Positions 1-64,000 of a stretch of DNA of 64,000 bases are shown one piece after another. Origin of the DNA: Thermoplasmata archaeon (GTDB lineage Archaea > Thermoplasmatota > E2 > DHVEG-1); assembly GCA_020054495.1 (NCBI GenBank), contig JAHWGK010000004.1, forward strand, positions 26,912-90,911. The letters are read 5' to 3'. Position numbers and translations under genes: made by a program. The notes beneath the pieces are model-generated. The model was not told where the DNA came from. It saw only the letters and a program-made list of their open reading frames with translations, and searched no databases. Positions within the stretch are counted from its first letter, which is position 1, and each line of letters opens with the position of its first letter.

Positions 1-3000
1 TCCGGTGGCGATACATGGATTACACGTTCTGAAAAAACAACTACCTTTTTCAGTACTGGTTTACAATGGTATAACCTTAGTTTTGATGGAACAGAAATTT
101 ATAGTAAAGGCCAGAATGCATCGATATGGGCACGAGTGCGGGTAAGACATAATAATGAATGGAACTCACTTGATGAAATTGAACATATGACCGAGAAATA
201 CTTTTATAATCAGTTTGCTCTGCCGCCTCCTGAGAACTCTTCTGTAAATGGTACCGTGACCGATGCTTTTGGTAATCCAATAGAAGCTGAGATACGTCTT
301 GAAGATAAATTGAGATTTTCAGAAAATAATACTCAAACAAATGCAAACGGGTATTATCAACTAAGTGCTTCAGCTGGTGTATATCGTCTGGAAGTATGGT
401 GCACAAATAGCAGTCAATCTTTGAAAAGTCATGATGAAATGGTGGTATTAGAGACAAATGAGTCTCTAACTAGGAATATCAGATTGTTGCCTCGTGACTG
501 GGAATGTTCAGATATTTGGTGGGAAATGGAAGATTTCCAATATGCACAAGGAGCAAATATTTATCTTAATTTATCTACAAATGTGCAAGGGTCATCACCT
601 ATGCCATATTCCAACGCTACACTAGAGATTTATAAGGAATACAGGCATGAAGATGAATATTGGGGCGATGAATATGTAAATAGCACGACAAATGTCACAG
701 ACTCAAATGGAAATTTAATGTATGTTATCAATACATCTGGATTTTCAACTGGATGGTATAATTTCTGGATGGATGTCACCAATTCCTCTCTTAGCCCAAG
801 TGTTGCTACTGGAGATATATGGGGTGTTCAGATTAGCTCACTAAGTCTTGACTTTGATCTTGACAAAAACAAGTATAAAAAAGATAGCACAGGTACATTT
901 ACATTTAATTTAACCTATATCAGTAACGGAACTTGTGTTGAAAACGCAGAGTATAAATGGAAAATTATGTACTGGGATTGGACAGAACATATACTAGCTA
1001 GTGAAACATTTACAAATGAAAGCGGTTTTGGCAGTAGAACATTTACAGTTCCTTCTACTGTTCAGGATGGTCAATGGTATGAAATGCAATTGATTGCTAC
1101 AGCACAGTCTGGAAGTCAAGTGGTTTCGTGGTCAAACTTTGGTGCAACTAGTGGTAGTGTTATTGATAGCGTTAATGATTCAGCGGTCGGTACTCCTGGA
1201 AATTATGACTCTTTAGTAATCAATGTATCGGTTGATATGGCAGAATCTGGTGATTATCGAGTGGAAGGTTGTCTGAAAGGTCAAAATAATGAGTTTATAG
1301 CCTGGAATGAAACTCAACAATATCTAAATGCAGGAAGTCAAACTGTCCAATTATTTTTTGATGGTGAAGCAATACAAAGTAGTGGTGTAAATCCGTACAG
1401 GGCATGGGTTGGTTTGTTCCAATATGGACAATGGGATCCGTTAGATGAGTTAGATCTTACACTATCTGAGTCCTATAGCTATGGTGATTTTGCTTCGCCC
1501 CCAATTTGGTTCAATAGAACTGCTGGAATAACTGATTTTAAAAATGGTACAGTTGGTGACTATGAGGCACTTCATGTAAACTTTACTGTAATTGGATCTG
1601 TAGCGGGTAGCTATAGTATTCATGGAAACCTATTTAAAAAGGACTGGCAAGGTGGTTGGTACGACTGGATACCTGTTGCATGGAACTGCACAGATGTTGA
1701 AATTGTTTCGGGTGTCAATAATGATACAGATGTTAATATTTCTGTAAGGTTTGAGGGATCAGAGATATATAACAGTAAACAAAATGCCCCATATTATGTA
1801 AATCTTAATCTTCACCAAGGTAATTGTGGAAATAGTGGAGATTGGATATCTGGTTGGGAACCAGATACTGATATTTATGCCAATTATTCTGAGTTTGCTA
1901 AGCCTATAGCGTTCATAGAAAACATAACTGATTACGGCCCGGTCAATGGCGATCTTATTATTGGTGTTCAGATTAATATCACTACAGGAAATAATGCAAT
2001 ATATCAGATAAATAGTAGGCTTCATAGCAGCGAAATGGACAACCGAATGTTCATAACAGAGACTTGGGACACATCATACTTAGATAATGGAACTACTGTT
2101 GTAAACTTGACATTCTCTGGAGACCACATATATAGCAAAGGATATAATGGTCCTTATAAACTTGATGTTGACTTAAAAAGAGTTGACCCATGTTGCCAAT
2201 GGCTTGGATGGAATGAATATGATACTGAGGCCTATAACTACTCTGATTTTTCAACACCAAATGCAATGTTCATTGGAACATATTTAGATCAAGGGGTTGA
2301 CAGCGATGGTGATGGATATTATGATTATATCCAGGTTACAGTTCCGGTGAATTTCACTCAAAGCGGTCATTATGAAATATGTGGAGAGATGTATCAAGAA
2401 GAAAATTGGAACTGGCAGTGGATAACTTGGACATATATTGATTTACCAAATCAGGGAATAGGAGAAGATGACATTGTACTTACATTCGATGGAAATGAAA
2501 TAGCAAATAGTGGTCTCGAGGGGTACTATGGAGTTAACTTATGGCTACGAAATATGGACCAAGGAGTAGATATTGGCAATTTAGATTTTACTACTGCTAA
2601 TTATTATTATCTAAATGAGTTTGACCAACCATCTGTAAGATTCACAGACTCGTCGCCATTAAGCGACTCAAATAGTAGTGATTGCAAATATATCAACGTA
2701 TCAGTAGCAATTAACGCATCAGAAGTTGGTACGTACTATATTCATGGTGATCTACACAAAGTTATTCAGCAGTCTGGTTGGCAAGAGTGGATATGGATAA
2801 CCGGTGCAGATGCTACTGTTGTTATAACCACAATTGGAGATACATCACCTTTTAATGTTTCATTTGACACAGCAATGATTCAAAGTTCTGGATATGATGG
2901 TCCTTATAACATACACTTTGATTTAATGGATTCTAACTGGAATAATATAGACTTTATTGATAACTATCTAACTTCAGCATACCTTTTATCAGATTTTGCT

Positions 3001-6000
3001 GATGCACCTGCAAACTTCACCGGTAGTTACGATGATTATCTTTATCCAACTACAAACCCTGAATACGTCAGACTAAATGTCACCATTGATGTTAATGAGT
3101 CAGGTACCTATAGTGTCAATGGAGATATTCATAAGAGCTCAGGTTGGAACTGGAACTTCATAGCTGGGAGTGGCACTGATCAATATCTCAGCTCAGGTAC
3201 ACAAAACATTACACTTCAATTTGATGCTGTTGAGATACTCAGCAATATTGAAAGTTTAGGCTTGAGTGAATTCGATAGCGGTTCAACATTTGACATAGAT
3301 GTTTGGTTGAAACGCTCTGGAGAATGGACTGAATTAGATCATCTTGGTACTGTTGTATCTAAAAACACCTACAGTATATCCAACTTTACCTCATCACTAA
3401 GTGCTAGTATAGTAAGTGTGACTGATAATGGGTACAATGTTAGTGCCAATAATGAAAGCTCAACACCAAATGATTATCTGAATATTACAGTAACAATTAA
3501 CTTCACACAGGTTGGAAACTATGAATTATGGTGCGACCTTGGCAAGGATGATGGCTATAAATGGAACATGTTGGGTTGGGAGAACAGTTATGAAACAATA
3601 ACAAGTAGTCAATTATCTGGTGGCTATTATTTGAAGAATATAACATTACAGTTCAGTGGAGAACGTATCAACTCTGGAGGATGGAATGGTCCATACAGTT
3701 ATCATATGGAGTTAAATGATCTAGATAATTCAAAACGAGTGGATATGGAAGACAGTCAAACGTCAGCATATAATTATTCTGACTTTGTAGGCTCAACAGT
3801 TGAATTTGTTGATGGAACTGCTTCTGCGGTAGGCGTAGATTCAAGTGATGCAGGTAGCGAGTACGATTATCTGTTAGTGAGTGTGAATGTTTCCGCACAA
3901 TCTGCATATAATAGTGTAGAACTGCGAGGAGATCTTCACAAAGACTCACCATATGGTGGTTGGCAGTGGATATCTTGGGGAAGTAACTGGACTAGTTTAA
4001 GTTCGGGGGATAATACATTGACATTACAGTTTGCTGGAGAGATTATCAGAAATAGTGGTATTGATGGGCCGTACCAGGTCAGACTTGAGTTATGGGATAC
4101 AAGCACATGGGACTTACTAGATACAATAGAGCGCATAGATACCATTACTTATACAAATGAGAACTTCCAGACTCCTTCAGCATCGTTTATAGCTGCTAAT
4201 ATCTCAGATTGGGGAAATGATACAGATAGTGATGGGAGCTACGATTATTTAGAGATTAACGCCTCGATTTCTTGCACTACTCCGGGTACATATGAAGTAT
4301 CCGGAGAATTATTCTCTGATGATTTTGGTTGGATATGGTTTGGATGGGCTAACGAGTTTGTTAGTTTATCTGCTGGTGAATCTGTAGTGAAATTACAGTT
4401 TGAGGGCACGCAGATTAGAAACAAAGATATAAATGGACGATACAAGGCTAGACTTGCATTAAGAGATAGCAATGGGCAAGATATCGATTCAGTTGATCCA
4501 TATACAACAGAGTATTATAATTCTGCTGATTTCCAGAGTTCTGGAGCAGAGTTTGTAAGTGGTAGTGTTGATGATAGAATTATCAGTAGCGGTGACTATC
4601 TTGATCTTAATGTAACTGTCAGTTGTTCAAGTAATGCAACTTATTGGATAGGCGCTGATTTACACAAAGAATCAGGCTGGGACTGGGACTTTATAGCATT
4701 TGAAAGCAAAGAACAGATATTAACAACAGGTCAAACGAACATAACAATATTGTTTAACGGCGAAACGATCCGCAATAGTGGAATAGATGGTCCATATCAA
4801 ATAAGACTTGAACTGCGTGATACAGCTACATGGTCTGAACAGGATCTTATAGAACGGCATACTACAAATACATATTATACTACAGACTTCTCGCAACCTT
4901 CTGTATCGTTTGTGGATATTAATATCTCAGATTGGGGTAATGATACAGATAGCGATGATGATTATAATTATCTTGAATTTAATGTTACTTTTAACTGTAG
5001 TGAAGCTGGTGTCTATTGGTTGCATGGAGATATTCAGAAGAAAACAGATTATTATTGGCAGTGGATAAGTTGGAAAGGAAAAGAAGTCAGCCTTACAGGC
5101 AATGGAGATCAAATAGTCAAGTTACAGTTTGATGGCGAATTAATCAATAGTAGCGGCATTAATGGCCCTTACTCAGCTAGATTAGAAATTATCAATACCT
5201 CAAGCTGGACGACATTAGATATTGTTGAAGAATATACAACTACTTCTTATCAATATAATGACTTTGATGGATCATCAATTCAATTTGTTGAAGCTAATAT
5301 TACAGACCGGGGTAATGATACAGATAGTGATGGTGATTATAATTATCTTGATCTCAATTTAACCATTGACTGTAGTGAAGCTGGCACATACTGGTTACAT
5401 GCTGATATCCATAAAGTAACTGGATGGAACTGGCAACCAATAGCTTGGGACGGACAAGAAATTACGCTTGATGCATCTGGAGAACAAGATGTCAAAATAC
5501 AGTTTGATGGTTCACAGATTCGAAATAAAGGTATCGATGGACCATATCAACTAAGATTTGAATTAAACTCAGTTGGAGGTGAATTTAGACAATATGATAC
5601 TGTTGAGTCATATACTACAATTAACTCTTATCTTGCCACTGATTTTGAGAGCGCTGGAGTAGAACTAGTTGAAATGACAGATGAAGGTGCAGATATTATT
5701 GCCAGTGGTAATTTACAGGTTAATGTAACTATTAACTCATCAACAACTGGTACTTATGAGATATTTGGTGATCTCTTTAAAGAATCTGGTTGGGACTGGC
5801 AGTGGATTACATGGAAATCAGTTCAAGTAGAAGTTTCGGGTTCTGGTGAACAGAAATTTGCATTAACATTTGATGGCGGAGATATTTACGACAAAGGAAT
5901 CGATGGACCATATAACGTCAGATTAGAACTTCGAGATGTTGGCAGCGGTTCTATGATTGATAGTATTGATAAATATACAACTAATGGTTATACATCTAAT

Positions 6001-9000
6001 CAATTTTCAACCCCTGCAGTCAGTATCAACGGCACTGATGATTTTAAGAATAATGGCTATTTACAACTCAATGTCTCTACATATTCTGAGTCCAGCGATA
6101 CATATCAAGTTGTAAGTTGGTTACATGGGGCTAACTGGGAGTATATCACATGGAATGAGAACACAACAACTGTAAATGGATTAGAAGATGTTGTATTGCT
6201 GTTTGATGGATCAATAATTAATAGCACAGGTATTGACCCAGCGAAGTTATATATTGAAGTAAGAAAAATCAGCAATTGGGATTTAGTGGGCTATGGAGAA
6301 TATGCTCTGAGTAATACGTACAGTGCTAGTGATTTTGGTGCTGATGTCGAGATAGATACCTCTTCAGTTGCATCCAGTGTATGGAATTCCGATGCTGATG
6401 ATTATAACAATTCTTTGAATGTTACTGTTAATGTCACATTTGCGGCTGGGAATTATACGGCTTTTGCCGGACTTGTTGATCAAAATGGAACATGGATAGC
6501 AGGAGCATTTTCTCCTACCGATTCATATTCAGGCTTGCAACAGGTTAATTTCTTGTTTGATGGGCTTACAATCTATATGTTAGATCTAGATGGTCCATAC
6601 ACTGTTAGATTCATTTCAATAGCAAAAGAAGATGGTTTTGAAGTGGCACGTGAAAAAAATGTACATACAACAGCTAGTTATAATGCTGATATCTTCGAAC
6701 ATCCTGATGGAATAATACCTTATGCTAATTTAACTGGTGCTTATAGCTCATATGTAGAAGATACGGATACTGATTCATATTACGACTGGTTAGTTGTGAA
6801 TGTATCAGTTGATATTGGTGCAAATACTAATTATAAGGTTTATGGGGACATTATGTCAAGTGATGGATCAAAATGGATAGCCGGGGCGAGTAACAACACT
6901 GGTTCATTGAGTACAGGAACACAAGTGGTTCAACTTGAATTTAGTGGTGTTGACATATATGAAGATTCAACTAATGGGCCATATCTTCTTGGATTTGTAA
7001 GAGTCGAGGGAAATGCTAGTGGAACATGGGTCAAGCTTGATGAAGCTAGCAATGCCCATACTACTTCTTCTTACAGTTATACAGATTTTGAGAACACTAC
7101 AACAGCTCCATTAGTTCTTTCTGACGTTATCTCAGTTAGTGTGTCCAATAACCCATTCAGTCCAAATAGCGATGGAGCATTCGATACAACATTAGCAACA
7201 GTAGAAGCTGGCGACAGCCAAACATTATATCTAAATGTTTATAACAGTAGCAGTGTACTGAAACGAACAGGCATAGCATTATCTGAAATTTCTTCTGGAA
7301 CATATACTGCAACTTGGAATGGAAATGATGACAGTGAAACAGTTGTATCAGATGGAACGTATACAATTAAGGTATCAGATGAAGCCACAGGTATACAAGC
7401 GAATGAATCAACTGAGGAAGCAGCCAATATCGATGTTGATACGTATCCACCGACTAGTTGCAGTGTGGAAATTAATAGTGGTGATACTTATACAAACTCT
7501 ACTTCGGTGAATCTAACAACTATTACAGCAACTGACGATTCCTCCATAAAGATGAGATTTCAAAATAGCGGTGAAAACTGGACAGAATGGCAAGACTTCC
7601 AAGGGACAAAAGCATGGACGCTCACTTCAACAGATGGATCAAAAACAGTAAATTATGAAGCAAAAGATGTGGTTAACAATACAATAATTTCATCAGTGAG
7701 TGATAGTATAACCCTTGATACAACAAATCCAACAGTTAACATGTCAATTGTTGGCGCAGGAGATACACCCAGTACACATAGTAACAACGTTAGTGTGACA
7801 TTATCAATAGCTGGATCAGATGCAACAAGTGGCGTAGAGTATATGAAGATATCAAATGACATAGGATTTACTGGTAGTAGCTGGATTAATTATACTACTT
7901 CAAAGGCATGGACACTTAATTCAGGAGATGGCACTAAGACAGTTTACATAAAAGTAAAAGACAGAGCAGGTAAAGAGTCTGTTGTGAGTTCAGATAATAT
8001 AACCCTTGATACAGTTAGCCCGTTGAGTCTTACTATTTCCATAGACTCTGGTCAAACATACACAAATTCAACAAATGTAACGCTATCACTATCGGCAACA
8101 AATGCATTGAAAATGCAGGTAAGCAATTATGCAAACTTCAGTGGTGCAGTCTGGGAATCATATTCAACTTCAAAGAACTTCTCAATAACAGATGGAAATG
8201 GAACAAGAAAAGTCTATTTCAGAGCAAAAGATACTGCTGGGAACATAGCAACAGGTGTAAATGATAGTATAATACTTGATAAAGCAACCCCTGAAATCTC
8301 AAGTGTGTCAAGTAGTGGTGTTTCCCAGAGCTCAGCTACAATAACATGGACAACAGATGAAGCATCTACAAGTTATGTGGAGTATGGAACAACAACAGGT
8401 TATGGATCAAATACAACATTAAATTCAACTAAGGCTATGAGTCACTCCCAGATTATTACCAGTCTTAATTCTGGAACAACATATCACTACCGTGTAAGAT
8501 CATTGGATGGAGCTGGTAATGAGGCGATTTCTGCAGATAATACCTTCTCGACAACATCTGGGGGAGATACAACATCGCCAGATGCAATAACTGGACTTAC
8601 AGTTTCAGATAAACAAAATGATGAGAGCACATTAACTCTTTCTTGGAGTCAGTCAGATGCTCCTGACTTTGCAGGATATAATATTTATAGAAAAGCAAAT
8701 GCGTCATTTGTAAACATTTCTGCTTCTGGCGTACAACAAATAAAAACAATAACATCCAGAACAACTACAACGTATAATGACAACACATCAACTGATGATT
8801 ATACGTATTATTATGCGGTAACAGCATTTGACACGGCATCTCCAGCAAATGAAAACCAAACTGTGACAAGTCAATATGGTACATCAATCGATGATAAAGC
8901 TCCAACAACAACTGATAATTTTGCTCCTTCGTGGTATACATCAGAAAAAACTGTTATTTTTACAGCTACAGATGGTGGAAAAGGAGTAAATTCAACGTTT

Positions 9001-11655
9001 TATACAACCGATGGAAGCGATCCAACTAATACATCAAATTCCAATAGAACACAATATACAATGCCATTTGCAGTAGGAGGTGAAAACTCTCTTGGTGATG
9101 ATATATATAATATCAGTTACTATTCATATGATCTAAATGCCACTCCAAATATAGAAACCACACATAGTGAAATACTCAAAGTTGATGCTTCTGCCCCATA
9201 TACAACTGACAATGCCCCATCTGGATGGCAGAACTCTAGTGTAACAGTTGCTTTGAATTCTATTGATGACACTAGTGGTGTTTATGCAACCTATTATACA
9301 ACAGATGGAAGTTGGCCAGACTATGGCTCATCGCAATATTCAGAAGCAATAGAATTCAGCTCAGATGGCAATAATACCCTAAGGTATTTTGCAAGAGATA
9401 ATGCAACAAACGATGAAACAAATATGACAACATATATTCTGATAGATGCTACATTGCCGACATCAAGTATTCAAGCATTGTCGACATATAAGGCAATTCC
9501 ATTTAATGTGACATGGAGCAGTTCTGATGCTACAAGTGGAATAAACAATGTAACATTAGAATACAAGAATGGTTCTGGTAGTTGGACAAACTGGCTCACA
9601 GGTCAGAACGCGATTGGAACTGCTTCGTTTAATGGATCTTTTGGATCAGCTGGATATACATACTATTTCAGATCAGTTGCGACTGACAATGCATCAAATA
9701 CTGAAAGTGTTACCACTTATGATGCATATACAACAGTTTTAACAAGTGCTCTTGACGTTGAAATCACCTCACCAGTGGATGCTGATGATGGCTTTTCTGA
9801 TGGCTGGATCTACGTGAATGGAACAATTACAATAACAGGCACTGCCTCTGGTACTAATTTAACCATTTGGTATCTAAGCTATTCAGCAGATGGATCTAAT
9901 TGGACGAACATTGCAAATTCAACAACCCCTGTTATAAGTGATACTTTTGGAATGCTAGATACAACAGGACTTGCAGAAACAAACTATACAGTAGAACTTA
10001 CAGCGATAAATGCTACCTCAAATAACTCAGTTAACATAACCATTACTGTTGATAATGCAGCTCCAAGTATTACAGCTGGGCCGGAAAGTGTTGCCTTAAG
10101 CTCATCAGCAACAATTACCTGGACTACAAACGAATCAGCAAATGCTACAGTACAATGGGGTACAACTATATCATATAGTGGAACACCTGTATCACGTTCT
10201 CAGCTGACATTTGAAACTTCACATAAAGAAACAATTAATGATCTTGACTCAAGCACAACATATCACTATAGAGTTATCTCTTATGACAAAGCAGGTAACA
10301 TGGTTAATTCATCAGATGGAACATTTACTACTGATGAAGGCACTGAAGAACCTAATGTCCCGGGTCCTGTTGTTGTTCCGCCCCTTACTGCTGATGCAGG
10401 AGGGCCATATGAAGGATCTGTAGGCGTATCAATTACATTTGATGGATCGGGAAGTAGTTCTACAAGTGGCGAAATTACAGGATATAAATGGGACTTTGAA
10501 AATGATGGAACTTATGATACAGACTATTCAAGCTCAGCTACAACCACGCATACATACACAGCTGCTGGAGAATATACTGTAAAACTTGGCATCACAAATA
10601 GTATTGGCTCTTCTGTAACCGATACAGCAACAGTAACAATTAGTGAAGCTCCAGAAGAAGATAGTGAAAACCCAACAATATCTAATATCTATCATTCACC
10701 ATCAACTGTCACAAAAGATGATGTAGTAACTATCTACGCAACGGTAACAGATGACCAGGGCATAACTTCTGTTTATCTCTACTGGTATGATGATTCAGAT
10801 CATTCAAAATCCATGACATCAAACGAAGGCAATGTTTATTATGCACAAATAGGTCCATTTTCTGCTGGAATATCAGTGCAATATTCAGTGGATGCAACAG
10901 ATACTGCCTCCAAAACAACACAATCAGACACTTTCGTATTCAATATTGCAGCAGTAGCTGTCATAGGAAACGTGTCAAGCGGTGAAACAGAAGAAATACT
11001 CTCAGGAGAACTTGAAGGCACAGGTCTTGATGGATTAGAGTTTACCTCAGCAACTGATCTAACTGATGTAAAAGTAATAATACAAAAATTAACAGAAAAA
11101 CCAAATGAGATATCTGAAGAACCAACGTTAGCAGAAGAAGACATAAATACCACAGTCTATGTTTATCTCGAGATAAATCTAACTTCAGGAAATGATACTC
11201 TAGAGGAAGACGACATTGAGTCAATTAAGATTAAATTCAAAATCGAACAAGAATGGTTAACCAGCAATAACATAAACAAATCAAAAGTAATCTTAATGAG
11301 ATATCATAATGACATATGGCAGGAACTCCCGACAACAATTCTCAATGAATCTGGCACATACGTATATTACGAGGCGACAACAAAAGGAACATCAACATTT
11401 GCAATAGTAGGTGGCGAAATTGCTGAAATAGGATCAGGGTCCGGTGGAGGAGAAGAAGAACCAAGTGGAATACCCATGTGGTCAATTATTTTGTTCATTG
11501 TTGTAGCAATCATACTTCTAATAGTAATACTCTTTAAAACAGGATTTCTCTTCTTAGAACAAGGTTCTGAAGAAGAAATAAAGAAAGGATACACTAAAAA
11601 AACAGAGGAGACAACCAAAGAAAATACAGATGAATCAACTAAAACAAAGAGATAA
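1..11655 (+). CDS. Giant secreted/surface-anchored repeat protein, 5' truncated by window edge: carboxypeptidase-regulatory-like domain, ~16 degenerate ~110-130 aa repeats, FlgD-like, Ig-like/FN3/CHB_HEX-like domains, PKD domain, C-terminal TM helix and charged tail
   Basis: Frame is open from base 1 (SGGDTWITRSEKTTTFF...) into the listed ORF at 136, so the GTG at 136 is internal. PKD-like segment AGGPYEGSVGVSITFDGSGSSS...YKWDFENDG. Terminal MWSIILFIVVAIILLIVILFKTG helix plus KKGYTKKTEETTKEN tail. Confidence 0.9.
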   Translation, partial: SGGDTWITRSEKTTTFFSTGLQWYNLSFDGTEIYSKGQNASIWARVRVRHNNEWNSLDEIEHMTEKYFYNQFALPPPENSSVNGTVTDAFGNPIEAEIRLEDKLRFSENNTQTNANGYYQLSASAGVYRLEVWCTNSSQSLKSHDEMVVLETNESLTRNIRLLPRDWECSDIWWEMEDFQYAQGANIYLNLSTNVQGSSPMPYSNATLEIYKEYRHEDEYWGDEYVNSTTNVTDSNGNLMYVINTSGFSTGWYNFWMDVTNSSLSPSVATGDIWGVQISSLSLDFDLDKNKYKKDSTGTFTFNLTYISNGTCVENAEYKWKIMYWDWTEHILASETFTNESGFGSRTFTVPSTVQDGQWYEMQLIATAQSGSQVVSWSNFGATSGSVIDSVNDSAVGTPGNYDSLVINVSVDMAESGDYRVEGCLKGQNNEFIAWNETQQYLNAGSQTVQLFFDGEAIQSSGVNPYRAWVGLFQYGQWDPLDELDLTLSESYSYGDFASPPIWFNRTAGITDFKNGTVGDYEALHVNFTVIGSVAGSYSIHGNLFKKDWQGGWYDWIPVAWNCTDVEIVSGVNNDTDVNISVRFEGSEIYNSKQNAPYYVNLNLHQGNCGNSGDWISGWEPDTDIYANYSEFAKPIAFIENITDYGPVNGDLIIGVQINITTGNNAIYQINSRLHSSEMDNRMFITETWDTSYLDNGTTVVNLTFSGDHIYSKGYNGPYKLDVDLKRVDPCCQWLGWNEYDTEAYNYSDFSTPNAMFIGTYLDQGVDSDGDGYYDYIQVTVPVNFTQSGHYEICGEMYQEENWNWQWITWTYIDLPNQGIGEDDIVLTFDGNEIANSGLEGYYGVNLWLRNMDQGVDIGNLDFTTANYYYLNEFDQPSVRFTDSSPLSDSNSSDCKYINVSVAINASEVGTYYIHGDLHKVIQQSGWQEWIWITGADATVVITTIGDTSPFNVSFDTAMIQSSGYDGPYNIHFDLMDSNWNNIDFIDNYLTSAYLLSDFADAPANFTGSYDDYLYPTTNPEYVRLNVTIDVNESGTYSVNGDIHKSSGWNWNFIAGSGTDQYLSSGTQNITLQFDAVEILSNIESLGLSEFDSGSTFDIDVWLKRSGEWTELDHLGTVVSKNTYSISNFTSSLSASIVSVTDNGYNVSANNESSTPNDYLNITVTINFTQVGNYELWCDLGKDDGYKWNMLGWENSYETITSSQLSGGYYLKNITLQFSGERINSGGWNGPYSYHMELNDLDNSKRVDMEDSQTSAYNYSDFVGSTVEFVDGTASAVGVDSSDAGSEYDYLLVSVNVSAQSAYNSVELRGDLHKDSPYGGWQWISWGSNWTSLSSGDNTLTLQFAGEIIRNSGIDGPYQVRLELWDTSTWDLLDTIERIDTITYTNENFQTPSASFIAANISDWGNDTDSDGSYDYLEINASISCTTPGTYEVSGELFSDDFGWIWFGWANEFVSLSAGESVVKLQFEGTQIRNKDINGRYKARLALRDSNGQDIDSVDPYTTEYYNSADFQSSGAEFVSGSVDDRIISSGDYLDLNVTVSCSSNATYWIGADLHKESGWDWDFIAFESKEQILTTGQTNITILFNGETIRNSGIDGPYQIRLELRDTATWSEQDLIERHTTNTYYTTDFSQPSVSFVDINISDWGNDTDSDDDYNYLEFNVTFNCSEAGVYWLHGDIQKKTDYYWQWISWKGKEVSLTGNGDQIVKLQFDGELINSSGINGPYSARLEIINTSSWTTLDIVEEYTTTSYQYNDFDGSSIQFVEANITDRGNDTDSDGDYNYLDLNLTIDCSEAGTYWLHADIHKVTGWNWQPIAWDGQEITLDASGEQDVKIQFDGSQIRNKGIDGPYQLRFELNSVGGEFRQYDTVESYTTINSYLATDFESAGVELVEMTDEGADIIASGNLQVNVTINSSTTGTYEIFGDLFKESGWDWQWITWKSVQVEVSGSGEQKFALTFDGGDIYDKGIDGPYNVRLELRDVGSGSMIDSIDKYTTNGYTSNQFSTPAVSINGTDDFKNNGYLQLNVSTYSESSDTYQVVSWLHGANWEYITWNENTTTVNGLEDVVLLFDGSIINSTGIDPAKLYIEVRKISNWDLVGYGEYALSNTYSASDFGADVEIDTSSVASSVWNSDADDYNNSLNVTVNVTFAAGNYTAFAGLVDQNGTWIAGAFSPTDSYSGLQQVNFLFDGLTIYMLDLDGPYTVRFISIAKEDGFEVAREKNVHTTASYNADIFEHPDGIIPYANLTGAYSSYVEDTDTDSYYDWLVVNVSVDIGANTNYKVYGDIMSSDGSKWIAGASNNTGSLSTGTQVVQLEFSGVDIYEDSTNGPYLLGFVRVEGNASGTWVKLDEASNAHTTSSYSYTDFENTTTAPLVLSDVISVSVSNNPFSPNSDGAFDTTLATVEAGDSQTLYLNVYNSSSVLKRTGIALSEISSGTYTATWNGNDDSETVVSDGTYTIKVSDEATGIQANESTEEAANIDVDTYPPTSCSVEINSGDTYTNSTSVNLTTITATDDSSIKMRFQNSGENWTEWQDFQGTKAWTLTSTDGSKTVNYEAKDVVNNTIISSVSDSITLDTTNPTVNMSIVGAGDTPSTHSNNVSVTLSIAGSDATSGVEYMKISNDIGFTGSSWINYTTSKAWTLNSGDGTKTVYIKVKDRAGKESVVSSDNITLDTVSPLSLTISIDSGQTYTNSTNVTLSLSATNALKMQVSNYANFSGAVWESYSTSKNFSITDGNGTRKVYFRAKDTAGNIATGVNDSIILDKATPEISSVSSSGVSQSSATITWTTDEASTSYVEYGTTTGYGSNTTLNSTKAMSHSQIITSLNSGTTYHYRVRSLDGAGNEAISADNTFSTTSGGDTTSPDAITGLTVSDKQNDESTLTLSWSQSDAPDFAGYNIYRKANASFVNISASGVQQIKTITSRTTTTYNDNTSTDDYTYYYAVTAFDTASPANENQTVTSQYGTSIDDKAPTTTDNFAPSWYTSEKTVIFTATDGGKGVNSTFYTTDGSDPTNTSNSNRTQYTMPFAVGGENSLGDDIYNISYYSYDLNATPNIETTHSEILKVDASAPYTTDNAPSGWQNSSVTVALNSIDDTSGVYATYYTTDGSWPDYGSSQYSEAIEFSSDGNNTLRYFARDNATNDETNMTTYILIDATLPTSSIQALSTYKAIPFNVTWSSSDATSGINNVTLEYKNGSGSWTNWLTGQNAIGTASFNGSFGSAGYTYYFRSVATDNASNTESVTTYDAYTTVLTSALDVEITSPVDADDGFSDGWIYVNGTITITGTASGTNLTIWYLSYSADGSNWTNIANSTTPVISDTFGMLDTTGLAETNYTVELTAINATSNNSVNITITVDNAAPSITAGPESVALSSSATITWTTNESANATVQWGTTISYSGTPVSRSQLTFETSHKETINDLDSSTTYHYRVISYDKAGNMVNSSDGTFTTDEGTEEPNVPGPVVVPPLTADAGGPYEGSVGVSITFDGSGSSSTSGEITGYKWDFENDGTYDTDYSSSATTTHTYTAAGEYTVKLGITNSIGSSVTDTATVTISEAPEEDSENPTISNIYHSPSTVTKDDVVTIYATVTDDQGITSVYLYWYDDSDHSKSMTSNEGNVYYAQIGPFSAGISVQYSVDATDTASKTTQSDTFVFNIAAVAVIGNVSSGETEEILSGELEGTGLDGLEFTSATDLTDVKVIIQKLTEKPNEISEEPTLAEEDINTTVYVYLEINLTSGNDTLEEDDIESIKIKFKIEQEWLTSNNINKSKVILMRYHNDIWQELPTTILNESGTYVYYEATTKGTSTFAIVGGEIAEIGSGSGGGEEEPSGIPMWSIILFIVVAIILLIVILFKTGFLFLEQGSEEEIKKGYTKKTEETTKENTDESTKTKR
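1156..7110 (+). repeat. Tandem protein-level repeats (~16 units) within the giant surface protein
   Basis: Recurring pattern YLxxNVTxxxxxxGTYxxxGDLHKxSGWxWxxIxW...LQFDGxxIxNSGIDGPYxxRLELRD...YTTxxYxxxDFxxPxxxF. Confidence 0.85.
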
Positions 11656-11749
11656 AAATAAATCCATTCTTTCTCTTTTTTTATATAATATTTATATAAC
11701 ACTTAACTGATGCTTACAAATTGGTATTAGTTATTGGAGGTAAGGTGTT

Positions 11750-12253
11750 ATGGGGGAAATAGATTATAAAACTGTAGAGATAGAAAAACCTGAGGATATA
11801 AATTTTATACTTGGTCAAACTCATTTTATTAAATCTGTTGAAGATCTATATGAAGCAATGATAAATTCAGTTCCCAGTGTTAAATTTGGTATTGCATTCT
11901 GTGAGGCAAGTGGAGCATGTAAAATTAGAAGTGAAGGAAACGATCCTGAACTTAAAAAACTCGCTGAGAAAAACGCAGGGAACATCGGAGCAGGGCACTC
12001 GTTTATTGTGTTTATGAAGGATTGTTTTCCATTAAATGTGCTAAACACGATTAAAAATATCCCTGAGGTTTGTTCCATCTATTGTGCTACTGCTAATCCA
12101 ACGAAAGTAGTCATAGCTGAATCAAAGATCGGTACTGAGACTGGTCGTGGAATACTTGGGGTTATTGATGGATTCAGCCCAAAGGGGGTGGAAAACAAAG
12201 AAGATATCTCTTGGAGGAAAAAGTTACTTAGGGACATAGGATACAAACTTTAA
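11750..12253 (+). CDS. Adenosine-specific kinase family protein (COG1839-like)
   Basis: MGEIDYKTVEIEKPEDINFILGQTHFIKSVEDLYEAM...GIAFCEASGACKIRSEGND...GAGHSFIVF matches the family by recognition; SD ggaggtaagg upstream. Confidence 0.85.
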   Translation: MGEIDYKTVEIEKPEDINFILGQTHFIKSVEDLYEAMINSVPSVKFGIAFCEASGACKIRSEGNDPELKKLAEKNAGNIGAGHSFIVFMKDCFPLNVLNTIKNIPEVCSIYCATANPTKVVIAESKIGTETGRGILGVIDGFSPKGVENKEDISWRKKLLRDIGYKL

Positions 12254-12891
12254 AACCCGTATTTTCCGATAAGTGGGACAAAGGCACAGCCGCCTAAGTC
12301 CTTTTTAATTATTTGTTCTCCTGTTTTTTCTACTAGTTCAAGATTACATATCATTTTTCCTACGGGTACCATTAATTTTCCTTTGTCTTTCAATTGGTGT
12401 ATTAATGGGGGTGGTATTTTGGGTGCTGCACAGGTTACATATATTCGGTCGTAGGGAGCATGCTTTTGTAGCCCCTGAGAACCATCTCCGATTTCTATTG
12501 TTACATTTGTAATACCCACGTTTTCTAGATTTTTCTTTGCTTTTTTTGCAAGAGATGAAAGTCTTTCTATCGAATAAACACGGCCTTCTTTACCAACTAG
12601 TTTAGAAATGACTGCTACATGATACCCCGAACCAGCTCCTATTTCCAATATTTTTTGTCCCTTTTTGATGTCAAGTCCTTCACACATTATAGCTACCATA
12701 TGGGGTGCAGAAATTGTTTGTCCGTCTCCTATTTCAAGGGGTGTATCAAGGTATGCATAGTTTTTCAATGATTCTGGAACAAACATTTCCCGCGGTGTTT
12801 CTAAAAATGCTTTTTCTACTTCTATTGATGTGATACGTCTCTCTCCTCTTAATTTTTTTACCAGCTCTACTCTTTTCTCTTCAAATGTCAT
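12250..12891 (-). CDS. pcm: Protein-L-isoaspartate O-methyltransferase
   Basis: GDGQTISAPHMVAIMCEGLDIKKGQKILEIGAGSGYHVAVIS signature. Confidence 0.92.
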   Translation of the reverse strand: MTFEEKRVELVKKLRGERRITSIEVEKAFLETPREMFVPESLKNYAYLDTPLEIGDGQTISAPHMVAIMCEGLDIKKGQKILEIGAGSGYHVAVISKLVGKEGRVYSIERLSSLAKKAKKNLENVGITNVTIEIGDGSQGLQKHAPYDRIYVTCAAPKIPPPLIHQLKDKGKLMVPVGKMICNLELVEKTGEQIIKKDLGGCAFVPLIGKYGF

Positions 12892-12998
12892 GTTGCAAAT
12901 AAAAAATAAAAAATAGGTATATAATTTTGTTTAATTTATTCTAAGGTTGTTTATAGTCATGTTTTTTATATAGTTACTATGTTTCACTCCTTGTTATT

Positions 12999-13934
12999 AT
13001 GCGGAAAAAAGCTATAGTAGCCCTTGGCGGAAATGCATTGATTAAAGAAGGACAAGAGGGCACTATTCATGAACAGTTTGCAAATACACGTGATATTTCT
13101 AGATCTATTGTTAAAATGATAAAAGATGGATGGGACGTTGTAATAACTCATGGAAATGGACCTCAAGTAGGTGCTATTCTTCTTCAGAATGATCTTGCTA
13201 GAGATGTTACACCACCGATGCCTCTTGGTATTTGTGTTGCTGAGAGCGAGGGTCTTATTGGTTATATGATCCAACAGTGTTTATCTAATGCTTTACATAA
13301 GGCAAACGTTGACAGACCTGTTGTGGCATTGATTACTCAGGTGCTCGTCGATGAAGCTGATCCTTCTTTTAAAAATCCTACAAAGCCTATTGGGCCATTT
13401 TATTCTGAAAAGGAGGTTATGGAGATTAAGGAAGAAGGTTTTCAGGTTAAAGAATACCCTGGTGGCTGGCGTGTTGTTGTACCCTCTCCAGATCCAAAGT
13501 CTATAGTTGAAGGAGAGATTATCAGTAAAATGCTTGATGATGACATCATTGTGATTGCATCTGGTGGGGGCGGTATGCCTGTTATTGAAAAAGAAGGCTG
13601 GGGTCTTGACGGTCTTGAGGCAGTGATTGATAAGGATCTTACTTCTGAGCGACTTGCAGAGGCAATTAATGCAGAATTATTGTTGATTTTAACAAACGTT
13701 GAAAAGGTTTATCTGAACTATGGTACTCCAAATCAAAAAGCTTTAGATAGTGTAAAACTTAAAGAAATAAAACAGTTTTATAAAGACGGTCATTTTCCCG
13801 AGGGGAGTATGGGTCCAAAAATATTGGCAGCTATTAGATTTCTTGAATCTGGCGGAAAAAAAGTTATAATATCAGACGTTAACAAAGGGTGGGACGCATT
13901 CAAGGGTAAAGCTGGTACACATATTACAAAATAA
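12999..13934 (+). CDS. arcC: Carbamate kinase
   Basis: ALGGNALIKEGQEGT, THGNGPQVGAILLQND, SGGGGMPVIEKEG, DKDLTSERLAEAINAELLLILTNVEKVYLNYG. Confidence 0.92.
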   Translation: MRKKAIVALGGNALIKEGQEGTIHEQFANTRDISRSIVKMIKDGWDVVITHGNGPQVGAILLQNDLARDVTPPMPLGICVAESEGLIGYMIQQCLSNALHKANVDRPVVALITQVLVDEADPSFKNPTKPIGPFYSEKEVMEIKEEGFQVKEYPGGWRVVVPSPDPKSIVEGEIISKMLDDDIIVIASGGGGMPVIEKEGWGLDGLEAVIDKDLTSERLAEAINAELLLILTNVEKVYLNYGTPNQKALDSVKLKEIKQFYKDGHFPEGSMGPKILAAIRFLESGGKKVIISDVNKGWDAFKGKAGTHITK

Positions 13935-13982
13935 TTCAACAGTTGTTTTATTAAACCCCTTTGTATATCGAGTTTTTAGTTT

Positions 13983-15095
13983 ATGGATACATCAGCAGTT
14001 GAAAAACAAATCAAAGATATAGAAGATGAAATCTTCAATACACAGAAGAATAAGGCCACTGAGCACCATATTGGTAAACTTAAGGCAAAACTTGCAAGGC
14101 TCCGAGCAGAAGTTGATATAAGAAAAAGTGCAGGCGCCAAAGGAAAAGGTTTTGCTATTAAAAAATCTGGTGATGCAACAGTTGGTCTTATTGGTTTTCC
14201 TAGTATTGGTAAAAGTACTCTTCTGAATCGGCTTACTGATGCAAAAAGCAAGATTGGCGATTATGATTTCACAACCCTGGATGCTATACCTGGTATGATG
14301 AAATACAACGGAGCAAACATTCAAATTTTGGATTTACCAGGACTTATAACTGGTGCATCCTTAGGTAAAGGTCGTGGTAAAGAAATACTTTCAGCAATTA
14401 GAAATGTTGATCTCGTTCTTTTTATGATAGATGCAGAGCATGATGATCACCTCGATTTAATGACGAGTGAGCTACATATGGCGGGAATTCGGCTAAATCA
14501 AAAAAAACCTGATGTAGTTATAACAAAGACTGGTCAAGGTGGTATTAATGTAACTGCCACGATAAAACTTTCACATTTGGATGAATCTCTTGTAAAATCA
14601 ATTTCTTCGGAATATGTGATAAATGCAGATATCATAATTCGCGAAAATATTACTGAGGATCGATTGATAGATGTTTTTGTTCAAAACAGAATTTATGTTC
14701 CAGCATTTGTTATAATCAATAAAACAGATCTAATTAGTAGTAAAAAATTATCAACAAAACTTGAGAAAATAAAACAGAAAGGCTGGGATGTAATAGCCAT
14801 TTCTGCAAAAGAAGAATCTGGTTTAAATAAGCTCAAGGATAAGATTTTCTCTGAGCTCAAATTTATACGTATTTACATGAAACCTGTAGGAAAATCTACT
14901 GATTTCGATGAGCCATTGATTTTAAAAGAAGGCAATACTGTTGAGACTGCTTGTAGGAAACTTCATAGAACATTTAAAGATAAATTTAGATATGCTTCTG
15001 TTTCAGGCCCATCTGCCAAACATGATGTTCAAAAGGTTGGACTTGATCATGAACTACAAGATGGAGATATTTTGACTATAGTAACCTCTTGCTAG
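13983..15095 (+). CDS. DRG-family GTP-binding protein with TGS domain
   Basis: GFPSIGKSTLLNRLTDAKSKIGDYDFTTLDAIPGMMKYNGANIQILDLPG; NKTDL; C-terminal TGS region. Confidence 0.93.
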   Translation: MDTSAVEKQIKDIEDEIFNTQKNKATEHHIGKLKAKLARLRAEVDIRKSAGAKGKGFAIKKSGDATVGLIGFPSIGKSTLLNRLTDAKSKIGDYDFTTLDAIPGMMKYNGANIQILDLPGLITGASLGKGRGKEILSAIRNVDLVLFMIDAEHDDHLDLMTSELHMAGIRLNQKKPDVVITKTGQGGINVTATIKLSHLDESLVKSISSEYVINADIIIRENITEDRLIDVFVQNRIYVPAFVIINKTDLISSKKLSTKLEKIKQKGWDVIAISAKEESGLNKLKDKIFSELKFIRIYMKPVGKSTDFDEPLILKEGNTVETACRKLHRTFKDKFRYASVSGPSAKHDVQKVGLDHELQDGDILTIVTSC

Positions 15096-16042
15096 TTTTT
15101 TAGTAGTTTTTTTGCATTTTTTACCATATGTTTTGTGTTTAACTCATATTTTTCAAGTAAATCAACAGGCTCCCCACTTTCACAAAATATATCTTTTATT
15201 CCCATTCTTAAAAACTTAGTTGAAATATTTTTTTCTGCAAGAATTTCAGCAACAGCTGCTCCGAGACCTCCAATAACTGAATGCTCTTCAGCAGTAATTA
15301 TTGCATTTGTTTCTTTTGCACATTTTAAAACAAGTTTTTCATCAAGTGGTTTTATTGTATGCATGTCAATTACTCGGGCTTTTATATTCTCTTTTGATAA
15401 TATTTTTCGAGCTTCAAGAGCTGGCTCAACCATTGTTCCATAAGCAATAATTGAAATATCAGAGCCAGTTTCAACTGTCATTCCTTTTCCAAGTTCGATA
15501 TCATTTAAATCATTTTTTCCATAGATCAAAGGCGCATTTGCCCGTCCAACCCGTGCATACATAGGTCCGTTTTTTTCTGCCATAAGATGAACAATTTTTC
15601 CAGTTTGTATGGCATCACTAGGTGCAATAACAGTCATATTTGGAAGAACTCTCATAAGCGCGATATCTTCTATCATTTGATGACTTACACCATCCTTTCC
15701 AACACTTATCCCGCCATGTGTTGCAAATATCTTCACATTTGCCTTTGAATAAGCTATATCCATTCGTATCTGATCATATACTCTGCCTGTTGCAAATACT
15801 GCAAAAGTGCTAACAAAGGGGATTTTACCACAGGATGCAAGTCCTGCAGCTGCTGTTATCATATTTGCTTCAGCTATACCCATCTCTAAAAACCTTTTAG
15901 GATATTTCTTTGCAAACATAATTGTTTTAGTAGATTTAGAAAGATCAGCATCGAGTACAACTAGATTTTTATATTTTTTACCCAGCTCAATCAGTGCTTC
16001 ACCATAAGCGTTGCGGGGATTTACCATTATTTTATTACTCAA
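15092..16042 (-). CDS. Transketolase C-terminal subunit
   Basis: Split transketolase, Pyr/C domains: GIAEANMITAAAGLASCGKIPFVSTFAVFATGR...; adjacent N-terminal subunit with 4-bp overlap. Confidence 0.92.
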   Translation of the reverse strand: MSNKIMVNPRNAYGEALIELGKKYKNLVVLDADLSKSTKTIMFAKKYPKRFLEMGIAEANMITAAAGLASCGKIPFVSTFAVFATGRVYDQIRMDIAYSKANVKIFATHGGISVGKDGVSHQMIEDIALMRVLPNMTVIAPSDAIQTGKIVHLMAEKNGPMYARVGRANAPLIYGKNDLNDIELGKGMTVETGSDISIIAYGTMVEPALEARKILSKENIKARVIDMHTIKPLDEKLVLKCAKETNAIITAEEHSVIGGLGAAVAEILAEKNISTKFLRMGIKDIFCESGEPVDLLEKYELNTKHMVKNAKKLLKN

Positions 16043-16896
16043 AGTAAAGCCTCCAATTTTTTCTGTGCAAGATTAAGCTCTTCGATTGCAAGGTTACGTT
16101 CCATTTCATTAGGCGGTACACCATGGAAGTCAACGTTATTTTCCATAAATGAAACTCCTTTACCTTTGGTTGTATTTAATATTATTATCGAAGGCTGTCT
16201 TTTATGTGCATTTGCTTTATTTAATGAATCAAGTATCTGTTTGATATCATGACCATTAATTTCTATAACATTCCAGCCAAACGCATTCCATCTATCCCGT
16301 ACTGATTCAAGACGTAAGACATCCTCAGTGTTACCATCAATCTGTAAAAAATTCCTATCAATCAATGCAGTTAAATTATCAAGCTTGTAGTGTGATGCAA
16401 CAGCTGCTGCTTCCCAAATCTGTCCTTCTCCTGTTTCACCGTCACCCAGCATAGCATACACATTATATTCTTTATTGTCAAGTTTACCTGCAATAGCAAC
16501 CCCATTTGCAAAAGAAAGTCCATGGCCAAGAGAACCAGTTGATGCTTCAACACCTGGAACATATGTACAAACAGGATGGCCTTGTAGCATGGAGTTCATC
16601 GTTCTAAGTTTTGTTAATTCTTTAACATTAAAATATCCACACTCAGCAAGAACTGCATAAAGTGCAGGTGCAGCATGACCTTTACTAAGAATGAAGCGAT
16701 CTCTATTTGGTTCACAAGGTTTTTTTGGGTTATGTTTCATATGAACAAAATAAAGAGCAACTAAAGCATCAACAGCAGATAATGATCCACCAGGATGACC
16801 TGATTTAGATTTGTATAACATTTCTATTATATGTTTTCTTATTTTTACAGCAATTAAATCAAGTTTATAAATTTTTTTAGTATCGTGAACCTTCAT
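16039..16896 (-). CDS. Transketolase N-terminal subunit
   Basis: SGHPGGSLSAVDALVALYF, LSKGHAAPALYAVLAECGYF, TGSLGHGLSFANGVAIAGK, MLGDGETGEGQIWEAA. Confidence 0.93.
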   Translation of the reverse strand: MKVHDTKKIYKLDLIAVKIRKHIIEMLYKSKSGHPGGSLSAVDALVALYFVHMKHNPKKPCEPNRDRFILSKGHAAPALYAVLAECGYFNVKELTKLRTMNSMLQGHPVCTYVPGVEASTGSLGHGLSFANGVAIAGKLDNKEYNVYAMLGDGETGEGQIWEAAAVASHYKLDNLTALIDRNFLQIDGNTEDVLRLESVRDRWNAFGWNVIEINGHDIKQILDSLNKANAHKRQPSIIILNTTKGKGVSFMENNVDFHGVPPNEMERNLAIEELNLAQKKLEALL

Positions 16897-16983
16897 CGTT
16901 TGACTCCCCGCATACAGAAAACAAAGATGGTTTTTCCGAATACTTTTACTGGGTAAATACTTTTTGTAAATTTTACTTAATAC

Positions 16984-17826
16984 TCATTTTTTTGTATCTA
17001 ATTTATGAAAACGAGACAGGTTATAAAGATCTTGATAAATCTCAGGTTTAATATCTCTTAATACAGGACGATTTGCCCTTGCAAATTCAAGTTGTTTCAG
17101 ATCAATTTCACAAACTTTAACACTTTCTTTGAAATAAGGTGCTTTAAAAAGTAAATTAGCTAATGGATCATATATCTGAGATCCTCCCCAAAATACTAAA
17201 TTCTCTTGTGTTCCAACAAGATTTACATAAATAAAATATACAGTATTTTCAACGGCGCGTGCTGGGATTAAAGTTTCAAAATATTTTCTTGTAACTGATG
17301 GAGTGGCAGATATACAAATAATTATATCTGCGCCAAGCAAAGTATATGCGCGACATAACTCAGGAAAGAATATATCATAACAAACTATCAAACCAATTTT
17401 ACCAAATTTCGTATCACAAAGCTTTAGACTTTCGCCCTCATCAAAAAATATTTTTTCTTCAAATGGTCCAACTGTCGGTAAAAACCATTTGTTATATGTG
17501 TCAACTTTTCCATCGGGATGTATTAAAATTGCTGAGTTATTGATTAAGCCTTTTACTTGGCTATTCTTTAATGGCATTCCAAAAACAATGTAACATTTAT
17601 TCTTCTTTGCCAATTCTTTTACATATTTTACTGATGGACCATTTACTAACTCAGCAATGTTACGAAGTTCATCTTTAACGTGATATCCACAAATAGTTAG
17701 TTCTCCAAAAACATACATGTCTGCTTTTGTTTTTTTCATATAATTTGCCATTTTTTCAAGATTTGCTATTTTATCAGCAATTTTAGGTCTCATCGTTATA
17801 ATTGCTACTTTCATAATAATAACCAA
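16984..17826 (-). CDS. Carbon-nitrogen hydrolase (nitrilase superfamily)
   Basis: FGELTICGYHVKDE, NKWFLPTVGPFEEKIFF, GLIVCYDIFFPELCRAYTLLGADIIICISATP. Confidence 0.88.
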   Translation of the reverse strand: MVIIMKVAIITMRPKIADKIANLEKMANYMKKTKADMYVFGELTICGYHVKDELRNIAELVNGPSVKYVKELAKKNKCYIVFGMPLKNSQVKGLINNSAILIHPDGKVDTYNKWFLPTVGPFEEKIFFDEGESLKLCDTKFGKIGLIVCYDIFFPELCRAYTLLGADIIICISATPSVTRKYFETLIPARAVENTVYFIYVNLVGTQENLVFWGGSQIYDPLANLLFKAPYFKESVKVCEIDLKQLEFARANRPVLRDIKPEIYQDLYNLSRFHKLDTKK

Positions 17827-17874
17827 AAAATAGAATATTGAATTTTTTTATAATGTTGTTGATAATTTTATATT

Positions 17875-19233
17875 TTATTTTTTCAAAAATAGGTTTATAT
17901 AGCGAAAAGTAACTTGATCTCGTGCTGTTCTACCTTTTTTATCATATAAAATAACTTCTACAGCGTGCTCTTTTATTGATCGTTTGTTTAATCTCCATTG
18001 ATAAGGGGCATCGGAATCTGTAAAAACTAATTTGCCATCATAATAAAATTTTACATTTTCTATTGATGCATCACCTGGTTTTACATATGTACAGATAAGT
18101 ATGTCATCAAGGACAACTGTTCTTGCATAATTGAATTTTTTAAGCGTTACATCTTCAAAATACAATCTGCCACGCTTTGGAGAACTAATTCTTATCTGTG
18201 GGTAATACACTTCAATATCTGCCAGATGAGCTAATGAGGCCACTATAAGCTTTGTCATATTTGCTAAATAACCAAAATTTACTTTATCAATGGTATCTTC
18301 TGGAGTATGCCAATGCGGATAATCCTCTGATCCCCCAAATGCTATTGCTTCATACCCATGTAAAACAAAATCGTGGAAATCACTTGTGAATTGCCGTGGT
18401 CCCCCAGGTGCAATTTTCTTGAAAAATCTAATATTAAAATCAATATCATAATTTTTGTTTACATTTTTTATTTCTTCAACCATCCATTTCGCATCTTCTG
18501 TTGATGCTAATAAAACATTATTACTGTGTAAAGCTGTAGTTGCATATCCTATTCCATCTAGATTTAATTGAACAAGAAGATTTGGATTATCTTCATAAAT
18601 TTCATTAGCATAAGCCCTTGAACCAAGTAAACCATATTCCTCGCCTGAAAATGCTACAAATTTTATTGTTCTATTGAATTTATATTGTGATAATGCATAC
18701 GCAGCAGCCATAACTGCTACTGTTCCCGTTCCGTCATCTATAGCTCCAGATACATCTGGTACAGTATCATAATGTGCGTTAACAATTATAATTTCATCAT
18801 TAAATTTACTATTACCTGGAAGTATTGCTTCAACGTTTTTACTTCTATAAAATCTTTTATGACGGGGAGTCCATGATTCCCATTCTTGATACCTTGTTTC
18901 CAGTCCCATATTTTCAAATTGTTCAAAAATATATTCTCCAGCTATTTCACAACTAGATGTTCCTACTTTTCTTGGTCCAATTTTTACTGTTAATTCCTCT
19001 AGATAATCATATAGTAATGACTCATCTGTCATTTCAATTATATCAAAAATCGGATCTGAATTAAGTTTATTTGATTTATCTATACCTAATTTTTCTGGAG
19101 TTGATTCTTTATTTATTAAAATTGAGGAAGAAGATATAATCATACCGATTAAAATAATAAATATAACACAAAAGCCAAATAATTTTTTGAAACGATTTTT
19201 CGTTTTGTATTCCTCCAACATTTGAAATATCAA
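17875..19233 (-). CDS. Secreted/membrane-anchored M28-family aminopeptidase with C-terminal Ig-like domain
   Basis: NAHYDTVPDVSGAIDDGTGTVAVMAAAYAL, FSGEEYGLLGSRAY, HWHTPEDTIDKV; N-terminal hydrophobic segment. Confidence 0.9.
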   Translation of the reverse strand: MIFQMLEEYKTKNRFKKLFGFCVIFIILIGMIISSSSILINKESTPEKLGIDKSNKLNSDPIFDIIEMTDESLLYDYLEELTVKIGPRKVGTSSCEIAGEYIFEQFENMGLETRYQEWESWTPRHKRFYRSKNVEAILPGNSKFNDEIIIVNAHYDTVPDVSGAIDDGTGTVAVMAAAYALSQYKFNRTIKFVAFSGEEYGLLGSRAYANEIYEDNPNLLVQLNLDGIGYATTALHSNNVLLASTEDAKWMVEEIKNVNKNYDIDFNIRFFKKIAPGGPRQFTSDFHDFVLHGYEAIAFGGSEDYPHWHTPEDTIDKVNFGYLANMTKLIVASLAHLADIEVYYPQIRISSPKRGRLYFEDVTLKKFNYARTVVLDDILICTYVKPGDASIENVKFYYDGKLVFTDSDAPYQWRLNKRSIKEHAVEVILYDKKGRTARDQVTFRYINLFLKK

Positions 19234-19339
19234 ATAATTTTATAAATTTATCTATATTTAATAATATGATTTATAGTTATTGAAATATAATTAGAAACAC
19301 TCTATATATCTAATTTTTTAAGATATGATGCTTGGAATT

Positions 19340-20671
19340 TTAATTATTCATAAATAGATTTGTATAACGAAATGTTACATTATCTCTAGCAGTTCTACCC
19401 TTCTCATCATATAAAATGACATCAATTGTGTGTTGTTTTATCGATCTTTTGTTTAATCTAAATTGATATGGCATTTCTGTGTCATTATGAATTAATTCTC
19501 CGTCATAAAAAAATTCAACTCTATTAATAGGTGCATCACCAAATTTAACATCTGTACAAATAAGAAAATCATCGATTACCCAGGTTTTTTCATATTTTAA
19601 ATTTTTTATTGTTCTATCATCGTAGTATAGTCTTCCCCTTCTTGGTGCTCCAATTTTAATATCTGGGTGATAAACTTCAATATCAGCCATATGAGCTAAT
19701 GATGCAACTATTAATTTAGTCATATTAGCTAAATAACTAAAATTTACCTTATCAATAGTATCTTCTGTAGAATGTCCATATTTATAATGTCCTGATTCCC
19801 AGAAGGCTATTGTTTCATATCCTTGCTTTGCAAAATCATAGTAATCACTCCATCCTCGATTACTAAGTGGATTAATAATGTGCATACGATCTATATTGAG
19901 ATTTATTTCATAATTTTCTGATACTTGTTCTATCTCGTCAACAATCCATTTTGCATCCTCAGTTACAGATGCATTAAATTTTTTTCCCTCATCAGCAGTA
20001 TATGCGCATCCAATCATATCAGCATTAAATTCAACAAGAATATCTGTAAAATTATCATAAATTTCATTTACATAAGCTCTTGAACCAAGAAGACCATTTT
20101 CTTCACCCGAAAAAGCAACAAATTTTATTGTTCGATTAAATTCAAACTTACTTAATACATATGCAGCCATTAATACTGCAACAACACCCGATCCATCATC
20201 CATTGCACCTGGTGCATCTTTAATTGTATCATAATGTGCATTGAAAATCAATACCTCATCAGATTGATCACCACTACCTTGAAGTGTTGCTTCAATATTC
20301 TTAGATCTGAAAAATCTATAAGGTAAATTTAAGTTCCATGAATTCCATTCTTGATATCTTGTGTCTAGTCCCATTTTTTCAAATTGTTTGTAAATATATT
20401 TTGCCGCTTTTTCACAACCATATGTACTTGTTCTTCTAGGTCCAATATTTACAGTGAGTTCCCAAAGATATTCATATAATAATGATTCACTCACCATTTC
20501 AATAGCTTCAATAATTTTTTGACTTGTGTCAATTTTTAAACATTTATTTAGTTCCGCTTTTGTTGTTTGATTATCTTGCAAAGGTAATATTGAGGCTGCA
20601 GATATTATTGGCCCACTAATTATTAGAATTATGACTCCAAAAACATATCCTTTTGTAGACATTCTTTTCAT
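19340..20671 (-). CDS. Secreted M28-family aminopeptidase, paralogue of preceding gene
   Basis: NAHYDTIKDAPGAMDDGSGVVAV, FSGEENGLLGSRAYVNEIY, STEDTIDKVNFSYLANMTKLIVASLAHMADIEVYHP. Confidence 0.9.
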   Translation of the reverse strand: MKRMSTKGYVFGVIILIISGPIISAASILPLQDNQTTKAELNKCLKIDTSQKIIEAIEMVSESLLYEYLWELTVNIGPRRTSTYGCEKAAKYIYKQFEKMGLDTRYQEWNSWNLNLPYRFFRSKNIEATLQGSGDQSDEVLIFNAHYDTIKDAPGAMDDGSGVVAVLMAAYVLSKFEFNRTIKFVAFSGEENGLLGSRAYVNEIYDNFTDILVEFNADMIGCAYTADEGKKFNASVTEDAKWIVDEIEQVSENYEINLNIDRMHIINPLSNRGWSDYYDFAKQGYETIAFWESGHYKYGHSTEDTIDKVNFSYLANMTKLIVASLAHMADIEVYHPDIKIGAPRRGRLYYDDRTIKNLKYEKTWVIDDFLICTDVKFGDAPINRVEFFYDGELIHNDTEMPYQFRLNKRSIKQHTIDVILYDEKGRTARDNVTFRYTNLFMNN

Positions 20672-20761
20672 AAATTGTCACCTAATAGCTATTATAAACA
20701 TAATTAATAATTTTATAAGTTTATCTATATTATTTTATTTATAGAAATATTAATTTTTAGA

Positions 20762-21032
20762 ATGAGAAGAGGCACCTTTCTCATAAAATTTTAATTAGAG
20801 ATGGGATGTGAGCTGAGGAGGTACCTCTTAGTTTCTATGATGGAGGAAAGGATGTGAACAGACATATGAAAGGTTAGAAAAATTATGTGCCGATAAGTTT
20901 GGGAAACAATTTGGAATGGGATGCGCATTATCACTTGATCGGCACGTAAAAACTCCCCCGAGCTTATCAGTAACGCTTGGATATGTTGTATATTTAACCC
21001 AGAGCTTTTCAAAAGGCAAAACCGTTACTGAT
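20762..21032. ncRNA. Possible structured non-coding RNA region (strand undetermined)
   Basis: No convincing protein in any frame; several perfect inverted repeats: ATGAGAA/TTCTCAT (20762/20778), GAGGTACCTC palindrome (20818), GTGCCGAT/ATCGGCAC (20887/20938), ATCAGTAACG/CGTTACTGAT (20966/21023). Confidence 0.3.
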
Positions 21033-21083
21033 TTGAAGATAAAATTTTTCATTTCTCCTCACCTATTGCATGGCACAAACGCC

Positions 21084-21102
21084 TTGCAATGCCTAAATGC
21101 AA
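21084..21102. promoter_or_regulatory. Palindromic operator TTGCA-N9-TGCAA (copy 1)
   Basis: TTGCAATGCCTAAATGCAA upstream of HTH-PAS gene at 21193. Confidence 0.5.
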
Positions 21103-21128
21103 TAACTATTATATAATATTTTCGTCTT

Positions 21129-21147
21129 TTGCATGGCATTATTGCAA
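21129..21147. promoter_or_regulatory. Palindromic operator TTGCA-N9-TGCAA (copy 2)
   Basis: TTGCATGGCATTATTGCAA, same 5-9-5 spacing as copy 1, just upstream of a TATA-like CATAAATAG (about 21164). Confidence 0.5.
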
Positions 21148-21192
21148 ATCAAAAGAGAAATGCATAAATAGTCAACGAAATATACTAACATA

Positions 21193-21810
21193 ATGGATGG
21201 TTACCAACACGAGATTTCGTTGATTAAAAAGATACTAACAGAAAACTCAAAAGGCATGACAGTTACTGATATATCACGGAAAATCAAAATAAACAGGAAC
21301 TCAGTTGCAAAATACCTAGATATCATGCGGATATCTGGTCAGGTAGAAATGATAACTTTTGGGCCTGCAAAGGTTTTTTTTCCTTCACGTAGAGTTCCCA
21401 TCTTGAATATGCTAAATTATACTTCAGATTACATCTTGGTATTTGATGCAAATCTAAGGATTACAATGGCAAATGATTCTTTTTTAAATTTTATGAAAAT
21501 TCCAAGGAATGAAATATTAGGCCAAACAATTAATGATACCATTTTAAAAGTTTTCAAAGACCATACAGAGCTGTTGGTAGGTATAAAAGAGGCGCTCGAA
21601 GGTAAAAAACTCACACAAGAAATAGAATTTCAGAATAATAAAGAACATTTTTTCTTTAAAGTTCGTATCGTCCCAACAACATTTGAAGACGGTAGGCATG
21701 GGGGAACAATTGTTATAAAAAACAATACTTATCACAAAATTGCTGAAAATGCTTTACGTGAAAGTGAGGAAAACTTTAGGAATCTTCTTAAAAAAATTAA
21801 TAAAAAATAA
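21193..21810 (+). CDS. HTH-PAS domain transcriptional regulator / sensor
   Basis: N-terminal HTH (MTVTDISRKIKINRNSVAKYLDIMRISGQVE) followed by PAS-like (DYILVFDANLRITMANDSFLNFMKIPRNEILGQT). Confidence 0.85.
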   Translation: MDGYQHEISLIKKILTENSKGMTVTDISRKIKINRNSVAKYLDIMRISGQVEMITFGPAKVFFPSRRVPILNMLNYTSDYILVFDANLRITMANDSFLNFMKIPRNEILGQTINDTILKVFKDHTELLVGIKEALEGKKLTQEIEFQNNKEHFFFKVRIVPTTFEDGRHGGTIVIKNNTYHKIAENALRESEENFRNLLKKINKK

Positions 21811-21811
21811 A

Positions 21812-22150
21812 TTAAGGAGTCGAGTTTGTCAAAAGATAAATTGTTAAATTTATCATAAATGCAGTAAGTACAATCAATGTAAGTATAGCATTTGTTTTTA
21901 GATCAAATATATTTATCCAATCTAGTATTGCAATTAATATGTATGAAAGAACAAGCATTACTACCAATAGTAAAACGATTATTCCAATAGTATATATTGG
22001 ATTTGTATAGCTTTTTGTTTGTTCGAATAAAATCCATACGCTAGCAAAAAACACTAGCAGCCCAATTGTTATTTGTGCTTTTGCCCTTTCTTGCATAACC
22101 TTAGTCAGCGATTTTTTCTTTATAAAACTTTTTAAAACACATAAACTCAC
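21812..22150 (-). CDS. Small membrane protein (about 3 TM helices)
   Basis: Three hydrophobic segments (ITIGLLVFFASVWILFE, IYTIGIIVLLLVVMLVLSYILIAIL, AILTLIVLTAFMINLTIYLL). Confidence 0.6.
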   Translation of the reverse strand: MSLCVLKSFIKKKSLTKVMQERAKAQITIGLLVFFASVWILFEQTKSYTNPIYTIGIIVLLLVVMLVLSYILIAILDWINIFDLKTNAILTLIVLTAFMINLTIYLLTNSTP

Positions 22151-22218
22151 ATTATCGAAGTAAAATAATTTATAATAAAAAAAGGAGAAAAGATTAAGTT
22201 AGCTTTCATTGTAAGTAT

Positions 22219-23610
22219 TTAACTTATTAGAAAACACTGCAGCATCAGGAATAAGTTAGGATAATTTTGCAGAAACCGTTGGAATGAGGATATAATTGCT
22301 CTGTCTCTTGGTATAGTAATAGATAATGTTCCCTCAGGACCAATTAAATCATTGATGTCTTTGGCTTTTGCTTTGATATAAAAAGTACCTTTATTTTCCC
22401 ATGTATGATTTAACATCACTTCTTCGCCAGATATAAATGGTCCTAGCCAATCGGAATAAGTATTATCCCCCCAATCAACATAATAAAAAACGTCATCATT
22501 TCCATCTGGATCAATTGAAACAAAAGTATATTCATATTTTTCTCCTGGTTTTCCAATTATTGGTCCATTAATTATTGGTGCAATAGGTGGCCAATCAAAA
22601 CTATCTGGGTCATAATCAACTGTTGAGATATAAAATCCAGTAAACAATGACCCGTATTCGATATTATAAAATCCGTCGTAGCCCCAGTCAGTTCCCCAAC
22701 TATTCTTACATATCCAATATCCACCATTTTCAATTGAAGAATCGTTTTTCCATCCTATAATGACGATGATGTGATTTAAACTATTGCCCCATGGCTCATT
22801 TGTATCTGGAAAATAATCTGTTGGATCATGATGCACATTCCAAAAATTAATAAATTCTGTTGTAGCATTCATGCCTGCTGCTATGGGGCCATATTGATAA
22901 ATTTGGGATTTTATAATTTCTCTATTTTCAGGACTATCAAATCCTAAATTACTTTCTTTACAATCTAAAATTGGGACAAGAAGCTCCTCCCAGTTTTCAC
23001 ATTTTTCTGAGCAAGAGATATCGTCACTAGCTTGATAAGTTAAGCATGTTTCAGGAATTGCACCGTTCTTATAGTTCCCTTCAATAGTTGTATCCATCAT
23101 ATAATAAAATGCGCCATATGGAGTTCCCCCCCAACAGCCCTGTCCATAAGTGTTTGCTGCTGCAGGTAAACAGGATAAGACATATTGTTCAGATAGATCA
23201 GGACATAAATCTGCGCATTCTTCCCTTATTTTTATAATACTTTCAAGAGCACCAATAGCTGCAAAATCCCAGCAACTACCACAATTACCCTGATGTTTAG
23301 CAGGTGTTGTCCAATCTTTATCTTCAAAATATTTCCAACTAAATTCATCTGGAGTATTAACAATTCCTGGTTCTAATGAGTTAAAAATATCTGAAGAGTC
23401 AATGTACATTGGTTTTTTCATAACTAGATATGCTGAATTTTTTTCATCCTCAATAGTTTCAACATTAAGATTACATAGACATTTGTCAGTTAAAAAAGTA
23501 GTATCTAATGAACTAGCAATATCATTCTTCTCTGAGCTAACTGTCTCATATAAACCACTTGCACTTAAAATTAAAACTTCCACTAATACAATTACTATAA
23601 ATTTTTTCAT
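22219..23610 (-). CDS. Secreted papain-family (C1A) cysteine peptidase with PKD-like domain and C-terminal PRxKAI-type tail
   Basis: Cys site HQGNCGSCWDFAAIGALES; His LNHIIVIIGWKND; Asn YWICKNSWGTDWGYDGFY; signal peptide; C-terminus PRDRAIISSFQRFLQNYPNLF. Confidence 0.92.
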   Translation of the reverse strand: MKKFIVIVLVEVLILSASGLYETVSSEKNDIASSLDTTFLTDKCLCNLNVETIEDEKNSAYLVMKKPMYIDSSDIFNSLEPGIVNTPDEFSWKYFEDKDWTTPAKHQGNCGSCWDFAAIGALESIIKIREECADLCPDLSEQYVLSCLPAAANTYGQGCWGGTPYGAFYYMMDTTIEGNYKNGAIPETCLTYQASDDISCSEKCENWEELLVPILDCKESNLGFDSPENREIIKSQIYQYGPIAAGMNATTEFINFWNVHHDPTDYFPDTNEPWGNSLNHIIVIIGWKNDSSIENGGYWICKNSWGTDWGYDGFYNIEYGSLFTGFYISTVDYDPDSFDWPPIAPIINGPIIGKPGEKYEYTFVSIDPDGNDDVFYYVDWGDNTYSDWLGPFISGEEVMLNHTWENKGTFYIKAKAKDINDLIGPEGTLSITIPRDRAIISSFQRFLQNYPNLFLMLQCFLIS

Positions 23611-23613
23611 ATT

Positions 23614-25353
23614 TTATCTCCTATTAATTTTAAAGTCTGTAATACCAGAATTCAATTTAAACTTATACTGTAGACTTAATCTTTGTAGCAAGTTTTGAAT
23701 AGTTGGGAACAGATTTACATGATCCTGTAAAAAGTTATTTAGGAGCTGGAAGAATGGTTTGTTGATTGCTTTGTTTCTAGGCATTGTTACTTCATAATAA
23801 GAAAAATTGCTCTCTACGCCATGCTCGTCAACAGCCATTGCATTGATTATATACGAACTTGCTGATGTATAAGTATAAGTCAATATAATTTCTTCTCCTG
23901 AAGGATATGGGCCATGCCATTGTGCCCCCCCACATTGATCACCCCAATCGACATAATAGGTAATATTATCTCCATCTGGATCTGTTGATATAAAAGTCCA
24001 CTCGTACTCAACTCCAATAGTACCATTTGTTGGACCATTAATCTCTGGTGCTGTAGGAGGTTGTGATTCCCCTGCGATAACAAGTGATGGATCTCCAAAG
24101 GGTTGAAATTCTTCAACTGTTATATAATCGATTTCATCCATGTTTTCGGTTATATACGTACTAATACCATTTGCCCATAACTCACCAAATGTTTTATCAC
24201 CAGAAATGTAGTTACTTGACATATCGATACATAGTTTTTCAATTCCTTTTGTCACAATATCAACCCCTCCATATGAAACATCAATATCTGTTCCGCCAAG
24301 ATATGCAATACAACCACCATTTGGATTTGAAACAAATGTCCATCCAAAGCAATCACTTGCTACATCATATTGACAATGATAGCATGCATCAGAAATCACA
24401 ATGGGAAGTTTATTTCCATTTGATAGGGAATTAACATGGGAATTTTTATAATTTCCAACTGGAAGCCATATACTACTTTCATGAGGATGAGTAGCCCAAA
24501 TGTCTGTATTACCATGTCCATTGAAAAAAACAAAACCAGCACCTTTATTGATTGCATTATTGATATCTGATGCTTGATATAATTTTCCATTTGATGCCCA
24601 GATTTTATCAGGAATAAAACTAGTTAAGATATTTGATACAGCCTCGTTAACATACTCCCCTTCATCAATATGATTTTCATCACCAAGTAAAGAATCTCCA
24701 CCTATGAGCACAAGATTTTTAAACCAATTCTGTGCATATGCTTCTTCAGTTTCGTATGTAATTATTTTATCAACACATATTGTAACTTCGTTTTCATCAA
24801 TACAAGCGAGTCTTCCCAAATAGACATCAGGATAGAGATCTAATTCATCAAAATTACCAGACCAATTATATTCAGCGAAAATATCGTTTTCATTTGAATC
24901 CCAACTACAAAAGTTCATCTCTTGATCATAAATATCTGCATAATATAAATCTGACAAGAAAACCCATTCATCTTGGTAATCATAATTAAAATAGATATGA
25001 GTGTACCTACCTGGCAATAGATTTGCTCCTCCTACAAGCATGACATATGTAATATCCCATGTATCTAGTGCATCCTTGATGAAATACTTAATCTGCTCAG
25101 CTTCATCCCGACCCGGATACTCGCTATAGATTACTTCTGTTGTTTTTAAAATTGTTTGAACATTACGACTATTTTTATGATTGATCAAGGGTTGCAGTTC
25201 AGTTGAAAACATACTAGGTGATATTATAACCATATCATATTCTTCCTGAAAGATTTCTTTTTGAGTTGGTATTAACTCTCTATCAGGTAAAGCAGTGGCT
25301 TCGAGTCCACTTAACAATAATATTCCTATCATTAGGATTATGATTTTCTTCAT
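23614..25353 (-). CDS. Secreted gingipain-like (C25) cysteine peptidase with PKD-like domain
   Basis: FFNGHGNTDIWATHPHESS (His), VISDACYHCQYD (Cys); signal peptide MKKIIILMIGILLLSGLEATALP; C-terminus PRNKAINKPFFQLLNNFLQ...LFPTIQNLLQRLSL. Confidence 0.9.
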   Translation of the reverse strand: MKKIIILMIGILLLSGLEATALPDRELIPTQKEIFQEEYDMVIISPSMFSTELQPLINHKNSRNVQTILKTTEVIYSEYPGRDEAEQIKYFIKDALDTWDITYVMLVGGANLLPGRYTHIYFNYDYQDEWVFLSDLYYADIYDQEMNFCSWDSNENDIFAEYNWSGNFDELDLYPDVYLGRLACIDENEVTICVDKIITYETEEAYAQNWFKNLVLIGGDSLLGDENHIDEGEYVNEAVSNILTSFIPDKIWASNGKLYQASDINNAINKGAGFVFFNGHGNTDIWATHPHESSIWLPVGNYKNSHVNSLSNGNKLPIVISDACYHCQYDVASDCFGWTFVSNPNGGCIAYLGGTDIDVSYGGVDIVTKGIEKLCIDMSSNYISGDKTFGELWANGISTYITENMDEIDYITVEEFQPFGDPSLVIAGESQPPTAPEINGPTNGTIGVEYEWTFISTDPDGDNITYYVDWGDQCGGAQWHGPYPSGEEIILTYTYTSASSYIINAMAVDEHGVESNFSYYEVTMPRNKAINKPFFQLLNNFLQDHVNLFPTIQNLLQRLSLQYKFKLNSGITDFKINRR

Positions 25354-25551
25354 TTTACCTCCCTCTATTATTTTAATTATAATCCTATAAGAACAATGAG
25401 TTATTAATAATTAAAGGTTAACATTAATATTTTTGTCAAATTAGTTAATTTTTTTTTGAAAAATTCTATTTTGTTCAAAATATTGAATTTCGGATGAAAA
25501 AATAAAAAGAAAAATAAAATTAAAAGAAGAAAGAAAAAGAAGAGATATTTA

Positions 25552-25568
25552 GACTATATTTTATAGTC
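25552..25568 (-). terminator. Hairpin at the 3' end of the C25 gene
   Basis: GACTATA-TTT-TATAGTC perfect 7-bp stem across the stop region, followed on the minus strand by a T/C-rich tract. Confidence 0.45.
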
Positions 25569-27726
25569 CTAATCGCTGTAACAATTGCCTTAGTATTGGA
25601 AACATATTCGGATATTGTTGCAAGAAGTTTTGGAATGGTGCGTTTATTGCTTTGCTCCTTGGTATAATAACTATTAATGGATCTGACCAGCTACTAAGTT
25701 TTCCATGAGAATCTTTTGCAACTACTTTTACTTGATAGGTATTTTCGTTTTCCCATGCTTTATCTGCTGATGCTGTTGCTCCACTGTTTATTGGTCCAAC
25801 CCAGCCACTGGTAGTATCGTCACCCCAGTCAAATAAATATGATATCTTGTCACCATCTGGATCAGTAGTAGATGTTGTATAGGTATACATTGCTCCAGCA
25901 CTTCCAGAAGCAGGACCATCTGGTGTACTAGGTGTTGCTGGTGGATTTGATGCTTCTCCTATTTGTAATGTAGGATCGCCGAATGGTTGCCATTCCTCAG
26001 TTGTTTTATAGTCCATTGGTTCCATGCTTGAATCTATATATCTTTCCAGAGCTTTTGCCCACATTTCACCAAGGGTTTCTGCTTCATCGTATTTGTAAGC
26101 TCTGAATGTGTCTAAGCCCATTTTTCCGATTAATCCCTGAGCGATACCAGTTCCTACATAACCCCAGCCAAGTGCGGTTGCTCCAAAGGTCGCTATAGCT
26201 CCTCCATTTGGATTATACATAAATGCCCAATTGAAACAATTAGAGTCTGATGCAAATTTAGCTGTGGAACATGCTTCTACTGCAACAATTGGTAGCTCAT
26301 CTCCATTGTTAAGGGTTGAAAGATCGCTGCTAGAAATTACTCCTGATGGAGTTGGAACCCAATTATGACTTTCCTCTGGATGAGTAGCCCAGACGTTTGT
26401 GTTGCCATGTCCAGAGAAATCAACAAAACCGCACCCATCGTTAATTGCACTTTTAATATTTGCAACACCTGTTGGAACCCAGCCTGTTAATTTACCATTT
26501 GTAACCCATAGTTTCTCAGAAATAAAACCATCCATCATATCTATTACTTTTTGATTTATATATTCCCCTTCAATGGTATCATAATCTGGAGAAGTATCAC
26601 CACCAAGTACAACAAGATTTAGGAACCAATCTTCTTGATAAGCTACAGAATTTTCATAGGTTTTAATTTTGTTTACACATGTTGTTACTTCACCACCACT
26701 TCTGCAAGCTAGTCTTCCAAGATAGACATCAGGATGAAGATCTACATCATCAGTTTCACCTTCCCAGTCGAGTTCTCCAAAAATGTCGTTGTCGTTTGAA
26801 TCCCAACTGCAAAAACCACCTGTTCCATCATAGATATCTGCATAATATAGATCACTTGCAAATACCTCAGCACCTGGGGGATCCTCTTCTTCAATATAGA
26901 CATGAGACATTCTAACTGGTAATTTCAAACTGCTACCTACTAATAAAACATTACCTGTTGACCAGGTTTCAATTGCATCTTTAATATAATATTTTATTTT
27001 CTCTTGGTTATCTCTACCGGTTCCACCATAAACTTCGTTTAAACCAACAAATTTAGCTGTTACGCCCCTACCATTTTTATGTGTTATAAGCGGTGCAAGT
27101 TCATCGCTAAATTCATCTGGAGCAATTACAATAAGTTGATATTCATCACGAGATGAAGGTTGTGTTTGTTCAACTGGTGATTCATATTCAATTACAATGT
27201 TTACGTCTTTTGCCCATTCAATTGTCTTTTCAGCAGGATGATACTTAATTGGGCTGATTTCTGTTTCTACAATTACACTAAGATCTCCATTGTAACGCCC
27301 ACCACTAACATCATATTCAAACCAACTTGAAGGATAAGGCTCAGTTCCATAATTAACAGATTCCTTTTGACTTGTACTAACTGTTTGACCAACAATTACT
27401 GCTTTTGGAGTTGGTTCTAAATCCTTAGTTAAAGTTAGTGTTTGAATGTTTTTTGGCGTACATGTTACACTTATTATTTTTGTTCCAAATGGAAACGCAA
27501 ACGTATCAGAATAACTTGGAAGCATTGGTTTTCCTTGTTTCATTATAAAAGAATTTGCTTCATCTATATTTATAGAAACATAATCTTTTTCAATTTCAAT
27601 CATTGGCTCCGAAAAACTAACTGAAGTTATTTTTAATTCAGTTTCTTCATTACTAGGTAAAGCAACAGCTCCAAGTCCACTTAGGACTAAAATTCCTACC
27701 ACCATTAGTGGTAAAGTTTTCCTCAT
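25561..27726 (-). CDS. Secreted gingipain-like (C25) cysteine peptidase with propeptide and PKD-like domain
   Basis: VDFSGHGNTNVWATHPEESH (His), VAVEACSTAKFA (Cys), N-terminal propeptide-like domain, C-terminus PRSKAINAPFQNFLQQYPNMFPILRQLLQRLGL. Confidence 0.93.
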   Translation of the reverse strand: MRKTLPLMVVGILVLSGLGAVALPSNEETELKITSVSFSEPMIEIEKDYVSINIDEANSFIMKQGKPMLPSYSDTFAFPFGTKIISVTCTPKNIQTLTLTKDLEPTPKAVIVGQTVSTSQKESVNYGTEPYPSSWFEYDVSGGRYNGDLSVIVETEISPIKYHPAEKTIEWAKDVNIVIEYESPVEQTQPSSRDEYQLIVIAPDEFSDELAPLITHKNGRGVTAKFVGLNEVYGGTGRDNQEKIKYYIKDAIETWSTGNVLLVGSSLKLPVRMSHVYIEEEDPPGAEVFASDLYYADIYDGTGGFCSWDSNDNDIFGELDWEGETDDVDLHPDVYLGRLACRSGGEVTTCVNKIKTYENSVAYQEDWFLNLVVLGGDTSPDYDTIEGEYINQKVIDMMDGFISEKLWVTNGKLTGWVPTGVANIKSAINDGCGFVDFSGHGNTNVWATHPEESHNWVPTPSGVISSSDLSTLNNGDELPIVAVEACSTAKFASDSNCFNWAFMYNPNGGAIATFGATALGWGYVGTGIAQGLIGKMGLDTFRAYKYDEAETLGEMWAKALERYIDSSMEPMDYKTTEEWQPFGDPTLQIGEASNPPATPSTPDGPASGSAGAMYTYTTSTTDPDGDKISYLFDWGDDTTSGWVGPINSGATASADKAWENENTYQVKVVAKDSHGKLSSWSDPLIVIIPRSKAINAPFQNFLQQYPNMFPILRQLLQRLGL

Positions 27727-27849
27727 TATTTACCCCCTATTAACACTCGTTAACTATATATGTATCTTAAATTATTTAAAGGTTTCCTAGTATTTCTTTT
27801 AACAAACTATCGTTCAACCACTTAAAAATAAATTATTTTACAGATTAAA

Positions 27850-28311
27850 TTAAAAGCTAAGCTTTTCTTTGAAAAGGTTAGATAATATAAACTTTCGAGC
27901 GTTTTTGATATCTGAATCCAAATAAACTGCTCCTATCAACGCCTCTAAAGCATTCGCTAGATTCGTAGGGTTTCTATCACCATTTTGTTTCTTCTCACCT
28001 TTACCAAATAACAAATATTCTCCAAGCCCCAACTCTGTTGCTCTTTTTGCCAAAAAACTATTATTAACAAGAGTTGATCGCCTGCGGGTAAGCTCTCCCT
28101 CTGAAAAATATCTGTTGCCTCTATAAAGTTGCTCTGCAACGACAAATCCAAGAAGGCTATCTCCTAAGAACTCTAAGCGTTCGCTAAATTCTATTGGAAT
28201 TTCTGCTTCAAAAGCATATGTTTTATGAGTTAATGCATTCTTCAGTAGATCTTTGTTTTTGAAAGAATAATTAATTTTTTTTTCTAGCGAACTAAAATGT
28301 TTTTTATCCAT
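27850..28311 (-). CDS. rnc: Ribonuclease III domain protein (catalytic domain only)
   Basis: ERLEFLGDSLLGFVVAEQLY signature, ALTHKTY, NALEALIGAVYLDS; no dsRBD follows. Start likely internal Met (MDKKHFSS) of ORF 27850-28350. Confidence 0.9.
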   Translation of the reverse strand: MDKKHFSSLEKKINYSFKNKDLLKNALTHKTYAFEAEIPIEFSERLEFLGDSLLGFVVAEQLYRGNRYFSEGELTRRRSTLVNNSFLAKRATELGLGEYLLFGKGEKKQNGDRNPTNLANALEALIGAVYLDSDIKNARKFILSNLFKEKLSF

Positions 28312-28346
28312 TTTGCACACTTGTATAGAGATAGCATATAAATATA

Positions 28347-30065
28347 TCACGGATTAAAAGAAACATATTCAAGTATTTTATGTGCAATATCTACATCATC
28401 CAATGAGTCAATTAGCTGTTTTTCATTTTTAAACGGTCTATTAGCTAAAACCCTTAATGCTCTTTTCTCCCCAATACCTGGAATGGCTTGTAATGTTTCC
28501 CGCGGGACACTGTTAATATTCATTGGGAATGGAACCGCAGTAATGGACCTATAACCATAGTCCACAACTTTTACATCTAAAAAATTGTTAAGCATATGAA
28601 CTCCAGGGACTCCAACAAGTAACGGGTAACTACCTAGTTGTCTTCCAAATGTAAGTTTACCATCATATTTTTCTGTAAAAATATTTGTTAAAACAGTTCC
28701 ACTTGGTAAAAGTCTCTTTAGCATAGGTCGTTCAATACCTTCCCTAACCTTTCTTTTAAATCTTTGAAACACATATTTATTTTTTAGCATAATCCTGTTA
28801 CCTGTTTGATACATCTTTGTACCGGGGATTGGTATAATCTGACGAAGATTAATTCTCCTTAGAAGAAGATCTTGATCAAGTATGTTTTTAAGAAATTCAT
28901 AGTTTAGTTCATATGTACTCTTTGATTCACCATCAAGTCCAAAAACAAAATTAAGTCCAGGTAGTAACTCAGGCATTCCATTAAATCCTCTTTTTGAACC
29001 AATCTCATTGAGGAGCTTTACTGCAATTAATACTTCATCAGCAGATGCCTTGAGATTATTTTTCTTAATAACTACTGGATCTGCACTTTCCACACCAAAA
29101 GCAGCAACATCACCTGAGGTATGATACTTTATTATTGTTTTAGCGATCTTCTTACACTCAACAGGAAATCTAGCAAGAACACCCGGGTTGGCATTATCAA
29201 TATGAAGAGTACCCAAGCTTGGTGCAACACGACGAATACCACTAAACAATTGTTCAAGAGCATCAGGATTAGGACGTGGAAACTCAACACTACCAGCATC
29301 CTTGCTCATATATGAAAAAATACATGGCTGATTACCCAAGCGGAAATGACGTACACCACGTTCATATAATGTTTTGATTTCATCAACAACATCCTCTATC
29401 GGTCGAAAATCAGATGGTCCCTTACTTGGTTCACTACAGAATGAACAACCACCCACTATACTACGGGGGCATCCACGGTATGTCTCGATTTCTGTGATAA
29501 GATAATTTGGATAGAAAGGATGCTGTTTTACAATACTTGCTCCTTTTATTGCAAAATCTCTAACATCTTTTGCACTTCTTCTACATTCTTGTGGATTTAT
29601 TTCTTCTAAACTCATATTGTTTTTTAAAAAATCATAAACAATGGTTTCTCCATCACCCTGAGCTATGATATCAAAAACATCTTTTACAATACTAGTATCC
29701 CTTGTTTTTTTCCCACCAGCTATTCCAAAACCATAACGTGCAGCGGGACCTGTAAGAATTTTTACAGGTTTTGATAGTTTTTCCATAATATTTTTTATTT
29801 CATTAGGGCTTGCTGGAAAACCTGATAGATAACGACCAGGAACAGACATACCAGCAACTACAACAACAATATCTGATTTAGATAAATCCTCTATCAAAGA
29901 ATTATTGTTTCTTATCTGGTCAATTGTGACATAAAAAATCTGTGCAAAGCTATCATAGTTCCATATAGCACCAGCAATATACCGGGGGTATGGGCTGATA
30001 TATGGTGGTACACCAAGACATGTGGGTTCGTCGACATATCCATCTAATATTGTAACTTTTAACAT
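28347..30065 (-). CDS. Archaeal radical SAM protein, COG1031-like, with C-terminal helix-hairpin-helix
   Basis: ETYRGCPRSIVGGCSFCSEP Fe-S motif; DGDGETIV; C-terminal LQAIPGIGEKRALRVLANRPF HhH. Confidence 0.85.
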   Translation of the reverse strand: MLKVTILDGYVDEPTCLGVPPYISPYPRYIAGAIWNYDSFAQIFYVTIDQIRNNNSLIEDLSKSDIVVVVAGMSVPGRYLSGFPASPNEIKNIMEKLSKPVKILTGPAARYGFGIAGGKKTRDTSIVKDVFDIIAQGDGETIVYDFLKNNMSLEEINPQECRRSAKDVRDFAIKGASIVKQHPFYPNYLITEIETYRGCPRSIVGGCSFCSEPSKGPSDFRPIEDVVDEIKTLYERGVRHFRLGNQPCIFSYMSKDAGSVEFPRPNPDALEQLFSGIRRVAPSLGTLHIDNANPGVLARFPVECKKIAKTIIKYHTSGDVAAFGVESADPVVIKKNNLKASADEVLIAVKLLNEIGSKRGFNGMPELLPGLNFVFGLDGESKSTYELNYEFLKNILDQDLLLRRINLRQIIPIPGTKMYQTGNRIMLKNKYVFQRFKRKVREGIERPMLKRLLPSGTVLTNIFTEKYDGKLTFGRQLGSYPLLVGVPGVHMLNNFLDVKVVDYGYRSITAVPFPMNINSVPRETLQAIPGIGEKRALRVLANRPFKNEKQLIDSLDDVDIAHKILEYVSFNP

Positions 30066-30072
30066 AATACAT

Positions 30073-30678
30073 CTATTTTAGAATATTTAATTGATTGAGA
30101 GTTTCTCTTGTTGTAGAGCTAAATTTTTTTGAGTATTTTTCTAATCTTTCTAAATTAAGTTCATTTATTGACATATCGTTGACCAGGGAGGCGATTCCAT
30201 CAATGTTCAATTCCTTGTTTTTTATATGTCGAATGTAGATTAGATCAAGTAATGCTTTTTCTGGTTCAGATGTTAAAACCGTTCCTTCTTTTTGATACCC
30301 CCAAAAGAGAGATTTACTTATTTGGTGATATTCATATACTGTTTGTTTGGTTTTATATGTATATGGTAATTTTGTGGTTATAAGCGTGAGGGTATATGCT
30401 GATTGACTGAGAATCCCATGTTTTGAGAGAGCATATTCCATGGATAGGTAGGAGGGGTAACGAATGACCATTGATATTTCTTCAGCGGATGGGTTGCTGA
30501 AAGGGTTTTCATACCATGTTTGGGCTGCACGGCGGATGATCTTTGCTTTTACAAGACGTGTTAACTGTACTGACAGTGAAGATTTTGCAATACCTGTTAA
30601 CTGTGTGATATCTGATATGGAAAATAATTTTTTTTCAGAGTGTTGTTTAAAAAATTTTATCCATTCGTCAACTTTCAT
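30073..30678 (-). CDS. AbiEi-like antitoxin (winged-helix) of AbiE-type toxin-antitoxin pair
   Basis: N-terminal wHTH (FSISDITQLTGIAKSSLSVQLTRLVKAKIIRRAAQTWY), YPSYLSMEYALSKHGILSQSAYTLTLIT, SEPEKALLDLIYI typical of AbiEi; ATGA overlap with upstream AbiEii. Confidence 0.82.
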   Translation of the reverse strand: MKVDEWIKFFKQHSEKKLFSISDITQLTGIAKSSLSVQLTRLVKAKIIRRAAQTWYENPFSNPSAEEISMVIRYPSYLSMEYALSKHGILSQSAYTLTLITTKLPYTYKTKQTVYEYHQISKSLFWGYQKEGTVLTSEPEKALLDLIYIRHIKNKELNIDGIASLVNDMSINELNLERLEKYSKKFSSTTRETLNQLNILK

Positions 30679-31505
30679 CCTTTTTCACCATTTTCTTTTT
30701 TTATGTATTTAGATGTTTTTGCAACGTGATTTACAATTTTGTTAAACGTTTCTTCATATTGGTCAAGTAATGTTTTTGGTAGGAATCGTTTCATTTCATT
30801 GGATAGAATTAAAGCACCTTCTTTACTTATTTTTTTACTTGTAATTTGTAGGTTTTCTTTCAATTTTGAGGGAGTAGAGTTATAATCTTTTGATTTTTGA
30901 AATACTAGATCCCATGGAACTGAGATTTGTTTTTCGACAGTGAGAAAATAAATATCCCAGATGTCTCTACCTTTTAGATAAGATCGTAAACCTAGGGCGG
31001 TTATTTTGTCAGCTAGGATTTCAGATGCTTCCTCTACTCTTATTGCGGGGTTTAAAGGAGGATAGTTAAGAATTCTTGGTTGATTGTGATAGGAGGGGAT
31101 ATATGCTAATTCAATGTGTATGTGAAGTTTTTGATCTGGTAAGTCTGATACGGTTTTTAAAATAAGGCGTTGCATGTATTGGTCATTTTTTTGTAAGTCT
31201 ATTTTTATTTCTTCGAGGAATGGAAATACGTTGGTAATGTATGTTTTAATTTTAGAAATTTTTTGTATTAAATCAAATTTGTTTTTTCCTTTTTTTAGTA
31301 CAAAATCTAAATCTTCTGAAAAACGAGGGTTTCCATAAAAAAACCGTAGTGATGTTCCACCTTGAAATACTATGTCATTGAATACGCCTTCGTGGCTTAG
31401 ATATGCTAAAATTGTTTTTTGCATTTCTTCTTGAAAATTTTGGTGTGCTTTCAGATTTTTTACTTTACTATTATTGATAATTTCTTCCCATAACATGACT
31501 TTCAC
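30675..31505 (-). CDS. AbiEii-like nucleotidyltransferase toxin
   Basis: FNDIVFQGGTSLRFFYGNPRFSEDLDFVL motif; ILADKITALGLRSYLKGRDIWDIYFL. Confidence 0.88.
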   Translation of the reverse strand: MKVMLWEEIINNSKVKNLKAHQNFQEEMQKTILAYLSHEGVFNDIVFQGGTSLRFFYGNPRFSEDLDFVLKKGKNKFDLIQKISKIKTYITNVFPFLEEIKIDLQKNDQYMQRLILKTVSDLPDQKLHIHIELAYIPSYHNQPRILNYPPLNPAIRVEEASEILADKITALGLRSYLKGRDIWDIYFLTVEKQISVPWDLVFQKSKDYNSTPSKLKENLQITSKKISKEGALILSNEMKRFLPKTLLDQYEETFNKIVNHVAKTSKYIKKENGEKG

Positions 31506-31703
31506 ATCATAAACTTAACATATTTGTTAAATATTCTAAGTGTATAATGGTTTGTTTGGTATATAAAATTAATGTCTTAGATTATTAATTCTAAAACACT
31601 TTATTGAAAAATTTTCACTTAGATACCTAAAGTAAATAGCGTCGTTAGCTTATTTTTAAAAATATAGACGAAGGTGTTAAAAAATAGTCATTTATATTGA
31701 TTA

Positions 31704-32315
31704 ATGATTTCGATGGAATTAAAATATACCAAAGATATAATTAATTTTGATAATAAGGTATTGACAAAACTTGATAAATTTGTAATTGATTTCATAGATA
31801 TCTTAAGTAAACATTGTAATTATGTAATTATTAGTGGTTATATTCCTATACTTTTTGGTAGAACAAGAGGCACTGAGGATGTGGACGTTTTTATAGAGCA
31901 TATTGATAAAAAAACGTTCGTTAATTTTTACAATAATTTAGTTAAAAACAATTATTATTTTTTAAATCCAGAAAACGAAAATGGTCTTTATGAAATGTTA
32001 ACAGAAAAACTAGGAATCAGAGCTGCAAAAAAAGATACCATTGTTCCTAATATTGAAATGAAATTTATTAAAGATGATATTGATAATTTTACATTAAAAA
32101 ACCATGTAAAAGTTATATTAAATAAAAAATTTAATTTTTTCATTTCTCCAATTGAAATTGAAATACCATATAAATTATATCTTGGGAGTGAAAAAGATAT
32201 TGAAGATGCCTTGTATCTTTGGGATATTTTTCTAGAAAATCTTGATAAAAAACTTATGAACAGGTTTATGAACGAACTAAATGTTTCCGGTGAACAATAT
32301 GGAATTAAAATTTGA
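31704..32315 (+). CDS. Predicted nucleotidyltransferase, possible TA-like module
   Basis: YVIISGYIPILFGRTRGTEDVDVFIEHID resembles the NTase GxxxxxxDxD motif; overlaps downstream small ORF. Confidence 0.6.
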   Translation: MISMELKYTKDIINFDNKVLTKLDKFVIDFIDILSKHCNYVIISGYIPILFGRTRGTEDVDVFIEHIDKKTFVNFYNNLVKNNYYFLNPENENGLYEMLTEKLGIRAAKKDTIVPNIEMKFIKDDIDNFTLKNHVKVILNKKFNFFISPIEIEIPYKLYLGSEKDIEDALYLWDIFLENLDKKLMNRFMNELNVSGEQYGIKI

Positions 32316-32535
32316 TAAAGAAAAAAACTTTCAAGAACGACTTTGGTTTCTACATCTATATTCCAACTGGGTGAAAAAAGTTCCAAACGAGGTTTGGAGT
32401 CGTCAACATGCAGATTTTATTAATAGTCTCTTTTTAAATGGACAAAACTATGGTCTTTCTCCTAAGAAATATTTAGAAATGGTTGCTGCTGGTAGAAAAA
32501 TAAGAAAAAAAGGTTTAATTAAGAAAGTCTTTTAA
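32299..32535 (+). CDS. Small basic protein paired with the NTase gene
   Basis: MELKFDKEKNFQERLWFLHLYSNWVKKVPNEVWSRQHADFINSL; overlaps the 3' end of 31704-32315 in another frame. Confidence 0.6.
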   Translation: MELKFDKEKNFQERLWFLHLYSNWVKKVPNEVWSRQHADFINSLFLNGQNYGLSPKKYLEMVAAGRKIRKKGLIKKVF

Positions 32536-32568
32536 ACGAATGTTATATCTATATATTAAGAAAGGTGG

Positions 32569-32973
32569 ATGGGGATGCAGGATGATCCGATTGCATTAGT
32601 GTTATATGACTTGCTAAAACTTGATGATATTTTAGGTTGTATGGTTGCTCGTCAAAATATGATTAGCGTAATGCCTGATCAGAGTAAGTTTGATCCTCAA
32701 GTAATGGAACTATGGGATATAATCAAACGAGCAATGGATGACGTGTTTGGAGTGATTCGTGAATATTCTCAAGCAGGACTTGGTGAAATGGAGTTTAGGC
32801 TTCAGGATTATGAAGTATTATTTTACATCTTACCGGATACAGAAAATGCTCTTGTTGCTATTGTTCCAGCTCTTGCGAATAAGGGTCTATTAGAAGTTGA
32901 AATGGAAAACGCTCGTCGTGAGATTATTAATTTAATGGAAAAACAAGAAAATGAAAGATTAGCTATTGTTTAA
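32569..32973 (+). CDS. Roadblock/LC7-like small protein
   Basis: Size and pattern resemble roadblock/LC7 (LPDTENALVAIVPALANKGLLEVEMENARREI); adjacent to FIST gene. Confidence 0.4.
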   Translation: MGMQDDPIALVLYDLLKLDDILGCMVARQNMISVMPDQSKFDPQVMELWDIIKRAMDDVFGVIREYSQAGLGEMEFRLQDYEVLFYILPDTENALVAIVPALANKGLLEVEMENARREIINLMEKQENERLAIV

Positions 32974-32992
32974 TTATTGGAGGGGATGAACT

Positions 32993-34270
32993 ATAGCTGA
33001 GTTTGAAGCAGCAGTCGGGATGTCCCGAAAGTGGGATGCAAGAGAAGCAGGTAAAGAAGTAGCTAGAAATACAATTAAAAAGCTTAAGGTTCCTCCTGAT
33101 TTTTTCCTTTTGTTTTCTACTATTCATTATGAAAAACATGGTGGATTTGAGGAGTTTCTAAAAGGAATATGGGAAGTATTACCAGAAGGGACACCACTTA
33201 TTGGAGGAACAGTTGCAGGATTTATAAATCCATATGGATGTTATACAAGAGGTGTAACTGCTATAGCTGTATCTTATCCAAATATGGATGTTGCTATAGG
33301 ATTTGGAAAGGGTACTAAAAGGAATCCAAAGAAATCTGCAAAAAAATGTGCAGAAATGATTAAAAATAAACTAAAAAATTCAAAATATTCAAATAAATTT
33401 ATTTTTGACATAATCTCTGGGGGATTAGTTCCCAAAATACCAGGTATGGGGAGAAAGAAAGTAATAAAAGGTTTAACAAGTAAATTGGCAATTTATCTAT
33501 CAAATTTTTCATTATTCATTTTTCAAAAGGGGGTTGGTCGTGAAGAAGAGGTATTAAATGAATTTTCAAAATATTTTAATGATTATTATATTTTACATTT
33601 TTCTTCAATGGATGATGGTAGAGCAATGAGTAATTATCAATTTTTAAACAAAACAGTTGAAACAAATATGATAGTAGCATTTGGTATATCTATTGATATG
33701 AAAATGAGTGTGAATTCAAGTCTTAATCTAAAAGAAATAAAAAAGTTTGATGTTAATAAATTAAGTAAAGACGGTAGGATTATTCATGAGATAAATGGCA
33801 AACCTGCTGCTGAAGAGTTTCTTAATTTACTTGGTTGGCCTGAACATTATTTAGATGAAAGACTGTTTAAAAGAACGTTTTTCTACCCTCTTGGGTTTAA
33901 AAAAAATGATGAATGGATCGCAGAAATTGTAGGAATAGTTCCTGGTAAATCTATAACAGTTTTGCATAAAATCTATAATAAGGAAATGGCAATTTTATCT
34001 GCTAGTGGGAAAAATTTAATAGAGGCTGTACGAAATAATCTAAGTAATATAGGTTGTGAAAATTCTTTAATAGGTGTCATCTCAACTTGTGATGGGAGAT
34101 TAGAAGCTTTAGGTTCACAAGTTTTTAAAGTTCAAGACGAAATTATAAAATTTTTCAATAACAAACCCTTTATCGCTTTATATTGTGGAGGCGAAGGTGC
34201 AAAGAAACCTCATGAGAATATTAAATATGGAAATGTTACTTTTAACACTTTTATTTTAAAAAATAAATAG
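32993..34270 (+). CDS. FIST-domain sensor protein
   Basis: VGMSRKWDAREAGKEVARNTIKKL...PLIGGTVAGFINPYGCYTRGVTAIAVSYPNMDVAIGFG. Frame opens upstream of ATG 33020 with no canonical start; GGAGGGG (32979-32985) sits 7 nt before ATA 32993. Confidence 0.82.
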   Translation: MAEFEAAVGMSRKWDAREAGKEVARNTIKKLKVPPDFFLLFSTIHYEKHGGFEEFLKGIWEVLPEGTPLIGGTVAGFINPYGCYTRGVTAIAVSYPNMDVAIGFGKGTKRNPKKSAKKCAEMIKNKLKNSKYSNKFIFDIISGGLVPKIPGMGRKKVIKGLTSKLAIYLSNFSLFIFQKGVGREEEVLNEFSKYFNDYYILHFSSMDDGRAMSNYQFLNKTVETNMIVAFGISIDMKMSVNSSLNLKEIKKFDVNKLSKDGRIIHEINGKPAAEEFLNLLGWPEHYLDERLFKRTFFYPLGFKKNDEWIAEIVGIVPGKSITVLHKIYNKEMAILSASGKNLIEAVRNNLSNIGCENSLIGVISTCDGRLEALGSQVFKVQDEIIKFFNNKPFIALYCGGEGAKKPHENIKYGNVTFNTFILKNK

Positions 34271-34279
34271 GTTTATTCA

Positions 34280-35347
34280 TTACCATCCAATTTTATTAGA
34301 TAGGTCATATGCTTTATAAAGATCTAAATATTTACGATAAAAAATAATACTCTTTATTGTTGCTAAAAATGTAACACCATCTCTAAATGGCTCCATATGT
34401 GATTGAAGTTCTGTATTATCCATAGTTTTCAATTTTTCAAATGCTTTCAGGAAAATATCAGAAGAAAAATCAGATTTTAACCATTCTTTTTCATAATTAT
34501 CTGGTTTTCCTACAACAATAGATTTAGCTGCATATTTACCCGCAACCATTGCTGGTCTAATACCTCCTTTTGTAATAGCATTTGTTTGACCTGCTGCATC
34601 TCCTAACAAAAGAATCCTACCAAGAGAATATTTTTTAACTCCGCCGAAGCTTAAAAATCTGCTTTGTTTCGTTAAAATTTTTTCTTTTGGTTTAAATTTC
34701 TCTTTTTTTATGAATGGAAACCCAATTTTTACGTTATCTTCATGTGGAAATTCCCAAAGGTAATCTCCTTTGTATTTTTCATCATAATAAAAAGATAATA
34801 AACCATGTTCCGGCTCTTTTTTTATAATGTATTGAAGAAACAGTTTTTTTCTACTTACTAAACCTAGACTTTTACCAATTGACGAGTTAGCTCCATCTGC
34901 TGCTATTACATAATCATATTCGTTATATTCATTCCCGAATTTTACTTTTACTTTATTTTTATTTTGTTTAATTGAAAGAACTCTTTTTTCTTTGTAGTTA
35001 CCTCCAGATTTTTCGAATTGATTTATAATTGATTTTAGAAAAATTTCTCTATTTATAATATAACCCTTCATTTTAGTTTTAATTGAGATATCACCCGGGT
35101 AATATTCCATTATTGAATTTACCTTTTCAACTAATCCATCTAATTTTAATGGATTTAAATCTTCAAGTAATTCTTCCCTTATTGCTTCTCCACACATATC
35201 ATGATATATAGAGTATCTCTTTGGATCCAATTTGTCTACTAACTCAACTTCGATATTATTATCTCTATCAAAATGTTTAAGAAAATAAGCAGCACTAGAT
35301 CCTCCAGGTCCAGCACCAACGACAAGAACATTACAATCTTTTTTCAT
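34280..35347 (-). CDS. FAD-dependent oxidoreductase, geranylgeranyl reductase family
   Basis: NVLVVGAGPGGSSAAYFLKHF, DYVIAADGANSSIGKSLG, RILLLGDAAGQTNAITKGGIRPAMVAGKYAAKSI. Confidence 0.87.
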   Translation of the reverse strand: MKKDCNVLVVGAGPGGSSAAYFLKHFDRDNNIEVELVDKLDPKRYSIYHDMCGEAIREELLEDLNPLKLDGLVEKVNSIMEYYPGDISIKTKMKGYIINREIFLKSIINQFEKSGGNYKEKRVLSIKQNKNKVKVKFGNEYNEYDYVIAADGANSSIGKSLGLVSRKKLFLQYIIKKEPEHGLLSFYYDEKYKGDYLWEFPHEDNVKIGFPFIKKEKFKPKEKILTKQSRFLSFGGVKKYSLGRILLLGDAAGQTNAITKGGIRPAMVAGKYAAKSIVVGKPDNYEKEWLKSDFSSDIFLKAFEKLKTMDNTELQSHMEPFRDGVTFLATIKSIIFYRKYLDLYKAYDLSNKIGW

Positions 35348-35522
35348 ATTTATTATTACAATAAAAAACCGATTTAAAATATCTTCGAATTTTTGATTGT
35401 AAAATAGATTTTTAGTAAATAATAATAAGGAGTTTTATATATAATAGAATCAAACTAGCTAAATAAAGAAAATGTAATAACTTATATTGTTATATTAATT
35501 ATCGATAAAGGAGGAAAGAATT

Positions 35523-36650
35523 CTGACAATCAAGATAATTAAATATGAAGATAAGTTTGAAAAAGATGCTTTAAAACTTTTTTATCAATCTGTTTTTCAT
35601 AATCGCAAGGAATTTGAATATGCACGATTACCTTCTTGGTATCATCGTTATTCTTTAGAAAATGACAATATTATTCGTCTTGCTGTTGAAGATGATAAAA
35701 TCATTGGTACACTTGGATTAATATCTTACTCAGGACATTATCAAAGTAAAAAATCGAAATTAGGATTTTTTGTTGATAATTGTGTACTACCTGAATATGA
35801 ATATGAAGAAGTTATGATAAAGTTATTTGAAAGTATAGAAAAAGAAGCAAAAAAATCTAAAATTGATTTTATTTTAGGTTGGGATTATAAAACGAAAACT
35901 GAATTAAATAAACCCCTCTACAAAAAAATGGATTATTCAATTATTGATGGTATTAATTGGTTTGGTGGTGGAACAAAGCATGTAGATGCTTTTTATGTGA
36001 ACGATTTTAGACTTTTTATCCTATGGAAGTTTTTATTGAAATTGGTATCTTATAAACAATATCGTAACGAAAAAAAGTTAAAACCATTAAGCAATGAAAA
36101 AATAAGAAAAATGAAAGAAAATGACATACCACAAATAGTTGAGTTAATAAATTCTCAAAATAAAAAAATGGAATTCTCACCAATATACACAGCTGATTTA
36201 CTTGAAAAAATTATAAAAAAATATCAAGCTAAAGGTTATGTGGTTGAATTAAAAAATAAAATAATCGGTGTAATTATCCTCTTTTATGCTCCTTGGAGTG
36301 GTTGGATGTACGGAAAACCAGAATATTCAAAATCTTATGGTTTCCTATTAATAAAACATTCATTAGAATTTGCAATTAAACAAGATTTTTCAGAAAAAAT
36401 TGCTCCGCATTTACTTTTTAGAGCTATGAAAGATGAAAATAAAAAAGGATATTTTATGTTAGTCGATGTCTTTGATCGCAGAATCGATTGGTTAAGAAAA
36501 GCTTTTTTAGATATTGGAGCAGATGAACTACCATATGATTTTGGAACAATTATTATAAAAAACCTGTCTGGAAAAAAAGTTGAATTAAAGAAACCTATTT
36601 ATATCCCTACCAACCTTGTTATAAGCCCATATATTTCAAAAGATTATTAA
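35523..36650 (+). CDS. GNAT-like acetyltransferase with non-canonical start (CTG 35523 or ATT 35520)
   Basis: Coding frame continues 97 codons upstream of the listed ATG 35814 (TIKIIKYEDKFEKDALKLFYQSVFHNRKEFEYARLPSWYHRYSLENDNIIRLAVEDDKIIGTLGLISYSG...); AAAGGAGG precedes it. Confidence 0.68.
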   Translation: MTIKIIKYEDKFEKDALKLFYQSVFHNRKEFEYARLPSWYHRYSLENDNIIRLAVEDDKIIGTLGLISYSGHYQSKKSKLGFFVDNCVLPEYEYEEVMIKLFESIEKEAKKSKIDFILGWDYKTKTELNKPLYKKMDYSIIDGINWFGGGTKHVDAFYVNDFRLFILWKFLLKLVSYKQYRNEKKLKPLSNEKIRKMKENDIPQIVELINSQNKKMEFSPIYTADLLEKIIKKYQAKGYVVELKNKIIGVIILFYAPWSGWMYGKPEYSKSYGFLLIKHSLEFAIKQDFSEKIAPHLLFRAMKDENKKGYFMLVDVFDRRIDWLRKAFLDIGADELPYDFGTIIIKNLSGKKVELKKPIYIPTNLVISPYISKDY

Positions 36651-36678
36651 AATAACATCTTATCCTGATAATGTAATT

Positions 36679-36858
36679 ATGATTAAAATTATAAAAGAAA
36701 AATGTATAAGTTGCATTGCATGTATTTCTGCTTGTCCTCATGATTGTATACGAGTAGATGGGCTTTTTGTTAGTTTTAAAGATAACGGTTTTTGTAATAA
36801 TTGTGATGAAAAATATTGTAAAGTGCTTTGTCCTACGGGTGCTATTATCTTGGATTAA
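36679..36858 (+). CDS. Small 2x[4Fe-4S]-type ferredoxin (59 aa), missing from ORF track
   Basis: MIKIIKEKCISCIACISACPHDCIRVDGLFVSFKDNGFCNNCDEKYCKVLCPTGAIILD*. Confidence 0.9.
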   Translation: MIKIIKEKCISCIACISACPHDCIRVDGLFVSFKDNGFCNNCDEKYCKVLCPTGAIILD

Positions 36859-38116
36859 TTTCAATTTTTAAGTCTTTTTCATCAATTAATTTTCTTGCAT
36901 AATCTAGAAGTTCTTCTGATTTTTTATATTTTAATGCATTTTCCAGTTCTTTTCCATCCCAATCAATAATTTCTAATTCAAGCATTGATATAAGTATAGT
37001 TTTAACATCGATATCTAAATCTTTTGAGATAATACTACTAATATTATCTTTTATTTTTACCGTTTTTCTTCCTTCTGTTCCAATAAAACTATCTTCATAT
37101 TCTTTTGGATAATTTTTTAAAAGATTTAAATCATTTTTTTCGATTGATACTGCGACAGTTTTTCCAGCAATAATTGCTGCTTGCCATCCAGGAATTATTC
37201 CTTCTCCAACATATGAAAAATTCTGATTAGCTGAATCTCCTACTAGAATAGTATTTCCATGGACAAAATCCAATGGATATGAAAGATCGATAATTCCTCC
37301 TTTTATCTCAAGTGGTGAAGAATCTTTCAACTGTCTTTTCATTTCTTTGTTTTTTTCAGATAGATCATAAAATAGTTCAATCGGAGATTTATATTTCAAT
37401 GGATTTTTTCCATAATATGGTCTTGCCCCAACTCCAACATCTGCTCTATCATTTCCTTTTGGAAATATATAGCCATATCCTCCCATTATTTCTCCCATAA
37501 AAAGTTGCATTGTATTTGGAAAATCTAAATTTAAATTTGCAGCTTCAATTTCTATTGCGCAACCCCAGTCTTTTATCCCTTCGATATTGTTATTTTTAAT
37601 AACTTGTTTTCTAATAAAAGATGTTGCACCATCTGCGCCTACAACAATTTTAGGATGTATTATTAGATCTCCTTTAATTGTCTTTGCTTTTACCTCTTTA
37701 ATATTTTCTCCAACAAAGGATGCATCATGTACAGTTGTTCCCAAACTTAATTGAGCGCCAGCATTAATAGCTTGTTGAGCTAAATTTTTCTCTACCTCTT
37801 TTCTGTTTAACATCAGTGAAATCCATTTGTCTTCCCTGCTTGTTATTTTAGATATAGGATTATAGATGATTGTTTCATTTATTGGCCATCTATATACATT
37901 TTTTAAAACAGGTATTTCTTCATACATTGATTCAAATAAAAATTTACTAACTGCTTCTCCTCCTCTTAATGGTGCTGCTATTTCATTTTTTCTATCTACT
38001 GTTAAAACATCTGCTCCGTTTTTTGCAGCAATATATGAAAAAACTGTTCCTATTGGGCCAGCTCCAACAACTAAAACATCACACTTTATCGTTGACATAA
38101 GGATTGAGGCTATCAA
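36845..38116 (-). CDS. FAD-dependent oxidoreductase, geranylgeranyl reductase/FixC-like family
   Basis: CDVLVVGAGPIGTVFSYIAAKNGADVLTVDRK, PKIVVGADGATSFIRKQV, NTILVGDSANQNFSYVGEGIIPGWQAAIIAGK. Confidence 0.88.
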   Translation of the reverse strand: MIASILMSTIKCDVLVVGAGPIGTVFSYIAAKNGADVLTVDRKNEIAAPLRGGEAVSKFLFESMYEEIPVLKNVYRWPINETIIYNPISKITSREDKWISLMLNRKEVEKNLAQQAINAGAQLSLGTTVHDASFVGENIKEVKAKTIKGDLIIHPKIVVGADGATSFIRKQVIKNNNIEGIKDWGCAIEIEAANLNLDFPNTMQLFMGEIMGGYGYIFPKGNDRADVGVGARPYYGKNPLKYKSPIELFYDLSEKNKEMKRQLKDSSPLEIKGGIIDLSYPLDFVHGNTILVGDSANQNFSYVGEGIIPGWQAAIIAGKTVAVSIEKNDLNLLKNYPKEYEDSFIGTEGRKTVKIKDNISSIISKDLDIDVKTILISMLELEIIDWDGKELENALKYKKSEELLDYARKLIDEKDLKIEINPR

Positions 38117-38145
38117 TTATTTTATTAAAAACCTTATCATATTTA

Positions 38146-38712
38146 TTAACAAGCTACAGGTTTTGGTTTTGATATTGATCTACTATACATTCTCATTACA
38201 AGATATGCACCATCAAAAAGCAACATTGCAACAAAGAAATACCAAGGAAATAAACCCATAAACACGACATAAAGAATCGCAAGTTTTGTAAGCCATCTCT
38301 GATCAAAAAAGGATATAAACACTTTATGTGAAAATCTTTTTTCCTCATGGATTTTACTATTGTATTCTATTACATCATTTCCTACCTCATCAAGCAATGC
38401 TGCAGCCACAAGCATTAGTAAGGGTAAAACTAAAAGTTGAATTCCTGATATTATAATAAAAGCTAAGATAACAAACAAACCAAGTATATGAGCTTGATTA
38501 TCAATTTTACCCTTTATGAATACGCCAAGAATAACTGCAAGAAGAATAGTTGCAGAAACCTGATCAATTATCATCGTATACGCCCAAAGAGCTCCAATAA
38601 ATGGTGCCAAAATTAAAGCAAATTTTTTATTAAACGTTTTTTCATCAAATGCATCATCTATATATTTAAGTCCAGCACCAAGAAGAGGGTAGGATAATAG
38701 AAATATATACAT
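38146..38712 (-). CDS. Polytopic membrane protein, paralogue of 38842-39441
   Basis: Shared KYIDxAxDEKTFNKKxAL, WAYTMII, GKIDNxAHxxGL, SFFDQRW blocks. Confidence 0.75.
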   Translation of the reverse strand: MYIFLLSYPLLGAGLKYIDDAFDEKTFNKKFALILAPFIGALWAYTMIIDQVSATILLAVILGVFIKGKIDNQAHILGLFVILAFIIISGIQLLVLPLLMLVAAALLDEVGNDVIEYNSKIHEEKRFSHKVFISFFDQRWLTKLAILYVVFMGLFPWYFFVAMLLFDGAYLVMRMYSRSISKPKPVAC

Positions 38713-38841
38713 TAAGGCATTTCCTCACCAATTTTTTCCAAGCTTTTTTTCTCTCCATTTCAGTTTATTATTAACCAATGTTATGTTTATTATCATTTTT
38801 CGCAGATGATTGTGTAGGTAGTTATGTAGACAGCTTTTATT

Positions 38842-39441
38842 TTATGCAGTTATTCTTTCAGGTTTTGCAACTGTTTTAACTGGAAGTTTAATTGTTTGTT
38901 TTGATTGGCTGTATAATCTTACACTGACATATGAATAATCAAACACTATCATTGCAAGGAAGAATAATATAGGAACAATACCTGTAATACATAGACCAAG
39001 GATTGTTACTTTCAGTACCCACCTTTGGTCAAAAAATGATACAACAAACTTATGTGTTAATTTATTTGTATTCATTTTATCTTTTTTCTTATCTATAAAA
39101 TCATTTCCGAACTCGTCAAGTAGTGCAGCAATACCAAGAATGATTAGGGGGATAATTAGAAGTTGAACACCTGCAAAAAAGATGATTGCAAAAATTACAA
39201 TAAGACCTGCAAGATGTGCATAATTGTCAATTTTACCTTTAAATAGAACTCCAATAACAACCGATAAAAGAATTGTTGCAGCAACTGGGTTTATAATCAT
39301 TGTATAAGCCCATAGAAGTCCTAAAAATGGTGCCACACAAAGTGCAACTTTTTTATTAAACGTTTTTTCATCATATGCTGCATCTATATATTTTATACCG
39401 GCACCAAGTATTCCAAATGATATTAAAAAGAAATAAATCAT
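38842..39441 (-). CDS. Polytopic membrane protein, paralogue of 38146-38712
   Basis: Shared sequence blocks with neighbour; multiple hydrophobic helices. Confidence 0.75.
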   Translation of the reverse strand: MIYFFLISFGILGAGIKYIDAAYDEKTFNKKVALCVAPFLGLLWAYTMIINPVAATILLSVVIGVLFKGKIDNYAHLAGLIVIFAIIFFAGVQLLIIPLIILGIAALLDEFGNDFIDKKKDKMNTNKLTHKFVVSFFDQRWVLKVTILGLCITGIVPILFFLAMIVFDYSYVSVRLYSQSKQTIKLPVKTVAKPERITA

Positions 39442-39626
39442 TAATTAACACCCTCCATCAGTTCATATTCGGAATTTTTAAAATCTGGGTAGTAGACATC
39501 TTTTTTTGATATTGATATATGATGAATGATTTCGATGTTCTTTATGAGCGGATAGATATCCATTTTATTGCCTTTCATTTCTTTACCCCAAATATAATAA
39601 TAAGTTATGTTAACATAAAGCCCCAT
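39441..39626 (-). CDS. Small ORF (61 aa or shorter) directly upstream of membrane protein gene
   Basis: Stop/start overlap (TAATG) with 38842-39441; internal Met candidates MKGNKMDIYPL...; coding status uncertain. Confidence 0.4.
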   Translation of the reverse strand: MGLYVNITYYYIWGKEMKGNKMDIYPLIKNIEIIHHISISKKDVYYPDFKNSEYELMEGVN

Positions 39627-39635
39627 ATCGAGAAA

Positions 39636-39683
39636 TTCCTACAAAATTCCAAAATCGGCAATTTTTTTTTATTTTTGTAGGAA
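39636..39683. repeat. 11-bp perfect inverted repeat TTCCTACAAAA/TTTTGTAGGAA
   Basis: Arms 39636-39646 and 39673-39683, 26-nt spacer, between radical SAM gene and the 61-aa ORF. Confidence 0.75.
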
Positions 39684-39716
39684 AAATGGTAAAAAACCCT
39701 AAATCAAGAATAAACA

Positions 39717-41627
39717 CTAAGAAACTGGAGTTGCTAGTAAATCACGTTCTGTTTTTTCTTTTTTCAAACTCCCATAAACCTTGCTATAACTTAATGGTAG
39801 AGATAAATACAGATCCTCTTCCTTGAAAACAATACCTGTTTCTTCAAAGTTGTTTAAAATGTTTTTCAAGTCGGTATCTGAGATATTTGAAAATATCTCT
39901 TGCAACTCTTGATGGGAGATTACATCAATGCAAGATAAAAAGATATCTCGCTCTAGTTGATTAAGCATATAAATCATTACATTTTCACGGTTTCGAACAT
40001 CAATAATTTTTAAGAAAGTTTTACCATCAACATAATAAAATACTAGTTGATCAAAGATTGTTTTCCTTTTCAAACCCTCGATTGCTCGCTGTTCAAGTTC
40101 AGTTTCCCATTCTTTTACTAGTTGTTTCCAGTTGTTTTCCTTATGTTGTTGTTTTCTTTTAAACTGGCTAAAAAAACAAAAATTGTGCTCTAATATTTCA
40201 GGAGGATACATGATTGTGTCAATAATTTTAGGCTCAAGTTTTTCAATGTTAAATTTTTCATATTGTTCATATATTGGGCTTTCAAAACCTAAAATAAATT
40301 TACTAATTTGTGGCGGGTCAAGATATTGCTTAAAAAGTTTAATGGTTTGTTCAGTTTCTTCAAAATCTTTTGTTTCCTCATTAGGATAGTTTATAATAAT
40401 GTTATATACGTTTGAAATGCTATTTTCTTTACAGTATTTTAATGCAGCAATGTTATCAATGATTCTTACTCCTTTATTCATCTTTTTTATATAGTTGGAA
40501 CTAAAAGCCTCAATACCTATTTGAATATGATTAAAACCTGCTTTTTTTAATAATGAATAATCTTCACTTTTTAATTGTCCGGCTCTTGCTTCAACATAAA
40601 AATCAAAGTCTTTTTCAAGTTTCATGAGCTTCTCACAAAACCTATGGAAATCATGTTGCGGTAGTGTGTTTCCAATGATTTGAAATGATAATATTTTGTA
40701 TGTATCAGATAAAAAAGTTAGTTCTTCGATGAAACGTTCAACATTTTTTTCACGGTATTTTTTATGATATGCTTGAAGGTTACAAAATGTACATTTATTC
40801 CACCAGCAACCACGAGAAAATTCAATGGGAAGTCGTCCAAAAAGAGAATAGTATTGTTTTATTTCATCTGAAATATTGTTAAGATCTTGATAATATGATT
40901 GAAAATTGGGGACTGGAAGACTGTTTAGATCAATAAAATTATCATTTTTATTCCAAATAATCTCTTCTCCATTTCTAAATATTAACCCTGGAATTGATTT
41001 AATGTTACTATAATCAGATGCTAGAAGAAATAGTGGTTCTTCGCCCTCGCCTGAAACAATAAAATCTAGCCAATCAAATGTTTTCAAAATCTTTTTTCCA
41101 AGCTTGTTGATGGTTGTGCTGCCTCCAAATACAATAGTTTTTTCAGGATAAGTTTCCTTAATTTTTTTTGCAATTGCTAAAGATGGTAGAAATTGTCCAT
41201 AATTCAATGTAAAACCAATAATATTATATGGCTTCCAATCAACTTGGTTAAGAGCCCAAGTGAAAAAACTATCGGATTTTTCAACATATTTGTTAAAAGG
41301 AAAATCATTCAGAAATTCATCATTACCAATTATATTATCGTAAAAATATCTAAACTTTTCAACATTTTTTTCCCAATAATCTGGAAAAAGATATTTTGAA
41401 AACACCATCTGAGCAGTATAAGAGTCATTTGGGTTATTAATCAAATAATTATAATTATGCAATCCATAAAAATCAGCTGTTTTTAGATAAAGATGTTTCG
41501 TATTTATATTGATATCTCTTTCTTTTAAATATGACTCAAGTAAGGATAACTGTATTGATGGTATACTTGTTTCAGCAAAAGGCATAGCTACAAGTAATAC
41601 GGATTTTTCTTCGGTATGCATCCTCAT
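39717..41627 (-). CDS. B12-binding radical SAM protein resembling RiPP maturation radical SAM C-methyltransferases (RiPP maturation radical SAM protein 1-like)
   Basis: SIPSIQLSLLESYLKER, GFTLNYGQFLPSLAIAKKIKE, IVFGGSTT, VSGEGEEPL, LPIEFSRGCWWNKCTFCNLQAYHKKYREKNVERFIEEL, then ARAGQLKSEDYSLLKKAGFNHIQIGIEAFSS. Confidence 0.78.
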   Translation of the reverse strand: MRMHTEEKSVLLVAMPFAETSIPSIQLSLLESYLKERDININTKHLYLKTADFYGLHNYNYLINNPNDSYTAQMVFSKYLFPDYWEKNVEKFRYFYDNIIGNDEFLNDFPFNKYVEKSDSFFTWALNQVDWKPYNIIGFTLNYGQFLPSLAIAKKIKETYPEKTIVFGGSTTINKLGKKILKTFDWLDFIVSGEGEEPLFLLASDYSNIKSIPGLIFRNGEEIIWNKNDNFIDLNSLPVPNFQSYYQDLNNISDEIKQYYSLFGRLPIEFSRGCWWNKCTFCNLQAYHKKYREKNVERFIEELTFLSDTYKILSFQIIGNTLPQHDFHRFCEKLMKLEKDFDFYVEARAGQLKSEDYSLLKKAGFNHIQIGIEAFSSNYIKKMNKGVRIIDNIAALKYCKENSISNVYNIIINYPNEETKDFEETEQTIKLFKQYLDPPQISKFILGFESPIYEQYEKFNIEKLEPKIIDTIMYPPEILEHNFCFFSQFKRKQQHKENNWKQLVKEWETELEQRAIEGLKRKTIFDQLVFYYVDGKTFLKIIDVRNRENVMIYMLNQLERDIFLSCIDVISHQELQEIFSNISDTDLKNILNNFEETGIVFKEEDLYLSLPLSYSKVYGSLKKEKTERDLLATPVS

Positions 41628-41678
41628 CCTTATTTATTTCAATAAATTATGCGTTTAAATATTTAACTAAAAAGAGCA

Positions 41679-41690
41679 ATTTTGCAAAAT
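41679..41690. promoter_or_regulatory. Perfect palindrome ATTTTGCAAAAT in divergent promoter region
   Basis: 12-bp perfect palindrome between radical SAM and Lrp-like regulator; TTAAATATTTAA palindrome/TATA-like at 41655-41666. Confidence 0.45.
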
Positions 41691-41730
41691 ACTAAAATAT
41701 AGGAATATAGCTCTAGTTTTTGAAGTAAAG

Positions 41731-42708
41731 ATGGTAAAACTGGATTTGAAGGATAGGAAAATCCTCTATGAACTTGATTTAAATTGCAGGCAATCAAATT
41801 CACAAATTGGAAAAAAAGTAGGATTAAAAAGAGATGTTGTAGCTTATAGAATAAAAAAGCTTCAAGATGAAGGAATAATTAAAAATTTTTGGACATTTAT
41901 TGATACCTTTAAATTAGGATACAATGTATTCAGATTATACATAAATTTTCAATATATGACTTCAGAACTTAAAAAAGAGATTGTACAATATTTTGTTAAT
42001 TATAAGAACTCATGGGTAGTTATTTCTGTAAAAAGTGAAATTGATCTAGCTGTAGTTATTTGGGTTAAGGATATATTTGAATTTTATCAATTTTGGAACA
42101 AAACGCTTGATAAATATGAAGATAATTTTTCAAAATATTCCATTTCAATTTATACCCAGTCTATCGTTTATAAAAAATCATATTTACTGCCTGGAGAAGC
42201 AGAGAAATCTGATAGGATAATAAGCGATATGCACTGTGGCGGGATACCTGTTACAATAGATGAAACTGATTATAAATTATTAAATGAAATTGCTGAAAAT
42301 GCTCGTGTTCCCTTAATTGAACTTTCTGAGAAACTTGGATGCTCATCACAAAGTATAAATTATAGAATTAAGAATCTAGTTAAATCAGGCGTTATTAAGG
42401 GTTTTAGAGTAAACCTAGATCTTTCAAAATTAGATTTACATCATTATAAAGTCGATATTTATCTAAAAGATCATAAACTAAAGAACTCAATTTTGAAGTA
42501 TTTAGCGGATAAACCTTATGTAGAATACATGAATTTATCTATTGGTTGGTCAGATTTAGGACCTGAATTTGTTGTAAAAGATTTTGATGAATTAATGAAA
42601 ATTTTAGATGAAGTTAATAATAAATTTTCAGGCGTGATAAAAAGACAATCATATTTTATTACTGAAAAAATACATAAAATTCGTTGTTTGCCAGAACTAA
42701 CATTTTAA
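41731..42708 (+). CDS. Lrp/AsnC-like regulator with two HTH units
   Basis: LDLKDRKILYELDLNCRQSNSQIGKKVGLKRDVVAYRIKKLQDEGIIKNF and IDETDYKLLNEIAENARVPLIELSEKLGCSSQSINYRIKNLVKSGVIKGF. Confidence 0.85.
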   Translation: MVKLDLKDRKILYELDLNCRQSNSQIGKKVGLKRDVVAYRIKKLQDEGIIKNFWTFIDTFKLGYNVFRLYINFQYMTSELKKEIVQYFVNYKNSWVVISVKSEIDLAVVIWVKDIFEFYQFWNKTLDKYEDNFSKYSISIYTQSIVYKKSYLLPGEAEKSDRIISDMHCGGIPVTIDETDYKLLNEIAENARVPLIELSEKLGCSSQSINYRIKNLVKSGVIKGFRVNLDLSKLDLHHYKVDIYLKDHKLKNSILKYLADKPYVEYMNLSIGWSDLGPEFVVKDFDELMKILDEVNNKFSGVIKRQSYFITEKIHKIRCLPELTF

Positions 42709-42729
42709 AAAAATCATATTTACCTTATT

Positions 42730-42825
42730 TTAAAGACCAGCTGACATATACCAACCTGCAGCTGCTGCTATAGCACCCGCAACGGCTCCAGTTATTACCA
42801 TTTTTTCCATATTTTTTCCCACCAT
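42730..42825 (-). CDS. Candidate tiny peptide MVGKNMEKMVITGAVAGAIAAAAGWYMSAGL (or from MEKMV at 42810)
   Basis: 31-aa ORF; GGTGGG SD-like sequence 5' of the ATG at 42810; ends 22 nt from convergent regulator; TATA-like TTTAAATA at 42872-42879. Confidence 0.45.
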   Translation of the reverse strand: MVGKNMEKMVITGAVAGAIAAAAGWYMSAGL

Positions 42826-43042
42826 CCTTCATATCGTCATATCTTGACATGGTATATTTTCCCATTGATAGTATTTAAATCTATCGTGACAGAATACCAA
42901 AACGCAAAAAAGACACATTTAAATATGAAAAAATTTACTGTATAACCAAAAAATATTAATGACATATACTATTATAACCCAGATACTGGAACAAAAAATC
43001 TTAATTTACCTTCTCATTGGTTAATTACTTAAAAAAATGTTA

Positions 43043-43543
43043 TTATTTTTTTAGATCAAGTATTATTTCAGCAGCCCACTTTGCAGCATTGCCAGATACC
43101 GCTGGGCATTTGTCGACATGGGCTCCTGCTTTTTCAAACTCAGAATAATCCTTTGGGTCTAAAAGGTTAAATGTTCTTCCAAAAAGCTTCTTGTGAATAT
43201 CCTTGCATCTCATACATTCATATTCTTTATAAAACTTATCATAAAGTTTCTTTGAATACATAAAAACCCGTCTTTTTCGTTCACCTGTGCTAAAATCCTT
43301 ATATGTTCTTCCAGCGACAGATCCTATTGCAAGCAACCCTCCGACTAAAGCACCACAAGTTCCCTCGGTTGTAAGAGCAGTTCCACCTGCCATTGCATCA
43401 GCTGCTTGGATTGTATCAGGATTTCCTACATCAAGAACTTCATATATTGCAGCAAGAACACATTGTGGGCAGCTTCCACGTTCTGCTTCATACTTATATG
43501 CAAGGTGATAGACTTTTTCAAGAATTTTATCTCGTGAATCCAT
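43043..43543 (-). CDS. C_GCAxxG_C_C family redox-type protein
   Basis: CPQCVLAAIYEVL...AMAGGTALTTEGTCGALVGGLLAIG...CMRCKDIHKKLFG. Confidence 0.85.
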   Translation of the reverse strand: MDSRDKILEKVYHLAYKYEAERGSCPQCVLAAIYEVLDVGNPDTIQAADAMAGGTALTTEGTCGALVGGLLAIGSVAGRTYKDFSTGERKRRVFMYSKKLYDKFYKEYECMRCKDIHKKLFGRTFNLLDPKDYSEFEKAGAHVDKCPAVSGNAAKWAAEIILDLKK

Positions 43544-43570
43544 GCTATACCTCGATGTAAACAGATTTTT

Positions 43571-44335
43571 TTAGCCGTACATTTGAGTTGGAATTGGCGG
43601 TATCGATGGAGCTGTTGGTCTAGATTGTTTCATAAACTTCCTAATATTATCTTCTATTTGCTTTGCTTCTTTATACAACGGCTTTGGGTCAATTTTTATT
43701 TCGGGAAGCATAACGTCAATTTTTTTCAACAAATTCCCAGCAGCTCTTGAATCAGGATAAGACGCATGTGCCTCAGAAAGTAAACAAATAACATCACGTT
43801 GCATTAGAACACTCTCATATAGGAGAACACCTGTTACACCCGTGATCATACCCTCCTTTGTCTCCTCGATTTTATATTTCTTAAGAAAATTTTTCATCTT
43901 AGGATTACTCCCAACTCCATACACCTTGAAAACCTTTTTCTTAGCGCCTGTCGCATGTGTTCCTTCTAAAGAAGCAACAATCTTACATCCTTTTTCATCA
44001 GTCCATTGAAGGATACGATCAGCCAAAGGTTTTATAATGTTATATGGTGGCATAAATTCAGAGATTATCACTGCGAGCTGCTCACAGGTACCATCCGGTC
44101 CACATTTACGCTCTCCCGCATAAATTCGAACAGGTGGAGACGGTTTTGAATTATGTATAATTGTTACAGGCATAAACTCTTTTGAAACAATAGCTCCTAT
44201 CTCATCAAGTTTTAATGAGTCAATAATAAAATGACCTGCAATTGAACTAATCAATCCAACTGTTGGAAAAGCAACAACGCACAAACTATTGGATAAATCT
44301 ATTTCTTTATATTCAATTAATTCAATATCTTCCAT
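43571..44335 (-). CDS. PAC2 family protein (proteasome assembly chaperone-like, COG2047-type)
   Basis: VVAFPTVGLISSIAGHFIIDSLKLDEIGAI, RIYAGERKCGPDGTCEQLAVIISEF, VTGVLLYESV. Confidence 0.85.
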   Translation of the reverse strand: MEDIELIEYKEIDLSNSLCVVAFPTVGLISSIAGHFIIDSLKLDEIGAIVSKEFMPVTIIHNSKPSPPVRIYAGERKCGPDGTCEQLAVIISEFMPPYNIIKPLADRILQWTDEKGCKIVASLEGTHATGAKKKVFKVYGVGSNPKMKNFLKKYKIEETKEGMITGVTGVLLYESVLMQRDVICLLSEAHASYPDSRAAGNLLKKIDVMLPEIKIDPKPLYKEAKQIEDNIRKFMKQSRPTAPSIPPIPTQMYG

Positions 44336-44504
44336 AATACCCCGACTCTGATATCACCTTTTTCTACTTAAATAATATGGTAAAAAACAATTTATTGGAA
44401 GCAATAACTGACAAGTTTAGGATGCGTTAATGGCTAAAGACCACCTCTAAAAAATGAAAAAAACCATCTTAGGTACTTATCTAAAAGCAGCGGATAATAC
44501 CTTT

Positions 44505-44942
44505 TTAATATTCTACTTTGTCTCTTTGTCCAAATTTTTTGGTATAATCGAGAAAATAGCATACTTTTGGAGTTATTTTTATGATTATGTTATCTGGATC
44601 TGAAGGCATATTAGCCATAGATGAAAATTTTTGTTTTAGCATTTTTATCGCTTTTTCAGATTCTTCGTTATTAGATATAATTGTTGCTTTTCCTTCCATT
44701 TGGATAGATCTTATCTCATCGAGGTATTCAGTTTCGTCATGAATAGAGTATGCAACATTTGGATTTTCTTGTATGTTTTTTACTTTGCGAGTTTGGATAC
44801 TAGTAGAAACGTAAAGAGTGGGTCCTTTGTTTACATACGCAAGAGCATGGGTTAAAGGTTCACCTTTTTGTGTTGAAGTGGCTAAGGTTATAAACTTTTT
44901 CCTTGATAGATAATCAACAATTTGTTCTTTTATTTCATCCAT
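44505..44942 (-). CDS. Pyridoxamine 5'-phosphate oxidase-like FMN-binding protein
   Basis: FITLATSTQKGEPLTHALAYVNKGPTLYVSTSIQTRKVKNIQENPNVAYSI. Confidence 0.85.
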   Translation of the reverse strand: MDEIKEQIVDYLSRKKFITLATSTQKGEPLTHALAYVNKGPTLYVSTSIQTRKVKNIQENPNVAYSIHDETEYLDEIRSIQMEGKATIISNNEESEKAIKMLKQKFSSMANMPSDPDNIIIKITPKVCYFLDYTKKFGQRDKVEY

Positions 44943-45063
44943 TCAACAATTCCTCCCTCTATTATTAACATAACGTAGTAATTATTTTATTTATAAAGGT
45001 TTTGGAAGCAGTATTATGTAAGCTCTTCATCTATTTTCTTCTCCTTTACAAATCGTAATATTA

Positions 45064-45663
45064 TTAATGAACAATTAGCTTAAGTAACCCTGCTAGGTTA
45101 TTAACAATATAATCTCCATCGATATTTATTCCAACCACTTTGCAACCGGCTGCTTTTCCAGCTTTCACATCACTTTTGGTATCACCAATAAGCATAACCT
45201 CAGCAGGATTTACGTCTAATAAATTACAGGATTTTAACACAATTTCAGGGTCCGGCTTTGACATAGTTACATCATTGCTTGTCAATACGAATTCAAAATA
45301 TTTGTCAATATTAAATTTTTTTAGAACTTGAATAGCACTATCTTTTGGGGTATTTGTAATAAGAACTTTCCTATACATGTTTAACTTGTTGAGGGTGATT
45401 TTTGTGTCTGGATGTATCTTAACTTTGTCTAAATGCTTTTTATATTGATTATTACAAATTCTTCCAACTTCAAAAGATAGATTCATTTTTTTTAAATTAT
45501 CAAATAAATCATAACCCCAGTATTTTTTCAGAAACTCCTCCTTTGTAATCTCTGTGTAATTGAAAATCTTAAAAGCATCATTTAATGCAGCCAACCATGC
45601 ATCAAAAGAGTCAACGAGAACTCCATCTAAGTCAAACAAGATTGCATCGGGTTTTAATTTCAT
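45064..45663 (-). CDS. HAD-family hydrolase
   Basis: AILFDLDGVLVDSFDAW, LITNTPKDSA, SKPDPEIVLKSCNLL, MLIGDTKSDVKAGKAAGCKVVGI. Confidence 0.92.
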   Translation of the reverse strand: MKLKPDAILFDLDGVLVDSFDAWLAALNDAFKIFNYTEITKEEFLKKYWGYDLFDNLKKMNLSFEVGRICNNQYKKHLDKVKIHPDTKITLNKLNMYRKVLITNTPKDSAIQVLKKFNIDKYFEFVLTSNDVTMSKPDPEIVLKSCNLLDVNPAEVMLIGDTKSDVKAGKAAGCKVVGINIDGDYIVNNLAGLLKLIVH

Positions 45664-45746
45664 TTATTATCCACTTAATTTTGTTAGATTGAATATATTG
45701 CAGTGTAAAAACTTTATTTAAAGAGTAATACTTAAATAATATCGAT

Positions 45747-47090
45747 GTGATAATTTTTATGATGAGTTATTCATTTAAAAAAAACACTTTGCTTCCGATG
45801 ATATTTATATTATTACTAATAATTCTGCCGTCAACAAATATCGCTCAAAATGTTACAATCTTGTCTACCGACTCAAATGAAATAATCTCTCTGTTTTTCG
45901 ATCCAGATATAGTTATACCTGACCACTATCCAACAATTCAAGACGGAATCAACAATGCAGATCCTGGCTCCAAAATATTTGTTAGATCAGGAATCTATAA
46001 AGAAAACATCATAATTGATAAAGTAGGTATATATCTAAGAGGGGAAAACAAGTTAAATACAACTATTGACGGCGGAAAAATATCTAAAAATACAATAACA
46101 ATTAATTCACAAGACATTACAATTCAGGGATTTTCAATAATAAATGGACAGAATGCGGGAGAAGGTACCTGGGATACAGCTGGAATTAGAATTACTTCAT
46201 CTAATGTTACCATTAAAGATAATCTTATCATGTGGAATTTATTTGGAATCAATGTACTTGACATAGCACATAACCTTACTATTACTGATAATTCATTTAC
46301 TGATGATAGTATTTTGCTAGGAAATTACGAATACACCAACTTAAAGCTTACAAAAGAAAGTTTTCAACATAACATTACAAATAATACCGTTAATGGAAAA
46401 CCAATTTATTATTACAAAAATGAAGATAATTTTACTGTTCCTAATGATGCTGGTCAAATTATCTTAGCGAATTGTACTAATGCAAAAATCAAAGACACAT
46501 ATTTGACTCATGCAGATTTTCCAGTTATGCTTGGAGTTTGTTCTAATTGTATAATTGAAAATTTAACAGTGGATAATTCTAGAGGTGAAATTATTCTGTT
46601 TAAATCTAACAACTGCACGATTCAGAATAATACTATATCAAATCTCATATTTGGTATTTGCATTGATTACAAATCCGAAAATAATATCGTTCAATATAAT
46701 GAAGTAAAAAATAGCTCTGGTGGAATAGTTGTTATGACCTCCTCAAGAAACAATACTGTTTACAAAAATATAGTTTGTCATAATAGAAATGGTATTGTTC
46801 TGTTAAATAAAACCTATGATAATCTAATACTTGACAACAAAATTTGCCATAACACAAATGGAATAAAACTTGCAATGTCTCCATTTAATAATAAAATCAA
46901 CAGTAATATAATAAAAAAATGTCAATTTTTAGCTGTTTCAATGGGTCAGTCAAAAAATAACTGGGATAATAATTATTGGAATCGGCCAAGAATATTTCCA
47001 AAACTTATTTTTGCTTATATATTAGTTGGACAAACACGTATCCCATATTTTATTGCAGATATTGATTGGCATCCCGCGCGAAAATTGTAA
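45747..47090 (+). CDS. Secreted right-handed beta-helix (NosD-like) repeat protein
   Basis: Signal peptide; YPTIQDGINNADPGSKIFVRSGIYKENIIIDK; repeated NxTIxxNxI blocks. Confidence 0.87.
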   Translation: MIIFMMSYSFKKNTLLPMIFILLLIILPSTNIAQNVTILSTDSNEIISLFFDPDIVIPDHYPTIQDGINNADPGSKIFVRSGIYKENIIIDKVGIYLRGENKLNTTIDGGKISKNTITINSQDITIQGFSIINGQNAGEGTWDTAGIRITSSNVTIKDNLIMWNLFGINVLDIAHNLTITDNSFTDDSILLGNYEYTNLKLTKESFQHNITNNTVNGKPIYYYKNEDNFTVPNDAGQIILANCTNAKIKDTYLTHADFPVMLGVCSNCIIENLTVDNSRGEIILFKSNNCTIQNNTISNLIFGICIDYKSENNIVQYNEVKNSSGGIVVMTSSRNNTVYKNIVCHNRNGIVLLNKTYDNLILDNKICHNTNGIKLAMSPFNNKINSNIIKKCQFLAVSMGQSKNNWDNNYWNRPRIFPKLIFAYILVGQTRIPYFIADIDWHPARKL

Positions 47091-47107
47091 TATTGCATAG
47101 TTTTTAA

Positions 47108-47545
47108 ATGTTACAAGCTATAATCATTATGATGGTTTCTATGAAAGAGTTGAAGGTTGTCTCAAGAAGAAGAAATGAAATGATAGATATTACAAGTGAT
47201 GTTCAGAAAATTGTTAATGAAGAAAATATACAAAATGGACATGTTGTTGTTTATGTTCCACATACAACAGCAGGTATTACAATAAATGAAGGAGCTGATC
47301 CAAGTGTACAAAGAGATATAATCGAAACATTGAAAAAATTAATACCTGAATCTGGTGGTTATCATCATATTGAGGGAAACAGTGATGCACATATAAAGGC
47401 AAGTATAATGGGCTCATCAGTAACTGTCATTGTTGAAAATAATAGACTTGTTTTAGGTACATGGCAACATATTTTCTTTTATGAAGGAGATGGACCAAGA
47501 AATAGAAGAGTAAATGTGGAAATTACATCAAAAATTACTAAATAA
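47108..47545 (+). CDS. YjbQ-family protein (secondary thiamine-phosphate synthase-like, COG0432)
   Basis: VVVYVPHTTAGITINEGADPSVQRDI, YHHIEGNSDAHIKASIMGSS, LGTWQHIFFYEGDGPRNRRV. Start may be an internal Met. Confidence 0.93.
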   Translation: MLQAIIIMMVSMKELKVVSRRRNEMIDITSDVQKIVNEENIQNGHVVVYVPHTTAGITINEGADPSVQRDIIETLKKLIPESGGYHHIEGNSDAHIKASIMGSSVTVIVENNRLVLGTWQHIFFYEGDGPRNRRVNVEITSKITK

Positions 47546-47578
47546 AAAAAGAAAATTTTGAGGATTTTTTTATTAAAT

Positions 47579-48178
47579 TTATGAATAGGTTATTTTATCA
47601 TAAAATCCGACAAAGCCAAAACTGGCTGGCCAATAGAATTTCCTAAATAATGGAGCCAATAAATTAAAAGCTCTGACTCTAAAGAAAATAAAAAAACCAG
47701 TCATATTTTCAATAGTCACAGTATGTGGTTCATTTCCAATGGAAGTCCAATCTGTCATATTATACATGCCATTCTCATCTACAGTTACTGTGTAATTTAT
47801 TGAAAAATATGAAAATCTTGAGTTATTTCTTACATTTCGTTTGAATTCAACTGTAAAACTTAGATTTTCAACAAATATTGGAACATTTCGAAGAATGGCC
47901 ATAGGTCTTAATAATTTTCTACTGAGGTAGCGATTAATTAAATTCATCTGACCGGCTGATCCATTTAACAGTTCTACATTAGTAAATGTCTTTAAAACGG
48001 GTCCAGAAATTATACCGGTATTTTCAGAATAATTAACATCATAAGATTCGAGGAATTCTTCAACATATGGTTTTAATTCTGGATATTCATCTAGAAATGA
48101 AGGCACTCCCATTGCAGGGATTACACCTACTGTTATTATGGACATACAAAAAATTACTCCAATTATTTTTTTATTCAT
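47579..48178 (-). CDS. Secreted hypothetical protein
   Basis: Signal peptide MNKKIIGVIFCMSIITVGVIPAMG; N-glycosylation sequons. Confidence 0.65.
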   Translation of the reverse strand: MNKKIIGVIFCMSIITVGVIPAMGVPSFLDEYPELKPYVEEFLESYDVNYSENTGIISGPVLKTFTNVELLNGSAGQMNLINRYLSRKLLRPMAILRNVPIFVENLSFTVEFKRNVRNNSRFSYFSINYTVTVDENGMYNMTDWTSIGNEPHTVTIENMTGFFIFFRVRAFNLLAPLFRKFYWPASFGFVGFYDKITYS

Positions 48179-48346
48179 ATCAATCTCACATCCTTTCGTT
48201 TTTATATTTCAAATTGTTTTAAAGTATATAAATATATAGTTCTTTTGTAGCATTTAATTATTGTAATCCCATCATTTTGTAATTAATACCCGTATACCAA
48301 AATTTACCGCATAATAATTTAATATTCTATTCTATTACCTACTCAA

Positions 48347-48895
48347 ATGCTATATTATATTCATGGCTATATGTCTGATCCAACTAGCACAAAGGGTACA
48401 CTTTTCAAAAAAACGCTAAATGCAATAGCAATAAAATATAGAGATTGTGAACCAGAAAACCTCGTAATTACTGATTGCCTTAAACGCATCAAAAAAGAAA
48501 TTGAAAATGATAAAAATGCTATTCTAATTGGGTCATCTCTTGGAGGTTTTCTGTCTGCAAAAACTGCTTTAGAAAATCCTAATGTTCAAAAAATAATACT
48601 ACTTAATCCAGCGATAATTCCTCCTTCAGTTGATATAACAAAAATACAAGATATGCCTCAAAGTATACTTTCTGAAATGCAAGACATTAGACTTTTTGAA
48701 GAAAAAATGGATACAGATGTCATTATTCTTGCTGGGACAAGAGATAACGTTGTTCCATCAGATTGGATCCTTGAATTTGCGAGAGCACAACAGGCCACTA
48801 TAAGATTTTTAGATGATGATCATAGTTTTACATTAAATATGAATCAGCTTCCTGATATAATTACGTCTATTTTACACAAAAACATTAAGAAATGA
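48347..48895 (+). CDS. YqiA/YcfP-like alpha/beta-fold esterase
   Basis: YIHGYMSDPTSTKGTLFK, AILIGSSLGGFLSAKTALE, ILAGTRDNVVPSDW, DDDHSF. Confidence 0.85.
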   Translation: MLYYIHGYMSDPTSTKGTLFKKTLNAIAIKYRDCEPENLVITDCLKRIKKEIENDKNAILIGSSLGGFLSAKTALENPNVQKIILLNPAIIPPSVDITKIQDMPQSILSEMQDIRLFEEKMDTDVIILAGTRDNVVPSDWILEFARAQQATIRFLDDDHSFTLNMNQLPDIITSILHKNIKK

Positions 48896-48918
48896 AGTAC
48901 ATTACCCTGTGAATCAAT

Positions 48919-49878
48919 ATGGAGGATATCTGGATTGAGAAGTACCGGCCAAAAACCCTTGATGAGGTTGCTGGTCATGATAAAATAATCGAGCGATTAA
49001 AGGCATATGTTAAAACAAAAAATGTTCCTCATCTAATGTTTGCAGGTCCAGCGGGTACTGGTAAAACTACTTCTGCTCTTGTACTTGCAAAAGAACTTTT
49101 TGGCGAAAACTGGCAGCGGAATTTTATTGAATTAAATGCTAGTGATGAACGAGGAATCGGTATTGTCCGTGGTAAAATAAAGAATTTTGCCCGGACAGCC
49201 CCATTGGGAAAAGCTCAGTTTAAGATAATATTTCTTGATGAAGCTGATGCTCTTACATCAGATGCACAATCAGCTTTGAGAAGGACTATAGAAAAGTATA
49301 CAAGAATCTGTCGCTTTATACTATCAGTAAACTTTTCTTCTAAAATTATAGAACCAATACAGTCTCGATGTACTGTTTTTAGATTTTCACCGATAAAAGA
49401 AGATAGCATTAAAAAATATATGAAAAAAATTGCATCAGCTGAAAATCTAGAAATCACGCCTGATGGATTTGAAACAATTGTTTTCATATCTAGAGGCGAC
49501 CTTAGAAAAGCAATAAATATCCTTCAGACTGGTGCATCTGTTAATAAAAAAATAACAGCAGAGCTATTATATGAGACAAGTGCCACTGCTAAACCAGAAG
49601 ATGTAAAGACCTTGATTAACACAGCGCTTGGTGGTAATTTTATGGCTGCTAGAAATCAGCTTTATGATCTTTTAATTAAATATGGTCTCAGTGGAGAAGA
49701 TGTCATAAAGCAAATCCATCAAAGTATTTTTGATCTCGCGATTCCTGATGAAAGCAAGGTAAGACTCATAGAAAAAGCTGGGGAAATCGAGTTCAGACTC
49801 ATTGAAGGAAGCAATGCTCATATACAATTAGAGGCGCTTCTTGCACAGTTTTCTCAAGAAGGTGGCAAATTAAGATAA
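48919..49878 (+). CDS. rfcS: Replication factor C small subunit
   Basis: WIEKYRPKTLDEVAGHDKIIERLKAYV, FAGPAGTGKTTSALVLAKELFG, NASDERGIGIVRGKIKNFART, ILSVNFSSKIIEPIQSRC. Confidence 0.96.
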   Translation: MEDIWIEKYRPKTLDEVAGHDKIIERLKAYVKTKNVPHLMFAGPAGTGKTTSALVLAKELFGENWQRNFIELNASDERGIGIVRGKIKNFARTAPLGKAQFKIIFLDEADALTSDAQSALRRTIEKYTRICRFILSVNFSSKIIEPIQSRCTVFRFSPIKEDSIKKYMKKIASAENLEITPDGFETIVFISRGDLRKAINILQTGASVNKKITAELLYETSATAKPEDVKTLINTALGGNFMAARNQLYDLLIKYGLSGEDVIKQIHQSIFDLAIPDESKVRLIEKAGEIEFRLIEGSNAHIQLEALLAQFSQEGGKLR

Positions 49879-51237
49879 ATACATCTTAATAAAATTATCA
49901 GCAACTTTTTCAAGATCTTTTTCTGTTTCTTCCCCAACATCATATCTAATTCGAACAATGGGTTTACTAGATTTTAAAACTCTTGTAATATCAATTGGAG
50001 TACCACCTATTACAAGGTCAACATTTGTATTATTTATTGTTTGTTCAAGTTCTTTAATTTGTTTTTTTCCATAACCCATTGCAGGTAACACATTTGACAG
50101 ATGAGGATATTTTTCAAAAATTTTAACAATCGAACCAACAGCGTAAGGCCTCGGGTCGATTATTTCTTTTGCCTCCCATCTTTCAGCTGCGATTCTCCCC
50201 GCTCCAAATTTCATGCCACCATGTGTAACAGTGGGGCCATCTTCAATAACTAGAACGCGTTTTCCTTTGATTTTATCTTTTTCATCAGAAATAATTGTTG
50301 AAATACCTTTGATAATTTTTGCCTTTGGGTTTATCTTTTTAATATTATCATTTACTGTATCAATGTCTTCAGGGTTTGCAGTATTAACCTTATTTATTAT
50401 AATAATATCTGCCTGTCTAGCATTAAGTTCACCGGGATAGTATGAGAGTTCATGGCCTGGTCGATGTGGATCTGCGATAGTAATTAAAAGATCAGGCTTA
50501 ATAAATGAAAAATCATTATTTCCACCATCCCAAATTATTACGTCTGCTTCTTTTTCAGCATATCTAAGGATTTTTTCATAATCAACACCAGAAAAAATTA
50601 TTCCACCCTTGTCAATGTAGGGTTCATACTCCTCTCTTTCTTCGATTGTACAGTTGTATTTATCTAAGTCTTCATAAGAGGCAAACCTTTGAACAATTTG
50701 AGTAGCAATATTGGGGTCATAAGGCATCGGGTGTCGAATAGATGCCACTTTGAATCCTTTGTTTCTAAATATTTCAAATAATTTTCTTGAAACCTGAGAT
50801 TTACCAGAACCCGTTCTTACAGCACATACAGCAATAACCGCTTTTTTAGATTTAAGCATTGTATTTTTTGTTCCCATTAAAACAAAATCAGCACCTGCTG
50901 CATTAACAATTGCAGATTTAGCCATTACATAAGAATTAGGTAGGTCACTATATGCAAAAACGACTTTATCAACATTTTTTTCTTTTATTAACCTTGTTAA
51001 ATCTGTTTCAGGGTAGATAGGGATGCCATCTGGATAAAGTTTCCCAGAAAGTTTGGGAGGATACTTTCGATTATGAATATCAGGTATTTGAGTTGCAGTA
51101 AATGCTACAACTTCATAATCTTCATTGTCTCTAAAATATACATTAAAGTTATGGAAGTCTCTACCTGCAGCTCCCATAATTATTACTTTGTTTTTACCTG
51201 TCATACACTTAGCCTCTAGTCGCTTCACGGGTAACAA
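49870..51237 (-). CDS. Cyclic 2,3-diphosphoglycerate synthase-like NTPase
   Basis: VIIMGAAGRDFHNFNVYFRDNEDYEVVAFTATQIPDI, AVCAVRTGSGKSQVSRKL, WDGGNNDFSFIKPDLLITIADPHRPGHELSYYPGE. Start may be internal MTGKNK. Confidence 0.82.
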   Translation of the reverse strand: MLPVKRLEAKCMTGKNKVIIMGAAGRDFHNFNVYFRDNEDYEVVAFTATQIPDIHNRKYPPKLSGKLYPDGIPIYPETDLTRLIKEKNVDKVVFAYSDLPNSYVMAKSAIVNAAGADFVLMGTKNTMLKSKKAVIAVCAVRTGSGKSQVSRKLFEIFRNKGFKVASIRHPMPYDPNIATQIVQRFASYEDLDKYNCTIEEREEYEPYIDKGGIIFSGVDYEKILRYAEKEADVIIWDGGNNDFSFIKPDLLITIADPHRPGHELSYYPGELNARQADIIIINKVNTANPEDIDTVNDNIKKINPKAKIIKGISTIISDEKDKIKGKRVLVIEDGPTVTHGGMKFGAGRIAAERWEAKEIIDPRPYAVGSIVKIFEKYPHLSNVLPAMGYGKKQIKELEQTINNTNVDLVIGGTPIDITRVLKSSKPIVRIRYDVGEETEKDLEKVADNFIKMYLS

Positions 51238-51310
51238 CTATCAATTTAAAGATTTTATTGTGCAGTTTTATTACATAAAAATTTTTATTTGTAAATAATT
51301 ATTTTAATAA

Positions 51311-51721
51311 TTAATACTCAAATTTTAGATCTCGAGATTTGATAAATTCAATACCATCTTGGGTTATCTCTGCGTCATTATCTGAATTAAATTTAAGATA
51401 TCCTTGTTCTACTAAATTATCCACAATAGATACTAGCTCCGTCTTTGAAATGCCCAAATTATTTACAACGTAATTAGTATCGATATCATCTAAATAAATC
51501 ATCTTTAACAGTTGAAACTGTGTCTCATCATCATCGATTATCCTTTGTACTTTTTGTAATATATCCATGGGCCTATCAACATCTATAAATGCTTCATTTT
51601 CATTATCTGTTTCTACTTTCTCCTCTGGTAGTAAATTAGAACGATTAAGTTTTTTTCTAATGAGATTTAATGGCGATCTCGTAGGATTTCTACGAATTTT
51701 TAGTTTTATACGTTTTCTCAT
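51311..51721 (-). CDS. Hypothetical winged-helix protein
   Basis: DIDTNYVVNNLGISKTELVSIVDNLVEQGYLKF wHTH-like. Confidence 0.6.
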   Translation of the reverse strand: MRKRIKLKIRRNPTRSPLNLIRKKLNRSNLLPEEKVETDNENEAFIDVDRPMDILQKVQRIIDDDETQFQLLKMIYLDDIDTNYVVNNLGISKTELVSIVDNLVEQGYLKFNSDNDAEITQDGIEFIKSRDLKFEY

Positions 51722-51819
51722 TTTCTCCCCAAAACCAAGAACTTAGAACTATTAATTATTTATAAACTTCTCTTTAAAAGTTGTTGATTGTAAAATAAAG
51801 ATAATTTGAAATAATTTTC

Positions 51820-52944
51820 TTATAAATCTTCAAATCTTTTAACTACTTCTTCGGCAACCTCTAGTGAAGTATTTCTTCCACCAAGGTCATAGGTTTTTAT
51901 TCTGCTTTCTTTGATAACTTTTGCTATAGCTTGATCAAGCTTTTCAGCATCCTCTTTTTCGCCAAGCCAATCAAGCATTAGTTTTACAGATTGAATCATT
52001 GCTGTTGGATTAACCTTATACTGACCTGCATATTTTGGGGCAGAGCCATGTGTAGGTTCAAACAAAGCGAAATTATCTCCAATATTTCCACTAGCTGCAA
52101 AACCAAGACCGCCCACGAGTTGAGCAGCGAGATCTGAGATAATATCACCAAACATATTTGATGCAACTAGTACATCATAATCCTGTGGGTTTTTTACAAG
52201 CCACATACACATTGCATCGACATTTGTTTCCCATAGTTCAATCCCAGGATTATCATTAGCAATTTTCCGTGCTTCTCTAATCATCATTCCACTTGTTTCA
52301 CGTATTACATTTGGTTTTTCAACAACAGTCACACTTTTTCTGTTATGTTTCTTTGCATATTCAAAAGCCTGACGAATAATGCTTTGGCAACCTTTTCGAG
52401 TAAAAATTCGAGTAGAAATTGCTAAATCATCAAGTGGGACATTTTTAAATTTCTTCATTTTATTATGGGTCATAAGCGCTTTAAAAACTTCATCTGGAAC
52501 TGGATGAAATTCAACACCAGCATATAGTCCTTCAGTATTTTCTCGGAAAACAACAAGATCGATATCATCACGGTAGTTCAGTGCATTCCCTTCAAAAGCC
52601 TTACAAGGTCGCATATTGGTATGAAGATTTAGAAGCTGTCTAATACCAACAATAGGACTTGAGTAGACAAATCCTTTATCCTGCAGCTCAGGTGCTAGTT
52701 CTTTTTGTGCTTCATCTTTAGGTTTTGATGTGATTGCACCAAAAAGACAACAATCAGTTTCTTTTAAAATTTTAATAGTTCTGTCTGGTAAGGGATTACC
52801 TTCTTTTTTCCAAAACTCCCAGCCAACATCACCAAGTATATATTCAGCATCAAGACCAATTGTATCAAGAACAATTTTTGCGCAATCCATTACATCGTTT
52901 CCGACACCGTCTCCCGGAAGCCAAGCTATCTTATATTTTGCCAT
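51820..52944 (-). CDS. Isocitrate/isopropylmalate dehydrogenase family
   Basis: WLPGDGVGNDVMDCAKIVL, VVFRENTEGLYAGVEFH, DVLVASNMFGDIISDLAAQLVGGLGFAASGNIG, FEPTHGSAPKYAGQ. Confidence 0.93.
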   Translation of the reverse strand: MAKYKIAWLPGDGVGNDVMDCAKIVLDTIGLDAEYILGDVGWEFWKKEGNPLPDRTIKILKETDCCLFGAITSKPKDEAQKELAPELQDKGFVYSSPIVGIRQLLNLHTNMRPCKAFEGNALNYRDDIDLVVFRENTEGLYAGVEFHPVPDEVFKALMTHNKMKKFKNVPLDDLAISTRIFTRKGCQSIIRQAFEYAKKHNRKSVTVVEKPNVIRETSGMMIREARKIANDNPGIELWETNVDAMCMWLVKNPQDYDVLVASNMFGDIISDLAAQLVGGLGFAASGNIGDNFALFEPTHGSAPKYAGQYKVNPTAMIQSVKLMLDWLGEKEDAEKLDQAIAKVIKESRIKTYDLGGRNTSLEVAEEVVKRFEDL

Positions 52945-52986
52945 GATTTGCTGTAAACAAAAAAGGTGTTTTAAAACTTTTCAAAT

Positions 52987-53940
52987 TCAATTATTCATAA
53001 AATATTTTTCAAAGGATTTTTTAGATAATAAACTAATTAGTTTTACTATTATTACCATTACAACTATAGTAAAAAGGACTCTGCCAAATAGAATTCCAAA
53101 AAGTGATGCACCAATTGCAAGTGTTAAAAGCGTATCCTCGATAAGGCTATGGGACAGGTCCATAAATGAAAGTGATAAAAAGACATCTTTTTTTGAAATA
53201 AGCTTCGATTTCGCTTCTTTTACAATAAGTCCGCCACCATATGCAAGACCTAGCGTCATACCAATAATTGGTAGAATTGCTGCGTTTTTGCTCATTCCAA
53301 AAAATTTTAGACCTGGTTTAAGATAATTATTAATCTTATTAAGAGTGCCAGTATTTTTTAAAATTCTCATAAAAATCATTAGGCTGAGAATAATCAAAAA
53401 AATCATCAGATAATAACCAACTTGACCTATTGCCCATTGAATTAAAGTTGGATCAGTATAACCTGGTTTCCAAATCAAAACATTTTCATTTTGAAATAAG
53501 TTGAAATATGTAAAAATTAGATTTAAAATAACACCAAAAATAAAGGCCCCTAGAATTCTTAATGTAAGAGTGTACCAAAGCCTTACCCCTGCTTTTTGTG
53601 CTATTCTAGCTTCAACGGGTAGCGTATGAGCAATGAGCATCATACAAGCCAATATTGTTACTTGAGCAACATTGTACGTATATTGCAAAGATAACGTGAA
53701 AAAAACAACAAGTGCTCCATAAATATTTGTTATCATTGCAGTTACAATAACAAGACCAAATTCCCCAGGAAGACCTACTATGCCCATTGTTGGTGCAAGA
53801 TTTTTACCAATTACTTCAATAGCCCCAATTTCTTCTAAAATTTTTACAATAATGCTTATAGGAATCATTATTTTAAGAAGGAAAAAGTAAGTTGAACCTG
53901 TTTCTTTTAATATTCCTTTGATTTCTTCACTAGCTTTCAT
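52987..53940 (-). CDS. Nucleoside-recognition (Gate) domain membrane protein
   Basis: Polytopic protein; GLAYGGGLIVKEAKSKLISKKDVFLSLSFMDLSHSLIEDTLLTLAIGASLFGILFGR. Confidence 0.75.
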   Translation of the reverse strand: MKASEEIKGILKETGSTYFFLLKIMIPISIIVKILEEIGAIEVIGKNLAPTMGIVGLPGEFGLVIVTAMITNIYGALVVFFTLSLQYTYNVAQVTILACMMLIAHTLPVEARIAQKAGVRLWYTLTLRILGAFIFGVILNLIFTYFNLFQNENVLIWKPGYTDPTLIQWAIGQVGYYLMIFLIILSLMIFMRILKNTGTLNKINNYLKPGLKFFGMSKNAAILPIIGMTLGLAYGGGLIVKEAKSKLISKKDVFLSLSFMDLSHSLIEDTLLTLAIGASLFGILFGRVLFTIVVMVIIVKLISLLSKKSFEKYFMNN

Positions 53941-54007
53941 TTAATGTGGGGGTAATGGATTCTTAGAAATAATCTTTTTCAATAATAATGTTTCAAAAAT
54001 TATTTAT

Positions 54008-54175
54008 ATGACTTTATTTAATGTTGGTGAGGTTGGAATTGGTCACGGAATGGCTGGAGTTTTGTTAGATAACCTTGGTTATGGACGAGTGTTTTTATAC
54101 TCTGGTTTATTCTATGGATTCGCTTTTTTGATACTATATATGCTCAAAATTAGAAAACCTATTAAAAAGACTTAA
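54008..54175 (+). pseudogene. C-terminal remnant of an MFS-type transporter
   Basis: MTLFNVGEVGIGHGMAGVLLDNLGYGRVFLYSGLFYGFAFLILYMLKIRKPIKKT*: MFS C-terminal helix pattern with no upstream transporter. Confidence 0.5.
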
Positions 54176-54221
54176 GTTGATACCTACGATGAGAGATAAT
54201 TCTAAGTAATAAGCCTACGAT

Positions 54222-55286
54222 TTATTTTAATATATCATATCTTAATTTTGCATCTTCTATTAGTTCAATTTTTGTTCCATCTTCATTAATGAGATTGAGT
54301 GTTGTTCCTTCAACTGGACAGTCTTTTGTATGAATTATATCCTGATGCATATCGCTTTTTACCTTACCACCCAAATGTGAACTCATCCCATATGCGATAT
54401 GGAGCCCAACTTTCTCGTCTTCAAGAACATTTCCTGTAACAATAGCTTTTGGGTTGCAACCAATGCCTAACTCAGCAATATTCCTGCGTGTATTGTTTTC
54501 GTCAAAGAATGCACGCATTTCATCTGCTTTTTTGCCATTGCCCATAATTTCAACAATCTTGTTATTTTTTATTACATATTTGACAAGTTCTCCATCATAA
54601 ACAACTGGCCAGATTCCCTTAGTTTTACTTTCTCCAAACTCATCGATTTCTTCTGTTGCTGCTTCATAAGGTGCTTTCCATGCTTCTCCACTCGGGAAGT
54701 TTATGAATTGCCCTGTCTTAGTGCAATCTCCTGCCTCAAAACATGCGTTCCGATATCTCAAATCAACATAGAGTTTATCACCTGTTGAAAACGTAACCTC
54801 TGCACCAATGGCATTATTAAGCATTTTTTCAAGAGCAACAGCATACTTTCGAACCTCTTCATAGTCGGCTTTAAACGCTGTTTCTTCCATTCTTTTTTCG
54901 ACCAATGGCATACTCGAACCACGAGTTATTGTCCCTTTGGCTCTAGCTATTGGCAATAGTGATGACGATGCAGAGTACTCGGTCATGGCAATGACTAAGT
55001 TTGAATTCTGAACCACATCAACAATTTTTAGTGGAATAGGTGAATTATGAACACCAGTGGCTTTATATTCTAACCAATCAACTGAGAATCCTGCATCAGC
55101 ACCCATCTCCTTAAAAATATCATACCAATCCAGAGCTATTTCTCTGCATTCTTTCCACTTTTCGTTATCCTTTATATTGTCATGTGGTTTATCAACCAAA
55201 AATAATATTTTTTCTCCGGGTTTTGGTGCAAATACATCTTTGAACATCTTGATTTTTTCTTCAAGTTTCATTTTTTTCTTCTCCAA
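54222..55286 (-). CDS. M29-like aminopeptidase
   Basis: KPGEKILFLVDKP, TRGSSMPLVEKRMEET, GDKLYVDLRYR, INFPSGEAWKAPYE, NIAELGIGCNPKAIVTGNVLEDEKVGLHIAYGMSSHLGGKVKSDMHQDII. Confidence 0.82.
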   Translation of the reverse strand: MEKKKMKLEEKIKMFKDVFAPKPGEKILFLVDKPHDNIKDNEKWKECREIALDWYDIFKEMGADAGFSVDWLEYKATGVHNSPIPLKIVDVVQNSNLVIAMTEYSASSSLLPIARAKGTITRGSSMPLVEKRMEETAFKADYEEVRKYAVALEKMLNNAIGAEVTFSTGDKLYVDLRYRNACFEAGDCTKTGQFINFPSGEAWKAPYEAATEEIDEFGESKTKGIWPVVYDGELVKYVIKNNKIVEIMGNGKKADEMRAFFDENNTRRNIAELGIGCNPKAIVTGNVLEDEKVGLHIAYGMSSHLGGKVKSDMHQDIIHTKDCPVEGTTLNLINEDGTKIELIEDAKLRYDILK

Positions 55287-55368
55287 TAAAAATCGATAGC
55301 CATCATTTCTTTATAAGTCTGGTAGTCAGATATTGTTTTGAGATATCAACATATCTTGATGGAAAAAA

Positions 55369-56247
55369 CTATCTCCGAAGTTCACCTAGTGTTGTCACTC
55401 TTTCTGCAAATGCGTTATGCTTATGAATTGATTCTTCGCTTTCGCTTCTTACTACAACCATTACTTCATCTGGTAGATTCTGGTATTTTTTCAAAATAGC
55501 ACTTAGTACGTCTCTTACAACATCTTCAACAAACTTTGGATTTTTATGAGCATTAAAAACAAGTTGTCCTTCTTCTCGACGTTTAAGAATACCATACGTA
55601 GGGCTACTAAAAGATTGTTCTGCTATATCAATTAGATCATTTGCATCAACAGATTTATCATCGCCTGGTACTTCAATCATTAGTGTTGTTATGTTTCTTT
55701 GATTATGTGTTGGAGGAATATCTTTTTGGTCATATTTTCCGATGGTTTTGATAACTTCACCGGCACAAGGACAAGCTGTCATTCCAATTACTCTTACTCC
55801 AATAAGTTTCTTTATATCTCTATTTGCTTTTGCGCGTGCTTCTGCAACAAGTTTGTAAGGCTCTAATCCTTTTTTTCCTGAGGGATATGTTCTTTCAAGG
55901 AAATAATCTGCTTCTGCTTTAACTTCTGAAACTGTTGCATAATCATGTTTTTCAAGGAGTAATTTTGCAATTTGTGCACAAAATGATTCCAGATCAGACA
56001 CAGGTTGTTGAAGATTTACATCAATAATATCTGAAACTAATTCTAGGTTTCTTGACATATGGCTCCCTTTTTGTGAGGCTGGGAGGTCAACAAAAAGATC
56101 CATTGTTACTACTAATGGAATAGCTGCTCCTTTATTTGGTCTCTTAATTGTTACAAGCTTTTTAACTCCTGTAACTCCAACACGAGTCAACTTAAAATTG
56201 GATTGTGAAGGACTGGATTGTACATCAGGTAAATCTATTGTCTTCAT
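55369..56247 (-). CDS. mptA: GTP cyclohydrolase MptA (FolE2 family)
   Basis: LPDVQSSPSQSNFKLTRVGVTGVKKLVTIKRP, FVDLPASQKGSHMSRNLE, GMTACPCAGEVI. Confidence 0.94.
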   Translation of the reverse strand: MKTIDLPDVQSSPSQSNFKLTRVGVTGVKKLVTIKRPNKGAAIPLVVTMDLFVDLPASQKGSHMSRNLELVSDIIDVNLQQPVSDLESFCAQIAKLLLEKHDYATVSEVKAEADYFLERTYPSGKKGLEPYKLVAEARAKANRDIKKLIGVRVIGMTACPCAGEVIKTIGKYDQKDIPPTHNQRNITTLMIEVPGDDKSVDANDLIDIAEQSFSSPTYGILKRREEGQLVFNAHKNPKFVEDVVRDVLSAILKKYQNLPDEVMVVVRSESEESIHKHNAFAERVTTLGELRR

Positions 56248-56355
56248 CTATAATTGCCCCCACCCAAAAATAGGTAGGGTTAAATTAAGGTTCGCATTCG
56301 ACTCAATTTTGCAAAAAGTAAAATAAAACCTTAGTTATTTAGGGGTTACAATTTT

Positions 56356-56427
56356 GCCGCTGTGGCTTAGAGGTATAGCGATTCCTTGGTAAGGAATAGG
56401 TCGGGGGTTCAATTCCCCCCAGCGGCT
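56356..56427 (+). tRNA. tRNA-Thr (anticodon GGT)
   Basis: GCCGCTG/CAGCGGC acceptor stem, ATTCC-TTGGTAA-GGAAT anticodon arm, GGGGG-TTCAATT-CCCCC T arm; CCA not encoded. Confidence 0.95.
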
Positions 56428-56531
56428 TGCAAATCGTTAAGAAGATTTATTTTAGTTGTTTACTTTTTAATTCTATGCTTTAAAAAAAATTCTCTTTAAT
56501 GATTTATGAATTATCATGGACGTTAGATGCT

Positions 56532-57083
56532 TTACTTGCGGAGTTGTCCTAACAAAGTAAGTTCCTTTGATACTTTATCTACTGCTATTGACACGTCGTC
56601 TACTGTTCTTGCGCCTGCGCAGACTATTTTACCAGAACCAAACAATAGCATAGCTACTTTAGGTTCTTTTATCCTATAGACCAACCCTGGGAATTGCTCA
56701 GGCTCATATTCCACGTTTTCTAAACCCAGAGCTACAGCTACTTCACTAAGATTAAGTTCCCCTCCTAGATCAGATGTGGCTACAATATTTTGGATCACAA
56801 TGTCCGGCTTTTTGTATACTTTTACCCCCATTTTTTCTAGCTTTTCTGCTATTATTTTGATAGTAGTCCTTACATCCTCAATAGTTTTTGCACCTGTACA
56901 GTTAGCTGCTCCGCTTCTAAATAGGAGCGTAGCTGTTTTTGGATCAGTCAGGCGATATACAAGTCCTGGGAATTGTTCCGGTTCATATTCTGCGTCTTCT
57001 AACGTTTGTGCTATAACATCTAGATCTAATTTCTCTGCAAATGTTGTAGATGCTACAATATTTTGTACCTTTATTTCTATCAT
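56532..57083 (-). CDS. tbp: TATA-box-binding protein
   Basis: Two direct repeats: VQNIVASTTFAEKLDL...YEPEQFPGLVYRL and IQNIVATSDLGGELNL...YEPEQFPGLVYRIKEPK. Confidence 0.97.
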   Translation of the reverse strand: MIEIKVQNIVASTTFAEKLDLDVIAQTLEDAEYEPEQFPGLVYRLTDPKTATLLFRSGAANCTGAKTIEDVRTTIKIIAEKLEKMGVKVYKKPDIVIQNIVATSDLGGELNLSEVAVALGLENVEYEPEQFPGLVYRIKEPKVAMLLFGSGKIVCAGARTVDDVSIAVDKVSKELTLLGQLRK

Positions 57084-57453
57084 ATAATATCACTTTTCCG
57101 TTAAATAGTTCAGTGTTACAGCCTTTAGGTGGCAAAACCAAGAACAAGTATACCTATTAAAATAATTCTCTTTTGTTATACTGGCTAAAATAACCTGTTT
57201 TTCAACTTCTTCTGTTTATAAAATGGCATTGTAGTAATATACAAGCTTGAGAGTGGAACGAACAAGGGCGCCTATGCTTTTATGAGATACATAGAAATGA
57301 AAATTTTTGAATTTCTAATTCAGAAGCAACTATTTGATAAATAGGTAGATGCCTGACGAATTAAAGAGATAACAAATGATGAGAAACAATCTTATACAAT
57401 TTAGATAAAATTAAATAGTTGTTATGAACTTAAGCCTAAGGGAGGAAAAAATT

Positions 57454-57795
57454 ATGACAGAAGAAACAACAGAAAAAACAACAGAAAAAACAACAACTAA
57501 AGAAAAAAGAAGAACTGATGAAAACATAATATTTGTTGGAAATAAACCACCGATGAGCTACGTGCTTGCAGTGGTAACACAGTTTAACACTACTGGTTCG
57601 GATGAGGTTGTAATAAAAGCTAGAGGTAGAGCTATAAGTAGAGCAGTAGACACAGCAGAAATAACAAGAAACAGATTTGTTACCAACGCAAAAATAAAAG
57701 ACATAAAAATTGGAACCGAGAGCATCACCAATGAGGAAGAAGGCAGAACTTCTAATGTGTCTTCAATTGAAATTATCTTAACAATTAAAAAGTAG
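57454..57795 (+). CDS. albA: DNA/RNA-binding protein Alba with N-terminal Thr/Glu/Lys-rich extension
   Basis: [54 protein letters not shown] gggagg before ATG 57454. Confidence 0.93.
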
Positions 57796-57991
57796 AGCAA
57801 ATAGGTAGAACAGTAAGCTTACAAGACCGCGCTCATGTCTAATTCTAGTTTTTTTATGCATTCTCTGCCCCCTATTCCCAATAGGTGCTTCTGTGACATG
57901 TGTTGTAATAATTATAATGAGGAATCTTTAAATACTAGTCCTTAATCTACTTGGTCCATAGTCCTAATTGGACGAAAAGGAAATAGTAAAA

Positions 57992-58132
57992 ATGTATGAC
58001 GGAAATAGAGAAATGCACAAAGTAACCTGTGCAGATTGTGGTAAAGAAACTGAAGTTCCTTTCAAGCCAGATGGTAGCAGACCAGTCTATTGTAGGGAAT
58101 GTTTTCAGAAACATAAACCAAAAAGATTTTAG
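57992..58132 (+). CDS. Small CxxC...CxxC zinc-ribbon protein (46 aa), missing from ORF track
   Basis: MYDGNREMHKVTCADCGKETEVPFKPDGSRPVYCRECFQKHKPKRF*; in-frame TTG at 57968 could extend it. Confidence 0.85.
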   Translation: MYDGNREMHKVTCADCGKETEVPFKPDGSRPVYCRECFQKHKPKRF

Positions 58133-58344
58133 ATAAAATTTTCAAAATCATCTAGATTTTAACAATCTTTATTTAAATATCTTTCTTTTTTTTTTATCTA
58201 GCCAGTAATAGAAAACTCATAGTTAGACTATGGCTGTAATAAGAAAGAATCATGTTAATATTTATTGTTGAAAACTCTTTTTATATTTTTGTTTCCATTT
58301 TCCCTATAATACTAAGAATGTAGGAAAGATGATTGATGTTATTT

Positions 58345-60651
58345 TTATACGGGTCGGCCTTGATTACTGAAACCATTATTTGGTTCATATGGATTAAATG
58401 CAGGGTCACCAAATAGTAATCGTACATAGTAAGTGGGGGGTTCTTTATCGACTCTTTTTTCACCTCTCAACGCTTCACCGATGCTGTAATCGTCTACTAT
58501 TAGATGATTTTCAAAAGTGGATAAACCTGCTTCCGAGCCTGTTTCCCGGGTGGCCCCAACGAAGGAGTTACATCCAGCATGAAGCATGGCTAATCCTATG
58601 TTCATCTGAGGCGGTATTCCATCGATACGTCCCATAAGACATGCAGATGCTAAGAAAATACTTGGTTTAGTATAAACCCAGTTTTTTGCATGTGCTACAT
58701 CAATTGCCTTAGAATAAAAATCGAGGCCATATAATGAGGGTGTAAACCAAAACCAATCTCCATGACCAAGATATTCTATATAATTTGAACCAGTGTATGT
58801 GTTTAGAAGTGTGGTTATTTGTCTGCTATTCCTTAAATTGCCGTAGACTTTTGGTTTGAAACCATATTGTCTGATTTCACGTGCATATGGGATTTGATGG
58901 AAGATGCCTCCGGTTTCACCGAATCCTTCACCAAAGATGAAACTAAAGCGGTTATGCCAATCTCTTGGTTTAGTTGATGGGCCGCATATATCTTGATAGA
59001 ATAAGGTCTGGGCTATCAATTGTGATACATCCTGTACATTCCATCCTATTATCCTGCCAACTGATAGATTCCAGTCTAGGGAATACGGATTGTCAGATGC
59101 AAGGCCTTTTTCAGGTAATCCTTGTTGAGACGGACTATAGTAATACATGGGGATCATGTTGGTTCCAGCAAGAATTGCAAGCCATGCAGGGCCGCTGAGA
59201 TAGTTATTGAGCATGTTATGATCGCCGAGTAATGCTAGTGTATTTTTCAGCTGCCCTATGGTATAGTTTACTTTTTGATTTGTGAAATTATGTAGTTTTT
59301 CGTTATACCATGGGCCTGTTCCAGAGCCGTTTGCTGCAGTTGCGTAGTTATCGCTAGTAAGTTCAAAATCAGGATCGGCTATAATAAGACCTCCATGAGC
59401 GCTGGTGAGATATGGAGCGATCATGGAAAGCTTTGGAATAAGGGGCATATGTGGTTTTTCCAAAGCTGAGATGTTGATAGAAATCTCAAAGTCAGAGTCT
59501 ACGATAGAGAGCCCTCGCTGAATGAAATATCCACCTTTTATGCCATTATATATTTTGACAACAAGCGTATAGTTGCCAGATGCGTTGCATGTAAGTGTTT
59601 CTAGATATGTTTCTCCAATTTCATAGGCAAGGCTATTTGAATATGCAACAATGTTATCCTGTGGGTCATAGAGGTACATATAGATTATTGGGACAATAGG
59701 ATTGATTTTGTCTAGTAGTGGTCTGCTTTTTCTACTAATGTTTCCATGGATATGGACTCTATTGATCCCGTTAGGAATACTAATATTGTACTGTTTGATA
59801 TCTGTTCCCTTAACGTTGATCTTTCTTCCGAGAATGGTCAATTTTATATTTTTAATATGATCAAAGAATGTTGTCTCATTGGAATCAATGATGTATGATG
59901 GAATAGCATCTGATGGATTTGCCATTGTGATATAGTTGATCTCTTCGAATTGTTCTTTGATAATGGTTATAATGGCGGTTTGTATCTCTTCTTCTGTTTC
60001 TAGAGTTCTAATGGTAATATTAGGAAATGTTAATTGGATATCTCCGATGACATAGACGTTGGTGGTATTCAGCGTAAAGCAGACATTTTGTATTTCCATT
60101 TGATTGTCATCATAGATAAGGATGGGGATGTTAAGATAACTTGCTAGAGGACTAGCTATGAGACTCAGTTGATATGCGTCCTCTGTATTATAGGGAATTA
60201 TTAGTACAGTTGAGGCTTGTGTGAATACATGTACAGCAGCATTAATAGCAACACAAGGTGGACTACCAAGTATTTCTGTTGTTTCATGTTCGGTATGTAG
60301 TTGTTCACCAAGTATCAGCAGTTTTTTATTTTTTGTTTCCAGAAATTGATCAAGGAATCTTTCCTGATAATCAGTGAGTTTTCCATCATTTTGAACAAGA
60401 AATGGTAGCAGTCCTGTTGAATTATTGTCTGTGTCATACCAACAGGCTAGATTTGCACCAATAATTCCAAAAAAGGGATTACTATCTGGAATTATAATAG
60501 CGTCTTCAATTGGTTTGCGGATTGAACCTGAATGAGATAACTCCTTTAGACTTGGAGTATCTTCTTCTATATCTATATATACTCCCTCAGAGTGAATTGT
60601 GCATGAAATCGTTAAGAATATAATTAGATATACTATGAATGTTTTACACAT
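58345..60651 (-). CDS. Secreted C25/gingipain-like cysteine peptidase, divergent
   Basis: YIEYLGHGDWFWFTP (His) and SIFLASACLMGRIDG (Cys); LLFGDPAFNPYEP; signal peptide. Confidence 0.75.
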   Translation of the reverse strand: MCKTFIVYLIIFLTISCTIHSEGVYIDIEEDTPSLKELSHSGSIRKPIEDAIIIPDSNPFFGIIGANLACWYDTDNNSTGLLPFLVQNDGKLTDYQERFLDQFLETKNKKLLILGEQLHTEHETTEILGSPPCVAINAAVHVFTQASTVLIIPYNTEDAYQLSLIASPLASYLNIPILIYDDNQMEIQNVCFTLNTTNVYVIGDIQLTFPNITIRTLETEEEIQTAIITIIKEQFEEINYITMANPSDAIPSYIIDSNETTFFDHIKNIKLTILGRKINVKGTDIKQYNISIPNGINRVHIHGNISRKSRPLLDKINPIVPIIYMYLYDPQDNIVAYSNSLAYEIGETYLETLTCNASGNYTLVVKIYNGIKGGYFIQRGLSIVDSDFEISINISALEKPHMPLIPKLSMIAPYLTSAHGGLIIADPDFELTSDNYATAANGSGTGPWYNEKLHNFTNQKVNYTIGQLKNTLALLGDHNMLNNYLSGPAWLAILAGTNMIPMYYYSPSQQGLPEKGLASDNPYSLDWNLSVGRIIGWNVQDVSQLIAQTLFYQDICGPSTKPRDWHNRFSFIFGEGFGETGGIFHQIPYAREIRQYGFKPKVYGNLRNSRQITTLLNTYTGSNYIEYLGHGDWFWFTPSLYGLDFYSKAIDVAHAKNWVYTKPSIFLASACLMGRIDGIPPQMNIGLAMLHAGCNSFVGATRETGSEAGLSTFENHLIVDDYSIGEALRGEKRVDKEPPTYYVRLLFGDPAFNPYEPNNGFSNQGRPV

Positions 60652-60858
60652 CAGATATAATCATAAAGACTACTATATTAAAAACCTTTTCAATAACTTA
60701 GGATTATTATAGAAATTCTAATATATCATTTGTATAATATGTAATTATTCTCCGACAGGACTAGCATCCTTTTCTTAGTTTGAGAGCAGTTAACCTAACG
60801 AAGAGCAGAATATTTATATATGATTCATTGATTTTTATATGTGGGGGAGTAAGAAATA

Positions 60859-61020
60859 ATGAACGGAAAAATAATAATAGATTTTGAATCTGGTAAAAAT
60901 GGAGAATGTAGTTGGAACATAACCCGAGAAGGCCCAGACAAGTTAGATAATGAGAATCTAAAATCCCTATTGGAGGCTGTTTTAGGGGAACTAATATCTA
61001 GTGAGTTTAAATTTCATTAA
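60859..61020 (+). CDS. Small hypothetical protein (53 aa)
   Basis: MNGKIIIDFESGKNGECSWNITREGPDKLDNENLKSLLEAVLGELISSEFKFH*; TATA-like tatttatata upstream. Confidence 0.65.
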   Translation: MNGKIIIDFESGKNGECSWNITREGPDKLDNENLKSLLEAVLGELISSEFKFH

Positions 61021-61054
61021 CTAAATTCTTGGAAAATTGATTATATCGCTTTAT

Positions 61055-61387
61055 TTATCTTTCATTCATTGATCGCAATATTTCTTTTCCAAAATCAGTA
61101 AGTTTGTAGATTTTTACGTTTTTACTACTCTGTAATTGCTCAACGATATTAAGAGTTAAAAGAGATTCGTCATCTCTATATCTCGTATTCATACCACGTA
61201 AAGCACCAATAACATTAGTAGGAGTTGTCTTAACATTATAAGCGATATCTGAAGTATAACTTCCACTTGGGCTAATCTCAAAAAGGTATTCTGCAATCTT
61301 TTTCCTGACGTTACTTCTCCTCAAAGACCTCACGATAAGAGGTCTGAGTACATCTGGAGAAATTACGGTTTCGTCTCCGTCTTGCAT
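61055..61387 (-). CDS. Winged-helix transcriptional regulator
   Basis: VRKKIAEYLFEISPSGSYTSDIAYNVKTTPTNVIGALRGMNTRYRDDESLLTLNIVEQ. Confidence 0.78.
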   Translation of the reverse strand: MQDGDETVISPDVLRPLIVRSLRRSNVRKKIAEYLFEISPSGSYTSDIAYNVKTTPTNVIGALRGMNTRYRDDESLLTLNIVEQLQSSKNVKIYKLTDFGKEILRSMNER

Positions 61388-61619
61388 CCCATCTCCTACT
61401 CATTAGTCTATATAACAAACCGTTTTAATAAATTACCGCTAATCTAGTTATTCATCTGCATATTCACATGCATATTTACCTACATTAAAAACATAAATTA
61501 AATCGTTCAAAATTTTGCTATAATTATATGAATATATTTGTGATTTTGTAAAAATTTTTAGATTAAATTATCTGTACCAAAATAAAAATTATTGATAAAA
61601 TAAAACAAAGGAAAACAGA

Positions 61620-61669
61620 AAAAGAAATCTAAAATAACAGGAGGTGAAACAAAGATTTAGATTTCTTTT
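61620..61669. repeat. 14-bp perfect inverted repeat with SD/anti-SD loop; possible terminator of 61695-61928
   Basis: AAAAGAAATCTAAA (61620-61633) / TTTAGATTTCTTTT (61656-61669); loop ATAACAGGAGGTGAAACAAAGA. Confidence 0.8.
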
Positions 61670-61694
61670 CCAGTCCAAAATCTGTCAAACATTT

Positions 61695-61928
61695 TTATCC
61701 ATGAGTTAATTGCTTAGGAACATTTATCAAATGAAATTGATGACCATTTTTTGGAGTTGCATTATTGAAAAATTCATTATAAGGTAAAACAACCTCTCTC
61801 CATTTTGCTACACGTTCATCTACTACGTCATAACAATGACTGCAGAGAAAATAATTTTTCCCCATTGTTGGATGTCGGTAACCTTTTAAGTATCCAAGCT
61901 TCCTTCCACATTCCACACAATCCATCAT
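61695..61928 (-). CDS. Small zinc-ribbon protein
   Basis: MDCVECGRKLGYLKGYRHPTMGKNYFLCSHCYDVVDERVAKW; CxxC x2. Confidence 0.75.
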   Translation of the reverse strand: MMDCVECGRKLGYLKGYRHPTMGKNYFLCSHCYDVVDERVAKWREVVLPYNEFFNNATPKNGHQFHLINVPKQLTHG

Positions 61929-62045
61929 TTCCTATCACCAAATGTTATATCAGATTATATACACATAAAACCCTATTTCTAAATTTTTTGGCATAATTCT
62001 AAAATATACCTAACTTATTTACTTTTGTCAAATCGGTGGAGGAAT

Positions 62046-63032
62046 ATGGACCAATTAGACCTTAAAGATAGGAAAATACTCTATCAACTAAATCTTAATT
62101 GCCGTCAATCTAATACCTAGATAGGTAAAAAGGTTGGACTGTCAAAACAAGTTGTAGATTATCATATTAAAAGGATGGAAGACGAATCTATTATCACTGG
62201 TTATCAGACCGTTATTAATTCTTTTCAATTAGGTTATGATGTTTATAGATATTATATAACATTTCAAAATGCAACTCAGAAAATCAAAGACGAAATTATT
62301 GACTTTTTAATTCAATATAAAAACATGTGGACTGTTTATTCAACATCTGGGTTATTTGATTTAAGTATACTTATTTGGGTTAAAGACATTAGAAAATTTC
62401 AATTATTCTGGGAGGAATTGAACGATACATATGGAGATTATATATCTGAAAAAATCTATTCTGCGCTTCTATATTTTAATACTTATAATCATACGTATTT
62501 AATTCAAGATAGCTATTCCAAATCAGAAAGAAGTAAGTATATTCAAGTTAGACATGGGCCCCTTGTTGAAATTGATAAATTAGATTATGATTTATTAAAT
62601 ATTATTGTTTCAAATGCTCGAAAGCCCATAATCGAAATAGCAAAAAAACTCAACTGTTCCTCTCAGACTGTAAATTATCGGATAAAAAACCTAATGGAAA
62701 AAGGAGTAATTAAATTGTTTAAAGCTGGAATTAATTATTCAAAACTTAATCTTAAACAAATAGGCCTTGGAATTTGGCTTAGAAAACTATCCAAAAGAAG
62801 GGAAATATGGAAATTTTTTGGAAATAATCCACATGTAACATATATTCTAACATGTGCAGGTTATGCAGATTTACAAATAGAAATAATTATTGAAAGCCAA
62901 AATGGATTGGAAGATCTTATGAATGAGGTCTCAGAAAAATTTCCGGCGTCTATTAGAAATTATAATTTTTTTACAATCAAGAATCAATATCTATTTAGAT
63001 GTTTGCCTGATATGAAAGTTAAGTTAAAGTAA
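62046..63032 (+). pseudogene. Lrp/AsnC-like double-HTH regulator, paralogue of 41731-42708, interrupted by one in-frame TAG at 62118-62120
   Basis: MDQLDLKDRKILYQLNLNCRQSNT*IGKKVGLSKQVVDYHIKRMEDESIITGYQ... aligns with paralogue RQSNSQIGKKVGL; ggagg SD before ATG 62046. Confidence 0.8.
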
Positions 63033-63120
63033 TTTCATTTCAACAAAAATTACTAAAAAAAGATGGTATGATAATTCTTGATTAGCTCGTGTTGCATATC
63101 GATATTTGAGATGATGCAAC

Positions 63121-64000
63121 ATGAAAAATACGAAGTATTTTATTGGACTGGATGTCCATAAGGAAAAAACCACATATGTAGTAAGAGACAAGCTAGGAAA
63201 TATTCTATTAGAAGGAGAAGTAGCTACACTATATAATGAACTCTATGAACGACTAAAGCCCTTTCTAAAATCGTCGATGATTGGACTTGAAGCCTGTACC
63301 AGCTACTATACTTTGTATCAGAATTTTTTGAAAAACAATTACAGCATTAAAGTAGCCAACACGATACAGCTACGGCAACTTATCGCAAAAAACGACAAAC
63401 TTGATGCCAAAAGGTTAGCTGAAATGCTCCGCCTGAGAACATTCCCATGCTCCTACATCCCAGATGAAAAGATACAGCGAATGCGAAGCCTTGTACAAGT
63501 AAGGCATTCAATGATGGAGGAAAAGGTACGATGCAACACCCGGATACAAGCATTCCTGGATAGAAACAGTGTAGTGATGCCCCCGCATAAAGCGTTTAGT
63601 AAGAAATGGAGACATGCCCTGATGCAGTACATGGGATCTGGAGAAGTAAGCATGGAACTTAGACATGAATACGATCATTTTGTATTTCTTGAAAAAAAGA
63701 TGGAACAGTTAGATCAAGAATTACAAGGCTATGCTCGTAAAAATTGGACAAAAGAATACCATAACCTTCAAAGTATCACAGGAATTGGACCAGTAATTGC
63801 ATGTTATGCAATTGCTCATATTCTCCCTATTGAACGGTTTTCTTCAAACCGTAAGCTACGAAGATATGCAGGAGTTGTACCAACATGTAAACAATCTGGT
63901 AATAAGGTTTCACGTGGTAGGATACCGAAAACCAGTAGCCGGAAACTACTACGTTGGTCTTTGATTCAAGCTGCAAATACTATAGGAAAAACTGATACAA
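63121..64000 (+). mobile_element. IS110-family transposase, 3' truncated by window edge; not in ORF track
   Basis: MKNTKYFIGLDVHKEKTTYVVRDKLGN...GLEACTSYYTLYQ...NDKLDAKRLAEMLRL...LQSITGIGPVIACYAIAHILPIERFSSNRKLRRYAGVVPTCKQSGNKVSRGRIPKTSSRKLLRWSLIQAA. Confidence 0.92.

Follow-up and report, generated by a model that had tools for sequence, protein, structure and literature searches.

Gene content of the locus

The window, that is, the whole stretch of 64,000 nucleotides that was analysed, comes from a MAG of a Thermoplasmatota family, and the same locus is present in the named members SM1-50, SG8-52-3, M9B1D and 3300003432D, among others. These four are Thermoprofundales/MBG-D in the list of PMC6461988, which describes MBG-D as uncultured and among the most widespread archaea of sediments. 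A 26-residue peptide gene, a B12-dependent radical SAM (rSAM) enzyme and a paired regulator form a conserved three-gene unit in these seafloor-sediment archaea. The features in the window, with the basis of each assignment in parentheses, are as follows.

38146-38712, minus strand: paralogue of the next protein, 188 aa, 54% identical (pair comparison)
38842-39441, minus strand: multi-spanning membrane protein, 199 aa, optional accessory (11/46 genomes, no Pfam family, no solved fold)
39717-41627, minus strand: cobalamin-dependent rSAM enzyme, 636 aa, CX4CX2C branch of TIGR03975 (TIGR03975 score, PF02310 in orthologues, fold matches, motif alignment)
41731-42708, plus strand: regulator of 325 aa with two Lrp/AsnC-type modules, oriented divergently to the rSAM gene and convergently to the peptide gene (HTH_AsnC and HTH_24 each matched twice)
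42730-42810, minus strand: putative precursor peptide gene MEKMVITGAVAGAIAAAAGWYMSAGL, 26 aa plus stop (relatives upstream of rSAM genes, peptide profile, coding selection)
42818-42829, minus strand: Shine-Dalgarno region AAGGATGGTGGG of the peptide gene (conserved AAGGATGGTGAG in 19 aligned promoters)
42835-42849, minus strand: dyad TGTCAAGATATGACG between the TATA box and the Shine-Dalgarno site, candidate operator or 5' UTR hairpin (dyad count against shuffles)
42872-42891, minus strand: TGTCACGATAG and TTTAAATA, predicted upstream element and TATA box of the peptide gene (promoter model R1)

No Rfam element was found within positions 38000-44000 of the window, and a mobile or viral origin is not supported, as viral contigs contained no relative.

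Radical SAM enzyme

The rSAM reading frame contains PIEFSRGCWWNKCTFCNL and EARAGQLKSEDYSLLKKAGFNHIQIGIEAF. Its 636-aa product matches TIGR03975 (RiPP maturation radical SAM C-methyltransferase) at 363.8 bits (cut-off 281.85), over positions 1-606 of the 606 in the profile, and two further MBG-D orthologues (L041 and L045) also exceed this cut-off. The runner-up family is BchE (102.8 bits); HpnR scores 74.3 bits. An earlier sequence-only reading of this DNA had suggested a RiPP radical SAM enzyme with a B12-binding-like N-terminus. The profile search bears out the placement, with hopanoid/YgiQ-like families far behind, and the second suggestion also holds: the B12-binding region is weak by sequence in the window protein itself, yet PF02310 is found in 21/22 aligned orthologues (best E 1.7e-5; PF04055 in 22/22) and the predicted fold best matches those of cobalamin rSAM enzymes. 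The best structural matches of the AlphaFold model (pLDDT 87.5, pTM 0.86) are the cobalamin rSAM enzymes OxsB, CysS, TokK, MgmA and TsrM. Hopanoid, BchE-like and MCR-methylase identities were considered and ruled out with scores far under the respective cut-offs.

The cluster motif aligns as CWW---NKCTFC in the MBG-D enzymes versus CWWGxxxxCxFC in the bacterial members and in L162, a locus of another Thermoplasmatota genome. The resulting CX4CX2C (CWWNKCTFC), whose cysteines are invariant in 22/22 orthologues, is three residues shorter than the CX7CX2C of L162-L165. Cx7Cx2C has been reported for the Poy and Bot enzymes (PMC5682303); it is usual in these characterised members, but is not what the TIGR03975 cut-off defines. 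Because it carries CX4CX2C instead of CX7CX2C, we place the enzyme as a variant branch and not as an ordinary member of the family.

An orthologue is present in 30/46 genomes of the MBG-D family, and a phylum scan of 392 genomes matched a single genome outside it at 1e-60. As judged from these genomes, the branch is restricted to one Thermoplasmatota family (Thermoprofundales/MBG-D). The genome of the window encodes a second rSAM copy (56% identity), which is accompanied by a regulator and a different peptide of its own. Bacterial relatives (24-28% identity) adjoin known precursor types, namely the pheganomycin family in L165 and the NHLP clan in L164. Sequence searches for an RRE domain in the rSAM protein returned no match, and an RRE in its C-terminal part, for which the strand-strand-strand-helix-helix-helix order of the model is suggestive, was not retained.

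Precursor peptide gene

The sequence-only reading had also pointed to a very short reading frame just past the regulator, of 26-31 aa or, in another frame, of 41-46 aa. What stands is the 26-aa frame, whose ATG follows AAGGATGGTGGG; no separate Shine-Dalgarno site serves the 31-aa start, and conservation is lacking in the frame of 41-46 aa. In relatives, a hydrophobic ORF of 24-34 aa is located past the 3' end of the regulator on the opposite strand in nearly every locus, and Shine-Dalgarno sites of the AAGGATGGTGAG type precede the peptide ORFs of nearly all loci. Altogether 36 candidate precursors of 24-34 aa were gathered, those of L171, L172 and L174 from reading of regulator neighbourhoods. 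The window peptide is recovered by a genome-wide peptide profile with E 3.1e-6. Every match of this profile over 46 genomes at E < 0.002 falls in short frames of 28-64 aa, and all matches with a neighbourhood read lie beside an rSAM or regulator gene, except L157 (neither within the 13 kb read).

As a chance control, a peptide-like ORF occurs in 13/14 regulator-adjacent regions versus 12/4200 dinucleotide shuffles, and in none on the other strand. The coding test, with sequence pairs chosen by nucleotide identity and out-of-frame controls, gave a pN/pS of 0.41 in frame versus 0.88 and 1.82 in the other frames, and differences by codon position of 122/66/220; the pairs are not independent. The tiny ORF is a real gene, and purifying selection acts in the 26-aa frame only.

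The second residue is Glu or Asp in 26/36 peptides, followed by a hydrophobic Gly/Ala/Val/Ile part and then by a variable tail. At least two hydrophobic-x-Pro units are found in the tails of 13/36 (e.g., SSICPSICPSICPK, GVMPLQAVMPKLF, and SICPSICPSICPK); the clade of the window peptide has mostly aromatic tails instead (GWYMSAGL, STWVMPSL, STWCMSTGL). We infer that the tail is the modified core of the peptide. An NCBIfam search of the precursors gave no family above cut-off. An ordinary tiny membrane protein is another possible identity for the peptide.

Link between the peptide and the enzyme

The peptide gene is located upstream of the rSAM gene and on the same strand in 24/24 linked loci, with start-to-start distances of 124-3650 bp, so that the short ORF is indeed conserved beside homologues of the enzyme. 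In five loci (L034, L044, L085, L086, and L089) it immediately precedes the rSAM gene. Among the 24 linked loci the regulator is elsewhere in four, and none was found nearby in a fifth, which makes the peptide-enzyme link independent of the regulator. Across genomes, the peptide is present in 26/30 with the rSAM gene versus 1/16 without it (Fisher p 1.1e-7). Synteny, co-occurrence, coding selection and the conserved promoter now lend strong support to the precursor link, which the sequence-only reading had left unproven; these are comparative data, and modification of the peptide by the enzyme is not shown by them. Some rSAM genes have no peptide in reach (L042, L045, and L084), with a cassette elsewhere in the genome for L042 and L045, and some peptide cassettes are in assemblies in which no rSAM gene was found (G059).

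Double-Lrp regulator and cassettes

The Lrp-like double-HTH regulator, divergent from the enzyme, was correctly recognized from the letters alone, having two AsnC/Lrp-type HTH modules. Its match to the ligand/RAM domain PF01037 (E 0.0023) remains under the cut-off, and both halves of the regulator profile match PDB chains of the Lrp family. The regulator family is multi-copy in MBG-D genomes. The window regulator belongs to a clade of nine (support 100/100), each with a linked peptide; the sub-clade L167-L170 has none. A second regulator copy at 62046-63014 of the window showed no peptide on checking and has an in-frame TAG.

Genome G057 contains three tandem peptide-regulator cassettes beside one rSAM gene, in which the regulator of the window clade is paired with an aromatic tail and the other two regulators with Cys-Pro tails. 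Unlinked peptide-regulator cassettes are found in G058, G059, G001 and G023. The genes for peptide and double-Lrp regulator travel together as cassettes. Over 22 single-copy loci, the partial correlation between peptide and regulator given rSAM is 0.60 (p 0.0005), and that between peptide and rSAM given regulator is 0.27 (p 0.0055). The former is compatible with cognate recognition, but with closer linkage too. Tighter linkage may account for part of it.

Promoter, dyad and regulon

Promoter model R1 scores 71.6 bits at the peptide gene, and the next best site in the window reaches 9.4 bits. The layout of the precursor promoters is TTGACATTnTGTCACGA, TATA box, TATATCATG, dyad and Shine-Dalgarno site, in which the dyad takes the form TGTCA-N5-TGACA or TGATA-N5-TATCA. 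A perfect 5-5-5 dyad is found in 19/36 precursor promoters versus 5% of shuffles; the window copy pairs at 4/5.

The genome of the window has 33 R1 promoters at E < 0.01. R1 is matched in all 46 family genomes and in none of 10 genomes outside the family, and its highest scores are those of the precursor promoters. R1 promoters are also found ahead of genes for stand-alone receiver proteins, for surface proteins of the PKD, Hint and beta-helix types, for a C25 peptidase and for HGSNAT-type membrane proteins. At promoters other than those of the precursors, enrichment of the dyad is slight (6/44 vs 4%), which leaves the upstream element as the shared feature of the regulon promoters. In G015, 26 R1 promoters (E <= 1) were found and no double-Lrp regulator was detected. 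The precursor promoter belongs to a predicted family-wide regulon, and the factor for the upstream element is unidentified.

Membrane proteins and other neighbours

The two membrane proteins at 38146-39441, for which export or immunity had been suggested, are a paralogous pair as proposed; the suggested functions are only weakly supported. Such proteins are present in 11/46 genomes, beside the rSAM gene in 8 of the 11, and tandem pairs also occur in G013, G020 and G023. Their co-occurrence with the rSAM gene gives p 0.07. No Pfam family scored above cut-off, and a comparison of the predicted structure (pLDDT 80.3) with the PDB returned nothing below E 0.6. They are an optional accessory, to which no function is assigned. 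Geranylgeranyl-reductase-like genes flank some loci. No leader peptidase, exporter or immunity gene is conserved in the locus neighbourhoods read; a dedicated peptidase or exporter is frequent in RiPP loci without being universal.

Proposed mechanism and alternatives

Comparison of genomes establishes the genes with their conservation, order and co-occurrence, as well as coding selection, promoter and pairing. We consider it quite probable that this is a compact RiPP-type locus of MBG-D (Thermoprofundales), of the leaderless type, with the peptide as the target of C-methylation by the enzyme and of control, and perhaps sensing, by the regulator; chemistry and sensing are unproven. A hydrophobic peptide of 24-34 residues would be made from its own regulated promoter. 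The acidic/Gly-Ala-Val-Ile N-terminal part of this peptide is conserved, and its C-terminal tail varies and often has the repeated hydrophobic-x-Pro motif. In the absence of a long leader, recognition would fall to the conserved N-terminal part. The cobalamin-dependent rSAM enzyme would most likely C-methylate sp3 carbons of the peptide. The double-Lrp regulator would control the adjoining peptide gene, for which half-sites of the TGTCA/TGACA type around the TATA box are its probable targets, and each regulator may be matched to the peptide encoded beside it. The substrate role of the peptide, C-methylation as the reaction and binding of the dyad by the regulator are all inferred.

Any export of the mature peptide, and its role as signal or antimicrobial, is speculative. 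The modified peptide is possibly an autoinducer with the double-Lrp protein as its intracellular receptor, similar to SHP/Rgg with unrelated parts, which would refine the main reading without excluding it. The cassettes move and duplicate as units, peptide divergence follows the regulator more than the enzyme, and the precursor promoter is common to a regulon that comprises genes for surface, secreted and receiver-domain proteins; SHP genes likewise adjoin the genes of their regulators, those of Group III being convergent with rgg and overlapping it (PMC13361665). However, there is no linked importer or exporter gene, and the regulon promoter extends to every one of the 46 genomes, some of them without a detected rSAM or regulator gene. 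A further difficulty is that the known ligands of Lrp-type ligand domains are amino acids, not peptides. The fuller proposal of archaeal peptide communication, in which a modified pheromone is sensed by its cognate double-Lrp receptor, the cassettes are served by one enzyme, and a shared promoter element ties them to the family-wide regulon (surface and receiver-domain proteins, secreted peptidases), is rather doubtful at present.

A product directed against competitors can be entertained only tentatively as well, namely a small hydrophobic, membrane-active methylated RiPP with the membrane proteins providing immunity in some strains. Its Gly/Ala/Val-rich composition, its varying tails, one weak sub-threshold match to a class IIb bacteriocin family (E 0.069) and the membrane proteins adjoining the locus in eight genomes would fit, but in most loci the membrane protein is not adjacent, exporter and peptidase are missing, and tight pairing with a regulator is not predicted for a bacteriocin. 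The peptide might also remain unmodified, as a tiny membrane protein or a regulatory element of the Lrp-type regulator, with a lipid or another protein as the target of the enzyme. We regard this as unlikely: regulator and peptide do occur without the enzyme nearby and geranylgeranyl-reductase-like genes are seen beside some loci, whereas the TIGR03975 placement, the strict upstream co-directional position including the five loci without an intervening regulator, the co-occurrence of peptide and rSAM genes and the proline-motif repeats in the tails all argue against it.

Comparison with known systems

A literature search named archaeal lanthipeptide, YcaO, sactipeptide and ranthipeptide loci, and did not find C-methylated peptides of cobalamin rSAM enzymes from the MBG-D lineage. 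The locus looks like an undescribed archaeal system that makes, and perhaps senses, a modified peptide. It provides 36 short precursor sequences that can be tested at low cost and mostly have a cognate enzyme, as well as a C-methyltransferase with the variant motif CX4CX2C. The pairing of peptide and regulator makes archaeal peptide signalling directly testable, and the peptide would be an unusually small substrate for studies on radical C-methylation.

The locus behaves like a RiPP locus and has a layout like that of SHP/Rgg pairs; its enzyme exceeds the TIGR03975 cut-off, yet represents a variant of its own. It shares the full-length match, the cobalamin rSAM architecture and a precursor gene upstream of the enzyme with the TIGR03975 C-methyltransferase systems (polytheonamide PoyB/PoyC, bottromycin, and pheganomycin-type relatives). 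It differs from them, beyond the cluster motif, in precursors of 24-34 aa without a long leader, a paired Lrp-type regulator, and its archaeal, lineage-restricted distribution; proteusin and Nif11-NHLP precursors, in contrast, have a long folded leader. In streptococci, RaS-RiPPs are rSAM-modified peptides linked to the SHP/Rgg circuit (PMC13361665). The resemblance to both lies in a short hydrophobic peptide beside a regulator, convergent in one SHP/Rgg group, and in rSAM-modified peptides tied to the circuit. Unlike these, a single MBG-D peptide would serve both as regulator partner and as enzyme substrate, the enzyme is cobalamin-dependent, and the hosts are archaea. The MBG-D regulator is of the double Lrp/AsnC type and not RRNPP/TPR, so the system is not a member of SHP/Rgg, though it may work alike.

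Genome G203, which carries L162, encodes a TIGR03975 enzyme (553 bits) beside an ORF of 116 aa whose end is a hydrophobic Ala/Val/Gly stretch, KVAILVAVAAVGAAAYAVLWLWGPD. There the motif is the canonical CX7CX2C, and the candidate precursor is downstream of the enzyme and has a long leader-like N-terminal part; the MBG-D peptides resemble only its hydrophobic end.

Precursor promoter element

The element at the precursor promoter, TTTTGACATTTTnACACGA followed by a TATA box, occurs in tens of copies at promoters in most genomes of the MBG-D family (G000 and relatives, L187-L234), and was not found in 10 genomes outside it. The MBG-D genes downstream of these copies encode receiver-domain proteins, PKD/Hint/beta-helix surface proteins, a C25 peptidase and HGSNAT-type membrane proteins.

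Neighboring genes and related loci

33020-38116, FIST-domain protein and two geranylgeranyl-reductase-like flavoproteins
38146-39441, paralogous membrane proteins in tandem, each with 8 helices
62046-63014, second copy of the double-Lrp regulator (43% identity)
L162:3166-5594 (another Thermoplasmatota genome), canonical CX7CX2C TIGR03975 enzyme (553 bits)

Genes similar to the 33020-38116 set reappear near some loci of the cobalamin-dependent radical SAM enzyme (L033, L037), which suggests that this neighborhood is partly conserved. The membrane proteins, with conserved acidic motifs KYIDDAFDEK and LLDEVGND, match no Pfam family and no PDB fold. They are present in 11 genomes, 8 of which show them linked to the radical SAM gene.

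Downstream of the L162 enzyme lies a 116-aa precursor candidate with a leader and a hydrophobic tail. In G005, in-frame stops divide the radical SAM gene (L036:4466-6387) into two ORFs of 517 and 112 aa, reflecting either gene decay or an assembly error; the peptide and regulator there look intact.

Additional precursor genes are truncated by contig ends at L160:1-75 and L218:1-46 (MEILIIGAVASAVAATMAICPGICP... and MEKIILSAALAAAISI...) in genomes G015 and G016, neither of which yielded a full radical SAM gene. More distant peptide-regulator cassettes, whose tail differs from that of the other peptides (MYPYFRSLIG, AWCFRSIAI), lie at L172:2646 and L174:2546, with no radical SAM gene seen near either.

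The regulator copy at 62046-63014, interrupted by an in-frame TAG and adjoining an apparent transposase gene, is probably a pseudogene. TAG or TAA is also present in a few other double-Lrp regulator copies of relatives.
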